Origin: Blautia sp. An81
GTDB lineage: Bacteria > Bacillota > Clostridia > Lachnospirales > Lachnospiraceae
Direction of reading: 5' to 3'
Length of the DNA stretch: 64,000 bases
Assembly: GCF_002161285.1 (NCBI RefSeq)
Contig: NZ_NFHH01000005.1
Location: forward strand, 62,001-126,000
In this document: positions 1 through 64,000 of the stretch, piece after piece
Position numbering within the stretch: the stretch's first letter is position 1
Layout: each line of letters begins with the position of its first letter
Translations under genes and position numbers: made by a program
The notes under the pieces: model-generated
The model's input: the letters and a program-made list of their open reading frames with translations, nothing else
What the model was told of the DNA's origin: nothing
Database searches by the model: none

Positions 1-779
1 CTCTCCTGAACCGGGACAAGAAAATATCTTCTGAAAATCTGGAGGCCATCGATTATGCCTCACGCCAGGGGAACATAACTGTAATCTCTACCGGACGCTC
101 CCTTTCTTCCGCCCTGCCTTATATAGAAGAGCTGGCATCCGTTCAAAAGCAGTCCTATGCCATAACCTACAACGGAGGCCTGATCTACGATTGTACCTCT
201 CAGAAAATACTCTATAAGAAAACAATCCCTCTTCCTTATGTTCAGTATATTTTTCAGCAGGCGAAAAAATTCCATATTCATTGTCAGACTTATGAGGATG
301 GATATGTACTGGCAGCAACAGACAGTGAGGAGCTGCGAGAATATGCTGCCCATACCAGTATGCCTGTCCGCATCCTCCCGGACCCTCCAGGAGAAATGAC
401 GAAAGAACCTTTCAAAATCCTTACTTCCTGCCTTCATGGCCGAGAGCATCATCAGGCATACCGCCGTTCTCTGGAGGATTGGTCAAAAGATAAAATTTCA
501 CTGTTTTTCTCCAGTGATTATTATCTGGAACATGTACCTTTAGGAGTGTCCAAAGGCAATGCCATCCATATACTCTGCCAGCTTCTGAATGTCCCCATAG
601 AAAACACTTATGCGGCAGGTGATGCAGAAAATGACATAGCCATGCTGAAAGCAGCTCATACAGGTATTGCCATGGCAAATGGCACAGCAGAAGTCAAAAA
701 AGTGGCTGATTACATCACAAAATCCGATAATAATCACGGCGGAATCCGTGAAATCATTAAAAACTTTATAGAAAATTAA
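1..779 (+). CDS. Cof-type HAD-family sugar/nucleotide phosphatase, 5' end cut by window
   Basis: The reading frame is open from base 3 and starts with LLNRDKKIS, which in Cof-type HAD hydrolases directly follows the catalytic DxDGT motif. About a dozen N-terminal residues, including the nucleophile Asp, therefore lie outside the window. Visible family motifs are ISTGRS (motif II, Thr/Ser), a C2 cap with YNGGLIY, the lysine motif in GVSKGNAI, and the Mg-binding GDAENDIAML (motif IV). These cytosolic enzymes dephosphorylate small phosphorylated metabolites such as sugar phosphates or flavin and pyridoxal phosphates. The substrate cannot be read from sequence. The gene ends 109 bp before the next small gene. 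Confidence 0.88.
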   Translation, partial: LLNRDKKISSENLEAIDYASRQGNITVISTGRSLSSALPYIEELASVQKQSYAITYNGGLIYDCTSQKILYKKTIPLPYVQYIFQQAKKFHIHCQTYEDGYVLAATDSEELREYAAHTSMPVRILPDPPGEMTKEPFKILTSCLHGREHHQAYRRSLEDWSKDKISLFFSSDYYLEHVPLGVSKGNAIHILCQLLNVPIENTYAAGDAENDIAMLKAAHTGIAMANGTAEVKKVADYITKSDNNHGGIREIIKNFIEN

Positions 780-888
780 TGAAAACCCCTTCCATTCTTC
801 TTATAAGTTGGATTATAATAGAGAAAATATTATTAGACGGGTAGTTGCATTACAAATGTCTGAATTGTAAAGAAAGGATTTAGAGAAT

Positions 889-1323
889 ATGGGAAATTTT
901 GGCAAAAAACTTTTAGGTGCAGGGGCTCTTGGAGCCGCTGCAGGCGCAGCAGTTTATTACTTCGTAAAAAAGAAAAGCGAAGATCCTGATCTCCAGGAGG
1001 AATTTGCAGATTTTCAGGATAATATTAAGGAAACTGCCGCCTCAGCGGTCAATGTTGCCTCCCGGCTGAAAGACGTTGTAGAAAAATCTGTGGATAATGC
1101 GGTAAGTAAGGTAAAAGAGCACACCGATGATTTCGTTGACGATGACATCTTTGAAGAAGAAGAGTCTTTTTCCTCAGCAGCATCTGAAGTCGCTGAAGAA
1201 GTAAAAGAGGCTGGAAAGGAAGCCGTATCTGATGCAGCTGAGACTGTAGAAAAGGCAGCGGAAAAGGTAGAAGAAACCGCAGAAAATATTAAAGAAGCAG
1301 TTGATGATTCAAAAGAGTCATAA
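889..1323 (+). CDS. Small membrane-anchored, charged coiled-coil protein (YtxH-like)
   Basis: This 144-residue protein begins with a Gly/Ala-rich hydrophobic segment (about residues 8-25, LLGAGALGAAAGAAVYYF) followed by Lys residues. The remainder is strongly charged and Ala/Glu/Lys-rich, with heptad-like repeats ending in AAEKVEETAENIKEAVDD. This is the layout of YtxH-type stress or envelope proteins: one N-terminal membrane anchor and a long helical tail. I see no catalytic motif. The start has the ribosome site AAAGGA about 12 bp upstream. The function is unknown; the YtxH link rests on architecture only. Confidence 0.7.
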   Translation: MGNFGKKLLGAGALGAAAGAAVYYFVKKKSEDPDLQEEFADFQDNIKETAASAVNVASRLKDVVEKSVDNAVSKVKEHTDDFVDDDIFEEEESFSSAASEVAEEVKEAGKEAVSDAAETVEKAAEKVEETAENIKEAVDDSKES

Positions 1324-1359
1324 ACTGTTGATGCATTTGTGCAAATATCATACTTTATT

Positions 1360-1383
1360 GGCCGCAAAGGGGCGGCCTCTCTT
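1360..1383 (+). terminator. Hairpin after the YtxH-like gene
   Basis: GGCCGC and GCGGCC arms flank a short A/G loop and are followed by a weak T-rich run. It probably ends the upstream transcript, but the T tract is poor. Confidence 0.4.
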
Positions 1384-1505
1384 GAAGGAGTAACTTTTAA
1401 TCCGTAGTTTTTGGGAGTTTTGTGGTAAAACACGCAGATAAGACTTCGATTATTTTCCTGCTGTTTCACCATAAATCTCCCTTTTTTTGTAAAGGAGGAA
1501 TGCTT

Positions 1506-3095
1506 TTGAATGAAGTATTACTGTTAGTTGGAATTGTAATTATGATCTGTATCCTTTTAGGACGTTTTGCTGAAAATCTTCCTGTTCCTTCCCTTCTGAT
1601 TTTTATAGGATTAGGCATGTTTTTCGGAGCAAACGGTCCCATTGGAATACAGTTTGATGACTATTCTGTGTCCGAGAGTATCTGTACTATCTGTTTGATA
1701 TTCATTATGTTCTATGGAGGCTTTGGCACCAATATTGCTTCCGCCAGGCCTGTTCTGGGAAAATCTCTCTGTTTATCTACCCTGGGGGTTATTCTTACCG
1801 CCGGCTTTACCGGAGCTTTTATACATTTCGTTCTCCGTCTATCCTGGACGGAAAGTATCCTTATCGGAAGCGTGATCGCTTCCACAGATGCGGCCTCAGT
1901 CTTTAACATACTCCGTTCCCAAAGCCTGGCTCTAAAAGACAATACAGCTTCTCTTTTAGAGGTAGAATCCGGCTCCAACGACCCGATTTCCTATATGCTG
2001 ACTCTGGTTCTGATCTCTGTTATAACAGGTGAAAAAATCTCAGTTCCTCTTATGCTGTTTCAGCAGATCTTTTTCGGTCTGGCAGGGGGATTTCTCATCG
2101 GCTGGATTGGTATCCTGCTGCTTCGCCACTTTAATTTTGAGATGGAACAAGGCCGGACAATCTTTGTGTTTGCCGTAGCGCTTACTGCTTACGCTCTTCC
2201 TTCTCTTCTGGGAGGAAATGGCTATCTCAGTGTATATTTAAGCGGTATTTTAATGGGAAATTATTACATACCTGATAAAAAATATCTGGTCCACTTTTTC
2301 GACACCATCACAGGGATTTCTCAGATGATCATATTTTTCCTTCTGGGACTTCTGGTCACACCTGCTCAGTTAGGACCGGTACTGATCCCCGCCATTCTCA
2401 TTATGGTTTTCCTTACTCTGATGGGAAGGCCCTTAAGCGTCCTTCTCATCCTGGCGCCTTTCCGGTCATCTTTTCGGCAGATTGGCGTCACCGCCTGGTC
2501 CGGACTTCGAGGTGTTGCTTCCATTGTGTTTTCCATTCTGGTAGTGCTTAATGATGTACCAATGAAATACAATATTTTTAACCTGGTCTTCTGTATTGTC
2601 CTGATGTCTATTGCTATACAGGGAACCCTTCTTCCCTGGGTATCCGAAAAACTGCAGATGATCGATCTCCACGGAAATGTGGAACGGACTTTTAATGACT
2701 ATCAGGAATCCACAGACGTAAGTTTCATAAAGATTTCCGTAAAAGAAGGTGACCGTCTGTCTCACTGTCTGGTAAAAGATGCCTCTTTTCCTTCCGGACT
2801 GCTGATCGTCATGATTGTTCGTGGTACAGAGAGCATTGTTCCAAACGGAAATACAGAAATCCTGCCGGGGGATCTTCTGGTGGTGGCTGCCCCTGAGTTT
2901 GAAGACAGAAAAAACCTGTCTCTCTATGAAAATGTCATCCGTCCAAATCATCCATGGCTGAACAAGCCTCTGAGGAAAATTTCTATTCCTGCAGGCTGTC
3001 TTATTGTTCTTATTTTAAGAGACGGAACTTCTATTATTCCTGAAGGGAAAGATGTACTCCGGGAGGGTGATATCATCGTTACTGCAAGATTTTAA
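1506..3095 (+). CDS. K+/H+ antiporter, CPA1 family with TrkA-C domains (CvrA/NhaP2-like)
   Basis: This is a membrane cation/proton antiporter of about 529 residues. The first ~390 residues are hydrophobic helices carrying the CPA1 signature STDAASVF...EVESGSNDP, whose acidic residues take part in ion exchange. The last ~140 residues hold TrkA-C-like regulatory repeats (GDRLSHCLV..., GDLLVVAAPE..., GDIIVTARF). That combination is typical of NhaP2/CvrA-type K+/H+ antiporters, which protect against cytoplasmic K+ or alkali stress. The start decision is unusual. AAAGGAGG lies directly against an ATG at 1500, which is too close. The TTG at 1506 is 7-8 bp from the Shine-Dalgarno and gives the expected N-terminus LNEVLLLVG. 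An upstream in-frame GTG at 1422 has no ribosome site. Confidence 0.88.
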   Translation: MNEVLLLVGIVIMICILLGRFAENLPVPSLLIFIGLGMFFGANGPIGIQFDDYSVSESICTICLIFIMFYGGFGTNIASARPVLGKSLCLSTLGVILTAGFTGAFIHFVLRLSWTESILIGSVIASTDAASVFNILRSQSLALKDNTASLLEVESGSNDPISYMLTLVLISVITGEKISVPLMLFQQIFFGLAGGFLIGWIGILLLRHFNFEMEQGRTIFVFAVALTAYALPSLLGGNGYLSVYLSGILMGNYYIPDKKYLVHFFDTITGISQMIIFFLLGLLVTPAQLGPVLIPAILIMVFLTLMGRPLSVLLILAPFRSSFRQIGVTAWSGLRGVASIVFSILVVLNDVPMKYNIFNLVFCIVLMSIAIQGTLLPWVSEKLQMIDLHGNVERTFNDYQESTDVSFIKISVKEGDRLSHCLVKDASFPSGLLIVMIVRGTESIVPNGNTEILPGDLLVVAAPEFEDRKNLSLYENVIRPNHPWLNKPLRKISIPAGCLIVLILRDGTSIIPEGKDVLREGDIIVTARF

Positions 3096-3097
3096 AA

Positions 3098-3160
3098 AGA
3101 AGCTGCCGCATTTTATGTGTAAATATTCCTTACATACAAAATGCGCAGCTTCTTTTCTGT
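3098..3160. terminator. Bidirectional terminator; short relative of the 142-bp palindromic repeat
   Basis: AAGAAGCTGCCGCATTTT is mirrored by AAAATGCGCAGCTTCTTTT, between the convergent antiporter and mocR genes. Its inner sequence TGTGTAAATATTCCTTACAT closely resembles the right half of the repeats at 7791 and 29163. It may be an internally deleted copy used as a terminator. Confidence 0.75.
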
Positions 3161-3161
3161 T

Positions 3162-4568
3162 TTAGTTTTCCCATATCTTTTTTAGGCTTTTCATGGCCTT
3201 TTCAATATCTTCTTCTCTCAAAGTAGCATAGCCCAATAGAACCATATTTTCCTCTTTTGACGTCTTTTGTATCCGATATTCAGACACTCCATAAACCTTA
3301 ATTCCAGATTCTTTTGCCCGGAAAACAGCTTCTTGTTCTGTCAGCCCGTTACAGAATTCCACCAGCAGATGAACTCCTGCATTTTCTCCGGAAAAAGTGC
3401 ATATATGGGACATGTCTTTCAGGCATTTTACCATAAGATCATGTTTATTTTTATAAACAGCCCGCATACGATTTAAATGTCTCTCATAGTATCCTTCTCT
3501 GAGAAACAATTCCAAAATCTTCTGGTCTGTTCTGGATACAGTTACGGAAAAAAGATGTTCCAAAGACAGATACGTGTTCATCAGCTCCCGGGGAAGGACC
3601 ATATAACTGACTCTGACAGAGGGCGCCAGAGATTTGGAAAAGGTCCCCAGATAGATCACACAGCCTTTCTGGTCAAATCCGAAAAGAGCCGGGATGGGCT
3701 GGCCTTTATAGCGGAATTCACTGTCATAATCGTCCTCGATAATATATCTTCCCTCCCTGGCTCCGGCCCATTTCAGGAGCTCCGTCCTCCGCTTCAGGGG
3801 CATGACCATTCCCATGGGAAATTGATGGGAGGGCATTACATAAACCGTATCCGCCTCTGTTTTTTCCAGCTCCTCTATAAGGATTCCCTGTTCATCCTGT
3901 CCTACCGGCAAAATGTGGCTGCCCATATGGAGGAAATCGTAGTAGGCGCTCAGATAAGTTGGATTTTCCATGGCGATCTTCCGATTTTTCCCCAGTATCA
4001 CCCAGAGGAGCATAAGAAGATAATCATTTCCTGCCCCTATAATAATCTGACCTGGGTCGCAGTCTACACCTCTGGCACTATGAAGATATTCTGCCACCGC
4101 CTGTCGGATCCCAGGTTCTCCACAAGGGTCTCCCAGCTGAAAAAGACTGTCTCCTTCCTGTGAAAGGACCTCCCTGGACAGTTTCCGCCAGATATTATGG
4201 GGAAATCCTCCCGGTGCAATACCATTCAGCGCAAAGTCCCACCTGTAAACAGTATCGGATGGCTTTTGTCCAGAATTTACTTCTGGAAATTCCTTTTTCT
4301 TTCTGTCGAAATAAATGCCTTCCATCTGGCACACATAGTAGCCTTTACAGGGAACAGATTCTATATATCCCTCTGCCAGCAGCTGGTCATAAGCCATATC
4401 CACAGTGCTTCTGCTAATGCAGAGATTTTTCGCCAAAATGCGGGAAGAAGGCAGTTTTTCTCCTGCCTTCATCTTTCCCTTTTGTATTTCATTTTTTATA
4501 TGATCATAAATCTGCCGGTACATAGGAAACCGGCTGTCCTCTTTCAGAGGAATCAGCAAATCATTCAT
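3162..4568 (-). CDS. MocR-type regulator (GntR HTH fused to aminotransferase-like domain)
   Basis: This 468-residue fusion has a GntR-type winged helix in residues 1-75 (MYRQIYDHIKNEI...LPSSRILAKNLCISRSTV) and a class-I aminotransferase fold from about residue 110. The PLP-binding lysine is visible in YLGTFSKSLAPSVRV, and the cofactor-contacting EDDYDSEFR is present. MocR proteins bind PLP or amino-compound adducts and regulate vitamin B6, GABA or amino-acid genes. No pdx or gab gene is nearby. The gene starts only 4 bp after the glnS stop, so it is probably co-transcribed with the tRNA synthetase. The target is unknown. Confidence 0.9.
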   Translation of the reverse strand: MNDLLIPLKEDSRFPMYRQIYDHIKNEIQKGKMKAGEKLPSSRILAKNLCISRSTVDMAYDQLLAEGYIESVPCKGYYVCQMEGIYFDRKKKEFPEVNSGQKPSDTVYRWDFALNGIAPGGFPHNIWRKLSREVLSQEGDSLFQLGDPCGEPGIRQAVAEYLHSARGVDCDPGQIIIGAGNDYLLMLLWVILGKNRKIAMENPTYLSAYYDFLHMGSHILPVGQDEQGILIEELEKTEADTVYVMPSHQFPMGMVMPLKRRTELLKWAGAREGRYIIEDDYDSEFRYKGQPIPALFGFDQKGCVIYLGTFSKSLAPSVRVSYMVLPRELMNTYLSLEHLFSVTVSRTDQKILELFLREGYYERHLNRMRAVYKNKHDLMVKCLKDMSHICTFSGENAGVHLLVEFCNGLTEQEAVFRAKESGIKVYGVSEYRIQKTSKEENMVLLGYATLREEDIEKAMKSLKKIWEN

Positions 4569-4572
4569 CTTC

Positions 4573-6270
4573 TTATTTCTCAGGAAGCTTAAAAGAGCTC
4601 TTCAGGGATACAATACGGTTAAACACCGGTGCTCCCGGTTTGGTATCATGGCAGTCTCCGCAGAAAAATCCGTTCCGCACAAACTGATAGCGGTCATAAG
4701 CTCCTGCCTTTCCCAGTTCCGGCTCCACATAGGCTTCTTCCACTACAGTAAGAGAATTTGGATTTACATTCAGGCTTCCGTCCTCTTTATTGTATACACC
4801 TTTTTCTTCATCTACGATATTCTCATAGAGACGGCACTGTGCCTTTACTGCTGTAGATGCGCATACCCAGTGAATAGTACCTTTTACCTTTCTTCCGTCA
4901 GGAGAATTTCCCCCTTTGGATGCAGGATCATACGTACAGTGGATCACTGTGATATTCCCTTCTTCATCCTTTTCACAGCTTGTACAGGTAACAAAGTAGG
5001 CATTCATCAGTCTTACTTCATTTCCCGGATAGAGACGTCTGTATTTCTTTACCGGCTCTTCCATGAAGTCTTCTCTCTCAATGTAAAGTTCCCTTCCAAA
5101 AGGCACCTGTCTTACACCCAGCTCCGGATTTTCCATGTTATTGGGAACCTCCAGATACTCAATTTCTCCTTCCGGATAGTTATCAATGACCAGTTTCACT
5201 GGATCCAGTACTGCCATCATACGTGGGGCTTTCATCTTCAGGTCCTCCCGGATACAATACTCCAGCATAGCGTAATCTACAGAGCTGTTTGCCTTGGAAA
5301 CACCGCAGAGCTCTACAAATTTCTGGATAGATTCCGGAGTAAATCCCCTTCTTCTGAGAGCAGCAATAGACACCAGTCTGGGGTCGTCCCATCCGTCTAC
5401 TGTTCCGTCTTCTACCAGCTTCTTAATATATCTCTTTCCTGTTACCACATTGGTGAGATACAGTTTTGCAAATTCAATCTGTTTCGGAGGATGGGGATAT
5501 TCCAGTTCTCTTACCACCCAGTCATAAAGAGGTCTGTGATCCTCAAATTCCAGGGTACAGATAGAATGGGTCACTCCCTCAATAGCATCTTCTATAGGAT
5601 GGGCAAAATCATACATAGGATAGATACACCATTTGTCCCCGGTATTATGGTGAGTCATATGGGCTACCCGATAAATGATCGGGTCTCTCATATTAATGTT
5701 GGGAGAGGCCATGTCAATTTTTGCTCTGAGCACGTGGCTGCCGTCAGGAAACTCCCCATTTTTCATTTTCTCAAACAAATCCAGATTTTCCTCAACGCTT
5801 CTGTTCCGGTAAGGACTTTCCTTTCCTGGCTCTGTGAGGGTACCTCTGTATTCCCGGATTTCCTCAGGGCTGAGATCACAGACAAAAGCTTTGCCTTTTT
5901 TTATCAGTTTTATAGCAGCCTCATACATCTGGTCAAAATAATCAGAAGCAAAATAAAGCCTGTCTTCCCAGTCAGCTCCCAGCCATTTCACATCTGCTTT
6001 GATGGAATCCACAAACTCTGTCTTCTCTTTGGTAGGGTTGGTGTCGTCAAAACGAAGGTTAAACTTTCCGTTATATTTCTTTGCCAGTCCGTAATTTAAT
6101 AATATAGATTTTGCGTGACCGATATGCAGGTAGCCGTTAGGCTCCGGAGGGAATCTGGTACAGATCTCCTCATATTTTCCCTCAGCCAGATCTTTCTCTA
6201 TGATCTGTTCAATAAAGTTTTTGGAAACGGTTTCCTTTACTGTCTCTTTTTCCAATTTATTCTCCTCCAT
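4573..6270 (-). CDS. glnS: Glutaminyl-tRNA synthetase
   Basis: This 565-residue class Ib synthetase charges tRNA-Gln with glutamine in the cytosol. The HIGH motif is in [16 protein letters not shown] near residue 45, and GlnRS-specific RFDDTNP and GWDDPRL follow. The second signature is divergent: where Escherichia GlnRS has MSKRK, this protein has VVTGKRY, keeping only the Lys-Arg pair. The anticodon-binding beta-barrels fill the C-terminal 220 residues, and the end contains a CGDC pair. Most Firmicutes make Gln-tRNA through GatCAB, so a direct GlnRS is a clade-restricted, probably acquired trait. The start is set by GGAGGAGAA just upstream. Confidence 0.95.
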
Positions 6271-6405
6271 CTATGGTATTTATCCTTGCGGACTTCTCTT
6301 TCAATTCTTTCAAATGCTGCCGGCCTTCTTACAGACTGCCGGGATCCGTCAACATCTGATATAGTATCATAAATTTTCCATTTTTCAAAGGCTTTGCCCC
6401 ATTTT

Positions 6406-6852
6406 TTATTCTGCGATCATAAAATTTGCCGCAGCCGTAGCAATCAGCTTTCCCGTTTTTTCTGACTTACACTGAGCGCTGATATTACAGATCCGTCTGC
6501 CCGCCCGGTCTGCCCGGGCCGTTACCAGCATGGCATCTCCATCCATTCCCGGGGAAATATAATTAATGTTCAGATTTATGGTAGGGATCATAGTTTTGCC
6601 TGTGACACTGCGGACTGCAGTTCCACAGGTGGTATCCATGGCAGCGGCAATAATTCCTCCGTGGACCGTACTCATATGGTTCAATTCCCATCTCTGGATA
6701 GGAAAACGGAGTGTCACACTCTTCTTTTCATAACTGCAGCTGTAAAACTCAATCTGCATTTTGCTGTATAAATGATCCGGGTCTTTAGGGTACAGTTTGT
6801 CCATACTCTCCCGGATTTCCCTCTCCATTTGTTCCTGCATGGTTTCTTCCAT
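6406..6852 (-). CDS. PaaI-family hotdog-fold acyl-CoA thioesterase
   Basis: This 148-residue protein has the hotdog-fold signature HGGIIAAAMDTTCGTA, in which the HGG loop and the following Asp form the thioesterase active site. The hydrophobic strands NLNINYISPG and AMLVTARADRAGRRI match the PaaI/YdiI group, which hydrolyses acyl-CoA, often aromatic acyl-CoA. It is downstream of truA on the same strand with 50 bp between. The substrate cannot be deduced. Confidence 0.85.
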   Translation of the reverse strand: MEETMQEQMEREIRESMDKLYPKDPDHLYSKMQIEFYSCSYEKKSVTLRFPIQRWELNHMSTVHGGIIAAAMDTTCGTAVRSVTGKTMIPTINLNINYISPGMDGDAMLVTARADRAGRRICNISAQCKSEKTGKLIATAAANFMIAE

Positions 6853-6902
6853 TTTTAACCGCCTTTCTGTCTGCCGAATTTATGGCTCTAAACCCATTTT
6901 CT

Positions 6903-7637
6903 TTAATATCTGACTTCTACCAGTGTCAGTCCTCTGGCCGGTGCCGTAAAGCCTGCCAGTCCTCGGTCTCTTCCCTCCAATATACCCGGAATCTCCTCTG
7001 GTTTCCGGTCTCCTCTTCCTACTTCGATGAGGGTTCCGGTCAGGATCCGCACCATATTATAGAGAAATCCCTCTCCCCGGTAATCAATCTGCAGCTCATT
7101 TGGAAGCTGGGTAAGCCGGATTTCATAAAGAGTCCTGACTGTGGACTTTTTCATCTTTTTATTAGAGCAGAAACTTTTAAAATCATGGGTACCTGTAAGA
7201 TACACGGCAGCCTGTTCCATGGCTTTTACATTGTAAGTTTCATGAAGGGGACAGAGATATTTTCTTTCAAATACATTTTTATGGCTGCCTGTTCCTATAC
7301 GGTAACGATACAATTTTTCTTTAGCATTAAGACGGCTGTGAAACCTGTCGGAAACCTGGCACACCTGGAGGATTTCAATGTCCTCCGGAAGATAATGATT
7401 CATATATTCACAGATTTCCTCACAGCTCATGGGTGTATCCAAATGTCCATTGGCTACCTGGCCCAGGGCATGTACCCCTGCATCAGTCCTTCCTGCTCCC
7501 TGTATCTGCACAGGATTTCCTGTCATCCTGGAAAGAACCTCCTCGATTTTCCTCTGAATAGTGTTTTCTGTGGTTTTCTGTCTCTGCCAGCCTCCATATC
7601 TGGTCCCGTCGTACTGTATGTCAAATCGATAGTTCAT
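6903..7637 (-). CDS. truA: tRNA pseudouridine(38-40) synthase
   Basis: TruA isomerises uridines 38-40 in the tRNA anticodon arm. The catalytic Asp is in GAGRTDAGVHALGQV, and the N-terminal YDGTRYGGWQRQ motif is intact. The frame is open further upstream, but homologues begin at MNYRFDIQYDG, and AAGGACG lies just before that ATG at 7637. This gives 244 residues, the usual length. It shares orientation with the thioesterase gene downstream. Confidence 0.93.
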   Translation of the reverse strand: MNYRFDIQYDGTRYGGWQRQKTTENTIQRKIEEVLSRMTGNPVQIQGAGRTDAGVHALGQVANGHLDTPMSCEEICEYMNHYLPEDIEILQVCQVSDRFHSRLNAKEKLYRYRIGTGSHKNVFERKYLCPLHETYNVKAMEQAAVYLTGTHDFKSFCSNKKMKKSTVRTLYEIRLTQLPNELQIDYRGEGFLYNMVRILTGTLIEVGRGDRKPEEIPGILEGRDRGLAGFTAPARGLTLVEVRY

Positions 7638-7790
7638 ATTTCCGTCCTTCTTTTCACTTCTCTGGCTCTGCCTCTTTTTCAAAGGCCTTTGTACATATTA
7701 TATCCTGATATTTATCTGTTTCATTATATAATCTGGCAGCCTCAGTGTAAATACTAAAAACCACAAATGAACATCTGTACGTAAAATGGA

Positions 7791-7932
7791 GCTGTCGCAT
7801 TAATCAAAATCGAGAATATTTATACATTTTATTGCTCAGTCTGTGCCGCTTTGAGCCTATGGTCTCAAAGCTATGCTCGACAAATTCGCATAAAATGTAT
7901 AAATATTCCTGACATATGACTAATGCGACAGC
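7791..7932 (+). repeat. 142-bp palindromic MITE-like repeat, copy A
   Basis: The element runs from GCTGTCGCATTAATC to GACTAATGCGACAGC, so its ends are inverted repeats. A nested hairpin GCTTTGAG...CTCAAAGC sits in the centre, and inner arms (GAATATTTATACATTTTA / TAAAATGTATAAATATTC) make nearly the whole element fold on itself. A second copy, also 142 bp but in inverted orientation, lies at 29163-29304. By hand count the two differ at 13 positions. No open reading frame is present. It begins 36 bp beyond the short-chain dehydrogenase stop and upstream of truA. Confidence 0.85.
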
Positions 7933-7968
7933 CCCATCCAGTCCATATCTGCTTATATATTTTGAATT

Positions 7969-8745
7969 TTAGAAGCAGGTAAATGCCCCATCTATAACAA
8001 AATCCGCTCCTGTAGTAAAGGAACTGGTATCTCCCGCCAGATATACAGCTATTGACTGGAGCTCTTCCGGTTTTCCCATACGTCCCATAGGCGCCATATG
8101 ATTCCATTTCTCTATGAGAGGTTTCAGGCTTTCCGAATTCAAAGTCAGCTCTGTAGCCATATATCCCGGACTGATGCTGTTTACTCGGACGCCTCTTTTC
8201 GCAAACTCCACAGCCATTGATTTTGTAAGCTGGATAACTCCTGCCTTAGATGCATTATAAGAGCACTGGGGCTGGGGCACATTCACGATATGAGCAGACA
8301 TAGAGGCCGTATTAATAATAGAGCCCTTTCCCTGTTTCAGCATAACTTTGGCCGCTGCCTGGGAAGTGAGAAAGACTCCGGTAAGATTAATATCTAGAAC
8401 CTTTTTCCACTGTTCATAAGTCATCTCCTCCGCCGGAATGTTCATACAGATTCCTGCATTGCAGAAGGCCGCATCCAGATGCCCGAATTCTTCCATAATT
8501 CTTCTTATCATTGCATCTACTTCTTCCGGCTTTGTCACATCTGCCTGGATAGCAATGGCCTTCATCCCTGTATTTTTTTCAATCTCACCGGCAGTTTTTG
8601 CCGCCTCTTCCATATCAATATCTACCAGAGCCAGGTCACTTCCCGCCTCTGCCAAAGCCTGGGCAATAGCCTTTCCAATGCCCCTTGCTCCCCCTGTAAC
8701 AAAAGATACTTTCCCGTCCAGTCTCATTTTTTCTAAAATTCCCAT
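7969..8745 (-). CDS. Short-chain dehydrogenase/reductase (SDR), NAD(P)-dependent
   Basis: This classical SDR of 258 residues has TGGARGIG (nucleotide binding, near residue 17), an Asp-rich second strand VDIDME that suggests NAD preference, NAG (CNAGICMN), the catalytic Ser in NTASMSA, and Y-x3-K in YNASKAG. SPGYMATEL follows as usual. The family includes sugar-alcohol and polyol dehydrogenases, and the start LEKMRLDGKVSFVTGG fits that group, but no neighbour identifies the substrate. Translation starts behind AAAAGGAGAG. A perfect 19-bp stem lies in the leader. Confidence 0.88.
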   Translation of the reverse strand: MGILEKMRLDGKVSFVTGGARGIGKAIAQALAEAGSDLALVDIDMEEAAKTAGEIEKNTGMKAIAIQADVTKPEEVDAMIRRIMEEFGHLDAAFCNAGICMNIPAEEMTYEQWKKVLDINLTGVFLTSQAAAKVMLKQGKGSIINTASMSAHIVNVPQPQCSYNASKAGVIQLTKSMAVEFAKRGVRVNSISPGYMATELTLNSESLKPLIEKWNHMAPMGRMGKPEELQSIAVYLAGDTSSFTTGADFVIDGAFTCF

Positions 8746-8764
8746 AAGTTCTCTCCTTTTAACT

Positions 8765-8812
8765 TACCCTCAGTGTACAAGGGACCAAACGGCCCCTTGT
8801 ACACTGAGGGTA
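8765..8812 (-). promoter_or_regulatory. Perfect 19-bp hairpin in the leader of the SDR gene
   Basis: TACCCTCAGTGTACAAGGG at 8765-8783 is the exact reverse complement of 8794-8812, with a 10-base loop. It sits between the symporter stop and the SDR ribosome site on the same strand. No T tract follows, so it is not a standard intrinsic terminator. It could be a transcript-processing or stability element, or a protein-binding site. Confidence 0.6.
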
Positions 8813-8868
8813 TTGTCTGATTTTGCATACTTTGATTATATACTGTGGGAAATTTCTGTGCAATCTTT

Positions 8869-10230
8869 TTATTCTTCCTTCCAAAACTTCACCTGTTTTC
8901 CCAGGAAAAACAAAGCCACCAGGTTAGGCAGGGCCATCATACCATTAAAGGCATCTGACAGCTCCCAGATCAGGCTTGGCGCCAAAATACAGCCGGGAAG
9001 TGTAATGAGGATATAGACATATCGATAGACAGAAGCGCCTTTTTCTTTTCCCAGATATGCCGCAGTCTGCTCTCCGAAATAGGACCAGCCTGCAATAGTG
9101 GCAAAAGCAAATAATGCCGTAGCCGCTGCCAGAAACTGCTCTCCCCATGGGATTACCGAAGCAAAAGCCTGACCAGTCAGCGTGGTGCCATCCACTGTTT
9201 CTATTCCCCGGCCCATCTGTTCCAGATATAGTTCCGGCTGGTATACGCCGCTTGTAAGGATTACCAAAGCAGTAACTGTACAGCCAACCATTGTATCGAT
9301 AAATACCTCCAGCATTCCCCACATTCCCTGTATCTCCGGTTCCTTTACGTCAGACTGAACATGGGCCATTACCGAAGACCCCAGGCCTGCCTCATTAGAG
9401 AAAATCCCTCTGGCTACTCCCATTCGGACAGCCTGTTTCACAGTGTATCCTGCTGCTCCGCCCAGTCCTGCTTTCATCTGAAAAGCCTGGGTGAATATCA
9501 TTTCCACTGCCTGGGGAACTGCTCTCCAATTTACGGCCAGCACTGCCAGCGCTCCCAGAAAATAAATTCCTGCCATAAGGGGAACCAGCTTTTCTGTAAG
9601 AGCTGCCACCCGTTTTACCCCGCCAGTGACCACCAGGGCCAGCAAGATCATACAAAGGGTGCCGGTCAAAAAAGGGGGAATGCCAAAAGCAGTCTCTAAG
9701 CCCTTTGCCATGGAATTCCCCTGAACCATATTTCCCATCCCCAAAGAGGCCACAAGACAGCATACTGCAAAGAGTACTGCCAAAAGCCTGGAGTTTAATC
9801 CTCTCTCCATATAGACCATGGCACCGCCTATCCATTGTCCCTTCTGGTCTTTATATCGATACCGGATTCCCAGATAGTTTTCCGCATAGTTGGTCATCAT
9901 TCCGAAAAATGCTGAGACCCACATCCAGAAAATCGCCCCTGGTCCCCCGAAAATCAATGCAGTAGCCACTCCTGTAATATTTCCCGTTCCAAGAGTAGCT
10001 GCCAGTGCTGTACAGAAAGACTGGAACTGGGAAATGGAATGTTCTTTGTCTGTTCTTCTCACATCTTTTCTATTTAGTAAAGCGCCAATAGTCATTCTCA
10101 TCCAGATATGTATTTTTCTTATCTGAAAGAATCGCGAGCGAAGAGTAAAACGAATTCCCGTTCCCAAAAAGAACACCAGCATCCCTGGTCCCCACACCAG
10201 ATGCTGAAGCCCGTGAATGAACTCTTCCAT
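8869..10230 (-). CDS. Sodium:alanine/glycine symporter (AGCS family)
   Basis: This multi-spanning inner-membrane carrier has about 453 residues. AGCS signatures include GPGMLVFFLGTGI near the N-terminus, the region around TALAATLGTGNITGVATAL, and FSNEAGLGSSVMAHV, part of the conserved substrate/Na+ pathway. The family imports alanine or glycine with Na+. The open frame extends 20 codons further up, but homologues begin near MEEFIHGLQHLVWGPG, so ATG 10230 is preferred although its ribosome site is weak. I saw no glycine riboswitch upstream. The gene is divergent from glgC. Confidence 0.88.
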   Translation of the reverse strand: MEEFIHGLQHLVWGPGMLVFFLGTGIRFTLRSRFFQIRKIHIWMRMTIGALLNRKDVRRTDKEHSISQFQSFCTALAATLGTGNITGVATALIFGGPGAIFWMWVSAFFGMMTNYAENYLGIRYRYKDQKGQWIGGAMVYMERGLNSRLLAVLFAVCCLVASLGMGNMVQGNSMAKGLETAFGIPPFLTGTLCMILLALVVTGGVKRVAALTEKLVPLMAGIYFLGALAVLAVNWRAVPQAVEMIFTQAFQMKAGLGGAAGYTVKQAVRMGVARGIFSNEAGLGSSVMAHVQSDVKEPEIQGMWGMLEVFIDTMVGCTVTALVILTSGVYQPELYLEQMGRGIETVDGTTLTGQAFASVIPWGEQFLAAATALFAFATIAGWSYFGEQTAAYLGKEKGASVYRYVYILITLPGCILAPSLIWELSDAFNGMMALPNLVALFFLGKQVKFWKEE

Positions 10231-10360
10231 GGATTTTTTACCTGTTTTTTTGTAAAATTTATGCAAGTTCCCGGTAAAAAATGTGTTCACAGGTTTTTAG
10301 CCATTATACCTATAATGATTTAAAGTTTTTTTCATAATTTTTGTGTTTTTTTGCTCAAAA

Positions 10361-10441
10361 TTGTGGAAAAAAACAGTGATTAATTGTATAATATATGACA
10401 GTGAAACAATAAAGAGCAGCTTACCCTGCTGTGTCTATTGT
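10361..10441 (+). promoter_or_regulatory. glgC promoter and leader hairpin
   Basis: TTGTATAAT (TATAAT at 10387-10392, with an extended-type TG) forms the -10. The best -35 is a poor TTGTGG at 10361. The leader carries a hairpin, AACAATA...TATTGTT, with inner GCAGC/GCTG arms at about 10404-10441, close before the ribosome site. Confidence 0.5.
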
Positions 10442-10466
10442 TATCTTAAGAAAGAGAGGGTTCATT

Positions 10467-11606
10467 ATGAAACAAAACAATATGTTGGCAATGATACTGG
10501 CCGGTGGTCGTGGCACACGTCTGCATGAGCTGACAAAAAAAGTTGCAAAGCCTGCCGTATCCTACGGCGGAAAATACCGTATCATTGATTTTCCACTGAG
10601 TAACTGCGCCAACAGTGGAATCGACAATGTAGGCGTACTGACACAGTACGAGTCCATTCAGTTAAACAGCTATGTAGCTGCCGGCGGACGCTGGGGACTG
10701 GATGCCAAAAACAGCGGAGTTTACGTACTTGCTCCCCGTGAAAAGGCAGATGTAGATTTAGACGTATACAGAGGAACCGCAGATGCTATTTCTCAGAATA
10801 TCGACTTTATCGACAGCTTTGATCCGGAATATGTCTTAATCCTTTCCGGAGATCACATTTATAAAATGAACTACGCAAAAATGCTTGCTGCACATAAAGA
10901 GCAGAATGCAGACGCTACCATCGCTGTAATTGAAGTTCCAATGAAAGAAGCCAGCCGCTTCGGTATCATGAATACAGATGAGACAGGAAAGATTGTAGAA
11001 TTCGAGGAAAAACCTGAACATCCAAAGAGCAACCTGGCTTCCATGGGTATCTATATCTTTACTTGGAAACCTCTGAGAAAACTTTTAACTGCAGATATGA
11101 AGAATCCGGATTCTCACCATGATTTCGGTAAAGATATCATTCCTGTTATGCTCAATGAAGGCAAGACACTTTACGCTTACAAATTCAAAGGATATTGGAA
11201 AGACGTAGGAACCATTGATTCTCTTTGGGAGGCCAATATGGACTTGCTGGACAAAAACAATCCTCTGGATTTAAGCGATTCTTCCTGGAAGATCTACACC
11301 GAAGATTCTGATAGTCTTCCCCATTATATCGGTCCCAATGCAGAAATTAAACGCGCATTTATCACCCAGGGCTGTATTATCGATGGTACTGTAGAAAACT
11401 CTGTATTATTTACAGATACCAAGATTGGAACTGGCGCTAAGGTTATTGACAGTGTGATCATGCCAGGCGCTGTGGTAGAAGAAGGCGCTGTGGTGCAGAG
11501 AGTTATTGTGGCAGACGGCGTACATATCGGCAAAAATGCCAAGGTAGGCAGTGCTGACAGCGAGCATATCGAACTCATTGCAAAACGTGTAAAGGGGGAG
11601 GAATAA
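10467..11606 (+). CDS. glgC: Glucose-1-phosphate adenylyltransferase, catalytic subunit
   Basis: GlgC makes ADP-glucose from glucose-1-phosphate and ATP, the committed step of bacterial glycogen synthesis. The N-terminal nucleotidyltransferase motif [13 protein letters not shown] is intact, as are the substrate lysine region [11 protein letters not shown] and the acidic [10 protein letters not shown]. The C-terminal part is a left-handed beta-helix of hexapeptide repeats ([21 protein letters not shown]). The start follows GAGAGGG. Length is 379 residues. It is followed after 1 bp by glgD, so the two are translationally linked. Confidence 0.95.
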
Positions 11607-11607
11607 T

Positions 11608-12723
11608 ATGAGTAAGGCATTAGGAATCGTAAATTTTGCCGGAAGGAATGTACATATAGAGGGCATGCAGACCTACCGTCCTGTAGGAGCATTTTCTTTC
11701 CTGGGACGCTACCGGGTAATCGACTTCCCGATTTCCAATATGAGCGACAGCGGCATTGACCGTATTCAGGTATATATCCGCAGAAAACCTCGTTCTTTGA
11801 CCGAGCATCTGGGAACCGGACGTCATTATAATATCAACTCTAAGAGAGGAAAACTTCATCTTCTCTACTCTGAAAACGGTATGGACAATGATATCTACAA
11901 CAATGACATTGCTGCCTTTATCGAAAATATGGAGTTTATTGAACAGGCCAGTGAACCTTATGTAGTGATTGCTCCCAGTTATATGATCTATGCTATGGAT
12001 TACAGCCAGCTTCTGGAATCACATATTGAATCCGGTGCAGACATTACTCTTTTATATCATTCTGTGGACAATGCAAAGGAATCTTTCCTGAACTGCAATA
12101 TCCTGAACCTGAACAAGCAGAAAGGCGTTCTTTCTATGGAGCCTAATCACGGAAATGCGAAGAATCGTAACATCTTCATGGAAACCTATGTAATAAAAAA
12201 AGAACTGTTTATTGAGCTGGTAGAAAAAGCTCATAAACTTTCTTCTATGTATACGCTGTCTGATATTGTAAATGATTCCTGCAGCGAATTAGATATCCGT
12301 GGAGTAGCTCATCGTGGATATTTTGCTTCAATTTCTGACTTTAAGAGCTATTATGATGCTAATATCTCTCTCATAGATATGAAAGCCTGCCAGAGTCTTT
12401 TCAGTGATGAATGGCCCATTTACACCAGGACTAACGATTCCTGTCCGACTCAGTATTTTGAAAGCGCCAGCGTGAAAAACTCTGTTGTTTCCAACGGCTG
12501 CCTCATTGAAGGTACTGTAGAAAATTCCGTAATCGGAAGAGGCTGTGTGATCAAAGAAGGTGCTGTAGTTAAGAACAGCGTAATCCTTCCTGATTCTGTA
12601 ATCGGAAAAGATGTTTATGTAGAGAATCAGGTAGTAGATAAGCATGCTAAGCTGATTCATGTAAAGGAGATTATCTCTTCCCCTGACAGACCAGGTTATG
12701 TCAAGAGAAATGATACCTTATAG
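11608..12723 (+). CDS. glgD: ADP-glucose pyrophosphorylase regulatory subunit
   Basis: GlgD is a paralogue of GlgC that forms heteromers with it in Firmicutes and increases activity. It keeps the overall fold (DFPISNMSDSGID, hexapeptide repeats in GCVIKEGAVVKNSVIL) but has lost the GGxGTRL catalytic loop: here the N-terminus reads GIVNFAGRNVHIEGMQTYRP. That degeneration identifies it as the regulatory subunit. Length is 371 residues. AGGGGGAGGAA precedes the start. No glgA, glgB or glgP lies in the window. Confidence 0.93.
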   Translation: MSKALGIVNFAGRNVHIEGMQTYRPVGAFSFLGRYRVIDFPISNMSDSGIDRIQVYIRRKPRSLTEHLGTGRHYNINSKRGKLHLLYSENGMDNDIYNNDIAAFIENMEFIEQASEPYVVIAPSYMIYAMDYSQLLESHIESGADITLLYHSVDNAKESFLNCNILNLNKQKGVLSMEPNHGNAKNRNIFMETYVIKKELFIELVEKAHKLSSMYTLSDIVNDSCSELDIRGVAHRGYFASISDFKSYYDANISLIDMKACQSLFSDEWPIYTRTNDSCPTQYFESASVKNSVVSNGCLIEGTVENSVIGRGCVIKEGAVVKNSVILPDSVIGKDVYVENQVVDKHAKLIHVKEIISSPDRPGYVKRNDTL

Positions 12724-12756
12724 AATCGGTATGGTATAAAATTGTTATAGTCATAA

Positions 12757-12805
12757 GGACGGTGGTACTTCATATAATGTGTAAGTATTGCCGCCCTCTT
12801 TTCTT
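12757..12805 (+). terminator. glgCD terminator
   Basis: GGACGGTGGTACTT pairs with AAGTATTGCCGCCC, followed by TCTTTTCTTCT. It ends the glgCD transcript. Confidence 0.75.
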
Positions 12806-12837
12806 CTAAATAAGTCAAAAGTGCTTCTACGTAATAG

Positions 12838-12873
12838 AAAGGGAGCTGCCATATCAAAAACGGCAACTCCCTT
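12838..12873. terminator. Hairpin between convergent glgD and fba
   Basis: AAGGGAGCTGCC pairs with GGCAACTCCCTT around a 12-base A-rich loop. T-rich sequence on both sides suits termination of fba, or bidirectional use. Confidence 0.65.
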
Positions 12874-12899
12874 CCCATTATATTTATTTTCTGTTTTTC

Positions 12900-13769
12900 T
12901 TATTCAAATGCTTTTCCCACAGAACCGAAGAGTTCCATTTTCTCTTTGATTGTCTCGCAGATTGCGTCAAAGCCCGGTTTTAATAATTTACGTGGGTCAT
13001 ATCCTTTACCCTGGTTATCTTTACCTTCTTCGATGTATTTTCTTGTAGCTGCTGCAAAAGATAACTGGCATTCTGTATTTACATTGATCTTAGATACGCC
13101 TAAGTCAATAGCTTTACGGATCATATCTGCCGGAATTCCTGTACCGCCGTGAAGTACCAGAGGCATCTCACCTGTCAGTTTCTGGATATTATCCAGCACG
13201 TCAAAGCGAAGGCCTGCCCAGTTTTCCGGATATTTTCCATGGATGTTGCCGATACCTGCTGCCAGCATATCTACACCCAGATCAGCAATCATCTTGCATT
13301 CTTCAGGATCTGCACACTCGCCCATACCTACAACGCCGTCTTCCTCTCCGCCGATAGAACCGACTTCAGCTTCCAGAGAAAGTCCAAGGCCTTTGCAGAC
13401 ACCTGCCAGCTCTTTTGTTTTCTCAACATTTTCCTCGATTGGATAGTGAGAACCATCGAACATGATGGATGAAAATCCTGCTTTGATACATTTGTAGCAT
13501 CCGTCATATGTACCGTGGTCTAAGTGAAGAGCTACCGGTACAGTGATGTTCAGTTCTTCGATCATAGCTTTTACCATATCTGCTACAGTTTTGAAACCGC
13601 ACATATATTTTCCAGCGCCTTCAGAAACGCCCAGGATAATAGGAGACTTGCATTCTTCAGCTGTAAGAAGAGCCGCCTTTGTCCACTCCAGGTTATTGAT
13701 ATTGAACTGACCTACTGCATAATGTCCTGCTTTCGCTTTCTTTAACATTTCTGCTGCTGATACTAACAT
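12900..13769 (-). CDS. fba: Class II fructose-1,6-bisphosphate aldolase
   Basis: This zinc-dependent aldolase interconverts fructose-1,6-bisphosphate with DHAP and glyceraldehyde-3-phosphate. Zinc/active-site residues are visible in ALHLDHGTYD (His-Asp), AAGIGNIHGKYP (His) and LVLHGGTGIP (His). The C-terminal KINVNTECQLSFAAATRKY matches the phosphate-binding strand. At 289 residues it is of normal length. It is divergent from PPi-PFK, so two consecutive glycolytic steps share one intergenic region. Confidence 0.95.
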   Translation of the reverse strand: MLVSAAEMLKKAKAGHYAVGQFNINNLEWTKAALLTAEECKSPIILGVSEGAGKYMCGFKTVADMVKAMIEELNITVPVALHLDHGTYDGCYKCIKAGFSSIMFDGSHYPIEENVEKTKELAGVCKGLGLSLEAEVGSIGGEEDGVVGMGECADPEECKMIADLGVDMLAAGIGNIHGKYPENWAGLRFDVLDNIQKLTGEMPLVLHGGTGIPADMIRKAIDLGVSKINVNTECQLSFAAATRKYIEEGKDNQGKGYDPRKLLKPGFDAICETIKEKMELFGSVGKAFE

Positions 13770-13850
13770 AATTAAAGACCTCCATATGATTTTTCTAAAG
13801 TTCCCTCTTTCACAGGACTGAATAAGTCAGCCCTTAGAAAACCTACAATT

Positions 13851-13917
13851 ATTATATCACATTTTCCCTTTCAGGCAAGTATTTCTTAATGCAATTTCAC
13901 CAGAACCATGCTATAAT
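13851..13917. promoter_or_regulatory. Divergent promoters of fba (-) and PPi-PFK (+)
   Basis: On the minus strand TTGCCT (13873-13878) and TATAAT (13851-13856) are 16 bp apart and face fba. On the plus strand TATAAT at 13912-13917 faces pfp, with only a weak -35. The two promoters are nested within 70 bp. Confidence 0.55.
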
Positions 13918-13982
13918 AAGTCCCAGAAAAACAGTCAAATACGACAGTCCCTTTTATGGGAAAGAATCCAGGAAAGGAGGGT

Positions 13983-15239
13983 ATGGTCAGATTTCTGCCC
14001 ATACAAATTGAAACATTGAACAGAAAAAATTTAATCGTAGGTCAGTCCGGCGGCCCCACTGCGGTAATCAACAGCAGCCTTTATGGTGTAGTATCTGAAG
14101 GCCTTCTCCAGGACTCTATAGGACATGTATATGGAATGGTAAACGGAATCGAAGGGTTCCTGGCAGGAAGGGTTCTGGATTTTCAGGAAGTTTTCAAAGG
14201 AAATGATCTGGAGAAGTTAAAAACCACTCCTGGAGCATATCTTGGCTCCTGCCGTTATAAGCTTCCGGAAGATCTGAACGACCCGGTATATCCACATCTT
14301 TTCCAGAAATTTGAGGAACTGGATATCGGATATTTCTTCTATATCGGAGGCAACGATTCTATGGATACGGTAAGCAAGCTTTCCCGTTATGCAGAGAAGA
14401 TAAACAGCCCGATCCGGGTAATCGGCGAGCCCAAAACAATTGATAATGATCTGGTCCTTACAGACCATACTCCAGGTTTTGGAAGTGCTGCCAGATATGT
14501 GGCCTCCACAGTAAGAGAAATCGTCACCGATGCCAATGTATATGAGACAAAATCTGTAACTATCGTAGAGATCATGGGACGTCATGCCGGCTGGCTCACT
14601 GCTGCAGGTGCTCTTGCAAGGAAATATACAGGAGATAATCCGCTTCTTATCTATCTTCCTGAAACTGCTTTCGACCAGGAGGCATTCCTATCAAAAGTTC
14701 AGGAGTGTTTTGAGAAAAATCCAAATGTGATTGTTTGCGTTTCCGAAGGGATCCATGACGAAAAAGGCACCTTTATCTGCGAATATGACAACTCTGTGGG
14801 CACTGATTCTTTCGGTCACAAAATGCTTGCAGGCTGTGGAAAATATCTGGAAAATCTGGTTCGCAGCCGTCTGGGAGTAAAGGCCCGTTCTGTAGAACTG
14901 AATGTAAGCCAGCGCTGCTCATCTGCTATGATGTCCGCTGCTGATCAGCAGGAGGCAGTGGCCGCAGGACAGTTCGGCGTCCGCTGTGCACTGAAGGGAG
15001 AAACTGGGAAAATGGTTTCTTATGTAAGAGACAGCAATGTTCCTTACCGTATGCGCCTCAGCCTTGAAGACGTAAATTTAATCTGCAACAAGGAAAAAAC
15101 CGTTCCTCTGGAATGGATTTCTGAAGATGGTTCTGACATCACTCAGGATTTCATTACCTATGCCCTTCCTCTTATCCAGGGAACTGTAGAAGTACCCCTG
15201 GGTACTGACGGACTTCCAGATTTTGTATACTGGAAATAA
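13983..15239 (+). CDS. pfp: Pyrophosphate-dependent 6-phosphofructokinase
   Basis: The protein phosphorylates fructose-6-phosphate reversibly, probably with PPi. PFK motifs are VGQSGGPTAVINSS, IGGNDSMDTVSKL (GGND in place of the GGDG of ATP-PFK) and PKTIDNDLVLTDHTPGFGSAA, whose Lys favours PPi. MGRHAGWLTA follows. The start is uncertain. AGGAGG lies only 2 bp before ATG 13983, an in-frame ATG at 13956 has no ribosome site, and TTG 14016 would give the usual short N-terminus. Length is 418 residues from 13983. It has its own promoter and terminator. Confidence 0.9.
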   Translation: MVRFLPIQIETLNRKNLIVGQSGGPTAVINSSLYGVVSEGLLQDSIGHVYGMVNGIEGFLAGRVLDFQEVFKGNDLEKLKTTPGAYLGSCRYKLPEDLNDPVYPHLFQKFEELDIGYFFYIGGNDSMDTVSKLSRYAEKINSPIRVIGEPKTIDNDLVLTDHTPGFGSAARYVASTVREIVTDANVYETKSVTIVEIMGRHAGWLTAAGALARKYTGDNPLLIYLPETAFDQEAFLSKVQECFEKNPNVIVCVSEGIHDEKGTFICEYDNSVGTDSFGHKMLAGCGKYLENLVRSRLGVKARSVELNVSQRCSSAMMSAADQQEAVAAGQFGVRCALKGETGKMVSYVRDSNVPYRMRLSLEDVNLICNKEKTVPLEWISEDGSDITQDFITYALPLIQGTVEVPLGTDGLPDFVYWK

Positions 15240-15265
15240 ACCGTTTTCTCTGACATATTACTTAT

Positions 15266-15334
15266 GAAAAAAGGAATATTCTCCGTCTTGTGCATCTTAG
15301 CATCAGACAGGAGAATATTCCTTTTTATTTACTG
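15266..15334 (+). terminator. Terminator of PPi-PFK
   Basis: AAAAAGGAATATTCTCC pairs with GGAGAATATTCCTTTTT across a ~30-base loop, with a T-rich 3' side. Confidence 0.8.
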
Positions 15335-15350
15335 TTTAAAACACAGCTTT

Positions 15351-15626
15351 TTATTTTTCCATAAGCTTTTTCATCTCTCTGGCCACATCAAAAACCTGAG
15401 GACCAAGGACAATATGGAGCAGATCAGCCTCTGGCCAGAACACTGCTGCCGCTCCTGAATCTTTTATTTTTTCTTCATCTACAGCAGTGTGTTCTTTCAC
15501 CTTCAGACGGAGTCGGGTAATACAATTATAGCAGCTGATAATATTTTCACGTCCTCCCGCTCCTTCCAGAAAAGCCTGGGCCATTTCTTTGAAATCTATC
15601 TCTTTAGAAATTCTTTTTTCTCTCAT
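15351..15626 (-). CDS. Orphan PTS EIIB domain (glucose/sucrose-type)
   Basis: This 91-residue protein is a free-standing IIB domain of the glucose/beta-glucoside PTS superfamily. The phospho-accepting Cys lies in the hallmark NCITRLRLKV. GGRENI precedes it, and the C-terminal LHIVLGPQVFDVAREMKKLM matches the end of the domain. No EIIC or EIIA is attached or adjacent. It lies 12 bp downstream of ptsI in the PTS operon that begins with a PRD-type antiterminator. It may serve a IIC encoded elsewhere, or phosphorylate the antiterminator as a regulatory relay. The second role is an inference. Confidence 0.87.
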   Translation of the reverse strand: MREKRISKEIDFKEMAQAFLEGAGGRENIISCYNCITRLRLKVKEHTAVDEEKIKDSGAAAVFWPEADLLHIVLGPQVFDVAREMKKLMEK

Positions 15627-15638
15627 AACCGCTCACTT

Positions 15639-17267
15639 TCACGGCATGTCTCTGACAATCTTTCTAAGCTTTAGAATCATAGAAGGCGCAACAGAAAGCT
15701 CATCAATTCCCATCTTCACAAAGGTCTCCGTAAGCTCGGTATCAGCTCCCAGCTCTCCACAGATTCCTGCCCATTTTCCTTCCTTGTGGGCATTGTCCAC
15801 CACAGTCTGGATCATTCTCAGAATGGCTTTGTGATGAGGATTATAAAATCTGTCCAGCTTCTCATTCTGACGGTCAATGGCCAGGGTATACTGGGTCAGA
15901 TCGTTGGTTCCGATGCTGAAGAAATCCACTTCTTTTGCCAGATCATCGCTGATCATAACAGAAGCAGGAGTCTCGATCATAATGCCTTCTTCTACATCAC
16001 TCTTATAAGGGGTTCCTTCTGCTTCCAGCTCATCCTTTACCTCTTTGACGATCTTTTTAATCTCCAGAACCTCTTCCACAGACGTAATCATAGGGTACAT
16101 AATGGAAATATTTCCATATACTGCTGCCCGGAAAAGCGCTCTTAACTGAGTCTTAAAAATCTCTGGCTGAGTAAGACAGATACGGATAGCTCTATATCCA
16201 AGGGCAGGGTTGTCTTCCTTGCCCAGTCCCAGATAATCAGCCTGCTTGTCAGCACCAATATCCAGTGTACGGATGATTACTTTTTTGCCGGCCATAGTCT
16301 GGGCTACCTGCTTATAAACCTGGAACTGTTCTTCCTCACTCGGCAGTTCATTTCTGCCGATATACAGGAATTCACTTCTGAACAGACCAATACCTCCTGC
16401 ATCGTTTTCCAGTACATATCCCATATCTCCAACACTGCCGATATTGGCATAAATGTTGATTTTATGGCCGCTCTGAGTAATGTTTTCCTTGCCTTTTAAC
16501 TCTAATAAGAGCCTGCTCTTTTCTTCTTCTTCCTGAATACGCTTTCTGGCATCCATCCTCACTTCTTCGTCAGGATTAAAGATTACTTCTGCTGCGAAGC
16601 CATCTACCACAGCCTCCATACCGGATTTCAGTTTTTCCAGATCCATGTCTACGCCGATGAGAGCCGGAATGTTCATCATACGGGCCAGAATGGCTGTATG
16701 CGAATTGGTAGAGCCATGAACAGTAACAAAGGCCAGGATTTTTTCTTTGTCCATCTGAACGGTCTCACTTGGAGACAGATCATCAGCCACAATAATCACC
16801 GGCTGGTCAAATTCCATATCTCCGCCGTCTCCGCCGTAAAGATTTCTCACCAGACGTTCGGAAATGTCCTTCACATCTGCTGCACGGGCTTTCATATAAT
16901 CATCGTCCATGCTGGCAAACATCTGAGAGAAGTTGTCCCCTGTAGTTGCTACAGCGTATTCGGCATTGACCTCCTGGGTGCGGATGATATTTTCGATAGA
17001 CTCATTATAGTCATCATCATCCAGCATCATCTGATGTACTTCAAAAATTGCCGCACTGGCTTCTCCCACTTCTTTCACAGCTTTATCATACAGCTTCTGA
17101 AGCTGTTCTTTTGCTTTTTCCCTTGCCTGGGCCACTCTTTCAATCTCTGCCTCAGAATTTTCCACCTTTACGCGCTTTACTACATAGTCATCTTTCTTCA
17201 GGACAGAAATCTTTCCAAGGGCAATTCCCTTATAAACTGATTTGCCTTTCAGACGTTCCATATTCAC
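15639..17267 (-). CDS. ptsI: Phosphoenolpyruvate-protein phosphotransferase (PTS enzyme I)
   Basis: Enzyme I transfers phosphate from PEP to HPr. The active-site His is in GSTNSHTAILARMMNIPA. The N-terminal HPr-binding helical domain and the C-terminal PEP-binding barrel (GGIGLFRSEFLY, IRTLDIGADKQ, FSIGTNDLTQYT) are complete. The length of 542 residues is slightly below the usual 570-575. It follows ptsH after about 12 bp in the licT-like/ptsH/ptsI/IIB operon. Confidence 0.95.
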   Translation of the reverse strand: MNMERLKGKSVYKGIALGKISVLKKDDYVVKRVKVENSEAEIERVAQAREKAKEQLQKLYDKAVKEVGEASAAIFEVHQMMLDDDDYNESIENIIRTQEVNAEYAVATTGDNFSQMFASMDDDYMKARAADVKDISERLVRNLYGGDGGDMEFDQPVIIVADDLSPSETVQMDKEKILAFVTVHGSTNSHTAILARMMNIPALIGVDMDLEKLKSGMEAVVDGFAAEVIFNPDEEVRMDARKRIQEEEEKSRLLLELKGKENITQSGHKINIYANIGSVGDMGYVLENDAGGIGLFRSEFLYIGRNELPSEEEQFQVYKQVAQTMAGKKVIIRTLDIGADKQADYLGLGKEDNPALGYRAIRICLTQPEIFKTQLRALFRAAVYGNISIMYPMITSVEEVLEIKKIVKEVKDELEAEGTPYKSDVEEGIMIETPASVMISDDLAKEVDFFSIGTNDLTQYTLAIDRQNEKLDRFYNPHHKAILRMIQTVVDNAHKEGKWAGICGELGADTELTETFVKMGIDELSVAPSMILKLRKIVRDMP

Positions 17268-17279
17268 TACCCCTTAGTC

Positions 17280-17537
17280 TTACAGATTTGCTTCAAAGAA
17301 AGCCTGGATACCAGCTGCAGCTGCTTCTTCGTCTGCACCTTCTACAGCAATCTGTACGGTCTGTCCGCACTTTACACCTAAAGACATAACCGCCATAAGC
17401 TTAGAAGCCTCTGCTGTTTTTCCTTCTTTTGTAATGGTAATCTTGCTCTGATATTTCTTAGCCTCTTTTACAAGCATTCCTGCAGGTCTTGCATGGATTC
17501 CCAGTTCGTCCTTAATTGTGTACTCAAAGCTTTTCAT
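17280..17537 (-). CDS. ptsH: Phosphocarrier protein HPr, atypical at the Ser46 site
   Basis: This 85-residue HPr carries phosphate from enzyme I to sugar-specific EII proteins. The catalytic His15 is in GIHARPAG. In Bacillus-type HPr the regulatory site reads K45-S46. Here residues 44-49 read A-S-K-L-M-A, so Ser and Lys are exchanged and position 46 is Lys. Ser46 phosphorylation by HPr kinase is the basis of CcpA-type catabolite repression in Firmicutes, so this copy may be dedicated to transport. Whether Ser45 can replace Ser46 is not known from sequence. Confidence 0.93.
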   Translation of the reverse strand: MKSFEYTIKDELGIHARPAGMLVKEAKKYQSKITITKEGKTAEASKLMAVMSLGVKCGQTVQIAVEGADEEAAAAGIQAFFEANL

Positions 17538-17576
17538 TTTAAAAATCTCCCTTCATATTGGTTTATATATATATCT

Positions 17577-17619
17577 GCGCTTCGCCTTAGGCGATACGCA
17601 ATAGCCCATATTTCTATGG
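17577..17619 (-). promoter_or_regulatory. Two small hairpins between antiterminator gene and ptsH
   Basis: GCGTATCGCCTAAGGCGAAGCGC and CCCATAGAAATATGGG (minus strand) form adjacent stems in the 90-bp gap. Neither has a T tract. They may process or stabilise the ptsHI part of the mRNA. Confidence 0.4.
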
Positions 17620-17629
17620 GATATTTACC

Positions 17630-18454
17630 TCACACAGCCGCTCTCTGTATGTGTACGGCCAGGAAACCGATTTCTTCCTTTGCAATAGGTTTCCCCATTG
17701 CCTCTTCCATATATTCACATACCATTCGGGCAGTCTCATTTGCCCGGGGATAATTGGCCTCCATAAAGTCATTCAGATTAATATTGACTCCTTCTCCGGT
17801 TCTCGTCCGGACCAGCATATAATAGAGATGGCTGATCAGACGGATGCAGGACAGGGACTCTGTCTCCAGCTTCTTCCCCATCTGATTCTCAATAATCTTT
17901 ATAGTCTCATCAATGATCCTGGTTGTCTTCAAAGTCTCCGACACATGTTCATTAGAAAGTCCTGAATGGATATAGAGGGCTATAAATCCTACTTCATCAT
18001 CGGAAATCCGGCATCCGGTCATTTCTTCAATGATCTCTCTGCCTTTTAAAGCCACCCCGTATTCTTTATCGAAGAGCAGTTTAATATCCGGTATAAAAGG
18101 ATTGGGTATGTAGATATTCTCCTCCTGCTCCCTTTTCACCGCAAAAGCAATATGATCTGCCAGGGGAAGAAGAATTCCTCTGTTAATGGAGTCAAAAACC
18201 ATTTCCGCCTCGTCAATGATCCGTCCTACTGCCTCCAGATACACCGGCTCTATGACATTCACTGCATTTACAGCAGAGCTTCGCTTCTCTCCTGCTTCCA
18301 AAGCGTAAACTTTCGCGCCCTGAATCTTATCAAAACGTTCTCCCTGCTTCTTTCCGAACCCGATTCCCTTACCCAGCAGTATCCGCTCATTTTCGTTATG
18401 ATAGGCCAGAATCGCATTATTATTTAATACTTTGATAATCTGATACATTTTCAA
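17630..18454 (-). CDS. BglG/LicT-family transcription antiterminator (GlcT-like role)
   Basis: This 274-residue protein has an N-terminal CAT RNA-binding domain (MYQIIKVLNNNAILAYHNE...LLGKGIGFGKKQG, residues 1-55) and two PTS regulation domains. Their conserved His residues are in LADHIAFAV and LYIHSGLSNE (PRD1) and in RLISHLYYML and AVHIQRA (PRD2). Such proteins bind a RAT hairpin and prevent termination, controlled by phosphorylation of the PRDs by HPr and EIIB. A RAT-like hairpin lies upstream of this very gene, and ptsH, ptsI and an EIIB follow. This suggests autoregulated antitermination of the general PTS operon, as GlcT does for ptsGHI in Bacillus. Confidence 0.9.
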   Translation of the reverse strand: MKMYQIIKVLNNNAILAYHNENERILLGKGIGFGKKQGERFDKIQGAKVYALEAGEKRSSAVNAVNVIEPVYLEAVGRIIDEAEMVFDSINRGILLPLADHIAFAVKREQEENIYIPNPFIPDIKLLFDKEYGVALKGREIIEEMTGCRISDDEVGFIALYIHSGLSNEHVSETLKTTRIIDETIKIIENQMGKKLETESLSCIRLISHLYYMLVRTRTGEGVNINLNDFMEANYPRANETARMVCEYMEEAMGKPIAKEEIGFLAVHIQRAAV

Positions 18455-18577
18455 GAATCCCTTGTTTTTCTTTATATCTTCTTTTTACTGACAAAAAGAA
18501 AAGCACAAACATATCCGCCTATCACTGTAGCAGCCAAAAACGTCTCAGCTTCTGACTCTCTTCAAGTGAATATACCG

Positions 18578-18612
18578 GATAGTTTATGCCTGCTTACCAG
18601 TAACACACTATC
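18578..18612 (-). promoter_or_regulatory. RAT (ribonucleic antiterminator) hairpin
   Basis: On the minus strand the stretch starts with GATAGTGTGTTACTGGTAAG and ends with CAGGCATAAACTATC. GATAGT pairs with ACTATC, and the loop core GTTACTG...AAGCAGGCA matches the LicT/SacT-type RAT consensus. It lies about 120 nt upstream of the antiterminator gene. The competing terminator stem is less clear: a short hairpin followed by GTTTTT at about 18535-18560. Confidence 0.72.
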
Positions 18613-18649
18613 AATATATTGTTCCTTCTATTTTGTTCTGCTAATAGTA

Positions 18650-18679
18650 ACTATATACTAAAGTGTTCCCCACCGTCAA
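18650..18679 (-). promoter_or_regulatory. Promoter of the PTS operon
   Basis: TTGACG (18674-18679) and TATAGT (18650-18655) are separated by 18 bp on the minus strand, just upstream of the RAT hairpin. Confidence 0.7.
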
Positions 18680-18739
18680 GCTATATTTTTTTACTAATAT
18701 TTCCCTTTGTTTTTGTGCATTTTTTACATTAGCTGCCTT

Positions 18740-20530
18740 TTACTTATTTTTTTCAGCTTCTATCTGCTCCGCAAATTCCGTAAGATAGACCCACCGATCC
18801 ATTTTTTCTTCCAGGGCGGCTTCTGTATCTTCTTTTTCTTTCATCAGTTCATTGAGCTTTGCCGAATTGGTGGCATTAGCCAAGATTTCCGCATCCAGCT
18901 TTTCTATTTTATCCTCCAGTGCTGCAATATCCTGGTCGATAGTTTCATATTCTCTTTGTTCTTTAAAAGAAAATTTCAGCTTTACAGGCCGCTGCCCTTT
19001 CCAGTCCCGGCTGCTCTCTTTTTTAGGCTGGGTCTGCTCCGGTCCTTTCTTTCCCTGGTCCCTGCTTTTCTTTGCCACCAGATAATCGGTATAGCCTCCT
19101 TCGTACTGGGTCAGATGACCCTGACCGTCAAATTCAAAGATACGGTCTGCCACATTATCCAGAAAATAGCGGTCATGAGATACGGTAATGACAATTCCCT
19201 GAAAGGACAGCAGATAATCTTCCAGAATAGTCATGGTTGGAATATCCAGGTTATTTCCTGCTTCATCCATGATCAGCACATTAATCTCTCCTGCCAGTAC
19301 CCCCAACAGGTACAATCTCCTTTTCTCTCCTCCTGAAAGCTTGCCAATAGGGGCGTACTGCATGTCCGGAGTAAAGAGAAAGCGTTCCAGCATCTGAGAA
19401 GCACTGATCCTTCCTTCGCCGGTCTTGAAATATTCTCCTATGTCTTTTACATAGTCAATAACTCTCTGAGAAGGGTCCATTTCCTGCTCTTCCTGGGCAA
19501 AGTAGCCGATTTTCACAGTCTCTCCCTTTTCTACAGTTCCGGAATCCGGCTCAAGGAGCCCTGCAATAATCTTCATTAAGGTAGACTTTCCGCAGCCATT
19601 AGGTCCTATAAATCCTACTCGCTGATTTTTCAGAAAAATATAGCTGAAATCTTCTATCAATTTCTTTTCGCCATAGCTTTTGCTGATATGAGAAAGTTCT
19701 AAGGTCTTCTTTCCCATCCGCACAGCCTGGTTCTCCAGTTCCACATTCTGTTCTTTTACCGGTCCTCTTCCCTTTTTTAATTCTTCCAGTCTCTGAAGTC
19801 TGGCTCTCTGCTTAGTGCTTCTGGCTCTGCAGCCTCTCTTGGCCCATTCAGTTTCTATACGCAGAATACTCTGACGTTTTCTCTCAGATGCCAGCTCCAT
19901 CTCTTCTCTCTGGGCCTTCAATTCCAGAAATCCAGAATAGTCTGACTGGTATTCATAAAGACTGCCATGGCTGACTTCCAGGATTTTATTCACCGTCCTG
20001 TCCAGGAAGTAACGGTCATGGGTTACCATGAGAAGCGTTTTATTCATATTTCTCAGGTACTCCTCCAGCCAGGCTGTCATTTCAAAGTCCAGATGGTTGG
20101 TGGGCTCATCTAAAAGGAGCACGTCAAATTCCTGGGACAGAGTCTTGGCCATAGCCGCCTTTCTTTTCTGTCCTCCAGATAGAGCTGCCAGAGGAATGTC
20201 CAGGTCTGTAAGCCCCAGTATATTCAGATAGCTCTGTACCTGCCAGTCTATCTGAGGATCTCCCTTCAGAGCATAAGACTCCAATGTCCCCTCGCCAGGG
20301 AATTCCGGATTCTGAGGCAGATACAGGGTCTTCAGACCGTTCTGGTATATCACCTCTCCCGTATCCGGCTCCTCTTCTCCGGCAATGATCTTTAATAAAG
20401 TAGACTTTCCTGTACCATTGATCCCTATAATGCCGATCTTATCCCCCTGCTGGATTCCCAGAGAAGCGTCATGAAAAATCACTTTATCTCCAAATATCTT
20501 ATCAATATGTTCTATGTTAATAATGTTCAT
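18740..20530 (-). CDS. ABC-F family ATPase (Uup-like, C-terminal coiled coil)
   Basis: This is a soluble twin-ABC ATPase without membrane segments, typical of ABC-F translation or ribosome-associated factors. It has two Walker A motifs (GINGTGKSTLLK, GPNGCGKSTLMK) and two signatures (LSGGQKRKAAMAK, LSGGEKRRLYLL). The second nucleotide domain carries DEAGNNLD instead of DEPTNHLD. The C-terminal ~70 residues form a coiled coil (EYETIDQDIAALEDKIEKL...) as in Uup. The frame is open another 36 codons upstream, but AAAGGAG precedes ATG 20530, giving 596 residues. Antibiotic resistance or DNA-structure roles are known for some members; this one is unassigned. Confidence 0.9.
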   Translation of the reverse strand: MNIINIEHIDKIFGDKVIFHDASLGIQQGDKIGIIGINGTGKSTLLKIIAGEEEPDTGEVIYQNGLKTLYLPQNPEFPGEGTLESYALKGDPQIDWQVQSYLNILGLTDLDIPLAALSGGQKRKAAMAKTLSQEFDVLLLDEPTNHLDFEMTAWLEEYLRNMNKTLLMVTHDRYFLDRTVNKILEVSHGSLYEYQSDYSGFLELKAQREEMELASERKRQSILRIETEWAKRGCRARSTKQRARLQRLEELKKGRGPVKEQNVELENQAVRMGKKTLELSHISKSYGEKKLIEDFSYIFLKNQRVGFIGPNGCGKSTLMKIIAGLLEPDSGTVEKGETVKIGYFAQEEQEMDPSQRVIDYVKDIGEYFKTGEGRISASQMLERFLFTPDMQYAPIGKLSGGEKRRLYLLGVLAGEINVLIMDEAGNNLDIPTMTILEDYLLSFQGIVITVSHDRYFLDNVADRIFEFDGQGHLTQYEGGYTDYLVAKKSRDQGKKGPEQTQPKKESSRDWKGQRPVKLKFSFKEQREYETIDQDIAALEDKIEKLDAEILANATNSAKLNELMKEKEDTEAALEEKMDRWVYLTEFAEQIEAEKNK

Positions 20531-20631
20531 CGAATGTTCTCCTTTGCAGAGCAAAGCTGCCCGATAGAAAATATCATATCGGATTTTCTCTTTTCCGTCT
20601 ACTTTATTTTTCATTTTTTTTGCAAAGTATA

Positions 20632-20681
20632 TTGACATTCTCTTCTGTGCATGCTATTGTATAACCAATGACACAGTGTCA
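20632..20681 (+). promoter_or_regulatory. lon promoter region with a 13-bp palindrome
   Basis: TTGACA (20632-20637) is followed after 17 bp by TATTGT (20655-20660). Just downstream TGACACAGTGTCA (20669-20681) is a perfect palindrome around one central base, a possible operator. A further stem GCGGATAAT...ATTATTCGC lies at 20728-20751. Confidence 0.5.
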
Positions 20682-20769
20682 GAATTTGTACTGTGCCAGG
20701 AAACTGTTGTAGGTTTTAAACGGGAAAGCGGATAATTCATTTATTATTCGCTATATTTTAAAATCAAGC

Positions 20770-20796
20770 TTTAGCACTCGTTTAAATAGACTGCTG
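20770..20796 (+). promoter_or_regulatory. CIRCE-like HrcA operator in the lon leader
   Basis: TTAGCACTC, nine bases, then GACTGCTGA matches the CIRCE consensus TTAGCACTC-N9-GAGTGCTAA in all 9 left-arm and 7 of 9 right-arm positions. It is directly upstream of the lon ribosome site (AAAGGAGG). A second CIRCE lies before the hsp20 genes. Confidence 0.75.
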
Positions 20797-20814
20797 ATAA
20801 AAGGAGGATTTCTT

Positions 20815-23085
20815 ATGATTGTAAGACCTGTTCATAATATACTTTTACTTCCCGATGTTTCCTACTATTTCAAGAAGGATTTTTTCAACGGCTGGTGTAC
20901 AGAACCTATGAAAAAAGATGACGATGTGCTCTTTATGCTGCTGAAAGACGACAAATCCGGGAATGAGCTGACCGCCGGGGATTTCTATCCCATTGGCATT
21001 TCTGCCCGGGTAGAAGGGATCGACGATTCGGAAAATGTGCAGATCCGCACACTGGAGCGGGTGGATATCTCCGATATTGAAGTTGCAGATAATCATATCA
21101 CAGCTACCGCTTCTATCCGGGGAGAAATCAGCGATATCTCTGATGAGGAAGAGGCGGAACTTTTTTCAAAACTCCGGGGAGCTCTTCTGAAATTTGTCCA
21201 GGGATATCAATGGGGCGTCTGGGCCAGAAGTTATATCCTGCAGAGGAAAAATCTTCACGATCTGGCCTGCTCTCTCACAGATTATCTGAATCTCAATACA
21301 GAAGAAAAATATAAGATCCTGGCGGCAGATTCCAGGAAGGAAAGGGATGGCCTCATTGAGAATGCCATCTATGAATTTATAGAAATGTCCAAGGTTTCCC
21401 AGGAAGCCTCTTCCGCTCAGAAGGATGACCAGGAACAGCTTTACCGGGAGGCGGCTATCAAAAAACAGATTGAATATCTCCAGCGGGAACTGGACGATAT
21501 GCATCCGGAAAATGTCTCTGATGTACGGAAATTTGAAAAAAAGATCGCCCGTTCCGGCATGAACAAAGAAGCAAAGCAGGAAGCAGAAAAAGTTCTAAAC
21601 CGTATGAAGCAGGAAGGCAAGGAAAGCCATGAATACGGCCTGCTCTATGATTATCTGGATTTTGTCACCAGCCTTTCCTGGAAGACTCCGAAAATGCCTT
21701 CTATTGACCTGAAAGAAGCTGAGGCCATCCTGGATGAAGACCACTATGGACTGAAGAAAGTCAAAGAGAGGATCATCCAGCAGCTTGCAGTAATGGCCCT
21801 GAACAAAAAACAGTCCGGTTCTATCCTGCTCTTTGTAGGAGCTCCCGGCACCGGAAAAACCAGCATCGGCCAGAGTATCGCCAAGGCTCTGGGACGAAAA
21901 TATGTCCGGATCAGTCTGGGAGGCGTCCGGGATGAAGCAGAGATCCGGGGACACCGGCGTACTTATGTAGGGGCTATGCCCGGACGTATCATGGAAGGCA
22001 TGAAGCGCAGCGGAGCTTCCAATCCTGTTATGGTCCTGGATGAGGTGGATAAACTGGCCAGAGACTACAGCGGCGATCCTGCCAGTGCTCTTCTGGAAGT
22101 TCTGGATCCGGAACAGAACAACAGCTTTACCGATCATTACATGAACGTTCCTTATGATCTGTCCAATGTTCTGTTTGTCTGCACCGCCAATACCACAGAC
22201 ACCATTCCAGAGCCTCTGCTGAACCGTATGGAAGTGATTTCCTTCCCAGGCTACACATCTCTGGAAAAATTCCAGATCGCCAAACGCCATCTTCTGCCAA
22301 AGGCCCTGGAAACTATGGGTATTAAAGAAGAAAATCTGGAAGTCACCGACAGCGCTCTGCACAAAATGATCGAAGAATATACCGGTGAAGCAGGGGTCCG
22401 GAGTCTGAAAAAACTCATCGACATCCTGTGTCGGAACGCCGCTGTAAAGCTGGTGAAAAAAGAACAGGAAACTTTAACGGTTACTAAAGAAAACCTGCCG
22501 GAATACCTGGGACATCAGCGTATGCGTCATGAGACCCGTCTGGAGGAAAAGGAGCCGGGTGTAGTTACAGGCCTTGCCTGGACCACCGCAGGCGGCGAGA
22601 TCCTCTTTATCGAAAGCAAGCTGATGGAAGGAAAAGGAAATCTCCTCATCACCGGACAGCTTGGAGATGTAATGAAAGAGTCTGTCCAGATTGCCCTGAC
22701 TCTGGTAAAATCTCTGTTTCCCAAAGAAACAGAGAGCCTGGAGAAACGGGATCTTCACATTCACGTTCCTGCGGGAGCCGTACCGAAAGACGGACCATCT
22801 GCAGGTATTACTCTGGTAACCGCCCTGGCCTCTCTGGTAACAGGAAAGGCTGTGGGAACAGAATATGCCATGACCGGTGAGGTTTCTCTCCGTGGCGGTG
22901 TCATGCCTATCGGAGGACTTCCTGAAAAACTCATGGCTGCCCAGAGAGCCGGTATCCAGAAGGTATTTATCCCTTATGACAATATTGAGGATCTGGAAGA
23001 TGTGGCTGAGGAAGTCAAAGAAAAACTGGAGATCATCCCGGTAAAGAAAGTTACCGATGTGTTAGACCAGGTACTGAAAGATTAA
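20815..23085 (+). CDS. lon: ATP-dependent Lon protease
   Basis: Lon degrades misfolded and regulatory proteins in the cytosol. Order: N-terminal substrate-binding domain (about 1-190), coiled-coil region rich in Glu/Lys (about 200-270), AAA+ module with Walker A GAPGTGKTSIG and Walker B VMVLDEVDKL, and the Ser-Lys protease domain. There Ser is in PKDGPSAGIT and Lys in GGLPEKLMAAQRAG. The length of 756 residues is slightly below common LonA proteins. It has a single-gene transcript with a leader containing a CIRCE operator, implying HrcA-controlled heat induction. Confidence 0.95.
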   Translation: MIVRPVHNILLLPDVSYYFKKDFFNGWCTEPMKKDDDVLFMLLKDDKSGNELTAGDFYPIGISARVEGIDDSENVQIRTLERVDISDIEVADNHITATASIRGEISDISDEEEAELFSKLRGALLKFVQGYQWGVWARSYILQRKNLHDLACSLTDYLNLNTEEKYKILAADSRKERDGLIENAIYEFIEMSKVSQEASSAQKDDQEQLYREAAIKKQIEYLQRELDDMHPENVSDVRKFEKKIARSGMNKEAKQEAEKVLNRMKQEGKESHEYGLLYDYLDFVTSLSWKTPKMPSIDLKEAEAILDEDHYGLKKVKERIIQQLAVMALNKKQSGSILLFVGAPGTGKTSIGQSIAKALGRKYVRISLGGVRDEAEIRGHRRTYVGAMPGRIMEGMKRSGASNPVMVLDEVDKLARDYSGDPASALLEVLDPEQNNSFTDHYMNVPYDLSNVLFVCTANTTDTIPEPLLNRMEVISFPGYTSLEKFQIAKRHLLPKALETMGIKEENLEVTDSALHKMIEEYTGEAGVRSLKKLIDILCRNAAVKLVKKEQETLTVTKENLPEYLGHQRMRHETRLEEKEPGVVTGLAWTTAGGEILFIESKLMEGKGNLLITGQLGDVMKESVQIALTLVKSLFPKETESLEKRDLHIHVPAGAVPKDGPSAGITLVTALASLVTGKAVGTEYAMTGEVSLRGGVMPIGGLPEKLMAAQRAGIQKVFIPYDNIEDLEDVAEEVKEKLEIIPVKKVTDVLDQVLKD

Positions 23086-23102
23086 AGACTGCCTGAGCTA
23101 AA

Positions 23103-23232
23103 AAAAGCTGCCAGTATATCCTTTTGCAAACAACTGCGCCAAATCCCTTGTCTGCTTTCCCGATTGCACGGGGCAAAAAGCATTCTGCGGGATTGGCCCA
23201 GTTATTTGGCAAAGGGTATACTGGCAGCTTTT
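23103..23232. terminator. 130-bp imperfect hairpin between convergent lon and tetR
   Basis: AAAAGCTGCCAGTATA (23103-23118) is the exact reverse complement of TATACTGGCAGCTTTT (23217-23232). The interior continues to pair imperfectly (CAAACAACTGCGCCAAATCCC against GGGATTGGCCCAGTTATTTG). The size and symmetry recall a MITE. With A/T tracts at both ends it can terminate both genes. Confidence 0.65.
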
Positions 23233-23263
23233 CCTGTATTCCTGACAATAAGAATTGGGTTTT

Positions 23264-23902
23264 TTACAGCAAGTCTGAGGTAAGGATATAAAGAGCCTGA
23301 TAAAGAGCGGCAGTAAAATCCGGCATCCGGTAATCCGGATTTACCTCCTGCATGGCCTTTACCTGCTTCTCGCAAAGGCTGGTCATGGAATAGATCCCCT
23401 GGACTAAAGACAGGAGGAGAAAGATAAAATTCTGGATCTTCTCCCTGGGTGCTTTGGGAAAATACCGGGTAAGCACTTCTTCCATGGTCTCCTGGAAAGG
23501 ATGTATGGCATGCTTAAAAGCCGTCAGCTTTTCCAGAGAGCAGTTCTTCTCTATGGTGATATAATGGACTGCCATCAGTTTCAGCAGCCTGGGATGAAGA
23601 GCCGCCGTCCCGGCAATATTCCTGCAGTAGGCTTCCCGTCCCGGCTGTTCCTCCCGGTCCATAGCCTCCCTGATGTCTTCTGTCCAGGAAAGATAATCTT
23701 TCTCCAGGATATCCAGAAAGATCTCGTCTTTTGTCTGATAATAGTTGTATATATTAGAACGGCAGATGGAGGTGGATTTCGCAATTTCTTTAATGCTGAT
23801 ATCCTCGTATTCCATAGTCTCATACAGCTCCTCACAGGCCCGTATGATCTCCTGCTGCCGGGCTGCCGCCAGGGATTCTTTCTTCACCTTTTGACACTTC
23901 AT
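23264..23902 (-). CDS. TetR-family transcriptional regulator
   Basis: This 212-residue repressor has an N-terminal HTH (RQQEIIRACEELYETMEYEDISIKEIAKST...SNIYNYYQTKDEIF, residues 15-65). The ligand-binding helical domain ends ALYQALYILTSDLL. It is divergent from malY with a nested palindrome between them. The likely role is autorepression and control of malY; the effector is unknown. Translation starts behind AAGGAGGC. Confidence 0.87.
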   Translation of the reverse strand: MKCQKVKKESLAAARQQEIIRACEELYETMEYEDISIKEIAKSTSICRSNIYNYYQTKDEIFLDILEKDYLSWTEDIREAMDREEQPGREAYCRNIAGTAALHPRLLKLMAVHYITIEKNCSLEKLTAFKHAIHPFQETMEEVLTRYFPKAPREKIQNFIFLLLSLVQGIYSMTSLCEKQVKAMQEVNPDYRMPDFTAALYQALYILTSDLL

Positions 23903-23921
23903 AAAAACATGCCTCCTTAGA

Positions 23922-23970
23922 ATTCAAGGCTAGTATACCACGAAGTATACGCTATGGCAAAGCCTTGAAT
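23922..23970. promoter_or_regulatory. Nested palindrome in the tetR-malY intergenic region
   Basis: Outer arms ATTCAAGGCT and AGCCTTGAAT enclose GTATAC-N6-GTATAC, itself symmetrical. The inner part is a plausible TetR operator. The outer stem followed by TTTTTT on the plus strand also looks like a terminator or leader hairpin. Confidence 0.6.
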
Positions 23971-24022
23971 TTTTTGCCTGCAGATTGTATCATAGGGGGA
24001 GAATAATAGGAGGTTTTTTGAC

Positions 24023-25246
24023 ATGAAATACGACTTTACCACAATCATGGACCGAAAGGGCAAAGACGCCATAGCTTTAGATGTAGAAACTGCTCTGGAA
24101 GGCGGTATGCTGGGAGTAGAAAATGTTGAGATCAAAGAAGGCTTTTCTGTAATCCCCATGTGGGTGGCAGACATGAATTTTCCTACGGTTCCCACCGTAC
24201 AGGAAGCCCTGATCCAGAGGGCGGAACATCCGGCTTTCGGCTATTTTTCTCCCTCTCAGGAATATTATGACTCCATTATCCGGTGGCAGCAGGCCAGAAA
24301 TGGGGTCACCGGTCTTACCAGTGAATGTATCGGTTATGAAAACGGGGTTCTGGGCGGAGTAGTCTCTGCTCTGAACGTATTCTGTTCCAAAGGAGACAAG
24401 GTACTCCTTCACTCTCCCACCTACATAGGTTTTACCGGCAGTCTGAAAAATAACGGCTACGATATGGTCTTGAGTCCTTTAAAACGTGATGAAAAAGGCA
24501 TCTGGCGTATGGATTTTGAAGATATGGAGGAGAAACTGGCTACAGAAAACATCCATGCCGCTGTTTTCTGTTCTCCCCACAATCCCTGCGGACGGGTGTG
24601 GGAACGCTGGGAACTGGAAAAAGCCATGGCCCTTTTCCAGAAATATGATGTCTATGTAGTTTCTGACGAGATCTGGTCTGACCTGATCCTGGATGGACAC
24701 AAACATATACCCACCCAATCCGTCAGCCAGGACGCAAAGATGCGCACCGCCGCATTCTACGCTCCCAGCAAAACCTTTAATCTGGCGGGCCTTGTGGGAA
24801 GCTATCATATTGTTTATAACAAATGGATCCGTGACCGTATGGAGAAAGAATCCTCTCTTTCCCACTACAACAGCATGAATGTACTGAGCATGCATGCCCT
24901 GATCGGCGCCTACAAGCCGGAAGGCTATGAATGGGTGGATCAGCTCTGCCAGGTACTGACAGACAATGTAAACTATGCTTATGACTATATCACCACCCAT
25001 TTTTCCGGTGTAGAACTGTCCAGACCGGAAGGAACCTATATGCTCTTCCTGGACTGCACCAGATGGTGCCAGGAACATGGAAAGACCCTGGATGAGCTGG
25101 AAGCCGCCGGGATCCAGGTGGGTGTTATCTGGCAGGACGGCAGGCCTTTCCACGGTCCCTGCTCTATCCGTATGAATCTGGCCCTGCCCCACAGCCTTGT
25201 TAAAGAGGCTATGGAACGGCTGGATAAATATGTATTTAACGCCTGA
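24023..25246 (+). CDS. MalY/PatB-type cystathionine beta-lyase or aminotransferase
   Basis: This 407-residue class I PLP enzyme has the MalY/PatB arrangement: WVADMNFPTVPTVQEAL near the N-terminus, FCSPHNPCGRVWERWEL, VVSDEIWSDLIL, and the Schiff-base lysine in APSKTFNLAGLVGSY. Members cleave C-S bonds of cystathionine, cysteine or aminoacyl-cysteine conjugates. The gene is divergent from a TetR regulator and preceded by AGGAGG. A function in sulfur-amino-acid degradation is likely; the exact substrate is open. Confidence 0.87.
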   Translation: MKYDFTTIMDRKGKDAIALDVETALEGGMLGVENVEIKEGFSVIPMWVADMNFPTVPTVQEALIQRAEHPAFGYFSPSQEYYDSIIRWQQARNGVTGLTSECIGYENGVLGGVVSALNVFCSKGDKVLLHSPTYIGFTGSLKNNGYDMVLSPLKRDEKGIWRMDFEDMEEKLATENIHAAVFCSPHNPCGRVWERWELEKAMALFQKYDVYVVSDEIWSDLILDGHKHIPTQSVSQDAKMRTAAFYAPSKTFNLAGLVGSYHIVYNKWIRDRMEKESSLSHYNSMNVLSMHALIGAYKPEGYEWVDQLCQVLTDNVNYAYDYITTHFSGVELSRPEGTYMLFLDCTRWCQEHGKTLDELEAAGIQVGVIWQDGRPFHGPCSIRMNLALPHSLVKEAMERLDKYVFNA

Positions 25247-25252
25247 ATACAG

Positions 25253-25613
25253 TTATTTTACTTTCTTCAGCATTTTCTCATATGCGAATATCATGAGCAC
25301 CAGGATCAGCAGCAGATACAGCGGCAGAAGAGCTGTGCTGATATGATTGGCGATCACCCCGAATACCGGCGGCTGCATCCTCTGAAAGGCCCCGGCGCAG
25401 CACCAGATAGCTGCTGGCCCACAGACACAGCGCCGCATAAGAATGGCTGACAGAAAACCCGAACAACGCCGCTGCCGTCATAAGTACACTGAAAAAGGAA
25501 ACAGGTACCGAGAGTTCCTGATACATGGTGGGCCACGCAGAGCCTAATAGTGCATCCGGAAGTCCCAGGCTGATAAAAGCCAGATAAATAATCGCTAACA
25601 ATAACTGAAACAT
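25253..25613 (-). pseudogene. Remnant of an MFS transporter, at least two internal deletions
   Basis: An intact ribosome site and start give an MFS first helix (MFQLLLAIIYLAFISLGLPD, then LLGSAWPTMYQE). This jumps within a few residues to a mid-protein segment (MTAAALFGFSVSHSYAALC). After a second junction and a frame change the true C-terminus appears (VFGVIANHISTALLPLYLLL...YEKMLKKVK). About 120 codons remain of the roughly 400 expected. It is the last cistron after tenI, so a transporter may once have belonged to the thiazole operon. Confidence 0.75.
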
Positions 25614-25637
25614 TGTAATATCCTCCTGCCTGAGCCT

Positions 25638-26234
25638 TTACGGCTGGAATTTCATAGCTCCGGACATAATGCACACTCCTCTGGCTCCGGCAGCCAGTGT
25701 TTTTTTTATCTGATCCTGCTCCAGACGGATCCCTCCGATGGCGTAGACCGGCAGGGAAACTGACCGGCAGATCTGCTCCAGAAAGTCCAGGCCTCTGGGA
25801 GGAAGGCCCTTCTTACAGTCTGTAGCAAATATATGTCCGGCGATGACATAATCCGCTCCCAGGCATTCCGCCTCCTGAGCCTCTTCCAGGCTGTGAACAG
25901 AACAGCCGAGGTTCCATTTTTTGTCCAAGCTTCCTCTTCCTGTCTCCCGAAGCACTGAAAGAGGGAGCTGCAGACCCTGCGTCCCTGCTTTTACTGCTGC
26001 TTCCCTGTAGGTATGGCAGTAAAAAGGCACTTGGTATCTGTCACAGATTTCTTTTACTTCTACTGCAAGCTTCTCATATTCCGGCAGGTTCAGATCTTTT
26101 TCTCTTAACAGGATCCTCTCGGGCCCTTTTTGACAGAGGATCTCGATCTGGTCCAGAAAAGGGCGGACAGCAAGCTTCCGGTTGGTAACAACCGTTATCC
26201 GGGACCAGAGATCTTTTTCCAGCTCTGCAGTCAT
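25638..26234 (-). CDS. tenI: Thiazole tautomerase TenI (ThiE/TenI family)
   Basis: This protein of about 198 residues belongs to the thiamine-phosphate-synthase fold. Its motifs match TenI rather than ThiE: GCSVHSLEEAQEAE, YVIAGHIFATDCKKGLPPRG and VCIMSGAMK resemble Bacillus TenI (SVHSLEEA, FGHVFETDCKKGL, VMSGI). TenI aromatises the thiazole tautomer made by ThiG. Its place directly after thiG and thiH supports this. The start is ambiguous: ATG 26234 is preferred, while ATG 26252 overlaps the thiH stop. A ThiE function cannot be wholly excluded. Confidence 0.8.
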   Translation of the reverse strand: MTAELEKDLWSRITVVTNRKLAVRPFLDQIEILCQKGPERILLREKDLNLPEYEKLAVEVKEICDRYQVPFYCHTYREAAVKAGTQGLQLPLSVLRETGRGSLDKKWNLGCSVHSLEEAQEAECLGADYVIAGHIFATDCKKGLPPRGLDFLEQICRSVSLPVYAIGGIRLEQDQIKKTLAAGARGVCIMSGAMKFQP

Positions 26235-26244
26235 TCTTTCTTCT

Positions 26245-27465
26245 CTACACATAGACATACTCCGCCATAACCGGCTGGAGATTTTCTCCCAGCAGGCTGT
26301 CATAGACTTCCTGGACAGACCGTCCGTCTGAGATCTCAAACTGAGCGTCTCCCTTATCTTCCAGCTCTTCTACATGCTCGCCGATACCGGTGCTGACTCC
26401 GGCGGAAATCTTAGTGGCGGCGATCTTTACCAGGTTATCCCTTACTCTGGCACACTCTCTTGTAGAAATAGTGATCCCTGCAAAAGGCATAAACAGACGG
26501 TAGGCGCAGACTACCTGAAGAAGCTGGGCCTCGTGGACGTCCATGGGGTTGATCTTGTCGTTATTAATAATAGGACGAAGTCTTGGACAGGAGAAGGAAA
26601 TCTCTGCCTGGGGATATTTTTTCTGGAGATACCAGGCATGCATACCTGTGGCAAAAGCATCTTTTCTAAAATCGTCCAGCCCCAGAAGGGCGCCGAAAGC
26701 TACTCCCCGCATACCACCCATAAGGGCTCTTTCCTGGGCATTGACACGGTAAGGGTAAATCCTTTTATGACCTGCCAGATGGAGGGTCTCATATTTGTCT
26801 GCATGATAGGTTTCCTGGAAAACCGTGACATAGTCTGCTCCGCATTTATGAAGGTAGGCGTACTCATCAGAATTCATAGGATAAACCTCCAGACCGATGA
26901 CCCGGAAATATTTCCTGGCGATCTTACAGGCCTCTCCGATATATTCTACGGTGGATTTTTTCCGGCTCTCCCCTGTCAGAATCAGGATTTCCTGAAGGCC
27001 GGACTTGGCAATAGCTGCCATTTCCTTGTCAATCTCTTCATAGGTAAGCTGGGCTCTTTTGATCCTGTTATGGCAGTTAAAACCACAGTATATGCAGTAG
27101 TTTTCACAGTAATTTGCTATGTAGATAGGCGTGAACATATAAATGGAATTACCGAAGTGCTTCCTGGTCTCCTTCTGGGCACACTGAGCAATCTCCTCCA
27201 GCAAAGGCAGCGCTGCAGGAGAAAGGAGGGCCTTAAAGTCTTCCGGTGTCTTGTAATCATGGGCAAGAGCTCTTCTTACATCTGCCTCTGTATACAGACT
27301 GTAGTCATAACTTCTCGCAGCCTCCCGGACTTTGTCCATCACATCGCTTTGAATCACTTCCATATCCGGCAGATATTTCATGTGATCCGTCCGCTTTCCT
27401 TTTTCCAGAAATTCTTTTACTTCTTCATTGATGATACTTTCGTTTACGTGATTTTCCTGACTCAT
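26245..27465 (-). CDS. thiH: 2-iminoacetate synthase, radical SAM
   Basis: ThiH cleaves tyrosine to dehydroglycine and p-cresol for thiazole synthesis under anaerobic conditions. The radical-SAM cluster motif CENYCIYCGF (CxxxCxxC) is at about residue 112. GVSTGIGEHVEE near the C-terminus and YRVNAQERALMGGMRG are family features. It lies between thiG and tenI; tenI overlaps or abuts its stop. At 406 residues it is complete. The p-cresol by-product is notable in a gut organism. Confidence 0.93.
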   Translation of the reverse strand: MSQENHVNESIINEEVKEFLEKGKRTDHMKYLPDMEVIQSDVMDKVREAARSYDYSLYTEADVRRALAHDYKTPEDFKALLSPAALPLLEEIAQCAQKETRKHFGNSIYMFTPIYIANYCENYCIYCGFNCHNRIKRAQLTYEEIDKEMAAIAKSGLQEILILTGESRKKSTVEYIGEACKIARKYFRVIGLEVYPMNSDEYAYLHKCGADYVTVFQETYHADKYETLHLAGHKRIYPYRVNAQERALMGGMRGVAFGALLGLDDFRKDAFATGMHAWYLQKKYPQAEISFSCPRLRPIINNDKINPMDVHEAQLLQVVCAYRLFMPFAGITISTRECARVRDNLVKIAATKISAGVSTGIGEHVEELEDKGDAQFEISDGRSVQEVYDSLLGENLQPVMAEYVYV

Positions 27466-27477
27466 TGCCTCTGCCTC

Positions 27478-28254
27478 CTAGTCCTGAAGATATCCTGTAA
27501 GGGGTGATGAAGGGCTGGCTCCTTTTTCCATAACTCTTCCAAGTCCGGAAAGGTAAGCCTCTCTTCCTGCTTCTATAGCCTTGCGGAAGGCATCTGCCAT
27601 AAGAGGCACATCTCCTGCCGTTGCAATAGCAGTATTGGCCATGACTGCCGCTGCCCCCATTTCCATAGCCTCGCAGGCCTGGGAAGGTCTTCCGATGCCG
27701 GCATCTACAATAATGGGCAGGTCGATCTCATCAATGAGGATCTGGATAAATTCTTTGGTACACAGGCCCTTGTTGGAGCCGATGGGCGCTCCCAGAGGCA
27801 TGATACAGGCGGCGCCTGCCTGGACCATATCTCTGGCGGCATTAAGATCCGGATACATATAGGGCATAACAGTAAATCCTTCTTTTGCCAGGATTTCTGT
27901 AGCTTTAATAGTTTCCTGGTTGTCCGGAAGAAGGTATCTGGTATCCCGCATGATCTCGATCTTTACCAGATCGCTGCCGCAGACTTCTCTGGAAAGCCTG
28001 GCGATCCGCACTGCCTCCTGGGCATCTCTGGCTCCGGAAGTATTGGGCAGAAGACTGACGCCCTGGGGGATATAATCCAGGATATTGGCGGCGCCGCCTT
28101 CATTTACCCGGCGAAGAGCCAGGGTAATGATCTGGGCTTTTGCCTGCTCTACCGCTGCCTTTATCAGATCCAGAGAATATTTCCCGGATCCCAGAATAAA
28201 TCTGGAAGTAAACTCGTGATTTCCGATTTTCCAAGTGTCTTTTGTATCGTTCAT
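27478..28254 (-). CDS. thiG: Thiazole synthase
   Basis: ThiG builds thiazole phosphate from deoxyxylulose phosphate, dehydroglycine and ThiS thiocarboxylate. It begins [21 protein letters not shown]. The Schiff-base lysine is in LVKIEIMRD, and phosphate-binding [26 protein letters not shown] is intact. The frame opens 5 codons earlier, but AGGGAAG stands before ATG 28254. Length is 258 residues. Operon order is thiS-thiF-thiG-thiH-tenI. Confidence 0.94.
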
Positions 28255-28272
28255 TTTTTCTTCCCTCATTTC

Positions 28273-28911
28273 TTAATTTTTTTCTAATATCAGTTCCAGG
28301 ATCAAGTTTGCCTCATGAGCTGCGCACAGGGCCACTCTGGGGGCTGCAAGCCCCTGTCCTTCCTCGATCCCGGAAGTCCCGTCTCCGCAGAGATAAAAAT
28401 TTCTTCCCACCTGTCTGGTGACGATATCATTGCTCCTTCCAAACCCTCCCATGCCGCTGGCACAGACCAGAGGTTTTTCAGGAAAAAACTCCCGACAGCC
28501 GTTAACCAGCATAGCCTTATTCTCCGGCCTGTCAAAAGCTTCGCAGATAATACCTGCATTCTGAAAAAGCCTGGGAATATTCTCTTCTGTGACTTTTTCA
28601 CAGCTGGTTTCAATATCCAGCCAGGGATTAATCTGAAGAAGCTGCTCTTTGAGTGCTTCTGTCTTATCCATACCCAGATGGGAAATAAAATAGTGCTGCC
28701 GGTTCAGATTTGTCATATCCACCTTATCAAAGTCAATAAGGTGAAGATGTCCCACTCCTGCTCTGGTCAGAAATACCGCTACATTAGAGCCCAGGCCCCC
28801 AAGGCCTGCCACCGCAACCTCTGCCTTCCACAGTTTTTCCGCTTCTTCCCTTGTGCACCGGGCAAGAAGGGCTTTCTGCAGTTCTTCCCTGGATGGAATC
28901 CTTTTCTCCAT
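28273..28911 (-). CDS. thiF: ThiS adenylyltransferase ThiF (short form)
   Basis: ThiF adenylates the C-terminal Gly of ThiS for sulfur loading. The E1-like nucleotide motif AVAGLGGLGSNVAV, DKVDMTNLNRQHY and ICEAFDRPENKAMLV are present. The open frame extends upstream through thiS, but GGAGGAGG directly before ATG 28911 fixes the start. Length is 212 residues, matching the short clostridial family-2 type. Confidence 0.92.
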   Translation of the reverse strand: MEKRIPSREELQKALLARCTREEAEKLWKAEVAVAGLGGLGSNVAVFLTRAGVGHLHLIDFDKVDMTNLNRQHYFISHLGMDKTEALKEQLLQINPWLDIETSCEKVTEENIPRLFQNAGIICEAFDRPENKAMLVNGCREFFPEKPLVCASGMGGFGRSNDIVTRQVGRNFYLCGDGTSGIEEGQGLAAPRVALCAAHEANLILELILEKN

Positions 28912-28915
28912 AAGA

Positions 28916-29110
28916 TCAGCCTCCTCCAACAAAACTGACGATCTCGATCCTGTCCTCTTCCAGGATCTCTTCTGTGGAATAATTCTTCTTAGGAACGATC
29001 TCTCCGTTTTTTTCCACCGCAACCCGGTCTTGCCGGTAATTTCTTGCTTCCAGCAGCTTCTCCACTGTCAGACCGGCCTCCCAGGCTGCTCTTTCTCCGT
29101 TTACAATCAT
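28916..29110 (-). CDS. thiS: Sulfur carrier protein ThiS
   Basis: This 64-residue ubiquitin-fold protein ends in the required VGGG tail, whose terminal glycine becomes the thiocarboxylate. MIVNGERAAWEAGLTVEKLL is the standard N-terminus. AAAGGAGAGG precedes the ATG. It is the first gene of the TPP-riboswitch-controlled thiazole operon, with a leader of about 530 nt. Confidence 0.93.
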   Translation of the reverse strand: MIVNGERAAWEAGLTVEKLLEARNYRQDRVAVEKNGEIVPKKNYSTEEILEEDRIEIVSFVGGG

Positions 29111-29162
29111 CTTCCTCTCCTTTCCAGAATTTCTGCCACACAGAGAGGTTTTATTCTATGGT

Positions 29163-29304
29163 GCTGTCCCATTAGTCATACTTCAGGAATATTTATACAT
29201 TTTATGCGAATTTGTCGAGCACAGCTTTGAGACCATAGGCTCAAAGCAGCGCAGACTAAGCAGTAAAATGTGTAAATATTCTCGAAAATGATTAATGGGA
29301 CAGC
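29163..29304 (-). repeat. 142-bp palindromic MITE-like repeat, copy B
   Basis: This is the inverted counterpart of the element at 7791-7932, with the same length and 13 hand-counted differences. Its tips read GCTGTCCCATTA...TAATGGGACAGC, whereas copy A has GCTGTCGCATTA...TAATGCGACAGC. The C and G at the seventh base from each end are exchanged together, so pairing is conserved. It lies inside the thiS leader. Confidence 0.85.
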
Positions 29305-29314
29305 TACATAGACT

Positions 29315-29368
29315 AAAAAAGGGTTCACGAAGTAATACACCCGTGGTGGTGCACCCCTTCATGAACCC
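29315..29368 (-). terminator. Second terminator in the thi leader
   Basis: On the minus strand GGGTTCATGAAG pairs with CTTCGTGAACCC around an inner GTGCACCACCAC region, followed by TTTTTT. It is a strong intrinsic terminator 200 nt downstream of the riboswitch terminator and before thiS. Confidence 0.8.
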
Positions 29369-29515
29369 GTTGGCTCACTCTCAACTGTGATCAGTATTCT
29401 GTTTTCGTAAGGAACCTTAGCTTGGGACTTCTTTCAGAAATCTGTCTTCTGAAGAGTCTTTTGATCGAATAGGGGAATATCCTATCCGACGCAATATCAT
29501 GTCCAGCTTATCGCA
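29369..29515 (-). ncRNA. Unassigned structured leader segment or small RNA
   Basis: This 147-nt stretch between the TPP-riboswitch terminator and the next terminator has no open frame. It contains short stems, for example GATAGG...CCTATT and ACTCTTCAGAAGACAG paired with TTTCTGAAAGAAGT. It does not match T-box, TPP or another class I recognise. It could be a read-through product, a second sensing domain, or an independent small RNA. I see no good promoter of its own. Confidence 0.35.
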
Positions 29516-29643
29516 CAAAAAGAAAGGAGACGGACTCTGCCATCTCCTGAAATCTCTTCTTTCTTCCTACGTTGGCATTATCCAAATCAGGTTCCCGGGT
29601 CGAAGTTCACAACTTCCTCTCAGCCTGTTTACAAGCTCCCCTG
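29516..29643 (-). promoter_or_regulatory. TPP riboswitch with expression-platform terminator
   Basis: The THI-box appears on the minus strand: GGGGAGC, GGCTGAGAGGA, GACCCGGGAACCTGATTTGG and ATAATGCCAACGTAGGAAG in order (aptamer 29563-29643). The terminator AGGAGAT...GTCTCCT followed by TTCTTTTT is at 29516-29548. Thiamine pyrophosphate binding should stop transcription of thiSFGH-tenI. Confidence 0.95.
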
Positions 29644-29657
29644 TTTTTTACTTTTTC

Positions 29658-29686
29658 AGTATAAACTTCTCTCTCTTTTCTGTCAA
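29658..29686 (-). promoter_or_regulatory. Promoter of the thi operon
   Basis: TTGACA (29681-29686) and TATACT (29658-29663) are 17 bp apart on the minus strand, directly before the TPP aptamer. Confidence 0.85.
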
Positions 29687-29714
29687 GATAAATTTATCAA
29701 CCAGACAGCCCTTC

Positions 29715-30659
29715 TCAGATCATCCCCAGAGTTCTGAAAATATACAGCCAGGCAGTGACGGTAAAAGCGCTTCCCAGTGTAGTCAGCATAACCACGCTGG
29801 AAGTCAGCGTTCCCTCATGATCCATATTTTTCGCCATCACATAGCAGCTTACTGTAGTAGCCGAACCCAGCATGATCAGAATGGCTACCAGCTTTTCCTG
29901 GCGGAATCCCATAGCTGCCGCCAAAGGAAGGAACAGGGCGCCAAATCCTGCCAGCTTCAGAAAAGAGGCAGCTACTGCCGGTCCTTTCTGCCCCAGAGCC
30001 TTTTTGAAATCAAAGGAAGCTCCCATGGCCATCAGGCCCAGAGGGGTTGCCGTTGCCCCTATACTGCTGACTGTTTTCTGAGCAATCTGGGGCAAAGGCA
30101 GTCTCAGCAGAGACCAGGCCATTCCTACCAGAATACCAATAATAATAGGGTTTGTAATGATCCCTTTCAAGGTCTTCTTAACGGTAGCGCCATCCAGGTT
30201 CTTTCTCTCAGGGCTGAAAAAAGAAAGGACCACTACCGCCATTATATTATACAAAGGAACACTGCCGATGATCATCAAGGGGGCGATCCCAGCAGAACCG
30301 TAAATATTCTGGATAAAAGCAATCCCCAGAAGAGCAGCGCTGCTCCGGTAAGAAGCCTGGATAAACTCCCCCCTGGTGCTCCGGTCTTTCAGAAGAAGGG
30401 AGAGAAGACCGGCTAGGAAAATCTCCAGAAATGTGACAACAAAACAGAAAAGAACAAATTTTCCATCCCACATTTCATAAAAATCTACGGTAGCCAGATC
30501 CTGGAATAAAAGCACCGGCAAAGGCACCCGAAAGACAAATTGATTCATCTTCGAAGCAAACCCTTCGTCGATCCAGCCGATTTTCCTGAGAGCCAGTCCC
30601 AGGACCATCAGCAAAAATACAGGTATCGTAGCATTCAGACTAAAAATAAGATTCTCCAT
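29715..30659 (-). CDS. AEC-family (auxin efflux carrier-like) transporter
   Basis: This 314-residue membrane protein has about ten hydrophobic helices. It starts NLIFSLNATIPVFLLMVLGL and has the AEC features GSATTVSCYVMAKNMDHE and GLMAMGASFDFKK in the second half. The family exports or imports organic acids (malate, malonate) or related anions. It ends just before the thi promoter, 28 bp from the -35, and follows the pyrophosphatase gene on the same strand. The substrate is unknown. Confidence 0.85.
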   Translation of the reverse strand: MENLIFSLNATIPVFLLMVLGLALRKIGWIDEGFASKMNQFVFRVPLPVLLFQDLATVDFYEMWDGKFVLFCFVVTFLEIFLAGLLSLLLKDRSTRGEFIQASYRSSAALLGIAFIQNIYGSAGIAPLMIIGSVPLYNIMAVVVLSFFSPERKNLDGATVKKTLKGIITNPIIIGILVGMAWSLLRLPLPQIAQKTVSSIGATATPLGLMAMGASFDFKKALGQKGPAVAASFLKLAGFGALFLPLAAAMGFRQEKLVAILIMLGSATTVSCYVMAKNMDHEGTLTSSVVMLTTLGSAFTVTAWLYIFRTLGMI

Positions 30660-30702
30660 GGCCGTTCTTCCAGTCTTCCTTTCAAGTTTTTGACCGCCCT
30701 TT

Positions 30703-31254
30703 TTATGCCTGGGCTTCCTCTGTTTGATCTACAAATTTTTTCTTATAATTCTCCATACATTTTTCGATAACTTCTACTGCCGCAATGGGGCCGCCGAACT
30801 CATTGACTGTGGTACTTTTTCCTTCCAGATGTTTGTAGATAGTAAAGAAGTGCTTCAGCTCCTCAAAAATGTGCTTCGGCAGTTCATGGATATCTGTATA
30901 ACCCATATAGGTAGGATCTCCATAAGGAATGGCAATGATCTTCTCATCTCCCATTCCCCCGTCTTCCATCTTCATAACACCTATAGGGTAGCACCTGACC
31001 AGGGTCATGGGCAGAATTGATTCAGAACAAAGTACCAGCACATCCAGAGGATCCTTGTCGTCTCCGTAAGTTCTGGGAATAAAACCGTAGTTCATGGGAT
31101 AGTGGGTTGCAGTGAATAAGATTCTGTCCAGTGACAGCATGCCGGTCTCCTTATCCAGCTCGTATTTTTTGTTGCTCCCCTTTTCGATCTCGATCACCGC
31201 CATAAAATCTGTGGGGTAGATCCGCTCCTCACTGATATCATGCCAAATGTTCAT
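30703..31254 (-). CDS. ppa: Inorganic pyrophosphatase, family I
   Basis: This soluble Mg-dependent pyrophosphatase of 183 residues has the signature DDKDPLDVLVL with three metal-binding Asp. VIEIEKGSNKKYELDKETG, NYGFIPRTYGDD and the late KHFFTIYKHLEGK are also typical. The long upstream frame is ignored because AAAGGAGG precedes ATG 31254 and homologues start MNIWHDI. PPi hydrolysis competes with the PPi-dependent phosphofructokinase encoded at 13983, a metabolic tension worth noting. Confidence 0.92.
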   Translation of the reverse strand: MNIWHDISEERIYPTDFMAVIEIEKGSNKKYELDKETGMLSLDRILFTATHYPMNYGFIPRTYGDDKDPLDVLVLCSESILPMTLVRCYPIGVMKMEDGGMGDEKIIAIPYGDPTYMGYTDIHELPKHIFEELKHFFTIYKHLEGKSTTVNEFGGPIAAVEVIEKCMENYKKKFVDQTEEAQA

Positions 31255-31373
31255 AGAAATACCTCCTTTTAAAGTCTCTCCCCTTCTGAGACTTTCCTGT
31301 TTTGATATCCCTATTCTATAACCCTTTTCTCCTATTTGCAAATTCTTTTTCTGTGCAAAAGCAGACAGCAAAA

Positions 31374-31417
31374 GACTGCTCCCCTGCCGGTTCTTAAATC
31401 CCCGGCGGGAAGCAGTC
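31374..31417 (-). terminator. Terminator after the hsp20 pair
   Basis: GGGACTGCTTCCCGCCGGGG and CCGGCAGGGGAGCAGTC pair on the minus strand, followed by TTTTGC. Confidence 0.75.
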
Positions 31418-31434
31418 CCTTATCTATTATCCCT

Positions 31435-31893
31435 TTATTCAATGGTAATGTACTTATTCTCTTCTACCTGAGGAGCCGCTTCTTTCTTCGGAATCCTCAG
31501 TTTCAGTACGCCATGTTTGAATTCACCCTGGATATCCTCCTGAGTCAGATTGTCGCCTACATAAAAGCTTCTCTCACAGGCTCCGCTGAAACGTTCTTTC
31601 CGGATGAAACGTCCGTTCTTTGTCTCCTTTGGAGAATCCTTCTGTGCGGAAATGGTCATATAGCCATTTTCCAGAGTAACCTTTATATCTTCTTTCTTGA
31701 ATCCGGGAAGATCGATATCCAGTTCATAGCCGTCCTTCTTCTCCTGGATATCTGTCTTCATCAGATTTTTCGCTCTCCGTCCATAGAGCTTCCTTTCCAT
31801 TTTCCTATCTTCTCTGTCATTAAAAAATGGGAAATCGTCAAAATCAAAGAAATCATCAAACCAGTCATCAGCAAATGTTCTCGGCAGTAACAT
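31435..31893 (-). CDS. Hsp20/alpha-crystallin small heat-shock protein (second copy)
   Basis: This ATP-independent holdase chaperone of 152 residues has an alpha-crystallin domain (YELDIDLPGFKKEDIKVTLENGYMTI...GVLKLRIPKKE). The C-terminal KYITIE resembles the I-x-I assembly tail, though in a different spacing. It is a close tandem paralogue of the upstream copy and shares most of the core domain. It is separated by about 60 bp and probably co-transcribed from the CIRCE-controlled promoter. Confidence 0.93.
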   Translation of the reverse strand: MLLPRTFADDWFDDFFDFDDFPFFNDREDRKMERKLYGRRAKNLMKTDIQEKKDGYELDIDLPGFKKEDIKVTLENGYMTISAQKDSPKETKNGRFIRKERFSGACERSFYVGDNLTQEDIQGEFKHGVLKLRIPKKEAAPQVEENKYITIE

Positions 31894-31952
31894 AGGTCAT
31901 TCCTCCTTTTTCACTTTTCCTACTCTTCTGCCCCAGGGCTGACTAAAATCTG

Positions 31953-32399
31953 TCATCCCTCAATAGCAATGTGATTATCCTGTTCAACTGCAGGTTTTTT
32001 CTCTTTTTTCGGAATGCTCAGTTTCAGGATACCGTCCTCATATTTAGCCTTGATATCCTCCTGGGTAACTTCATCGCCTACATAGAAGCTTCTGCTCATT
32101 GCTCCTGCATAACGCTCCTGGCGGATATATTTACCGTCTTTCTCATCTTTATCCAATCCCTTTGCTGCGGAAATGGTAAGGTAACCATTTTCCAGGGAAG
32201 CCTTGATCTCGTCTTTCTTAAATCCCGGCAGGTCAACATCCAGTTCATAGGAACCCTCTGTCTCCCGGATATCGGTTTTCATCATTCTCTTGGCGTTCTT
32301 TCCATATAAAGGATTTTTCCTTCCCCAGAAATCATCGTTAAATGGGAAGTCCATAAAGTCATCAAATAAATTTTCTCCAAAAATACTAGGTACTAACAT
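31953..32399 (-). CDS. Hsp20/alpha-crystallin small heat-shock protein (first copy)
   Basis: This 148-residue small heat-shock protein shares the N-terminal pattern LVPSIFGENLFDDFMDFPF and the crystallin core YELDVDLPGFKKDEIKASLENGYLTI with its neighbour. The tail ends HIAIEG. The duplicate may form mixed oligomers. It is first in the operon, with AAAGGAG before the start and a CIRCE element overlapping the -35. Confidence 0.93.
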   Translation of the reverse strand: MLVPSIFGENLFDDFMDFPFNDDFWGRKNPLYGKNAKRMMKTDIRETEGSYELDVDLPGFKKDEIKASLENGYLTISAAKGLDKDEKDGKYIRQERYAGAMSRSFYVGDEVTQEDIKAKYEDGILKLSIPKKEKKPAVEQDNHIAIEG

Positions 32400-32517
32400 A
32401 AGTCATATCTCCTTTCAATAGACATCATATTATTTATTTTAGCACTTTGGGAAAACCGAAGTGTTGTTGTCGGAACTTGGGAATCATTTTTTTTCTTTCT
32501 TCCTTTGTTCTAGTTGT

Positions 32518-32560
32518 AATATAACACATATCATCAGCACTGTCAAGTCCTGAGTGCTAA
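32518..32560 (-). promoter_or_regulatory. hsp20 promoter overlapped by a CIRCE operator
   Basis: On the minus strand TTGACA (32541-32546) and TATATT (32518-32523) are 17 bp apart. The inverted repeat TTAGCACTC-N9-CAGTGCTGA at 32534-32560 fits CIRCE with 9/9 and 7/9 matches and covers the -35. HrcA binding should block transcription. Confidence 0.85.
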
Positions 32561-32661
32561 TTTTTTTATTTTTTTTGCAGGGGGCAAAAGGATACTATCA
32601 AAATCCCCGAACATCAAACAACAGCCCCTTCAAATTCCGGGGCAAAAGAAAACGAAAACTA

Positions 32662-32691
32662 CCGTTGTGGGAATAAGTGTTCCTACAACGG
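32662..32691 (-). terminator. Terminator of the 239-residue membrane protein gene
   Basis: CCGTTGTAGGAA pairs with TTCCCACAACGG (one bulge), followed by a T-rich stretch on the minus strand. Confidence 0.6.
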
Positions 32692-32700
32692 CAGCGCTTT

Positions 32701-33420
32701 CTATTCGCCAGTATATGCAATTTCTATCTCATAGCCGCCATCCTCGCCGTAGGTGTGGAAAGAATAATCCCCGATTTGTAAATCTCCCTCTGCGACAGGG
32801 TAGAAGGTCTTTTCCTCGGCGTCACAAATTACAGCTTCGTCTATAAATCCATCTTCAACGGTAGTCAGGATTTCCCGGATACAATCATCACAAAAATGCG
32901 TTTTCATTTTGTGGGCGCTCACAATGCCCCATCCCCAGTCAATGGAAGCGGTAGCACTGTCCATGTTGGGATTTGACATCATCATCAAATAGGCTTCGCC
33001 AGTATTCAGGAAAACCAGATTGATACGCTCCAGGAAGCCCCGTTCCAGACAGCAGCCATCAGCCGTATTCGGGATATAACGGATAAGGTTTTCGATATCC
33101 TGCCCGTACTGGCTGTACACTAAATCACACCGGATAGCCTGGGCGATTTTTTCGTATTCATCATCTGTGGCCGTTGCCATATATGTAGCGATTGTCCCTA
33201 AAAATTCTTCCATATTTTTTTGATTTCGATGGTTTGTCCATATATTTCCGGCCATGATACCGATTGGGAGAAAAACAAATGTGACAGCCCCTATCATAAA
33301 ACCGTCATAGAGCAGGGAACGCTTATCGTGCTGACTTAGATGTTTTTTGTCCATGTCCAGTTCATCATCTACCCAAAAGTACAGCCAATTATCCCGCAGC
33401 TTTCTCCATACATTTTTCAT
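32701..33420 (-). CDS. Unrecognised protein with one membrane segment
   Basis: I do not recognise this 239-residue protein. It has a charged N-terminus, one hydrophobic helix (about residues 48-66, GFMIGAVTFVFLPIGIMAGNIW) and a soluble C-terminal domain rich in Asp/Glu. Cys residues occur in DGCCLERG and FCDDCIREI; the latter CxxC-like pair could bind metal. GGAGGG is 7 bp before ATG 33420, whereas the alternative ATG at 33426 is too close to it. It is divergent from an XRE regulator. That pairing is typical of accessory-element cargo in gut Firmicutes. Confidence 0.7.
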   Translation of the reverse strand: MKNVWRKLRDNWLYFWVDDELDMDKKHLSQHDKRSLLYDGFMIGAVTFVFLPIGIMAGNIWTNHRNQKNMEEFLGTIATYMATATDDEYEKIAQAIRCDLVYSQYGQDIENLIRYIPNTADGCCLERGFLERINLVFLNTGEAYLMMMSNPNMDSATASIDWGWGIVSAHKMKTHFCDDCIREILTTVEDGFIDEAVICDAEEKTFYPVAEGDLQIGDYSFHTYGEDGGYEIEIAYTGE

Positions 33421-33438
33421 ATCCATACCCTCCAACAA

Positions 33439-33548
33439 GCTATAAGCTAATATCTTATAGTCTATCAGAAGCTATTGAAAACGGCAATCATATTATAGTC
33501 TTAAAGTGTACAAAATGATAACTGATAGCTAATAGATGGGTATGGATT
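33439..33548. promoter_or_regulatory. Divergent control region with repeated AGCTAT/ATAGCT motifs
   Basis: AAGCTATAAGCTAATA, TCTATCAGAAGCTATTG and CTGATAGCTAATAG are inverted and direct repeats of one motif spread over 90 bp. They are likely operators for the adjacent XRE protein. Confidence 0.5.
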
Positions 33549-33872
33549 ATGGAAAAGAACGGATTAGGAAAGCGTATCAACGCAGTAAGGAAAGACCGGG
33601 GCTTAACTGCTGATCGGCTCTCGGAAATGTGCAATATCAACGCTACTTATCTCCGACAGATTGAGGGCGGCGTAAAAATGCCCAGCCTGCCGGTATTCAT
33701 AGACATTTGCAAGGCTCTGAAAATCTCGCCGGATTATCTTCTTCAAGACGAACTGGAAGAAAATGAAATCAGTACCATCCGGGGGATAGAAGCCCTCTGG
33801 AAGGATATATCTCCCAGCAAACAGGCGCTTGCACTTGCCATGATAAAAGCGGTATTGGAACATAAGGAGTAA
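33549..33872 (+). CDS. XRE-family HTH regulator
   Basis: This 107-residue protein has a clear Cro/CI HTH at residues 7-62 (LGKRINAVRKDRGLTADRLSEMCNINATYLRQIEGGVKMPSLP). A short helical tail that may dimerise follows. It is divergent from the 239-residue membrane protein and probably controls both through the repeats between them. The ATG follows closely on ATGGATT with a weak ribosome site. Confidence 0.87.
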   Translation: MEKNGLGKRINAVRKDRGLTADRLSEMCNINATYLRQIEGGVKMPSLPVFIDICKALKISPDYLLQDELEENEISTIRGIEALWKDISPSKQALALAMIKAVLEHKE

Positions 33873-33876
33873 CAGA

Positions 33877-33900
33877 ACAGCCAGCCGTGCCCGGCTGGCT
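33877..33900 (+). terminator. Hairpin after the XRE gene
   Basis: CAGCCAGCC and GGCTGGCTG form a strong stem without a good T tract. The sequence CAGAACAGCCAGCCG recurs at 40261, next to another XRE gene. Confidence 0.45.
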
Positions 33901-33948
33901 GAATTACCTTTGTGTAAAATCTTATCTGCTCGATAAATGAGAAGTTGA

Positions 33949-34155
33949 TTATCCTATAAAAACATTATAAATCACAACAACATAAACAGAAACTGCGGTT
34001 AAACCGGTAAGGACAAAACCACTTTTTTCTCTACTATTTTTATATTCTACACTTCTTATCAACAAAAGTGTAGCAAGTGATATAAGCATAATAGGATTTG
34101 TTATGTCAAATCCTTCCGAAAAACAGGAATTGCAATATTCAATCTTTCTTATCAA
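33949..34155 (-). CDS. Small membrane protein, unrecognised
   Basis: This 68-residue frame starts with TTG and overlaps the end of the upstream gene by 17 bp. It encodes two hydrophobic helices (NPIMLISLATLLLI and FVLTGLTAVSVYVVVIYNVFI). GGGGA lies just before the TTG, inside the upstream gene, consistent with coupled translation. I recognise no family. Confidence 0.5.
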   Translation of the reverse strand: MIRKIEYCNSCFSEGFDITNPIMLISLATLLLIRSVEYKNSREKSGFVLTGLTAVSVYVVVIYNVFIG

Positions 34156-34363
34156 TCAATCCCCATGCGGCCAAAACAAAACCTATAATTGCGATACCGG
34201 CAAAAATGTAAATGGTTGGCATAAGACCATATTGCGAGATGTTCCAGAGTGAAGAAAATTCCCCGTTTACTGTCCATTCATTAGCCATCGAGCCAGCCAA
34301 AACCTGTGCAATAGAAATTATTCCTGCTAAAATCATTGCTGAACCTAAAATTACTTTTTTCAT
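34139..34363 (-). CDS. Small membrane protein, unrecognised
   Basis: This 74-residue protein has two hydrophobic helices (VILGSAMILAGIISIAQVLAG and MPTIYIFAGIAIIGFVLAAWGL) with a short polar link and a charged C-terminus. AAGGAGGAAAGGTCAG precedes the ATG. It is common-looking accessory cargo; the function is unknown. Confidence 0.65.
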   Translation of the reverse strand: MKKVILGSAMILAGIISIAQVLAGSMANEWTVNGEFSSLWNISQYGLMPTIYIFAGIAIIGFVLAAWGLIDKKD

Positions 34364-34391
34364 CTGACCTTTCCTCCTTGAATTTGTTTAT

Positions 34392-34501
34392 TCACTCTGT
34401 TATTTTTTCAGCAACTTCATCTTGTTCCAACTCAATCACGTCCAAAACGCCACAATTCAGGGCTTCTCAGATACGAACCAGCGTATGCCAAAGGGGTTTA
34501 T
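34392..34501 (-). pseudogene. Fragment of an XRE-type regulator with a premature stop
   Basis: The minus strand reads TLVRI-stop-EALNCGVLDVIELEQDE and then VAEKITE-stop. The second part is the typical C-terminal end of small XRE regulators (xRIxEALxCGVxDxIEL). The internal TGA replaces the Cys codon TGC/TGT expected in RICEAL. The HTH half is missing. Confidence 0.6.
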
Positions 34502-34695
34502 AGCTTATGTGTATTTATCCTCCTACCTTTTTCCCGGCGTCAGGGTTCCTGTTCCCATTATATCAAAATTCTTGCTATCCCACAAACAATTCTTGGCATA
34601 ACCGCGGTTACGTCTGGATCGCACTTTTCCTTTCTGTCTTATTCGATACTTATTGCTTATATTATATCCCATTAACGATACTTTCAAATTAGAAA
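34502..34695. other. AT-rich spacer without a recognised gene
   Basis: No convincing coding frame is present. TTCCTGTTCCCATTATATCAAAATTCTTG recurs in similar form near 40165-40200, marking this as a remnant shared between the two accessory parts. Confidence 0.4.
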
Positions 34696-34875
34696 CTACT
34701 GATTTCTTAATTTTTGAATAGTCAAGAAAATAATATCAAAAAGTATTCCAATCATTATACCAAATACGAATTCTTCATTCTTTTCCCCCTGTGCTACTTT
34801 CAATAATCTACATACGAATACTGTAATAATTGGAATAACTATATAGATTAGTTGTTTTAGATATTTATTTCTCAT
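34696..34875 (-). CDS. Small membrane protein of 59 residues
   Basis: An ATG at 34875 with GGGGTG upstream opens a frame starting MRNKYLKQLIYIVIPIITVF and continuing with VCRLLKVAQGEKNEE, then FGIMIGILFDIIFLTI. It has two hydrophobic helices joined by a charged loop. The design matches the neighbouring tiny membrane proteins. No family is recognised and the assignment rests on start signal and hydropathy only. Confidence 0.45.
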   Translation of the reverse strand: MRNKYLKQLIYIVIPIITVFVCRLLKVAQGEKNEEFVFGIMIGILFDIIFLTIQKLRNQ

Positions 34876-35065
34876 GGATTACACCCCATGCCAACACAAG
34901 TTTTAGTTGTCTTGATAGCAATGCCCCTGCAAAATACAGGCATCATTTATATCGTTCAAAGCCCTTACCCATTATTCTCCACCTTAACAGTTCACTTCTT
35001 TAACATATGATTAATTTTGTTATAGCTTAGACTTCATAATTGTGTACAGATAAAGCAGGATTGTT

Positions 35066-35257
35066 CTATTTCTTCAAATTTTCTATAAACCCGGAGATAG
35101 CGGATATAAGCCAACCCAAACCAATAATAATTAACGCAATTTTCCACCCGATACCATTATCAAAAACAAAGATAAATGTATATAGAGCGAACAAACTAAC
35201 AGGAATAGCAATTCCATATAACACCAAATGAAACTTCCTCTTTTTTTCTTTATCCAT
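35066..35257 (-). CDS. Small membrane protein of 63 residues
   Basis: The frame has a basic N-terminus (MDKEKKRKFH) and two hydrophobic helices (LVLYGIAIPVSLFALYTFIFV and IALIIIGLGWLISAISGFI). It starts behind GAGGGGAG. Its function is unknown. It sits among other small membrane proteins of this AT-rich segment. Confidence 0.6.
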   Translation of the reverse strand: MDKEKKRKFHLVLYGIAIPVSLFALYTFIFVFDNGIGWKIALIIIGLGWLISAISGFIENLKK

Positions 35258-35298
35258 TTATTCTCCCCTCATTAACTTCAAATTCGACAACTTAGGAT

Positions 35299-35919
35299 TT
35301 ATAACTTAACAAATTTATTTGCTAAGTTATATACTTGATTGATTTCTTTGCTCTCCAACTTCCAATTATTTAGTTCAGTTTTTATCAGTTCTGAATACTT
35401 TTTGCTTATATCCCTTAAAGCGTTACCTACCGATTTTCTGACATATTCGCTGGAATCCTCTCTCAAATCAGCTAATCGTTCAATCGCTTCCATAGGATTT
35501 TCTTTGAAATAAGGTCTACTTGTCCAAATTCTTAAACCTTCTGTAACCGCCCTTCTAGTATTAGGATTGCTGCTTTTCAACCATTCATCAATAATAGGAA
35601 TAGCATTTTCGTATCCTTTTTTCTTACAGCACTCATCAAAGGATTTTGCTAATACTTCCTGAACTCTCCAGTTATCATCATTAGAAACTGTATCTCTCAT
35701 AAAAGCTAAAACATTATCATCTTCTGATAGATACCCAAAAAGAAATACGGCATACATTCTTACTTGATATACCATAGATTTGTATGCTAAAAACGCCAAC
35801 TTTTTGACAAATTCAGTATCATGAGATTTATAATCACTTAATGCTCTACTTTCTTCCAGCTTAAAACCATTTTCTGTCAAAGAAAATTCTCTCTCTAAAC
35901 CAACAATATACTCATTCAT
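35299..35919 (-). CDS. HEAT-repeat protein, AlkD-like DNA alkylation repair family
   Basis: This 206-residue all-helical protein has HEAT-like repeats: YQVRMYAVFLFGYL, NWRVQEVLAKSFDECC, NPNTRRAVTEGLRIWTSR and EYVRKSVGNALRDISKK. These match the AlkC/AlkD-like group, some of which are DNA glycosylases for alkylated bases, while many have no known activity. I cannot confirm the catalytic Asp/Trp set. It lies in the AT-rich accessory stretch, next to a GNAT enzyme. Confidence 0.75.
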   Translation of the reverse strand: MNEYIVGLEREFSLTENGFKLEESRALSDYKSHDTEFVKKLAFLAYKSMVYQVRMYAVFLFGYLSEDDNVLAFMRDTVSNDDNWRVQEVLAKSFDECCKKKGYENAIPIIDEWLKSSNPNTRRAVTEGLRIWTSRPYFKENPMEAIERLADLREDSSEYVRKSVGNALRDISKKYSELIKTELNNWKLESKEINQVYNLANKFVKL

Positions 35920-35980
35920 ATAAACTTATCCCTACACAACTTCCAATTTTCTGCTCTACAACTTAGGATTTGTCAGTCTG

Positions 35981-36433
35981 TTATAATTCTTTTACCATTT
36001 GCATTTCTTTGAATTGCATACCCAAGAATGTATATTCAATCTCTTTGATTTCCTCAAATCCGATAGACGCATACATTTTGCGTGCCACTGTATTTTCCAA
36101 TGATACACTGATATACAGTTTGTCAGCATTATGTTTTTCTTTGAAGTAATCAAGAAATGCTCGTGCTGCCATTTTTCCATAACCTTTTCCTTGAAACTGC
36201 TTACCAATCATAAAACGACTCATAGACCATCCAGGAAAAGTATCGTCATAATCATACAGCACAAATCCCACCATCGTTTCTTTGTGGTAGATGCCCAAAG
36301 TATAAAGTCCATCCTCGTAAGCTGCCTCAACCAATGACTGTTTATTGTCTGCGACAAATCCCTCTTGGCTGTCATCAACGGTCAACGATATACAATCCCA
36401 GTAGTTAGATTTGTCAATTTTTCTAAATTCCAT
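35981..36433 (-). CDS. GNAT N-acetyltransferase (BltD-like)
   Basis: This acetyl-CoA-dependent transferase of about 150 residues has motif A in RFMIGKQFQGKGYGKMAARAFLDYF (Q/R-x-x-G-x-G/A) and motif B in LYISVSLENTVARKMYASIGFEE. MEFRKIDKSNYWDCISL resembles spermidine-type acetyltransferases such as BltD. The frame extends upstream over the ASCH gene end, but GGAG before ATG 36433 fixes the start. The substrate is not determinable. Confidence 0.85.
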   Translation of the reverse strand: MEFRKIDKSNYWDCISLTVDDSQEGFVADNKQSLVEAAYEDGLYTLGIYHKETMVGFVLYDYDDTFPGWSMSRFMIGKQFQGKGYGKMAARAFLDYFKEKHNADKLYISVSLENTVARKMYASIGFEEIKEIEYTFLGMQFKEMQMVKEL

Positions 36434-36449
36434 TTTCAACTCCGCTCCT

Positions 36450-36758
36450 TCATACTTGCTCTTTGAAAACGACAGAAAATTCTTCACATACAACTTTCAT
36501 ATCAGAAGTGAATTTCAGTCCTACTTCATTCAGACATTCGGCAAAGAATTTTTCATGCACTTCTCGCCAATAATCTAAGGATTTATCTCCTTCACCTTCT
36601 TTATATGCGTGTTCTGCTGTTACCTCGCTAAATGGGACAACAGTCACTTTATGGGTTTGAATAACGCATACGCCATTGTCGTTAGAGTCTAAAACAACAC
36701 TATACGCTCCTACTTTTGGCAGAGGTTCATTTTCCAATTTATCGATTTCTATATTCAC
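36450..36758 (-). pseudogene. ASCH-domain protein lacking its N-terminal third
   Basis: This 102-residue frame matches the C-terminal two thirds of an ASCH domain: ENEPLPKVGAYSVVLDSNDN, CVIQTHKVTVVPFSEV, AEHAYKEGEGDKSLDYWREVH. ASCH proteins are normally about 140-150 residues, and the start, with the K-x-x-T/S RNA-pocket region, is missing. The ATG at 36758 has no good ribosome site. It may be a truncated, inactive gene. Confidence 0.6.
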
Positions 36759-37066
36759 ATTATATCAGTTAAAAATCAGCCATTCAATGAAATTCATAGG
36801 GTAGCCACCTTTTTCGTGTACCATTCCGTCACCCCCCCTTTTATTCCCCCTATGCCCGAACTCCCATAGAAGGAAAGGATCATTTTCTCATATGGGATTT
36901 TTCTGTTTCTAGAAAAATCTGTTTTGGGGTTAGAAACAAGGCCGGCTAGATCCTGTTTTTGCTTATTTGTCAATTCTTAATCTCAAAAAATCCCACACCA
37001 CATTTTCTGTGATGTGAGATTCTCTTAACTTAATGCCATTGTCCACGGGGCATACCGTCTTTCTTC
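36759..37066. other. Intergenic spacer with one terminator
   Basis: At 36985-37021 the minus strand has TCTCACATCACAG paired with GTGGTGTGGGA and then TTTTTTGAG, a terminator for the lipoprotein esterase. I see nothing coding in the rest. Confidence 0.6.
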
Positions 37067-38131
37067 TTATTCAGAACCTGCATTTCTCTCCCAGAAGCTG
37101 ACCGCCTCATCGATCCAGCCTTCTGCCACAGTTCCTTCCCCCAGGCCGAACCCATGCCTCAGGCCATCAAACACCTGGATTTCTGCATCTGTTCCATTTT
37201 CCTGTATCCGGCTGATGTAATCTTCCATAGAACGATAAGAAGCGATCCCGTCATTAGTTCCCACACAGGCGTAAGTGGGCGATTCATTGCCTGTCACATC
37301 CGAAAGGCCTGTATACTCCATGATCACGGCTGCCGGAGCCGGATATTCTTCCTCTCCGAATGCCGCTGTTCCATAGGATCCCAGCCAGGCCGCCATACGT
37401 GCTCCTGCAGAGCCGCCCCAAAGGGAGTAATCCGTCATATCAATCTGAAGTTCATCTGCGTTTTCATGGAGAAAGGCGATGGCTCTTGCCAGATCTTCAC
37501 AGGCCGTATCTGCTCCTGGCCGGTAGATCAGTGCAAAAGCATTGTATCCTTTTTGGGACAGTTCCATTGCATGGGGAAAGCTGTCATGCATGGCAGCCAC
37601 ATAGACAAAACCTCCTCCTGCATTGATCACTGCAGTCTTTGCTCCCGGCTCTCCCCGGAAGAAAAAGAGCCCTGTATTTTCCTTGTCAGGATCTTCCGCC
37701 TTTTCTTCATCTGTATAAATGTCATAGAAAATCTCCTCTCCTGACTCCACCTGATCTTTCAGATAATTTGCAATCTCCACCGTACGGTCTGGATTCACAT
37801 TGTTATACCAGGTCAGGATCTCTCCCACATCCTGTAGTTCCAGATCCTCATCAATCGTCCGGTCCACAGGAAAAATCAGTCTCCCGTAATCTCCAAATAC
37901 CGGATCATTGATCACATCCATAACCTTTGTCTCTAAGGTATAATCCTCCTCCTCACCACTGCTCCCGTTCTCTACAGTTTCAGCTTTCTCTGAAGGGTTT
38001 GCATCTGATGAATCTGTCCGGGAGCTCTCCTCTGTCTGGCCGCAGCCTGACAGAAGCAGCATAAAAGACAGAACCCCGGACAAAAGGATAACCCTAAGAC
38101 TGTTTCTGTAAATGTGCCATGTTTTTCCCAT
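37067..38131 (-). CDS. Lipoprotein alpha/beta-hydrolase (esterase/lipase-like)
   Basis: This exported hydrolase of about 354 residues has a signal peptide and lipobox (LSFMLLLSGCGQ, Cys lipid-modified), then an acidic Ser/Glu linker. The hydrolase fold has the oxyanion motif INAGGGFVYVAAMHD, nucleophile in LWGGSAGARMA, the acidic residue in GTNDGI and His in DGLRHGFGLG. This is the acetyl-esterase/BD-FAE-type family, which often removes acyl groups from carbohydrates. AGGAGG precedes ATG 38131. Anchoring should place it outside the membrane. A decayed relative lies directly upstream. Confidence 0.85.
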   Translation of the reverse strand: MGKTWHIYRNSLRVILLSGVLSFMLLLSGCGQTEESSRTDSSDANPSEKAETVENGSSGEEEDYTLETKVMDVINDPVFGDYGRLIFPVDRTIDEDLELQDVGEILTWYNNVNPDRTVEIANYLKDQVESGEEIFYDIYTDEEKAEDPDKENTGLFFFRGEPGAKTAVINAGGGFVYVAAMHDSFPHAMELSQKGYNAFALIYRPGADTACEDLARAIAFLHENADELQIDMTDYSLWGGSAGARMAAWLGSYGTAAFGEEEYPAPAAVIMEYTGLSDVTGNESPTYACVGTNDGIASYRSMEDYISRIQENGTDAEIQVFDGLRHGFGLGEGTVAEGWIDEAVSFWERNAGSE

Positions 38132-38150
38132 ACCTCTTCCTCCTGATTTT

Positions 38151-38917
38151 TTATCCTTCTGCAAATATACTGCCAAGCCACTGATCATATCCGTCTATCC
38201 AGCCCCCTTCTGCTCCGAAACCATGGGGCATTCCTTCCAGCACATGGGATTCTACAGATACTCCTGCTTCTTCCAAAGCCTGGATACATTCTTCAAATTC
38301 CCCTACAAAAGGATCCCTGGTCCCGTATGCAAAATAGGTAGGCGGAAAATCCCATAACTGCAATATCTTCCTGATCGATTCCGTATTCCTCTCCGTGGCT
38401 TCTGACAAACCGGACAGCCCGGGCAAGATCCAAGGCTCCTTCTTCCTGGGTATATGGCCTTAATCTGTAGTCCACCACAAAGCTCTGATAGCCCCGCTGG
38501 CTGAGCGCTTCCGCCACAGGAGTTCCCTCATACTGGTCACTTCGGTATTGGAAGGCTCCCCCTGCGCAGATCAGTACAGCGCCTTTAACCTCTGTTCCCT
38601 CGGGCACAGGAAATGTTCTCACTGTAGGACGGAAGCCGGGGTCATCTGCATAACCGCCATTGTTTTCCGTATACTCTGTTTCTGAAGGCATATTGCCTTC
38701 CTCCCACAGATAGAAGTTCTGGCGTGTCCCTGCATCCACCTGCCCATGAGCTGCTGTCTGGATCTCACTGTTTTCTCCGGTACTGCTTTTCGAGCATATA
38801 AGTCTTTGCCTCCGGATTGGAACGGGTGGCCTTCACAGTTCCAGGCACTACAAGGTTAACGTCGGATTTCATGATTCCCAGATCCAGAATAGAAAATCGT
38901 ATTCCATAGTTGCTCAT
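38151..38917 (-). pseudogene. Composite pseudogene: MBL-fold N-terminus joined to a broken esterase
   Basis: ATG 38917 with AGGAGG opens 50 codons (DLGIMKSDVNLVVPGTVKAT) that resemble the start of lactonase-like metallo-beta-lactamase-fold proteins, then a stop. In another frame an alpha/beta-hydrolase begins (VRTFPVPEGTEVKGAVLICA, AGGAFQYRSDQYEG) and reaches its nucleophile elbow AVMGFSA. There the frame shifts and about 60 residues are missing. The third frame resumes PPTYFAYGTRDPF...GMPHGFGAEGGW, the acid and His part. Three frames are needed and none gives a working enzyme. Confidence 0.75.
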
Positions 38918-39251
38918 CTTTCCTTCCTCCTGACCCTGCCGTTTTCAAATTTGTATAATTTATACAACCCCTTCTGACTTTGTAGATAATTATAGAATAT
39001 TTACAAAGTCTTCAGAATATCCAGTTGGTTTTCCGGTATATACCCAAAGGTTTTATTCCTGGGATCAGCGAGCCAAGCGGACATGTATCTGGGATCAGCT
39101 ATAGCCGGTATTGCAGGTGTGTCTCCCTCCCGGTGGATTTTTTATCCTACAGGGCAATCCCAAGGACTTTCCTGTAGAGAATATAGAAAAAGCCGTCCAT
39201 TACTGAACGGCTGGAAATAGAAAAGGAACGTCTATCTGGGCGTTCCATGAT
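38918..39251. other. Intergenic region with tandem terminators and a coding-like scrap
   Basis: Two terminators for the CPBP gene lie on the minus strand: GGAACGCCC...GACGTTCC then TTTTCT at 39226-39247, and AGCCGTTCAGTAATGGACGGCT then TTTTT at 39191-39213. On the plus strand 39108-39204 reads PPGGFFILQGNPKDFPVENI up to a stop, an unassigned gene end without a start. Confidence 0.55.
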
Positions 39252-40079
39252 CTACTTGCGATATTCCATTTTTTGTAAAATGACGTTACGCGACTTTTCG
39301 TTGCTTTTTAGAAAAAGCAGAAATAGTAATGTCAATGCTATATTTATGGTTAAAACGACTATGCTTCCTTCCATTTTAGGCATTCCACCAGATAGCAGTG
39401 TGTTTCCAGTAAAAACTGTTGTGAACAGATGTGGATAATCGTCTGCCAGCGAAACAGCGCCGAAAATAATTCCTCCAACACCATTCCAGACAAAATGCAT
39501 CATCACGGGAGCAATCAGTGATTGGATATATTCTAATACCGTAGTCATTAAAATACTCATCGTAATAACATTTAGTACTGACACAATACCTGCTTCAAAG
39601 GCACCTCCATGCATAAAGGTAAACAATGCCGTAGTAACAACCATTGCCGCAACCACATTATAGTTACGCTTTATCATTTGGTAGAGATAACCTCGCACCA
39701 ATAATTCCTGCATGATTGTGTTTATAAGTGCGGAAAGCAGCCATAGCCATAACATTGGAAAAGTGTCAGTGGCTGTAATTCTCATTACCCCCAGTCCAGC
39801 TAAAATTATGATGGCAGCACCCAGCCAAAGGACACCCGTCCCAAAGCCGATGCAAACACTTCTGAATGGCTTGGAGATGATATGCATTTCTATTTTTCGT
39901 TTCTCCATTAGCCAGAAGATCAGAGTTAAACCCACAACACATAGAAACGGAATAAGTTCAGCCCAAAATCTCCAAACTGCACCATTTGGGGAATCGGGAA
40001 TAGGTAACAATCCGGCTAAAACAGCCCATCCAACAAAGAAAAAAATTGCTTTTGTTACTGTAATAAATAACTTCTTCAT
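39252..40079 (-). CDS. CPBP-family intramembrane metalloprotease-like protein (Abi)
   Basis: This 275-residue integral membrane protein of the CAAX/CPBP (Abi) family shows three conserved sites: INTIMQELLVRGYLYQ (usually EExxxR; here the first Glu is Gln), FTFMHGGAFEAG (HxxxxE-like) and MMHFVWNGVGG (HxxxN/D-like). Members process prenylated or bacteriocin-related peptides or protect against bacteriocins. The Gln change may reduce proteolysis. It is followed by two tandem terminators and stands alone on its strand. Confidence 0.8.
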   Translation of the reverse strand: MKKLFITVTKAIFFFVGWAVLAGLLPIPDSPNGAVWRFWAELIPFLCVVGLTLIFWLMEKRKIEMHIISKPFRSVCIGFGTGVLWLGAAIIILAGLGVMRITATDTFPMLWLWLLSALINTIMQELLVRGYLYQMIKRNYNVVAAMVVTTALFTFMHGGAFEAGIVSVLNVITMSILMTTVLEYIQSLIAPVMMHFVWNGVGGIIFGAVSLADDYPHLFTTVFTGNTLLSGGMPKMEGSIVVLTINIALTLLFLLFLKSNEKSRNVILQKMEYRK

Positions 40080-40291
40080 ATTACGACACCTCTATTATGA
40101 TACGAATATTGAAAAAATCTTCTTCAATATTTCTATTTATTTTTCGCCCTGCCTTTCTCCCTGTTCCGGAGTTTCTGTTCCCCATTATATTAAAATTCTT
40201 GAAAAGCGGTCAATCGTAAAGACTAACCGCTTGTATGTAATGCATATCAAATGGATAAAGCAGAACAGCCAGCCGGGAACAACAAAATAAT

Positions 40292-40495
40292 TTATTTAAA
40301 AACAAAAATATCTTCTATGGGAGCTTTCACAGCTCTTGAAATATCAATGGCCAGTTTCAGGGAAGGATTATACTGGGCTTTTTCCAATCTCATAATGGTT
40401 TCCCGCCGGACCCCTACGATCTCGGCCAGCTGTTCCTGGGTAAGTCCCTGTGCCGTGCGATATACTTTTAAATTACAAACAAAATCTGCACCCAT
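40292..40495 (-). CDS. Small XRE-family HTH regulator
   Basis: This 67-residue protein is almost only a Cro/CI-type HTH (LKVYRTAQGLTQEQLAEIVGVRRETIMRLEKAQYNPSLKLAI). It ends AVKAPIEDIFVFK, the standard tail of this compact group. It is 3 bp downstream of a small membrane-protein gene, the usual pairing. The sequence after it (CAGAACAGCCAGCCGGG) repeats the one after the XRE gene at 33549. Confidence 0.87.
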   Translation of the reverse strand: MGADFVCNLKVYRTAQGLTQEQLAEIVGVRRETIMRLEKAQYNPSLKLAIDISRAVKAPIEDIFVFK

Positions 40496-40498
40496 GAT

Positions 40499-40804
40499 CT
40501 ACTCTCCTTTTTCATAACGGTACAGGAAATAATTGCTGAGGAAAAGGACCAGGGCATAAATAAAGGAAACAGAAATCAGCATGAAGATGGCACACCATTC
40601 TACATTTCGGGAAAACATCCCAAGTCCCATAAGCCATATGACTATGAACAATAAACGGAATCCTGTCTTATATGCTTTTAATTGTGCTTTTCGCCTGTTT
40701 TCCTGAAAAAGCTCATCTTCTAAAGTGTGAGAGAGTTTTCCTTCAAAATTTCCATAATACTGGAACTTCTGACCAAAATCATATATGCTTAAAGACAGAA
40801 ACAA
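40499..40804 (-). CDS. Small two-helix membrane protein paired with XRE, start uncertain
   Basis: This frame of about 101 residues has a soluble N-terminal part (QYYGNFEGKLSHTLEDELFQENRRKAQLKAYKTG) and two hydrophobic helices (FRLLFIVIWLMGLGMF and IFMLISVSFIYALVLFLSNYFL). It forms a unit with the XRE gene below it. Only a TTG without ribosome site is available as start, and the 5' end nearly meets the divergent LysR gene. The N-terminus may be trimmed or non-standard. Confidence 0.55.
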   Translation of the reverse strand: MFLSLSIYDFGQKFQYYGNFEGKLSHTLEDELFQENRRKAQLKAYKTGFRLLFIVIWLMGLGMFSRNVEWCAIFMLISVSFIYALVLFLSNYFLYRYEKGE

Positions 40805-40827
40805 CAGAAAGGAAGGTATATCATCTT

Positions 40828-41697
40828 ATGGAAATCCGTGTTTTAAAATACTTTTTAATGGTTGCCAGGGAAGAAAATATTACAAAAGCTGCCAACCTGC
40901 TTCATATTACCCAGCCTACTCTTTCCCGGCAGCTTATACAGCTGGAAGAGGAACTGGGAACCACTCTTTTCCACAGGAGCAAGTATCGGATAGTCCTTAC
41001 GGAAGATGGTATGCTGCTGAAGCGGCGGGCTCAGGAGATCATAGAACTTGCAGATAAGGCAAAAAAAGAATTATCCCATGAAGCAGAAGCCCTTTCCGGG
41101 GAAATCTTTTTCGGCTGTGCCGAAACCCGGAACATGACCTTTCTCTCCCGGAAAATGGCAGCTTTCCGGGAAAAATATCCCCTTGTCCATTATAATATCT
41201 ACAGTGCAACGGCTGATGACCTGAAGGACCGGATAGAAAAAGGACTTCTTGATATCTGTCTGTTCACGGAGCCTGTGGATATTGGGAAATATGAGTTTCT
41301 CCGTCTGGAAAAGAAAGAGGTGTGGGGCGTACTGGTACGGAAGGACTCTCCCCTTGCTTCTAAAGAAACTGTGACGCCGGAGGATCTGGCAAAAGTTCCG
41401 CTTCTGATGTCACGGAGAGAAATGGTACAAAACGAACTGGCCAACTGGTTCGGGGACTTTTACGATCAGCTTGACGTGGCAGCCAACTATAATCTGATCT
41501 TAAATGCCGCAGACATGGTGAAAAACCATATTGGAGTCGCTCTGTGCTTTTATATTGAAAATATCTCCAATGACCTGTGTTTTATTCCTTTTTCCCCAGC
41601 ATTGGAGACCGGCGCCGTTCTGGCCTGGAAGAAAAATTTTGTCTTCTCCGCTGCTGCAACAAAATTTATTCATTACATAAAAGACTCCGTTTTCTAA
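40828..41697 (+). CDS. LysR-family transcriptional regulator
   Basis: This 289-residue LysR protein has an N-terminal HTH (MEIRVLKYFLMVAREENITKAANLLHITQPTLSRQLIQLEEELG) and a two-lobed effector domain. The frame extends upstream, but AGGAAGG before ATG 40828 is decisive. It lies about 180 bp upstream of the urease promoter in the same direction, so control of urease is possible though not shown. Its effector is unknown. Confidence 0.9.
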   Translation: MEIRVLKYFLMVAREENITKAANLLHITQPTLSRQLIQLEEELGTTLFHRSKYRIVLTEDGMLLKRRAQEIIELADKAKKELSHEAEALSGEIFFGCAETRNMTFLSRKMAAFREKYPLVHYNIYSATADDLKDRIEKGLLDICLFTEPVDIGKYEFLRLEKKEVWGVLVRKDSPLASKETVTPEDLAKVPLLMSRREMVQNELANWFGDFYDQLDVAANYNLILNAADMVKNHIGVALCFYIENISNDLCFIPFSPALETGAVLAWKKNFVFSAAATKFIHYIKDSVF

Positions 41698-41876
41698 CGG
41701 TTTCGTGTATAATTCACTTATATTTTGTATCCAGGTCCTTTTATCTTTGGTATTTTTCACAAAGAATTTTAAAAACCCCAAAAAATTATTCATAGTATTC
41801 CGATTTTCTGCTGATCAGATATTTTTTAATATGTATAAAAATACTTTTTTCTCAATAAAGAAATAAGAACTTTTAT

Positions 41877-41905
41877 TTGACATCTTTCTTCTCCCATGCT
41901 ACTAT
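41877..41905 (+). promoter_or_regulatory. Urease operon promoter
   Basis: TTGACA (41877-41882) and TACTAT (41900-41905) are 17 bp apart. The expected start of transcription, about 41912, lies at the edge of the terminator-like hairpin. Confidence 0.75.
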
Positions 41906-41914
41906 CTCTCCCAT

Positions 41915-41957
41915 AAAGGCAAAGACGCCGAAAGAAGCGTCTTTGCCTTTTTTTATT
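41915..41957 (+). terminator. Promoter-proximal intrinsic terminator/attenuator before ureA
   Basis: AAAGGCAAAGACGC pairs with GCGTCTTTGCCTTT around CGAAAGAA, followed by TTTTTATTTTT. It ends about 25 bp before ureA. It may attenuate urease expression, or protect the mRNA 5' end. Confidence 0.7.
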
Positions 41958-41981
41958 TTTATGCGCAAGGAGGAAGAAAGT

Positions 41982-42284
41982 ATGAGACTGACACCTAAGG
42001 AACAGGAAAAACTCCTGCTTCATCTGGCCGGAAATCTGGCAAAAGAGCGGAAAGCCAGAGGACTGAAGCTGAACTACCCGGAAGCGGTAGCCTATATCAG
42101 TTCGGAATTAATGGAAATGGCCAGAGACGGTAAGGAGGTTACAGAACTTATGCATCTGGGAACAAAGCTTCTTTCCAGAGACGATGTAATGGAAGGAGTG
42201 GCCGATATGGTCTCAGAAGTACAGGTGGAAGCCACCTTCCCTGACGGAACCAAAATGGTCACCGTACACAACCCTATTCAGTAA
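41982..42284 (+). CDS. ureA: Urease gamma subunit
   Basis: This 100-residue structural subunit of urease, which hydrolyses urea to ammonia and carbamate, begins [20 protein letters not shown]. It includes [21 protein letters not shown] and ends with the [14 protein letters not shown]-type segment ([20 protein letters not shown]), all family-typical. AGGAGG lies 8 bp before ATG 41982; an in-frame ATG at 41961 precedes the ribosome site and is rejected. It is first of eight ure genes. Confidence 0.96.
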
Positions 42285-42304
42285 TGCGATCAGGAGGTAA
42301 CGCA

Positions 42305-42664
42305 ATGAAAATCGGAGAAATCATGCCCTTGGAAAGGGAAATTACATTAAATGAAGGGAAGCCTTCCCTTACGCTGATGGTCACAAATACCGGAGACCGT
42401 CCTGTGCAGGTAGGGTCTCATTTTCATTTCTTTGAAGTAAACCGCTGTCTGTCCTTTGACAGGGAAAAAGCCTATGGCTTCCATCTGGATATTCCTTCGG
42501 GAACTTCTGTCCGTTTTGAACCGGGAGAGGAAAAGGAAGTTGTCCTCACTGCCATGGGAGGCACCAGGCGGATCTTCGGACTGAACGATCTGACCTGCGC
42601 CCAGGCTGTGGAAGGGACAAAAGCCGCTTCCATGGAAAAGGCAAAGCAGAAAGGATTCCTTTAA
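42305..42664 (+). CDS. ureB: Urease beta subunit
   Basis: This 119-residue beta subunit has [20 protein letters not shown] and [18 protein letters not shown]-like [20 protein letters not shown], the family core. It packs with UreA and UreC in the (alpha-beta-gamma)3 enzyme. It has an AGGAGG ribosome site 20 bp downstream of the ureA stop. The separate ureA and ureB genes follow the usual bacterial arrangement, not the Helicobacter fusion. Confidence 0.96.
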
Positions 42665-42694
42665 AATACACAAACTAATCTTGGAGGTATGAAT

Positions 42695-44416
42695 ATGAGC
42701 GCAAAAATATCCGGAGAGAAATATGCCATGATGTACGGCCCTACCACAGGGGACAAAGTACGGCTGGCAGATACAGACCTGGTCATTGAAGTAGAAAAAG
42801 ATTACACCACTTACGGGGACGAGTGTAAATTCGGCGGCGGCAAAACCCTTCGTGACGGCATGGGACAGTCTGTAAAGACTACCAGCGCCGACGGAGACCT
42901 GGATCTGGTGATCACCAACGCTTTGGTCCTGGATTATACAGGAATCTACAAAGCAGATATCGGAATTAAAGACGGAAAGATCGCAGGCATCGGCAAGGCC
43001 GGAAACCCTGCAGTTATGGACGGGGTAACTCCCGGAATGACCGTGGGCGCTTCCACAGAGGCCCTGGCTGGTGAAGGCCTGATCCTCACTGCCGGCGGAC
43101 TGGATACCCATATCCATTTCATTTCCCCCCAGCAGGTAGAATGTGCCCTGTACAGCGGCGTCACCACTATGATCGGCGGCGGAACAGGACCTGCCGACGG
43201 CACCAACGCCACCACCTGTACTCCAGGCCCCTGGAACATGGAAATGATGTTAAAGGCCTGTGAAGAATACCCTATGAACATCGGTCTTCTTGGAAAAGGA
43301 AACTGTTCTGACGAGAAAGCTCTGGTGGAACAGATCAAAGCCGGCGCTATGGGACTGAAGCTTCATGAAGACTGGGGTTCTACTCCTGCTGCCATTGATC
43401 ACTGCCTGAACGTGGCCGACGACTATGACGTGCAGGTAGCCATCCATACAGATACTCTTAATGAAGGGGGCTGTGTGGAAGATACTCTGGCAGCCATTGC
43501 AGGAAGAACTATCCATACATACCATACAGAAGGCGCCGGCGGCGGCCATGCCCCTGACATTATCCGGGCAGCGGCAGCTCCCAACGTACTTCCCTCTTCT
43601 ACTAACCCTACCATGCCTTATACAGTAAATACTCTGGATGAGCATCTGGACATGCTGATGGTTTGCCACCACCTGGATAAGAGGATCCCAGAGGACGTAG
43701 CTTTTGCAGATTCCAGGATCCGTCCGGAAACCATTGCCGCAGAAGATGTTCTCCATGACATGGGCGTCTTCAGCATGATGAGCTCTGACTCTCAGGCTAT
43801 GGGACGTGTGGGAGAAGTCATCACCCGTACCTGGCAGACTGCCAGCAAGATGAAAGGGGAGCGTGGAGCCCTTCCTGAGGATGAAGGCCACGGAAACGAC
43901 AACTTCCGGGCAAAACGTTATATTTCCAAATATACCATCAACCCGGCCATTACCCATGGCGTAGCCGACTATGTAGGTTCTGTAGAGAAAGGAAAATTCG
44001 CCGATCTGGTATTGTGGAATCCTGCATTCTTCGGTATCAAACCTGACCTGATCATCAAAGGCGGCATGATCATTGCCGGAAAGATGGGGGACGCTAACGC
44101 TTCCATTCCCACCTGTGAACCGGTAATATACAAGCCTATGTTTGCCGCTCACGGAAAGGCAAAATATGCTTCCTGCCTGACCTTTGTATCTAAGGCAGCC
44201 ATGGAAGAAGACGTAAAGACAAAATATCATCTGGAAAAAACAGTGGTTCCTGTATCCGGCTGCCGCAACATCGGTAAAAAGGACATGAAATTCAACAGCG
44301 AGACACCCCAGATCACAGTAAACCCGGAAACCTATGAGGTAAAAGTGGACGGAGAACATATCACCTCCAAACCTGCTGACAAACTTCCTCTGACACAGCT
44401 TTACAGCTTATTCTAG
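42695..44416 (+). CDS. ureC: Urease alpha (catalytic) subunit
   Basis: This 573-residue nickel hydrolase has the nickel ligands HIHF, the carbamylated lysine in [31 protein letters not shown], and the mobile flap with Cys-His in [35 protein letters not shown] supplies the final Asp. All active-site residues are present, so the enzyme should work once nickel is loaded by UreDEFG. GGAGG is best spaced for ATG 42695 rather than 42689. Confidence 0.97.
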
Positions 44417-44426
44417 GAGGTGTCCC

Positions 44427-44933
44427 ATGTTAGGCGTTTGTTTATTATTTGTAGGAATCGTCCTGATTAATAACGGCATGTGCACCTTATACAAGGTAGA
44501 CGGAAGATCAGCGGCGGTTATGAATATCCTTACCGGAGGACTTTCCATATTTATCAATGCGGTAAACCTGGTAATGGGAAATTATTACGCTGCAGGAACA
44601 GGACTGCTCTTCGGCTTCACATATATTTTTGTAGCTTTTTCCAAACTGTGGAACTTAAGCCCCATCCCCTTTGCCTGGTTTTCCACCTTTGTAGCAGTAA
44701 ACGCTGTAGTCTTCGGAACCATTGAAGGAGTTACAGGAAGCGCTGCTTTAAATGTGACTGCGGACTGGCGTTGGGCCGCTATCTGGTATCTCTGGGCAGT
44801 TCTCTGGGGAACTTCCTTTGTGGAAGATATCTGCGGGAAAAAGCTGGGGAAATTCGTCCCCTGTCTCCAGGTATTTGAAGGAATCGTCACCGCCTGGATA
44901 CCGGGACTTCTTATGTTAATCGGTCAATGGTAG
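44427..44933 (+). CDS. ureI: UreI/AmiS-family urea channel
   Basis: This 168-residue membrane protein has six hydrophobic helices in the AmiS/UreI family. The start MLGVCLLFVGIVLINNGMC, the middle segment YYAAGTGLLFGFTYIFVAFS and the end VFEGIVTAWIPGLLML are conserved features of proton-gated urea channels. It lies 10 bp after ureC inside the operon. This suggests that cytosolic urease is fed by facilitated urea entry. Acid gating, known for Helicobacter UreI, cannot be judged here. Confidence 0.9.
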   Translation: MLGVCLLFVGIVLINNGMCTLYKVDGRSAAVMNILTGGLSIFINAVNLVMGNYYAAGTGLLFGFTYIFVAFSKLWNLSPIPFAWFSTFVAVNAVVFGTIEGVTGSAALNVTADWRWAAIWYLWAVLWGTSFVEDICGKKLGKFVPCLQVFEGIVTAWIPGLLMLIGQW

Positions 44934-44944
44934 GAGAAAAACTT

Positions 44945-45457
44945 ATGATTTGTGAAAAAATACTGGGAAAACTGGAAGACATAGAACTCCAGGGAAAGAA
45001 GCTGGAATTTATTACTGTGGAGTGGCACGAGGCCTTTAAAAAGATCCACCGGAAGGTTACGGATGCCGGACGGGAAATAGGAATCCGTCTGGATGACTCA
45101 GTACTGAAAACCGGGCTGTTAGAGGGGGATGTACTCTACGCAGATCCCGAACTGGTCATTGCCGTCCATACCCCTCCCTGCGAGGTAGTCAAGGCAAAGG
45201 TTTCTCCCCATCACCCGGAGATGATCCCCAAGGTCTGCTATGAAATCGGAAACCGGCATGCGCCTCTTTTCTTTGGAGAGGATTCCAGCACCTTTGTAAC
45301 TCCCTATAATGAGCCTATGCTTCGTCTCCTCTCTTCTCTTCATGGTGTAGAAGCCAGGAAAACCATAGAATCTCTGAACTTTAAAGGACAGATTTCCTCT
45401 CAGATCGGCCATTCCCATCACCACGATCATGGAAACCGGGAAGGAGCTCAGGCATGA
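44945..45457 (+). CDS. ureE: Urease accessory nickel chaperone UreE
   Basis: UreE delivers nickel to the UreC active site. The protein of 170 residues has an N-terminal peptide-binding domain and a C-terminal metal-binding domain (YEIGNRHAPLF holds the metal His). It ends in a His-rich tail GHSHHHDHGN, which buffers nickel. TAGGAGA precedes ATG 44945. It overlaps ureF by 4 bp, so the two are coupled in translation. Confidence 0.95.
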   Translation: MICEKILGKLEDIELQGKKLEFITVEWHEAFKKIHRKVTDAGREIGIRLDDSVLKTGLLEGDVLYADPELVIAVHTPPCEVVKAKVSPHHPEMIPKVCYEIGNRHAPLFFGEDSSTFVTPYNEPMLRLLSSLHGVEARKTIESLNFKGQISSQIGHSHHHDHGNREGAQA

Positions 45458-46155
45458 ACCGCCGGGATATGGAGGCCCGTTTTCTCCTCCTTCAGATAAA
45501 TGATTCTCTCTTTCCCATAGGAGGTTATTCCCACTCCTATGGGCTGGAGACTTATATACAGAAAGGCCTGGTGAGCGACGGAAGCACCGCCAGGCTTTAC
45601 ATAGAAAACCGGCTGCGCTGCAGCCTTCTCTATACAGATCTTCTGGCTGTCCGGCTGGCCTATGAAGCAGCAGCTAAAGAAGATCTGGAAAAGCTGGAGG
45701 AACTGGAGGACGTCCTGGACGCCTCCAAGATCCCCCTGGAACTGCGGGAAGCCTCCAGGAAACTGGGCAGCCGTTTTGTGAAGACACTCCAGCACATGGA
45801 GATTTCCTGGAAGAAAAATATTTTTCAGGAATACCAGGAACTCCGCCGGGGAAAAGTAACCAGTCATCCCTGTGCTTACGGAGTTTTCTGCTGTGCCGCC
45901 GGGATCCCTCTGGAGGATTCTATGGCAGCCTTTCTTTATGCCCAGACCTCTGCTATGGTCACAAACTGTGTAAAGACTATTCCTCTCAGCCAGTCAGAGG
46001 GACAGAAAATCCTCCTCTCCCTCCATCAGGTCCTGGAAGAGGTGCTTTTTCTTGTCACCACAGCGGGAGAAGAAATGTTCTGCGCTTCCACTCCCGGCTT
46101 TGACCTGCGGGCTATCCAGCATGAAGGTCTGTACTCCCGGCTGTATATGTCCTGA
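45454..46155 (+). CDS. ureF: Urease accessory protein UreF
   Basis: UreF is the all-helical GTPase-activator-like scaffold of the UreDFG maturation complex. The family starts LLQINDSLFPIGGYSHSYGLE, present here at residues 8-28, and has the later KVTSHPCAYGVFCCAAGIPLED and CVKTIPLSQSEGQ regions. It begins within the ureE stop (ATGA). At 233 residues it is complete. About 75 bp separate it from ureG, the longest gap in the operon. Confidence 0.94.
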   Translation: MNRRDMEARFLLLQINDSLFPIGGYSHSYGLETYIQKGLVSDGSTARLYIENRLRCSLLYTDLLAVRLAYEAAAKEDLEKLEELEDVLDASKIPLELREASRKLGSRFVKTLQHMEISWKKNIFQEYQELRRGKVTSHPCAYGVFCCAAGIPLEDSMAAFLYAQTSAMVTNCVKTIPLSQSEGQKILLSLHQVLEEVLFLVTTAGEEMFCASTPGFDLRAIQHEGLYSRLYMS

Positions 46156-46230
46156 TACAGGTGCAGCCCTGTTTTTATATTTCTCTGTCTGCGAATGCAG
46201 ACTCTACTATATATGAAAGAAGGAAGAATT

Positions 46231-46839
46231 ATGTCTTATGTAAAAATCGGCGTAGCCGGCCCTGTAGGTTCCGGCAAGACTGCTCTCATAGAAGCCCTTA
46301 CCCGGCGCATGGCCAAAGATTACAGTATCGGTGTTATCACCAATGATATCTATACGAAAGAGGACGCAGAATTCCTTGCCAAAAACAGTATCATGCCTCT
46401 GGAAAGGATCACCGGCGTGGAAACCGGCGGCTGCCCTCACACAGCCATCCGTGAAGACGCCTCCATGAATCTGGAGGCAGTAGAAGAAATGGCGGAAAAG
46501 TTTCCGGATATCGAGCTGTTTTTCATAGAAAGCGGCGGGGATAACCTTTCCGCTACCTTTTCACCGGAACTGGCCGATGCCACTATCTTTGTCATTGACG
46601 TGGCAGAAGGGGATAAGATCCCCAGAAAAGGCGGACCAGGAATCACCCGCTCCGATCTGCTGGTGATCAACAAGATCGACCTGGCTCCCTATGTAGGGGC
46701 AAGCCTGGAGGTTATGGAAAGAGATTCTAAGAAAATGCGGGGAGACCGTCCTTTCCTGTTCACCAATATCCGCAGCGGAGAACATGTGGAACAGGTAGTG
46801 GAATGGATCAAGAAAAACGTACTTTTGGAGGGAATGTAA
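46231..46839 (+). CDS. ureG: Urease accessory GTPase UreG
   Basis: This SIMIBI-class GTPase of 202 residues energises nickel insertion. Walker [28 protein letters not shown], the metal-binding [17 protein letters not shown] (Cys-Pro-His) and [14 protein letters not shown] are all present. GAAGGAAG precedes ATG 46231. The stop codon shares one base with the ureD start. Confidence 0.96.
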
Positions 46840-47639
46840 TGCCAGAAGAAAAAAATCCCTATGGAAAAGTCTCCCGCTTTTCCATTACCGCCGGTACCCG
46901 TGAAGGCCAGACCATATTGGAAGACTTTTCTTATACCTCTCCCTTTAAGATCATGCAGCCCTTTCCCCTGAAAGGCGGCGGGATCCAGGTCATGCTGCTG
47001 GCTGCTTCCCCGGGAATCATGGCAGGAGATCTTCAGGAATTTTCTTTTCATATAAAAGAAGGCGCCAGGACAGAGTTCATCTCCCAGTCCTACGATAAGA
47101 TCCACTGCATGAAAGAAGGAAAGGCAGGCAGACATACCTCTGTTTTCGTAGAGAAAGGAGGAACCTTTTTCTTTCATCCCCAGCCTATGATTCCTTTTAA
47201 AGGATCTGCCTTTGAAAGCACCATGGATATCCGGCTGGAAGATGAGACCTCCCGGTTCTTTATGAGCGAGATCCTTTCCTGCGGACGATACGCCAGAGGG
47301 GAGACTTTTGCCTATCGTTTCTATCATAATCTGGTCCGTATCTACAGAAATGGAAAACTGATCTTCCGGGACAATACCCGGTATGACCCTGTACTTTTCT
47401 CTATGGACAGTATGGGAATGTATGAGTCCTATACCCATCTGGCCTGTATCTACCTTACACCGCCGGAGGATCCGAAAAGTTTTGTATCCAAGGTTAAAGA
47501 TCTTCTGGAAAATACTTCGGATATCACCGGAGGCATTACCCGGCTGCCCCAGGGGGACCTGGCAGTGCGTATTCTGGGAAGGCGGGGACAGGTACTGGAA
47601 GAATTGTCTCAAAAAATCCTGCTGTGCAGCGGCCTGTAA
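46839..47639 (+). CDS. ureD: Urease accessory protein UreD (UreH)
   Basis: UreD binds apo-urease directly and channels nickel from UreG. The 266-residue protein has the family features GGGIQVMLLAASPGIMAGD, TEFISQSYDKIHCMKEG and FMSEILSCGRYARGETF. It overlaps ureG by one base (TAATG). As last gene of the operon its end is inside the terminator hairpin. No nickel transporter gene follows in the window. Confidence 0.93.
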   Translation: MPEEKNPYGKVSRFSITAGTREGQTILEDFSYTSPFKIMQPFPLKGGGIQVMLLAASPGIMAGDLQEFSFHIKEGARTEFISQSYDKIHCMKEGKAGRHTSVFVEKGGTFFFHPQPMIPFKGSAFESTMDIRLEDETSRFFMSEILSCGRYARGETFAYRFYHNLVRIYRNGKLIFRDNTRYDPVLFSMDSMGMYESYTHLACIYLTPPEDPKSFVSKVKDLLENTSDITGGITRLPQGDLAVRILGRRGQVLEELSQKILLCSGL

Positions 47640-47662
47640 AGGCTGAGGCACAGCAGTTTTTT
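47619..47662 (+). terminator. Urease operon terminator
   Basis: CTGCTGTGC pairs with GCACAGCAG and is followed by TTTTTT. The left arm lies within the last codons of ureD. Confidence 0.85.
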
Positions 47663-47684
47663 ATTATTCTTCTTTGGTTTTCTC

Positions 47685-47755
47685 TTGACATTTTCTCTGT
47701 ATCTTCATATAATTATTTTAAGTAATTACTAAAGATAATTATTTATGGTAATCAA
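47685..47755 (+). promoter_or_regulatory. Consensus promoter and likely MarR operator
   Basis: TTGACA-N17-TATAAT (47685-47690 and 47708-47713) is a perfect sigma-70 consensus. Directly downstream the AT-rich inverted motifs AGTAATTACT and GATAATTATTTATGGTAATC may bind the adjacent MarR protein. Confidence 0.8.
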
Positions 47756-47777
47756 TTTTAGAAAGGAGGAATAACAC

Positions 47778-48260
47778 ATGGAAATATCTTATGTAAAAGA
47801 TTTTCTCTCTGCCTGCCAGGACGCCAAACGTATTACAGAGCTGATGCCCCCTCTTCCCAAAGGGATGTCTCCCCGGCATATCTATGTGATCGACGCAGTG
47901 TTTCAGTTAAGCCAATGCCAGGAAAAGGTGATGGTCAGCGATGTGAGTAAACTGCTTGGAGTCACCAGGCCAAGCATCACCAAAGTAATCCAGGAGCTGG
48001 AAAAACTGAAGGTTCTGACAAAAATCCCTGACCAGGAGGACAAAAGGATCGTCCACATAGCTCTGACATCTCTTGGGAAGGAATATTATGATTTCTATGT
48101 AGGGGAATATCACTCCTGGCTGGCTGAAAATTTCCGGGATATTTCTCCTGAAGATTTTTCTGTAACCGTTAGTACCATTCACCGGGTACTGGAAATCATG
48201 AAAGGTCTGGATATTACCGCCTACAAGGAAAAAAGAAAGGAAAAAGAAGAAAATGAATGA
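47778..48260 (+). CDS. MarR-family transcriptional regulator
   Basis: This 160-residue winged-helix protein has the MarR fold: KVMVSDVSKLLGVTRPSITKVIQELEKLKVLTKIPDQEDKRIVHIALT (recognition helix and wing, residues 50-100). It has a consensus promoter and precedes an MFS drug-type exporter with overlapping ends, indicating local repression of efflux. GAAAGGAGG lies before the ATG. Confidence 0.9.
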   Translation: MEISYVKDFLSACQDAKRITELMPPLPKGMSPRHIYVIDAVFQLSQCQEKVMVSDVSKLLGVTRPSITKVIQELEKLKVLTKIPDQEDKRIVHIALTSLGKEYYDFYVGEYHSWLAENFRDISPEDFSVTVSTIHRVLEIMKGLDITAYKEKRKEKEENE

Positions 48261-49659
48261 ATCAGAAAAGAAAATTGATGCAAAGCTGATCTTTTCCATC
48301 ATTGCCGCAGGAATCATGTCCTTCTCCGGCGTAGTGGTGGAAACTGCCATGAATGTTACCTTCCCCACTCTGATGGAAGAATTCGGCATCGGAACTTCTA
48401 CCGTACAGTGGATCACTACCGGCTATCTCCTGATTCTGGCCATGATCATACCTGCATCTTCTTATTTAAAAAAGCGGTTTACACTGAAAAAACTTTTTGT
48501 CACCGCCATCTGCCTGTTCCTTATAGGAACCATTATGGCTGCTGTTACCCCGGTATTTTCTCTTCTGCCCCTGGGCCGTCTGATCCAGGGTGTGGGAACA
48601 GGTATCGCCCTGCCTCTGATGTTTAATATCGTTCTGGAGCAGGTTCCTGCCAAAAAACTGGGGCTGATGATGGGAATCGCCTCTCTGATCACAGCCATGG
48701 CTCCTGCCGTAGGACCTTCCGTGGGAGGTATGCTGGTAAGCAATTTCGGTTGGAGGATGATCTTTATCTCTCTGATTCCTCTGCTCCTGCTCTCTTTTTT
48801 CCTTGGGGTTTTCTCTATCCGTCAGGTAACAGAGACAGAAAAGATTTCTTTCCAATGGCTGGACTACTTCTTTTTGGCTGCAGGCTTCGCCTGCTTTATC
48901 TTTGCTACCAGCACCGCTTCCGACGCCGGCTGGATCAGTGTCCAGGTACTGGGGCTTCTGGCAGCCAGCATTATCTGTATTGTGATATTCTGTCTGAGAT
49001 GTAAAAAAAGCGAAACACCCCTTATCGATATCCGGGTATTTCGCTGTGTTCCCTTCAGCCTCAGTGTACTGGTCCTTGTCTTTATTCAGTTTATTTGCCT
49101 TGGACTGGGATTTCTGATCCCCAACTATGCACAGCTTGTTCTGGGGGAAGAAGCTTTTCTGGCAGGCTGCCTTCTCCTCCCCGGCTGTATCATAGGCGCT
49201 GTTCTCTCTCCTATAAGCGGCAGGATGCTGGACCGTTTCGGAGCAAAGAAACCTATCCTTTCCGGTAACTTCTGTATTATCCTGGCAACAGTATGCTTCA
49301 GCATTTTCGCCCTGAAACTAAACATCGGAAGCTTTATCTTATTCTATATATTCTTCGCTTTCGGCCAGGGCTTCTCTGTAGGAAACACCATGACCAATGG
49401 ACTGAAGCAGCTGCCGCCGGAATTAAATCCTGACGGCAATGCAGTGATCAATACTCTCCAGCAGCTGGCTGGCGCCATCGGCACCTCCATTATCACCACC
49501 ATAGTGGCAGCCTCCCAGGCAAAGCTCCCTGATGACATGGCAGCAGCTACTGCCCAGGGCACTCAGTATTCCTTCTATCTTCTGGCAGTGCTGGCCGTTG
49601 TTGTGATCTGCTGTTCTTTGGGAGTCTTCGCACTTTCAGGAAAGAAAAAGCAGGCCTGA
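48253..49659 (+). CDS. MFS efflux transporter, DHA2 (EmrB/QacA-like)
   Basis: This 468-residue membrane protein starts within the marR stop. MNVTFPTLMEEFGIGTSTVQWITTGYLL (helix 1-2), GRLIQGVGTGIALPL (motif region) and MGIASLITAMAPAVGPSVGGML (antiporter motif C, G-x8-G-x3-G-P-x2-G-G) are typical of 14-helix drug:H+ antiporters. It likely exports a toxic compound sensed by the MarR protein; the substrate is unknown. A hairpin at 49650-49682 overlaps its end. Confidence 0.9.
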   Translation: MNESEKKIDAKLIFSIIAAGIMSFSGVVVETAMNVTFPTLMEEFGIGTSTVQWITTGYLLILAMIIPASSYLKKRFTLKKLFVTAICLFLIGTIMAAVTPVFSLLPLGRLIQGVGTGIALPLMFNIVLEQVPAKKLGLMMGIASLITAMAPAVGPSVGGMLVSNFGWRMIFISLIPLLLLSFFLGVFSIRQVTETEKISFQWLDYFFLAAGFACFIFATSTASDAGWISVQVLGLLAASIICIVIFCLRCKKSETPLIDIRVFRCVPFSLSVLVLVFIQFICLGLGFLIPNYAQLVLGEEAFLAGCLLLPGCIIGAVLSPISGRMLDRFGAKKPILSGNFCIILATVCFSIFALKLNIGSFILFYIFFAFGQGFSVGNTMTNGLKQLPPELNPDGNAVINTLQQLAGAIGTSIITTIVAASQAKLPDDMAAATAQGTQYSFYLLAVLAVVVICCSLGVFALSGKKKQA

Positions 49660-49695
49660 TGGTTATGTCGACACTGGCCTGCCAGCAGCCCCTTT
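49650..49695 (+). terminator. Hairpin overlapping the MFS gene end
   Basis: GCAGGCC and GGCCTGC form a 7-bp stem across a 19-base loop, and a T-rich run (TTTGTTTCTTTTT) follows somewhat downstream. Confidence 0.45.
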
Positions 49696-49728
49696 GTTTC
49701 TTTTTAAGACTGGACTTTCATAAAAAAT

Positions 49729-50493
49729 CTACATAAAAAGAGAAGACCATATGATGCAGATTCCCATAAGAATAGGCTGGTGAAGAACGTATATCCAGAT
49801 AGTTTTTCTTCCTATCTCTGAAAGCAGAGGGATCCGGATGCTGAGAAAGTGCCGGATTCCTTTGTTTTTCATAAGTAAAGGATATAAAAACCAGCCTGTC
49901 CAGTACAGAAAAATCCAGGGCAATATAGGGAAATAGTCGCTGGAATAAAAGCCTGCTCCCGGAAATCCAAAAATTGTCAGGACTCCTGAGTACAGTTCCT
50001 GAGAAAGTGCCAGGGTCTCTCCTCCCAGCCACAGATAACCATTCTGTATAGGATAAGTCAGGGCAAACAGTACCAGACATATTACCGCTCCCAAAAGGGG
50101 CGGAATCTTTTTTCCTAATTTTGAGAGAGGAATGGTCAGCAGGACCCCGCAGCCGATAAAGTTCAGAATGCCGAAGAATACAACTTCATCAGGAATGACC
50201 AGCCAGGTCACCGCGGTGATCAGCAGTCCCAGACCGTTTAAGAACAGCCCTCGTTTCAGGCTGTTGGCTGCTCCAAACCGCCAGGAGAAACCGGAGATCA
50301 GTATAAAGCTCCAGCAGATTCCCTGCTGCCAGAAAAAGGTGGCCGGAGCTCCCAGCCAATCAGGATTCTGCCCGTATATGATAAAGATATCATAAGAAAA
50401 ATGATACAGGATCATGTTCACCAGTGCCAGGCCCCGCAGGGCATCCAGAAGATAATATCTTTCCTTCTGTTTTTCTATTGTAGTTTCTGTCAT
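49729..50493 (-). CDS. Membrane acyltransferase-like protein (DUF1624/HGSNAT type)
   Basis: This 254-residue membrane protein has about seven hydrophobic helices. It starts RYYLLDALRGLALVNMILYHFSYD, with the R-x-x-x-x-D-x-x-R-G and N-x-I/L-Y-H signature of the DUF1624/heparan-alpha-glucosaminide acetyltransferase family. The end WIYVLHQPIL is a further conserved His motif. Such proteins probably move acyl groups across the membrane to sugars or lipids. The acceptor is unknown. Confidence 0.8.
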   Translation of the reverse strand: MTETTIEKQKERYYLLDALRGLALVNMILYHFSYDIFIIYGQNPDWLGAPATFFWQQGICWSFILISGFSWRFGAANSLKRGLFLNGLGLLITAVTWLVIPDEVVFFGILNFIGCGVLLTIPLSKLGKKIPPLLGAVICLVLFALTYPIQNGYLWLGGETLALSQELYSGVLTIFGFPGAGFYSSDYFPILPWIFLYWTGWFLYPLLMKNKGIRHFLSIRIPLLSEIGRKTIWIYVLHQPILMGICIIWSSLFM

Positions 50494-50637
50494 CTCTTTA
50501 CTCCTTATCTATTGCAGAAGCAGGCTTTCGCTTTTAAACAGCAAATTCCCAGCCTTCTGTTTTTCCCATCATATCAGTTTTCCTCTGGGATGACAAGGGA
50601 AGCGTGTCCGAACCAGACTTTGAGAGACTGTTACCAG

Positions 50638-51624
50638 TCAAATACCTGATTGAAAAGATTTCTCAGGAACACCTCTTATGGAAACCTTATGACAGACCAG
50701 TCTCTCCCCTTCCAGGTCTTCTTTTGCCAGCTCCACAGCCTGTACGCTGCTGTTGTCATAGGTTTTATAATAATAGACTCCTCTCTTTCCATTTACACAG
50801 CAGGAATAAGTCGTCATATCACAGGTTCCTTCCTCTGTGAGGACTGTCCCCTTCACCATACTTACCTGATCCAGTATATGAAATATCTGGGATACATTGG
50901 CGTTTTCCTCTTTCTCACATCTGGAATTCCAAAGCAGAAAGGCAGCCCTTACGAAACGGGAGGCAGAAGAAGCATCTCCCGGAAGTCCTATTCCTCCCAT
51001 TCCCTGACAGTAGGGTTCCAGGGGCAGCTTCCTGGAAAAGGTATTTTCTCCCTGCCCTGATGACAGCTTCCGAAAATGAGTCAGATAATCTTTATGAAAG
51101 GGAAAAGGGGGATTATTCGTCAGTACCTTTATAGGGTTTTCGTAAATCTTCAGTCCTTCTTCCACTGCCTCCAAAACCACACATTCCTTTCCGTCACCCA
51201 GCATCCAGTGGAGAGGAGCAGGAGGCATCTCTTCAGCAAAAGGAATCTTTACGATCCTGGCCTGAAAAAGAAGCTCTCTGGCTTCCTGCACAGAAGCACA
51301 GGAGGCCAAAAGCCATGGTATAATCTCAAAAGGAGCAACATTTTTCCCTCCTTCTTCCGCCTCCTGATATACTGCATTTTGTGGAAAATTCAGGCCTGCC
51401 ATAAACAGACCTTTTTCATTTACTGCTTCGGCGTAAAGAGGAAATGTATCCTCAGAAGCGGCCATACCTGCCATGGCATAATGTTTTTCTGCAGGATCCA
51501 GCTTCCGGAATTTAAGGATATAATTCCTTGGAGTAAGAATGATCTGTTCTCCAATCGAGTAATCCAGGTCCATATTCCGTCCGAAATAAAAGTCTCCGTT
51601 TTCATAAGCAATACATGTACACAT
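50638..51624 (-). CDS. Choloylglycine hydrolase family enzyme, bile salt hydrolase-type
   Basis: This Ntn hydrolase has its nucleophile directly after the initiator: starting at ATG 51624 gives MCTCIAY, so Cys2 becomes N-terminal after Met removal. An upstream in-frame GTG (51630) would bury it. Other active-site residues are visible in FGRNMDLDYS (Arg, Asp), GLNFPQNAVY, VLTNNPPF (Asn) and GLPGDASSASRFVR (Arg). These match bile salt hydrolases, which free bile acids from glycine or taurine. Penicillin V acylases share the fold, but the GLPGD-SS-SRF stretch favours bile salt hydrolase. Length is 328 residues. Confidence 0.85.
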   Translation of the reverse strand: MCTCIAYENGDFYFGRNMDLDYSIGEQIILTPRNYILKFRKLDPAEKHYAMAGMAASEDTFPLYAEAVNEKGLFMAGLNFPQNAVYQEAEEGGKNVAPFEIIPWLLASCASVQEARELLFQARIVKIPFAEEMPPAPLHWMLGDGKECVVLEAVEEGLKIYENPIKVLTNNPPFPFHKDYLTHFRKLSSGQGENTFSRKLPLEPYCQGMGGIGLPGDASSASRFVRAAFLLWNSRCEKEENANVSQIFHILDQVSMVKGTVLTEEGTCDMTTYSCCVNGKRGVYYYKTYDNSSVQAVELAKEDLEGERLVCHKVSIRGVPEKSFQSGI

Positions 51625-51709
51625 TTTCACAGGTCAGCTCCATTTTCCTCATATATACTGTATCTTATTATTTCCCGAAAGACTTCTGTTATCCCCGTTT
51701 TTCAGGAAT

Positions 51710-53371
51710 TTATCTGATATACACTGCTGCTTCCCAGGGAGCAAAAGTCCGGCTCTGGAAAGGTTTCTCCGGATAATTTCCGATCAATGGCTTTGCCTCT
51801 TCTTTTTTCCACTCTTCCGGCATGGTAAAGGAGGCCTCCTGGTCTGAGAAATTCAATACCACGAACATTTTCTGTTCCTGATAGTTTCTCTCATATATGT
51901 AAAGCTGCTGATCATCCGGCTCATACTCTTTAAAGTCCCCATAGACTGCAGTAAGATTCTCTTTTCTCATGCGGATCAGCTTCTGCATGTAATGGAAAAT
52001 AGAATCTTCATCTTCAAGAGATTCCTTCACATTGATCTCTTTATAATTGGGATTCACCTTCAGCCAGGGAGTTCCTGTGGTAAAGCCGCCGTTCTCCTCA
52101 TCACTCCACTGCATAGGCGTTCTGGCATTATCCCTGGCCCGGTAGCGGATACCCTCCAGAAGCTTCTGGGGATCCTCTCCCCCTTTGATAACTCTTTCTC
52201 TCCAGCAGTTGTGGATTTCCACGTCATCATAATCCTCTATAGAATCAAAATAAACATTGGTCATGCCAATCTCTTCGCCTTGATAGATATAGGGAGTGCC
52301 CTGCATGGTCATCAGCATGGTATAAAGCATCTTCTGGCTTTCCTTCCGGAATTCTTTGTCGTTTCCTCTTCTGGAAACAGTCCTTGGCTGATCATGATTG
52401 GTCCAGTAGAGACTGTTCCAGGCCTTGTCATTCATAGCCACCTGCCATTTGCTGAGAACTGCCTTTAATTCCGGCAGCGGAACCTTCCGAAAAGCCCATC
52501 TCTCTCCATCCACTGTATCCAGGTCATCATGCTCAAACTGGAATACCATATTCAGTTCATGGGTATCTTTTCCCGCATATTTCAAAGCCTCTTCCAGAGG
52601 TACATCAGACATCTCTCCTACAGTCATAATATCATACTTGGAAAGGACTTCCCGGTTCATCTCATGGAAAAACTCATGAATCCTTGGGCCGTTCTGATAG
52701 TTTTCCGCCCCGATTCTTCCTTTTCTGGGAACGCCGTCAGGAAGCCCCGGAACCTTGGAATAAAGATTTGCCACATCCATCCGGAATCCATCGCAGCCCA
52801 TATCCAGCCAGAATTTCATCATATCATAGATTTCATACCGCACTTTCTCATTTTCCCAATTCAGATCCGGCTGCTTTCTGGTAAAAAGATGAAGGTAATA
52901 CTGTCCCGTAGCCTCATCAAATTCCCAGGCAGGTCCGGAGAAATAGGATGTCCAGTTGTTGGGTTCCTTTCCCTCCTTGGGATTTCTCCAGATATAATAG
53001 TCTCTGTAAGGGTTGTCCTTGGATTTTCTGGACTCTATAAACCAGGGATGCTCATCGGAAGTGTGATTTACCACCAGGTCCATGACCAGCTTCATGTCTC
53101 GCTCATGAATCCCTTCCAGAAGCGTTTTAAAATCTTCCATAGTTCCAAACTCATCCATAATGTCCCGGTAATCGGAAATATCATATCCATTGTCATCGTT
53201 AGGTGACTTGTAGCAGGGAGACAGCCAGATTACATCCACTCCCAGTTCTTTCAGATAGTCCAGTTTGCTGATGATTCCCGGAAGATCCCCGATTCCGTCC
53301 CCGTTGGAATCCATAAAGCTCCGGGGATATATCTGGTATACCACTGCTTCTTTCCACCATGCTCTTTCCAT
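51710..53371 (-). CDS. GH13 alpha-glucosidase (oligo-1,6-glucosidase type)
   Basis: This 553-residue cytosolic glycoside hydrolase has all GH13 motifs: DLVVNHTSDEH (region I), GFRMDVAN with the nucleophile Asp (II), VGEMSDV with the acid/base Glu (III) and WTNHDQPR (IV). The start AWWKEAVVYQIYPRSFMDSNGDGIGDL is the usual subfamily-31 pattern of oligo-1,6-glucosidases and sucrose or trehalose-6-phosphate-type relatives. It probably cleaves isomaltose-type oligosaccharides. No transporter or regulator is adjacent. Confidence 0.9.
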   Translation of the reverse strand: MERAWWKEAVVYQIYPRSFMDSNGDGIGDLPGIISKLDYLKELGVDVIWLSPCYKSPNDDNGYDISDYRDIMDEFGTMEDFKTLLEGIHERDMKLVMDLVVNHTSDEHPWFIESRKSKDNPYRDYYIWRNPKEGKEPNNWTSYFSGPAWEFDEATGQYYLHLFTRKQPDLNWENEKVRYEIYDMMKFWLDMGCDGFRMDVANLYSKVPGLPDGVPRKGRIGAENYQNGPRIHEFFHEMNREVLSKYDIMTVGEMSDVPLEEALKYAGKDTHELNMVFQFEHDDLDTVDGERWAFRKVPLPELKAVLSKWQVAMNDKAWNSLYWTNHDQPRTVSRRGNDKEFRKESQKMLYTMLMTMQGTPYIYQGEEIGMTNVYFDSIEDYDDVEIHNCWRERVIKGGEDPQKLLEGIRYRARDNARTPMQWSDEENGGFTTGTPWLKVNPNYKEINVKESLEDEDSIFHYMQKLIRMRKENLTAVYGDFKEYEPDDQQLYIYERNYQEQKMFVVLNFSDQEASFTMPEEWKKEEAKPLIGNYPEKPFQSRTFAPWEAAVYIR

Positions 53372-53533
53372 AGTGCTTTACCTCCATTAAATCTGATAAA
53401 TCTATTTTACTGGAATCCGGGTCTGTTTGACAAGACTCTCTTTTCTTATCCGTCCTGCCAGCCTGTTTGTCTTGAAAAACTCCCTTTCCCATAGTATGAT
53501 AAATATAATATGAACTTGAGGAAGGAGTCCGCC

Positions 53534-53815
53534 ATGGCAAAAGAACCTGAACGTCTGGAAATTGACATACCCAAGATTTTTTTTACTCCCCCTACTTCTA
53601 TGCGGGAAAAAGTCACATTGTTTTTAATGATGCTGGTCATTTTTATCATGTTTTTCGGTCCTACCATCTTTACGGAGATCTCTCCGGTCAGGGCTATCAT
53701 CATCTCTGCTCTTCCGGCTTTTTCTATCTCCTGGGGCTGGATGGTGCTTTTGCGAAGTCTGTTCAGGAAGCGGGAATTTTCCAAGGATTCCGGTAATAAA
53801 AAGAAAAAGCCCTGA
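53534..53815 (+). CDS. Small membrane protein, unrecognised
   Basis: This 93-residue protein has two hydrophobic helices (VTLFLMMLVIFIMFFGPTIF and AIIISALPAFSISWGWMVLL) and a strongly basic C-terminus (KKKKP). GAGGAAGGAG stands before ATG 53534. It is the only plus-strand gene between two minus-strand operons and is convergent with the lyase operon. Its function is unknown. Confidence 0.65.
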   Translation: MAKEPERLEIDIPKIFFTPPTSMREKVTLFLMMLVIFIMFFGPTIFTEISPVRAIIISALPAFSISWGWMVLLRSLFRKREFSKDSGNKKKKP

Positions 53816-53822
53816 TAAGGAA

Positions 53823-53884
53823 CTGCCCCAGGAAACATAGTCAGAACTATTTCTGATTTCTGTTTCCCGGGGTAATCCCTTTTT
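53823..53884. terminator. Bidirectional terminator after the lyase operon
   Basis: CCCCAGGAAACATAG pairs with TTTCTGTTTCCCGGGG, with T tracts on the plus side and A-rich sequence on the other. It separates the small membrane-protein gene from the second lyase gene. Confidence 0.65.
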
Positions 53885-55407
53885 CAGGCCTTTTTATCTG
53901 CTGCCTTCCAGGCGGTATCCAGCATTTCTCCTTCATGTATCCATTCTTTTATCCACTGGATCCACGGATAGATATACATATCTTTTTCCATTGCCGGAAT
54001 TTTTTTCTTCATTCCCTCATATACAGCAGAAGTTCCCTTTCCCCGTTTCAGATTTTCATCTATAAAAAACTGGGCCTGATAAGCGGACAGAGCCTCAACA
54101 GCCAGAATATATTCCAGCTTGTCCGCCGTCTCTGCTGCCTTTTTACAGGCATTATACCCCATAGACACATAATCCTCCTGTCCCGCGCTGGTGGACACAC
54201 TGTCTGCTGTAGCAGGAACAGCCAGCATCCTCATAGTATTCAGCAGGCCTGCCTGGGCATACTGAGGAATCATCAGGCCGGAGTTCAGGCCCGGATTTTT
54301 TACCAGAAAAGAGGGCAGGCCGGAGAGATTCTGGTCCAGAAAGCGAGCGTTTCTCCGTTCCGACATCTTAGCCAGATTCACCGCCGCAATACAGGCCGCA
54401 TCCATCTCCATCCCCACATAAGAAGCATCTGGATTTCCATTGGAATAGACCTCTGGGTTCTCCGGAGATCCATAGACCACTGGGTTGTCGCCACAGGCGT
54501 TTATCTCACAGGATACCACTTCCCAGGCATCCTTAAGAATCCTTTTTGCGGCTCCATGGAGCTGAGGGATGCATCTTAAGGACAAAGGATCCTGTAAATG
54601 ACTTCCCGCCCATTTTTTCACAACCTCTGAGCCTGCTAAAAGAGCTTTCAGGTTTTCTGCAGTCTCTTCCAGCTCTTTCTGGGGGCGGCATTTGGTCACA
54701 TGGCTGTCATATGCCCGCATCTGCCCTTTTAATCCCTCCAGAGACATTGCTGCCACTACGTCTGCAGTCTCTGCTGCCTGGGCCAGTCTGTATACAGCCA
54801 GCGCGGCCAAAGCTGTAGGAGAGGTCGTTCCATTGATAAGAGCCAGCCCCTCTTTATAGCTGAGAGTAAGGGGTTCCATGCCTGCTGCTTTCAAGGCTTC
54901 CTCTGCAGCCATCAGCTCTCCCTGATACCAGGCTCTTCCTTCTCCGATGAGCACAGCCCCAATATGGGCTTCCGCACATAAATAGCCTACAGAGCCTTCT
55001 CCCGGCACATAGGGGATAAGATTTTTATTCAGAAATTCCCGATATCTTTCCAGCACCTCCAGCCTCACACCGCTGACTCCTTTTCCCAGGCTCTGAAGTA
55101 CCATCAGGATCACCGCCCTGACTTCTTCCTCTTTCAGTGGATTCCCCACAGATACCGAATGGGTCAGAATAATGTTTTTCTGAAGGAGCTCCGCTTCTTC
55201 TTTGCTGATAAACTGAGAAACCAGCGCTCCGAATCCTGTAGTCGTTCCATAAACTGCAGCTTCTTTTTCCACACAGGCCTCAATGATCTCCCTGGACTTT
55301 CTGATTCTCTCCCGGTATTCCTGAGAAAATTCTACTTTGCTGTGAAAAACAGCAATCTCTATAAATTTTTCTATACTGAGATCTTCACCTAAAATAACGG
55401 TTCCCAT
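53884..55407 (-). CDS. HAL/PAL-fold lyase without the MIO tripeptide (ergothionase-like candidate), paralogue 1
   Basis: This 507-residue protein aligns over its full length with histidine ammonia-lyase: YGTTTGFGALVSQ, KEGLALINGTTS, LQDPLSLRCIPQLHGA and GQEDYVSMG are all in order. True HAL has GSVG-ASG-DLAPLAH, where Ala-Ser-Gly cyclises to the MIO electrophile. Here GSVG is followed directly by YLCAEAHIGAVLIGEG, so exactly those three residues are missing. Tyr of QDPYSLRC is Leu, and GGNFHG is GNPDASYVG. A classic ammonia elimination is therefore unlikely. Elimination of a better leaving group such as trimethylamine is plausible, given the BCCT transporter gene in the same operon. It is the last gene of that operon. 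Confidence 0.8.
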   Translation of the reverse strand: MGTVILGEDLSIEKFIEIAVFHSKVEFSQEYRERIRKSREIIEACVEKEAAVYGTTTGFGALVSQFISKEEAELLQKNIILTHSVSVGNPLKEEEVRAVILMVLQSLGKGVSGVRLEVLERYREFLNKNLIPYVPGEGSVGYLCAEAHIGAVLIGEGRAWYQGELMAAEEALKAAGMEPLTLSYKEGLALINGTTSPTALAALAVYRLAQAAETADVVAAMSLEGLKGQMRAYDSHVTKCRPQKELEETAENLKALLAGSEVVKKWAGSHLQDPLSLRCIPQLHGAAKRILKDAWEVVSCEINACGDNPVVYGSPENPEVYSNGNPDASYVGMEMDAACIAAVNLAKMSERRNARFLDQNLSGLPSFLVKNPGLNSGLMIPQYAQAGLLNTMRMLAVPATADSVSTSAGQEDYVSMGYNACKKAAETADKLEYILAVEALSAYQAQFFIDENLKRGKGTSAVYEGMKKKIPAMEKDMYIYPWIQWIKEWIHEGEMLDTAWKAADKKA

Positions 55408-55434
55408 GGATTCTCATCCCCCTGTTTTCCTATT

Positions 55435-56967
55435 CTATTTCAGCTTTCCTGCAATGTCTTCCGCCAGTTTCAGGACAGTCCCTGAATGGATCAGCTCCCG
55501 GAGATATTCAATATGAGGATACAGGAGCATATCCTTTTCCATTACCGGTATCTGTTTCCCCAAGGTTTCATATATATTCTTTGATACAGAACTTACCTCC
55601 GTATCTCTATCCTGGAACTGCTGGGCCTGATAGTCGGAGAGCAGTTCAATAGCCAGGATATACTCCAGCTTTTCTGCTGCCATCCCCGCCTTTCTGCAGG
55701 CAAAATACCCCATAGCTACATAGTCTTCCTGATTGCCGCAGGTAGGGGTATTGTCTACCGTTGCCGGAGAAGCCAGAACTCTCATTTCATTTAAAAGTCC
55801 TGCCTGGGTGTACTGAGGAATCATCAGTCCGGAGTTCAGCCCCGGTTCCTTAATGCAAAACCATGGATAACCGGAAAGGCTCTCATCTATGATCCGGTTA
55901 TTTCTCCTTTCCGACATTTTTCCTAAGGTACAGGCTGCAATACATGCGCTGTCCATTTCGATTCCCACATAGGAAGAATCCGGGTTGCAGGCAGAGATGA
56001 CTTCCTGTCTGCCCTCTTCTCTCCATATGATAGGATTATCACAGCAGGAATTGATCTCTGTCTCTATAGTTTTCCTGGCATCTTCCAAAGTTTTCTTCGC
56101 TGCCCCGTGAAGCTGGGGAATACATCTGAGGGAAAGAGCATCCTGTACTCTGGATCCCTGATATTTTTTTATAACCTGGGAATCTTTTAATATTTTTCTT
56201 ACGTTTTCTGCCGTATTTCCCTGCTCCCTGTGAGGGCGGACCTGCATCACTCTTTCATCGAAAGCGTTCATAACTCCCTTTAAAGTTTCCAGAGACAGTG
56301 CGCCGATCACATCTGCAGTTTTTCCTGCCTGGATAAGGTCATAAAGGGCAAGAGCAGCCAGGGCTGTAGAAGAGGTAGTTCCCGATACCAGGGCAAGTCC
56401 TTCTTTGGAGCTTAAGACCACAGGTTTTATTCCTGCTCTTTCCAGAGCTTCTCTGCCCTCCAGCATTTCTCCTTTGTACCATGCCTTTCCCATTCCCATA
56501 AGGACCAGAGCCCCATGAGCCTCCAAGGCCAGGTATCCCACACTGCCGTTTTGAGGGATCACCGGAACCACGCCTTTATTCAGAAAATCCCGGTAAGCCT
56601 CCAGGACCTCCAGCCGCACACCGCTGTAGCCCTGTCCCAGATTCTGAAGGACCATGAGAAGAATCCCTCTTACAGCCTCTTCCTTCAAGGGTTCTCCCAC
56701 AGAAACCGCATGGGTGAGAATAATATTTTCCTGGAGCTGTTCCGTATCCTCTTTTCCGATAGCCTGTGTGCATAAAGCGCCAAATCCGGTGGTGACTCCA
56801 TACATCACCTTTTCTTCTTCCACCCATTTTTCCACCAGTTCACGACTCTTTCTGACTCTTTCACAGTATTCCGGGGAAAATTCCACCTGGGCTTTATATC
56901 TTGCGATTTCTACAAATTCTTCTAAACTGAGATATCCTCCCAATATAATTTTTTCTTCTTTATTCAC
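55435..56967 (-). CDS. HAL/PAL-fold lyase without the MIO tripeptide (ergothionase-like candidate), paralogue 2
   Basis: This 510-residue tandem paralogue has the same deletion: GSVG runs straight into YLALEAHGALVLMGMG. It keeps YGVTTGFGAL, KEGLALVSGTTSS, VQDALSLRCIPQLHGA, NPDSSYVG and NQEDYVAMG. Compared with paralogue 1, the Asn of ALING is Ser (ALVSG), a change at a substrate-binding position of HAL, so the two probably differ in substrate. The GTG start overlaps the transporter stop (GTGAATAA), so the two are translated in coupling. True ammonia-lyase annotation should be avoided. Confidence 0.8.
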   Translation of the reverse strand: MNKEEKIILGGYLSLEEFVEIARYKAQVEFSPEYCERVRKSRELVEKWVEEEKVMYGVTTGFGALCTQAIGKEDTEQLQENIILTHAVSVGEPLKEEAVRGILLMVLQNLGQGYSGVRLEVLEAYRDFLNKGVVPVIPQNGSVGYLALEAHGALVLMGMGKAWYKGEMLEGREALERAGIKPVVLSSKEGLALVSGTTSSTALAALALYDLIQAGKTADVIGALSLETLKGVMNAFDERVMQVRPHREQGNTAENVRKILKDSQVIKKYQGSRVQDALSLRCIPQLHGAAKKTLEDARKTIETEINSCCDNPIIWREEGRQEVISACNPDSSYVGIEMDSACIAACTLGKMSERRNNRIIDESLSGYPWFCIKEPGLNSGLMIPQYTQAGLLNEMRVLASPATVDNTPTCGNQEDYVAMGYFACRKAGMAAEKLEYILAIELLSDYQAQQFQDRDTEVSSVSKNIYETLGKQIPVMEKDMLLYPHIEYLRELIHSGTVLKLAEDIAGKLK

Positions 56968-58582
56968 GGGCTTCCTCCTGTACTTCCTTAAAATCTGGAT
57001 TCTCCATAGCAGCCATGCTGCTTTCTATATCTTTCTTGGTCTCTCTGTCCAGGAAAAATACCTTGATCGCTGCACCGATCTGAAGTATAAAGATGATCAG
57101 GACTACAAAACCGCCGCAGGCTGCCAGGTATTTTACCCCGTCTACTCCCTGCTCTCCGCCTCCAAAGGCAACCATGATGCAGGCAATAAGTCCGATGGTA
57201 ACGCCCCATACGATCTTCTGCCATACTGCCGGTTCTTCATCATGTCTGGCACCTTTGGTACACAGGGCGGATATGGTGGTAGACATGGTGTCCGCAGTGG
57301 TAGAGAATGCGGCGATCAGCGCCACGATCAACACCGGAATGATAATAAATCCCAGCGGGATCTGCTGGAGGAACTCCCATAATCCAGCTACAGCTCCCTG
57401 CTCCTGGATCACGCCTACAATATCTGCCTTGCCAGTAATCTGCCAGTCTAAGGCAGTGCCTCCCCATACAGCAAACCAAACTAATCCAAAGGATGCTGGC
57501 AGAATCCAGTTAATGATCAAAAACTGACGGACAGTTCTTCCGTAAGCGATCATGGCAAAGAAAATTCCCATAAGAGGCGCATAGGCAATCCAGATTGCCC
57601 AGTCATACATAGTCCACCAGGTAACCAGGGCTTCTCCTCCTACTGTATAAGGATCCAGTCCCCAGGTCCAGAAACGATCCAGCCAGTAACCAAGACCTAC
57701 ATTTGCCATATTCAATATGTAGACCGTAGGTCCGATAATGATCAGTGCGATCAGAAGCACATAGAAAATTTTGGAGGTCAGGCCAGCCAGCCACTTAATG
57801 CCCTTATCAATTCCTGTTACAGAGGCAACGGTAAAGGTTGCTGTAATAATCGCAGTAAGTATAAACCAAACTACCGGTCCCTGAGCAATGCCATATACGG
57901 AGGAAAGTCCTGTTCCGATCAGTGCAAGGCCGGCTCCCAGAGAAGAAGCCAGTCCAAGGGCAATGGCCAGCACAGAAAGCACATCAATGACGGCTTTCCA
58001 GAATCCCTGAGTCACTCTGTCGCCAAAGAGAGGAGTCAGGGAAGCAGAAACAGAAAGCTCCTTATTTCTGTTAAAATACATGTAAGCAATAACAACCCCG
58101 GAAAGAGCATACATAGCATATGGGATAAAGGTCCAGTTATAAAATCCCCGGCCCAGAGCAAAATAAGCGGCCTCATCGGTAAACGCTTCTACCCCATAAC
58201 CGTCCAGTTCCCCATAGATATTTCCATAGTAGACCATGACTTCATTAACGCCATAAGTGATCAGTCCTGTAGCGATGCCCCCTGTCAGTGTCATGGCAAA
58301 CCAGGATCCGAAGGAATATTTTGGTTTTGCATTAGCTCCTCCAAAACGGATATTCCCGATTTTGGAAAATGTCAAAATAGCCACTAATATCAGAGTTACT
58401 ATGGCAATAATCTGATACAGCCAGCCAAAGGAGGTCAAAGACCAGGTAAAGATCTCCCTTGTTACCTCTGTCAGCCACTGGTTGTTTACCAGTCCCAGAA
58501 TGGCTGCCCCTCCGATCACCAGGAAACAAGGAACAAAGACACTCCATCGAATCGGTTTTTTGTTTGTTGTGTTGTTTTCCAT
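56960..58582 (-). CDS. BCCT-family transporter for a trimethylammonium compound
   Basis: This 540-residue membrane protein has twelve hydrophobic segments and the BCCT signature TWWTMYDWAIWIAYAPLMG, then FFAMIAYGRTVRQFL. WFAMTLTGGIATGLITYGVNE is the glycine-rich helix 3 region. The family carries betaine, choline, carnitine and other quaternary amines. The N-terminal and C-terminal tails are short, so it is not a strongly osmosensing BetP type. It is first gene of the sigma-54-controlled operon with the two MIO-less lyases. This suggests uptake of their substrate, or product exchange. Confidence 0.9.
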   Translation of the reverse strand: MENNTTNKKPIRWSVFVPCFLVIGGAAILGLVNNQWLTEVTREIFTWSLTSFGWLYQIIAIVTLILVAILTFSKIGNIRFGGANAKPKYSFGSWFAMTLTGGIATGLITYGVNEVMVYYGNIYGELDGYGVEAFTDEAAYFALGRGFYNWTFIPYAMYALSGVVIAYMYFNRNKELSVSASLTPLFGDRVTQGFWKAVIDVLSVLAIALGLASSLGAGLALIGTGLSSVYGIAQGPVVWFILTAIITATFTVASVTGIDKGIKWLAGLTSKIFYVLLIALIIIGPTVYILNMANVGLGYWLDRFWTWGLDPYTVGGEALVTWWTMYDWAIWIAYAPLMGIFFAMIAYGRTVRQFLIINWILPASFGLVWFAVWGGTALDWQITGKADIVGVIQEQGAVAGLWEFLQQIPLGFIIIPVLIVALIAAFSTTADTMSTTISALCTKGARHDEEPAVWQKIVWGVTIGLIACIMVAFGGGEQGVDGVKYLAACGGFVVLIIFILQIGAAIKVFFLDRETKKDIESSMAAMENPDFKEVQEEARE

Positions 58583-58644
58583 TCTTTCTTTGTCCGATTA
58601 AAAATCGGCTCTCTCCTTTCTCTTTTTATTATACTTATTATTAC

Positions 58645-58661
58645 TGCAATTTACGTGCCAA
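58645..58661 (-). promoter_or_regulatory. Sigma-54 (-24/-12) promoter of the BCCT-lyase operon
   Basis: The minus strand reads TTGGCACGTAAATTGCA, matching the consensus TGGCACG-N4-TTGCW exactly. It lies 63 bp upstream of the transporter start and beyond it are three activator sites. Confidence 0.95.
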
Positions 58662-58720
58662 CTTTTTTCAATATAAAAATACCTTTTTTCCATTTTTTCT
58701 CTTACATTTTTAATCCTTAA

Positions 58721-58836
58721 TGCATAATTTTTTTGCACTCTGCATAACTTTTATGCATCAATCAAAGAAAGATGACAAAAAATCCTTTATTTTAGCTCCA
58801 TAGGGAAATTAAGAATTTATGCAAAACTATTTTGCA
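58721..58836. promoter_or_regulatory. Three 17-bp palindromic activator (enhancer) sites
   Basis: The pattern TGCAWAA-N3-TTWTGCA occurs at 58721-58737 (TGCATAATTTTTTTGCA, one imperfect pair), 58741-58757 (TGCATAACTTTTATGCA, perfect) and 58820-58836 (TGCAAAACTATTTTGCA, perfect). They lie 60-175 bp upstream of the sigma-54 promoter, the usual place for activator binding. The third overlaps the -35 of the activator gene. Confidence 0.85.
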
Positions 58837-58860
58837 CATATTATCAGATTATGGTACAGT
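58832..58860 (+). promoter_or_regulatory. Promoter of the sigma-54 activator gene
   Basis: TTGCAC (58832-58837) and TACAGT (58855-58860) are 17 bp apart. Because the third palindromic site overlaps the -35, the activator probably represses its own gene. Confidence 0.6.
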
Positions 58861-58887
58861 AAAGAAAAATGCAGGAGGCCAGCACCT

Positions 58888-60567
58888 ATGTCAGAAAAAA
58901 GCTTTTTTGATATTTTATTTTATACGGACCGGGACGCTCAGTGCAGAGAAGTTTTTTATGGGGATCCGGACACGGAAAAGATCTATTCCCTTCTCTTTAA
59001 TAACTGGATCCATGAAAAAAGGCATATCACCTCAGTTCTGCCTATTTCTCTTAAGGATACTGAAGGAAGCTTTATATGGGATGGGGATTCCTTTTTATTT
59101 AAAAAGCTTTCCGGCCCCAAAGGCGGTTTCTACTATCTTTTACTGAAAGAAGATTATCAGATTGACTTATACCGCCAGACCTTGAATCATCTGACGCAGG
59201 GCGTCCAGATCTATGACCGGAACGGCTATGCTGTTTTTTTTAATCAGACCAGCCGGAAAATCTCACAGATACCCTCTTCTCTGGATGTTCAGGGAAAACA
59301 TCTTCTGGATCTCTTTGCCCTGGATGAAGAAGTCAGCACTACCATGACCGCCCTGCGTACCCAGGCTCCCGTAATCAACAGAGTGGATCATTTCCGCACT
59401 TCCGCAGGAATTTCCATTCTGTCAGCCAATACCGCCTATCCTCTGAAAAGAGGAAAACAGATCATCGGAGCAGCCGCCTTTGAACAGACAAGGGATATCG
59501 TTGGCGCCTGCAAAGAAAGCATGATTGCCACAGAGCAGGCCTTGAATGGCTTTAAAAACAATGTACCTGCAACCCGTTTTTCCGGCTATAGCTTTGAAAA
59601 TGTCATAGGCCATGGAAAGGCTCTTCAGGAGGCTGTATCTATTGCAAAGAAAATCGCTCCTCAAACCAATTCTGTACTGCTTGTAGGAGAGACTGGCACC
59701 GGAAAAGAAATTTTTGCCCAGAGCATCCACAGAAGCAGTAAAAGAAGTCAGAAAAAATTTGTGGCTCTCAACTGTGCGGCTATCCCTGATTCTCTGATTG
59801 AGAGCATGCTTTTCGGCACACAGAAAGGAAGCTTTACCGGAAGCGAAAACCGGCCTGGATTTTTTGAAGAAGCCCAGGGTGGCACTTTGTTTTTAGATGA
59901 ACTGAATTCCATGAGCCTTTCCATGCAGTCCAAGATCCTTCGGGCCCTTCAGGAGAATTCTTTCCGCCGGGTAGGCGGACAGAAAGATATTTCTATGGAT
60001 GTACGTATTATCTCCTCCTGCAACAAAGACCCCTTTCAATGTATCGCAGATAATCAGCTTCGGAAGGATCTTTTTTACCGCCTTTCCACTGTCATGATCG
60101 AACTTCCTCCTCTCAGCATGCACATGGAGGATCTGGAGGAATTGATCCAGTACCATCTGTCTGCCACGGCCTATCAGTATGTTCACAATGTCACTGCCCT
60201 GGATAATCAGGTAATGGATCTCTTTAAAAGCTATTCCTGGCCGGGCAATGTCCGGGAACTGTTCCATGTCCTGGATTATGCACAAAATCTTGCAGATGGA
60301 GACACGATAACTTTAGAGCACCTTCCCTCCTACCTTCTGAAAGAGCAGAAGAGCATAAAAAAAGCTCCCGGAGTTTCTTACACTCCGGAAGCATCTTTGG
60401 ACTGGGAAAACTGTTCTCTGCAAAGCCTGATGGATGATTATGAAAATAAGGTTATCCTAAAGGCTCTGGAGCATTTTGGTTACAATATCACCCAGACTGC
60501 CCAGGCTCTGGGTCTGAGAAGACAAAGTCTCCAGTACCGTATCCACAAATATGGGATACATATCTGA
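58888..60567 (+). CDS. Sigma-54-dependent activator with PAS sensor (bEBP)
   Basis: This 559-residue enhancer-binding protein has an N-terminal sensory part with a PAS domain (about residues 105-215, GVQIYDRNGYAVFFNQTSRK). The AAA+ module has Walker A GETGTGKE, the sigma-54-contact loop GSFTGS (consensus GAFTGA, both Ala changed to Ser) and Walker B GGTLFLDELN. A Fis-type HTH closes it (LKALEHFGYNITQTAQALGLRRQSLQYRIHKYG). AGGAGG precedes ATG 58888. It is divergent from the BCCT-lyase operon and next to rpoN, so it surely controls that operon. The inducer probably binds the PAS part. Confidence 0.92.
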   Translation: MSEKSFFDILFYTDRDAQCREVFYGDPDTEKIYSLLFNNWIHEKRHITSVLPISLKDTEGSFIWDGDSFLFKKLSGPKGGFYYLLLKEDYQIDLYRQTLNHLTQGVQIYDRNGYAVFFNQTSRKISQIPSSLDVQGKHLLDLFALDEEVSTTMTALRTQAPVINRVDHFRTSAGISILSANTAYPLKRGKQIIGAAAFEQTRDIVGACKESMIATEQALNGFKNNVPATRFSGYSFENVIGHGKALQEAVSIAKKIAPQTNSVLLVGETGTGKEIFAQSIHRSSKRSQKKFVALNCAAIPDSLIESMLFGTQKGSFTGSENRPGFFEEAQGGTLFLDELNSMSLSMQSKILRALQENSFRRVGGQKDISMDVRIISSCNKDPFQCIADNQLRKDLFYRLSTVMIELPPLSMHMEDLEELIQYHLSATAYQYVHNVTALDNQVMDLFKSYSWPGNVRELFHVLDYAQNLADGDTITLEHLPSYLLKEQKSIKKAPGVSYTPEASLDWENCSLQSLMDDYENKVILKALEHFGYNITQTAQALGLRRQSLQYRIHKYGIHI

Positions 60568-60587
60568 GACTGCATATCCTGCGGATA

Positions 60588-61928
60588 TCAATATTCTTTT
60601 CTTCCCAGTGCATCCTTGATATTCATAGAATCCCTGTACTTTGCCACAGTTCTGCGGGAAATGGAAATACCCATTTTCTGCAGTTTCTCGGCAATGAGCC
60701 GGTCACTGAAAGGTTTCTTTTTTTCCTCCTGCTCTATGATCTTCTCAATGCAGCTTTTAATATGATCTGCAGAATTCTCCTTCTGCCCGTCACTTGGAAT
60801 CCCCACAGAGAAGAAAAAAGAAAGCGGGTAAGTTCCCCATGGACACTGAAGATATTTTCCTTTGATCCCCCGGCTGACAGTAGAGGGATGGACCCCCATT
60901 TCCTCAGCAATTTCTCTCTGAGTCAGAGGCTCAAGAAATCCCTTTCCATTCCGGAAAAAGCCCTGCTGTCTTTCTACAATCTTTTCCGCCAGGTTCAGCA
61001 GGGTATTCTTCCGCTGTTCCAGGCACTGCTGCAGCCATTCTGCCTGTTTTATTTTTTCGTGGATATATTCTGCCGCTTCTTTGTCTTCCACCGTATTTCC
61101 CATTTTTCTGTAAAAATCACTGATATGAAATCTGGCATTCTGGGCGTCATTTATCAAAACCTCAAAATAGTCCTTCAGTTTCACCACAATGATATCCGGT
61201 ATAAGGTATTCCTTAAATCTTCCTGTAGGAAAATAATTGGAGGGTCTGGGATTCAGATTTCTGATCCTTTCTATTGCTTCCATGACCTCTTTCAGCGTCT
61301 TTCCCGTTTTGTCTGCGATCCGGGATATCTGGTTTTTTCCCAATTCCTTTAAATATCGGCGGATTATTTCCTCTTGAAGCAGAGTATCCGGCTTTCCTCG
61401 AAGTTGGAGCAGGAGACATTCCTGCAGATTTTTTGCTCCTACTCCCAACGGCTCCATGGAATGAAGAATTTCTATAGCCTCTCTGACCTTTCCTGGCTCT
61501 TCTCCGAGAATGCCGGCAATCTCTTCCGGTTCTTCTGTGAGATATCCCCTCTCATCCAGATTATAAATCAGGTATTTCAAAACCGGCACCCTGCTCTGTT
61601 CCACCTTCATGTACAGCACCTGTTCTAAAAGATAATCCACAAAAGGGAAACCTTCCCCTTCTTCCGAAAAATATTCTCTGCCAGGAGATTCCTCTTCATA
61701 GGCTCTGTTCTGATAATCTTCGTAAGAATTTCTGGGAATTATCCTTTCCCCACTCTGACTTATATCCGGAATCATAGTCTTCTCTTCCGTTTCAATGACC
61801 GGATTCTCCAATGCCATATTTTCCAGATAGTCTTCCAATTCCTGATTTCCCATCTGCAGTATGGAAACTGCCTGTATGGTATTTTGGGATATTTTCTGCT
61901 GAAGCTCTGTCTCCTGCCTAAGTTCCAT
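60588..61928 (-). CDS. rpoN: RNA polymerase sigma-54 factor
   Basis: RpoN directs polymerase to -24/-12 promoters. The 446-residue protein has the Gln-rich activator-contact region I (LRQETELQQKISQNTIQAVSILQM), the core-binding domain, an HTH (LTQREIAEEMGVHPSTVSRGIKGKYLQCPWG) and the RpoN box SRRTVAKYR (consensus ARRTVAKYR). It is convergent with the activator gene 20 bp away. Placement next to a specific target operon, rather than in a general locus, is notable. Confidence 0.95.
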   Translation of the reverse strand: MELRQETELQQKISQNTIQAVSILQMGNQELEDYLENMALENPVIETEEKTMIPDISQSGERIIPRNSYEDYQNRAYEEESPGREYFSEEGEGFPFVDYLLEQVLYMKVEQSRVPVLKYLIYNLDERGYLTEEPEEIAGILGEEPGKVREAIEILHSMEPLGVGAKNLQECLLLQLRGKPDTLLQEEIIRRYLKELGKNQISRIADKTGKTLKEVMEAIERIRNLNPRPSNYFPTGRFKEYLIPDIIVVKLKDYFEVLINDAQNARFHISDFYRKMGNTVEDKEAAEYIHEKIKQAEWLQQCLEQRKNTLLNLAEKIVERQQGFFRNGKGFLEPLTQREIAEEMGVHPSTVSRGIKGKYLQCPWGTYPLSFFFSVGIPSDGQKENSADHIKSCIEKIIEQEEKKKPFSDRLIAEKLQKMGISISRRTVAKYRDSMNIKDALGRKEY

Positions 61929-61961
61929 GGCTTCCTCTTTCTGTAAATCCCTGTATGGTAT

Positions 61962-63137
61962 CTACTTGATAAATTCTCTGATCTCCTGCTCTTTTCCGTT
62001 TAAAGAACCCTGTATCATAGGGGGACGGCCGCCTCCTTTTCCCTGGAAACGGGTATTCAGATTTTTTCCGGCCGCCTGTATGTCCTGCTTTCTGCTTCCC
62101 AGCACATACTGATATCCCTGTTCGTCTGTTCCCACAAAGACCCCGGCAAATCCTTCCGTCATTTCCATAGCCTCATTGACAAAATTCCTTCTGGCCCCGC
62201 CATCCAGTTCCTCCGCAAAAAGTAAAATATTTTCTTCCGGAGCCGTGGCTGCTTTCTTTCTGGCTTCTTCCAGGCAAAGAGCCACATACCGCTGCTGGAG
62301 GTCCCTGATCTTTTCCTTCTGACGGTTTATTTCCTGTCCCAGACGTTCCACTGCCTGGGCGGTATCTTCCTGCTTTGCAGAAAGGAGATTGGATATCCGG
62401 ACTACATTTTTCTCTTTCATCCGGTAATCCCAGAGAGCCCGGAATCCGCAGAGCATAGATACCCGCATACCGCCTTTATAGTGAATGGCGCCCACAATCT
62501 TGATCAGGCCTATGCTGCCTGTTTCCTTTACATGAGGTGCGCAGCAGGCACAGCTGTCATATCCTGGTATCTGCACAATCCTGATCTGCCCCTCAATCTC
62601 AATCTTACTTCTATATGTAATATTCTTTAATTCTTCTTCAGAAGGGTAAAGAACAACCACCGACAGATTTTTTGCCACTGCCTCATTGGCTTCTTCCTCA
62701 ATCTGCTCCAAATCTTCCTGGGTCAGCACACCGTCATAGTCCATGGTAACCTCTTCTGTACCCAGGTGAAATCCCACATTGTGATAACCGAAATGGCTGC
62801 TGACCAGTCCTGATATAATGTGTTCTCCGGTATGCTGCTGCATCTTGGAAAACCGCTCCTGAAAATCCAGCTTCCCTGTTATTTCTTCTCCTTCTTTCAA
62901 AGGACCTGTGATATAGTGAAAGACTACACCATCTTTTTCCTGCACATCAGTAACGCTTACTTCGATGCCGTCTTCTGTATATAAAAAGCCGGTGTCTGCA
63001 CTTTGTCCTCCTCCTTCTGGGAAAAAGGCAGTTCTCGTAAGAACTGCCTGATAACCGCCTTCCCTTTCCGTACAGGACAAAACCCTGGCCTGGAATTCTT
63101 TTATATAGCTGTCTTCATAAAAAAGCTTTTCTGTCAT
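61962..63137 (-). CDS. Alanyl-tRNA editing protein (AlaX-like, with DHHA1 domain)
   Basis: This free-standing trans-editing factor has the AlaRS-type editing domain: HTGEHII (HxxxH) and CACCAPHVKETGSIG (CxxxH) bind zinc and hydrolyse Ser- or Gly-tRNA-Ala. AFFPEGGGQSADTG is the glycine-rich start. A coiled coil and a DHHA1-like end (KGGGRPPMIQGSL) follow. At 391 residues it is the long AlaX type. It starts within the hom stop (ATGA), so the two are co-translated. Confidence 0.9.
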   Translation of the reverse strand: MTEKLFYEDSYIKEFQARVLSCTEREGGYQAVLTRTAFFPEGGGQSADTGFLYTEDGIEVSVTDVQEKDGVVFHYITGPLKEGEEITGKLDFQERFSKMQQHTGEHIISGLVSSHFGYHNVGFHLGTEEVTMDYDGVLTQEDLEQIEEEANEAVAKNLSVVVLYPSEEELKNITYRSKIEIEGQIRIVQIPGYDSCACCAPHVKETGSIGLIKIVGAIHYKGGMRVSMLCGFRALWDYRMKEKNVVRISNLLSAKQEDTAQAVERLGQEINRQKEKIRDLQQRYVALCLEEARKKAATAPEENILLFAEELDGGARRNFVNEAMEMTEGFAGVFVGTDEQGYQYVLGSRKQDIQAAGKNLNTRFQGKGGGRPPMIQGSLNGKEQEIREFIK

Positions 63138-64000
63138 CTCTGGCCTCCATATACACGAATCACAGAGGATATCTTATGTACTGCATTCAAGCCCTCTACG
63201 ATCATCATGGCGTCATTAAAGTTTCCTTCCCGTACTTTAGAGGTTACCACTACGATTTCTGCCAGATCTCCGTCCTTGTGCCTCTGTATCATCTGGGCAA
63301 TACTCACATTGTTATTTCCCAGCACACTGGCAATTCCTGCCAGTACGCCTGGGCGGTCATCTACATGAAGCCGCATGAAGAAACGGCTTTCGATATCTTC
63401 TGCCTCTTTCACGGGAAGATTTTTGTAACAGGTACAGCTGATCCTTCCCGTACAGTTAAAGAGGATATTCCTTACAATATCAAAAACATCTCCCACAATG
63501 GCGCTAGCTGTAGGCATTTCCCCTGCTCCTCTTCCATAGAACATGGCATCACCTACTGCATCACCTTTCACAAAGACTGCATTGTAGGAATCATTAACCG
63601 TGGCCAGAGGATGCTCCTGGGGAACCAGCATAGGCTGGACCCGAACCTCGATTCCGGAATCTGTATTTCTGGCCAGTCCCATAAGCTTGATCACACAGCC
63701 CAATTCCCTGGCATACCGGATATCCTTTGCAGAAATATGAGTGATCCCTTCTGTGATCACATCTTCAAAGGTAACTCTGGAGTTAAAGGCAATGGAAGCC
63801 AGAATCGCCATCTTTCTTCCTGCGTCCAGCCCCTGGATATCTGCTGTAGGATCAGCCTCCGCATAGCCCAGCCTGGTGGCCAGAGCCAAAGCTTCTGCAA
63901 ATTCCATTCCTTCCTGGGTCATCTTGGTAAGGATAAAATTCGTAGTTCCATTGACAATCCCCACCACCTCTGACAGATGATTGCCTGCCAGGCACTGTTT
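63134..64000 (-). CDS. hom: Homoserine dehydrogenase, 5' part outside the window
   Basis: The frame is open to the window end and lacks the NAD(P)-binding N-terminus. Visible are GIVNGTTNFILTKM, the catalytic region EADPTADIQGLDAGRK (Lys/Asp), GRGAGEMPTASAIVGD, and a C-terminal ACT domain (FMRLHVDDRPGVLAGIASVLG) that senses threonine. The enzyme reduces aspartate semialdehyde to homoserine for Thr and Met synthesis. It overlaps the AlaX-like gene by 4 bp. Confidence 0.93.
   Translation of the reverse strand, partial: KQCLAGNHLSEVVGIVNGTTNFILTKMTQEGMEFAEALALATRLGYAEADPTADIQGLDAGRKMAILASIAFNSRVTFEDVITEGITHISAKDIRYARELGCVIKLMGLARNTDSGIEVRVQPMLVPQEHPLATVNDSYNAVFVKGDAVGDAMFYGRGAGEMPTASAIVGDVFDIVRNILFNCTGRISCTCYKNLPVKEAEDIESRFFMRLHVDDRPGVLAGIASVLGNNNVSIAQMIQRHKDGDLAEIVVVTSKVREGNFNDAMMIVEGLNAVHKISSVIRVYGGQR

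Follow-up and report, generated by a model that had tools for sequence, protein, structure and literature searches.

Two adjoining genes of the gut bacterium (as it probably is) Blautia sp. An81 encode proteins, P1 and P2, that have the fold of histidine ammonia-lyase (HAL) and lack the three residues from which its MIO cofactor is formed. Together with the gene for a BCCT transporter they probably (roughly 60%) form an operon for the uptake and breakdown of N-alpha-trimethylated histidines, in which trimethylamine would be eliminated without MIO. All features lie in the window, the stretch of 64,000 nucleotides that was analysed:

53884-55407, reverse strand: P1, MIO-less HAL-fold lyase of sub-clade B, 507 aa
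55435-56967, reverse strand: P2, MIO-less HAL-fold lyase of sub-clade A, 510 aa, GTG start
56960-58582, reverse strand: BCCT (betaine/carnitine/choline) transporter (PF02028, 5.8e-114)
58645-58660, reverse strand: predicted sigma-54 site of the -24/-12 type, exact match TGGCACGTAAATTGCA
58721-58757: two 17-base repeats, TGCATAATTTTTTTGCA and TGCATAACTTTTATGCA, 20 bases apart
58819-60567, forward strand: divergent sigma-54-interaction activator with a Fis-type HTH and a weak PAS match

The shortened MIO site and the GY family

The original prediction placed two tandem HAL-fold reading frames at 53884-56967, which is exact. Both are intact and homologous to HAL over their full length in profile and structure alignments, the Pfam Lyase_aromatic match covering positions 1-464 of the 466-position profile in each (536.5 bits for P1, 559.7 for P2). 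Structure prediction, proposed at the time as a check, gave confident HAL folds (AlphaFold2 pLDDT 93.4 for P1 and 92.4 for P2); among solved structures, the top matches of the P2 model are HALs, and an ergothionase does not appear before rank 14. The predicted clean gap at GSVG-ASG-DL is borne out as a net loss of three residues relative to HAL structures, with both flanks well aligned, although the letters counted as deleted vary with the aligner, Tyr145 of P2 replacing either Ala142 or Asp145 (residues are otherwise numbered as in P. putida HutH). P1 reads GSVGYLCAEAH, QDPLSLRC, and NPDASYVG, and P2 reads GSVGYLALEAH, QDALSLRC, and NPDSSYVG. As also predicted, both retain the Tyr of YGxTTGFG, the Arg of SLRC, and QED, and the Tyr of QDxY (Tyr280) is replaced by Leu.

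Relatives sharing the motif GS(V/L)(G/A)Y(L/I)xxE(A/G)H with the three-residue deletion, Glu149, and Asp330 are here called the GY family. Rows were admitted on the opening part of that motif, and the deletion and both acidic residues are found in all 45 rows, P1 and P2 among them. These rows come from several phyla and form a single clade (support 100/100) in a tree from which the MIO-site columns were omitted. None has the MIO-forming Ala-Ser-Gly. As the shortening is present in 45/45 GY-family and 0/36 MIO-type HAL rows, it is neither chance nor sequencing error. Tyr53, His83, Gln277, Arg283, and Glu414 are invariant in the family, and the residues at 330 and 149 distinguish it from the MIO-type rows, which have His330 (36/36) and Leu149 (34/36); in P1 and P2, His330 is accordingly Asp. 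Since Ala-Ser-Gly is absent, no MIO is expected in either protein, and the HAL route would then be unable to activate a free amino group.

The MIO loss by itself would also fit catalytically dead or regulatory HAL paralogues. We consider this highly improbable, as strong purifying selection acts on both genes (dN/dS 0.040 for P1 and 0.043 for P2), the new active-site set is fixed in 45/45 rows, and the gene context is catabolic. The earlier description of an active site that is remodelled rather than decayed therefore holds, the change being common to all 45 relatives.

Its warning that an automatic HAL name would probably be wrong is also supported: with the MIO residues gone, P2 still passes the curated NCBIfam HAL model NF006871 (539.6, cut-off 524), and P1 fails it (519). 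Three of the six GY-family members scanned pass. Among 893 plasmid records matching P2, the 30 listed are labelled histidine ammonia-lyase or unannotated, and the top match is a GY-family member deposited as histidine ammonia-lyase. Members of the family therefore appear to be misannotated. The named scan for relatives kept the best 80 of 578 matches. Of 398 sampled genomes from the phylum, only that of the window yielded a GY-family match at E <= 1e-180. Distant sub-clades may escape this strict threshold, and the result means that close members are rare rather than absent; ergothionase-type genes occur in three of these genomes.

Two sub-clades in tandem

P1 and P2 are 59% identical and lie in tandem on the same strand, 27 bases apart. 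Comparison of 12 rows of sub-clade A, to which P2 belongs, with five of sub-clade B (P1) shows 10 near-fixed differences, several of them in the active site (A/B: 195 Ser/Asn, 326 Ala/Asn, 327 Cys/Gly, 410 Cys/Ser), which make a common substrate doubtful. One paralogue may act on hercynine (histidine betaine) and the other on ergothioneine, S-methyl-ergothioneine, or N-tau-methyl-hercynine, giving a two-enzyme histidine-betaine set. To this arrangement, which the active-site differences favour, we give a substantial chance, if somewhat below even. Genomes differ in their mixes of sub-clades, one (G136) having sub-clades A to D spread over four contigs, as such a division of labour would suggest; conversely, B-type genes also occur near hutU-type genes (L047, L109), so a common product is possible. 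Two substrates would be compatible with hercynine as the substrate of P2.

HAL active sites are assembled from three chains, and the tandem arrangement and sequence identity, together with the same pair at another locus (L028), could reflect a mixed tetramer of P1 and P2 with only one competent type of active site. We regard this as unlikely: an A-type gene lies beside a B-type gene only in the window and L028 among 44 loci, which argues against a general mutual need.

Operon, gene neighbourhoods, and proposed substrate

The BCCT gene ends within the first 8 bases of the P2 gene, an 8-base overlap, and the sigma-54-type site precedes the BCCT start by 63 bases; shuffling the scanned 400 bases yields 0.005 sites with one mismatch or none. 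The two repeats are possible activator-binding sites, and the divergent activator, homologues of which are found at other GY-family loci, is the predicted regulator of the BCCT-P2-P1 operon. Genes for FchA, FtcD, HutI, and HutU lie outside the operon on the same contig, approximately 20-25 kb away. AcnX, molybdenum-hydroxylase, and ALS-like neighbours are given no role in the pathway proposed below.

Neighbours were counted in 44 GY-family loci by tblastn with score limits of our own choosing, a recount made because in certain high-GC loci a greedy gene caller had preferred long ORFs on the antisense strand. A BCCT transporter is encoded in 14 loci, and a BCCT, SSS, or MFS transporter in 31. 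MttB-family methyltransferase genes free of in-frame stops occur in two (L042 and L113). A HutU homologue is present in 12 loci, several of them from related Bacillaceae, against about 0.5 expected under a generous two copies per 3 Mb; none was found in the other 32 within the stretch examined per locus. All 12, and the HutU of the window's own genome, score above the hutU cut-off (375 bits) and below those for thiourocanate (930) and S-methyl thiourocanate (880) hydratases. The NCBIfam thiourocanate models may miss Firmicutes enzymes.

In an Acidaminococcus locus (L032), the gene of a BCCT transporter 74% identical to that of the window directly precedes a P2-like gene in a hut cluster (FtcD, FchA, HutH, HutU, HutI). 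Another locus (L043) encodes HutU, HutI, a weak HutG match (22% identity), and glutamate dehydrogenase. In L032, L039, and L064 a MIO-type HutH accompanies the GY-family member, so that histidine itself is already served there. Eight loci, all of a Bacillaceae type with an MFS transporter, have a sarcosine-oxidase-like gene, a possible sign of N-methyl substrates, as opposed to trimethyl ones, at those loci.

The BCCT, MttB-family, and urocanate hydratase neighbours point to a trimethylated histidine as substrate. Because the genes neighbouring the relatives suggest urocanate rather than thiourocanate as the product, hercynine would be a more plausible substrate than ergothioneine. Betaines of tryptophan, tyrosine, or phenylalanine seem improbable. 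The transporters leave the side chain unfixed and the fold is common to HAL, TAL, and PAL; against such substrates, hut genes are enriched beside the GY family, and all 45 rows have His83 and Glu414, the pair that holds the imidazole in HAL.

For hercynine, we propose that the BCCT transporter imports the betaine and that P2 eliminates trimethylamine from it without MIO, P1 probably doing likewise on hercynine or a close relative. His83 and Glu414 would grip the imidazole and Arg283 the carboxylate, Tyr53 would take the beta-proton, and trimethylamine, a good leaving group, would depart from a pocket that the missing MIO loop and the change of Tyr280 to Leu would open. Asp330 and Glu149 would be positioned to meet the quaternary cation or to serve in acid-base chemistry. 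The resulting urocanate would enter the ordinary Hut route (FchA, FtcD, HutI, HutU), and the operon would be transcribed by sigma-54 with the divergent activator. What the sequences show directly is the deletion, the fixed residues, the clade, the order of the genes, the promoter-like site, and the neighbours; chemistry, substrate, product, regulation, and residue roles are inferred.

Hercynine is a betaine of mushrooms and of the diet. In the open-licence literature we found no paper on a hercynine-degrading enzyme, and none on the GY family by title or abstract among those on ergothionase, MIO-less lyases, hercynine, and other betaines. If correct, the proposal would explain bacterial use of hercynine and add a source of gut trimethylamine to choline, carnitine, and ergothioneine, by a route from a dietary betaine in gut bacteria for which we found no description there. 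It would also mean that the HAL fold can dispense with its cofactor given a good leaving group, by a deletion unlike that of the one known case. More broadly, there may be an even chance that the GY family is a second, patchily distributed MIO-free HAL-fold lineage of hercynine trimethylamine-lyases, with sub-clades for ring-modified histidine betaines, feeding into Hut.

Relation to HAL, ergothionase, and the thiourocanate pathways

P1 and P2 resemble HutH in fold across the whole length (TM-score 0.94 for the P2 model) and in residues 53, 83, 283, and 414, and GY-family relatives are linked to HutU and HutI. They differ from it in lacking Ala-Ser-Gly and in the substitution of Tyr280, His330, and Leu149.

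The original prediction named ergothionase as a precedent, and it is a good model of how the enzymes may work, although P1 and P2 fall outside its clade. The alignment and tree it called for confirm a MIO-free HAL fold on both sides and place the GY family and the Treponema denticola-type ergothionases in separate clades (each 100/100) with different deletions. For the trees, 113 collected rows were reduced to 86 by dropping 21 HAL rows of Bacteroidota and six of the GY family (L030, L054, L056, L061, L075, L083), which left 45 GY-family, 36 MIO-type HAL, and five ergothionase-type rows. A single MIO loss was not rejected by AU tests on a quick tree (p 0.677, both clades together being slightly better) and a careful tree (p 0.353), and the MIO HALs fall on one side in 4% of bootstrap trees. 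Loss of MIO in the GY family and in ergothionase may have been independent events; sister clades with a shared loss are not rejected (p 0.353 as above), and the distinct deletion makes one versus two losses a testable question.

With T. denticola ergothionase (PDB 6s7j/6s7q), P1 and P2 share the MIO-free fold, Tyr53, His83, Arg283, Glu414, Leu280, an acidic side chain at 330 (Glu in the ergothionase, Asp in the GY family), and, as proposed chemistry, trimethylamine elimination. These likenesses, the common origin that the AU test allows, and ergothionase activity reported for the gut anaerobe Clostridium symbiosum (PMC13405746) would suit P1 and P2 being ergothionases themselves, converting ergothioneine to trimethylamine and thiourocanate by convergence or co-descent with the T. 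denticola type. We think this rather unlikely. Identity on the structure alignment of the P2 model is 28%, and P2 scores 185 bits against 6s7j versus 307 against a MIO-type HAL. A one-residue deletion at the MIO site with Asp145 retained marks the T. denticola type; the ergothionase-type rows have lost one residue there (5/5), in contrast to the three lost in GSVGY, and position 386 is Lys in 4/5 of them and Tyr in P1 and P2; position 280 is Leu in three and Val in two, and position 330 is Glu in three. The Burkholderia and Sinorhizobium proteins of this type have, judged by eye, an N-terminal signal-peptide-like segment. At L033, an ergothionase-type gene, itself without Lys386, already stands in line with two GY-family members.

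The hydratases adjoining the GY family, hutU-type in 12/12, also speak against ergothioneine. In Burkholderia arboris, an ergothionase-type gene and one for a thiourocanate hydratase (1044 bits against a cut-off of 930) are approximately 1.5 kb apart; only two of six ergothionase-type loci (L033, L133-L137) have a HutU homologue, of the thiourocanate type in L134 and the plain hutU type in L135 (784 bits). The contrast in neighbours is therefore thin and the rule not absolute. With the thiourocanate and S-methyl thiourocanate hydratase pathways (NF058530, NF058531), the hercynine route proposed for P2 would share its logic, a MIO-free lyase whose product passes to a HutU-fold hydratase, and differ in that the 12 neighbouring hydratases of the GY family are, by curated cut-offs, of the plain urocanate type.

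Two tandem HAL-fold proteins with a shortened MIO site

The MIO-less pair in the window is real: both tandem genes of the original prediction are intact and sit at the coordinates given there, and alignment, tree and structure prediction gave a three-residue loss, a clade of its own and confident HAL-like models.

55435-56967, minus strand: P2, MIO-less HAL-fold protein, 510 aa
53884-55407, minus strand: P1, MIO-less HAL-fold protein, 507 aa

As predicted, both proteins read GSVGYL-C/A-x-EAH in place of the HAL motif GSVGASGDLAPLAH. Aligned with P. putida HutH, whose numbering is used here, the MIO site is shortened by three residues in all 45 rows of their family (the GY family, named after GSVGY), in 0/36 MIO-type rows, and by one residue in all five rows of the T. 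denticola-like, ergothionase-type proteins. Tyr53, His83, Gln277, Arg283 and Glu414 are invariant in 45/45 family rows, His83 and Glu414 being presumably the imidazole-holding residues known from the HAL literature. Leu149 is replaced by Glu and His330 by Asp in 45/45 rows, and Tyr280 by Leu in 34 of the 45, remaining Tyr in seven; titles of structure entries indicate that HutH positions 145, 280 and 329 have been mutated and their structures solved by others. The dN/dS values against Candidatus Blautia merdipullorum are 0.040 (P2) and 0.043 (P1); two neighbouring genes give 0.030 and 0.093. AlphaFold2 predicts both folds with high confidence (pLDDT 92.4 for P2, 93.4 for P1), with HALs as the best matches of the P2 model (TM-score 0.94) and a good match to ergothionase (TM-score 0.90, 28% identity).

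MIO drives the departure of a free amino group; a trimethylammonium group departs without its help, as ergothionase shows. In the GY pocket, the residues that bind the imidazole and the carboxylate would still be present, as would the Tyr base, and both the MIO loop and Tyr280 are gone. Read most simply from sequence, the enzymes would eliminate trimethylamine from N-alpha-trimethylhistidine.

Distribution and phylogeny of the GY family

A profile scan of named genomes yielded 578 matches, the best of which correspond to 78 loci. Among these best matches, GY-family records come from Blautia, Acidaminococcus, Clostridium, Bacillus and relatives, Peribacillus, Lysinibacillus, Acinetobacter, Pseudomonas, a Synergistaceae and a Microbacteriaceae bacterium, and others. 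Within the taxonomic family of Blautia sp. An81, 5/299 genomes carry GY genes, at least 12 in total, with up to five candidates scored per genome; in the An81 genome itself, no third GY-family protein was found besides P1 and P2. One Peribacillus GY protein (L050:7971-9530) passes two curated histidine ammonia-lyase models (559.1 vs. 539.15 and 579.3 vs. 524 bits). A stop near 9017 interrupts the GY gene of Neobacillus pocheonensis (L083:7962-9520), which may reflect recent pseudogenization or an assembly error.

In a careful tree (86 rows, MIO columns left out), the GY family and the five T. denticola-type ergothionases form two different clades, each with 100/100 support. Constraining both together was not rejected (AU p 0.353 in the careful and 0.677 in a quick tree), so that one MIO loss fits as well as two. 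P2 falls into sub-clade A and P1 into sub-clade B, which differ at 10 near-fixed positions, including 195, 326, 327 and 410; sub-clades C and D are also present, and one genome (G136) has all four, each on its own contig. An Acidaminococcus locus (L033:802-5511) encodes three MIO-less proteins in line (ergothionase-type, A-type and C-type) followed by a sodium:solute symporter gene, a ready-made natural set in which substrates could be told apart. Two ergothionase-type proteins (L128, L129) read GSVGLSDLGPM without Ala-Ser-Gly and keep His330, a position at which they depart from the rest of their clade; they possibly represent another kind of MIO-less site.

Operon, promoter region and gene neighbourhoods

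The minus-strand operon consists of a BCCT transporter gene, P2 and P1, with an 8-base overlap between the BCCT end and the P2 start and a 27-base gap between P2 and P1. A sigma-54-type activator gene lies divergently upstream.

58645-58660, minus strand: exact -24/-12-type site, TGGCACGTAAATTGCA, between the BCCT and activator genes
58721-58757: two 17-base repeats, between the same genes
1724-1739: second exact -24/-12-type match in the window

Counted across the whole window, sites allowing at most two mismatches do not exceed chance (23 found vs. 27.8 expected); shuffles of the 400 bases scanned at the operon gave only 0.005 sites with up to one mismatch. In hand-chosen upstream regions of family loci with a neighbouring activator, such sites occur in 14/16 (up to two mismatches) or 10/16 (up to one), 60 to 248 bases from the end of the region, vs. 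0/7 regions of loci without one.

Neighbours were counted by tblastn, with score limits set by us, in 44 non-redundant family loci, not all independent as several are related Bacillaceae. BCCT (14), SSS (6) or MFS (11) transporters are found in 31 loci, a sigma-54 activator in 16 loci (at a distance of about 5 kb in L052), sarcosine-oxidase-like genes in eight and the MttB family in two. HutU is encoded in 12/44 and HutI in 11/44 loci, against 0.46 HutU genes expected by chance in the 691 kb counted, assuming a generous two per 3 Mb. All 12 HutU homologues and the copy of the window's genome score above the NCBIfam urocanate hydratase cut-off and below both thiourocanate-type cut-offs. The most telling locus is that of Acidaminococcus provencensis (L032), where a P2-like gene directly follows a BCCT gene 74% identical to that of the window, in a stretch also encoding FtcD, FchA, HutH, HutU and HutI. 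Together, quaternary-amine transport and urocanate breakdown would point to hercynine as the common compound. In PMC7794323, hercynine is one of the plasma metabolites termed gut-microbiota-dependent by its authors.

The window's genome encodes one canonical HutH elsewhere; its FchA, FtcD, HutI and HutU genes lie about 20-25 kb away from the operon. The Pfam MTTB model has no hit in this genome, so trimethylamine would probably simply be released. A choloylglycine (bile salt) hydrolase gene at 50638-51630 of the window (413.5 bits, curated cut-off 350) fits a gut habitat.

An MFS transporter is encoded in ten Bacillaceae-type GY loci (L048-L055, L075, L083), eight of which also have a sarcosine-oxidase/N-methyltryptophan-oxidase-like gene; this set may represent a variant pathway acting on partly methylated histidines. 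Aconitase-X large subunits, some with the swivel domain, recurrently adjoin GY genes in L109, L113, L114 and L042, L114 also having a malate/lactate-dehydrogenase-like gene. Xanthine-dehydrogenase-type molybdenum hydroxylase genes lie beside a GY cluster of three MIO-less genes, BCCT and HutU (L106:4022-7771) and near an ergothionase-type gene (L135:13124-16697), where they perhaps oxidize the imidazole ring or thiourocanate.

Comparison with ergothionase

A HutU homologue is present in two of six ergothionase-type loci (L033, L133, L134, L135, L136, L137). In Burkholderia arboris (L134, whose lyase was assigned outside the tree, by its motif and a 36% identity with the protein of L033) the homologue is a thiourocanate hydratase, at 1044 bits against a cut-off of 930. 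In L135 it is plain hutU-type (784 bits) and lies about 5.5 kb away from a lyase gene that adjoins a BCCT gene (38% identity). Of the two cases, one thus backs the reading by its contrast with the GY loci and the other does not. In Sinorhizobium meliloti (L133:11256-11924), a gene annotated as dimethylsulfoniopropionate lyase and an ABC transporter lie near the ergothionase-type gene.

PMC13405746 lists T. denticola, Burkholderia, Agrobacterium, Alcaligenes and C. symbiosum as ergothionase sources, and E. coli, which is doubted there; with the Burkholderia enzyme as query, BLAST is described as retrieving only HAL/PAL/TAL-like proteins. Ergothionase, named in the original prediction as the best precedent, holds as a known case of MIO-free elimination, which limits the interest of the pair, but P1 and P2 fall outside its clade. 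The best reading of the sequences shifts from ergothionase to a putative family of histidine-betaine lyases, either sister to it or parallel.
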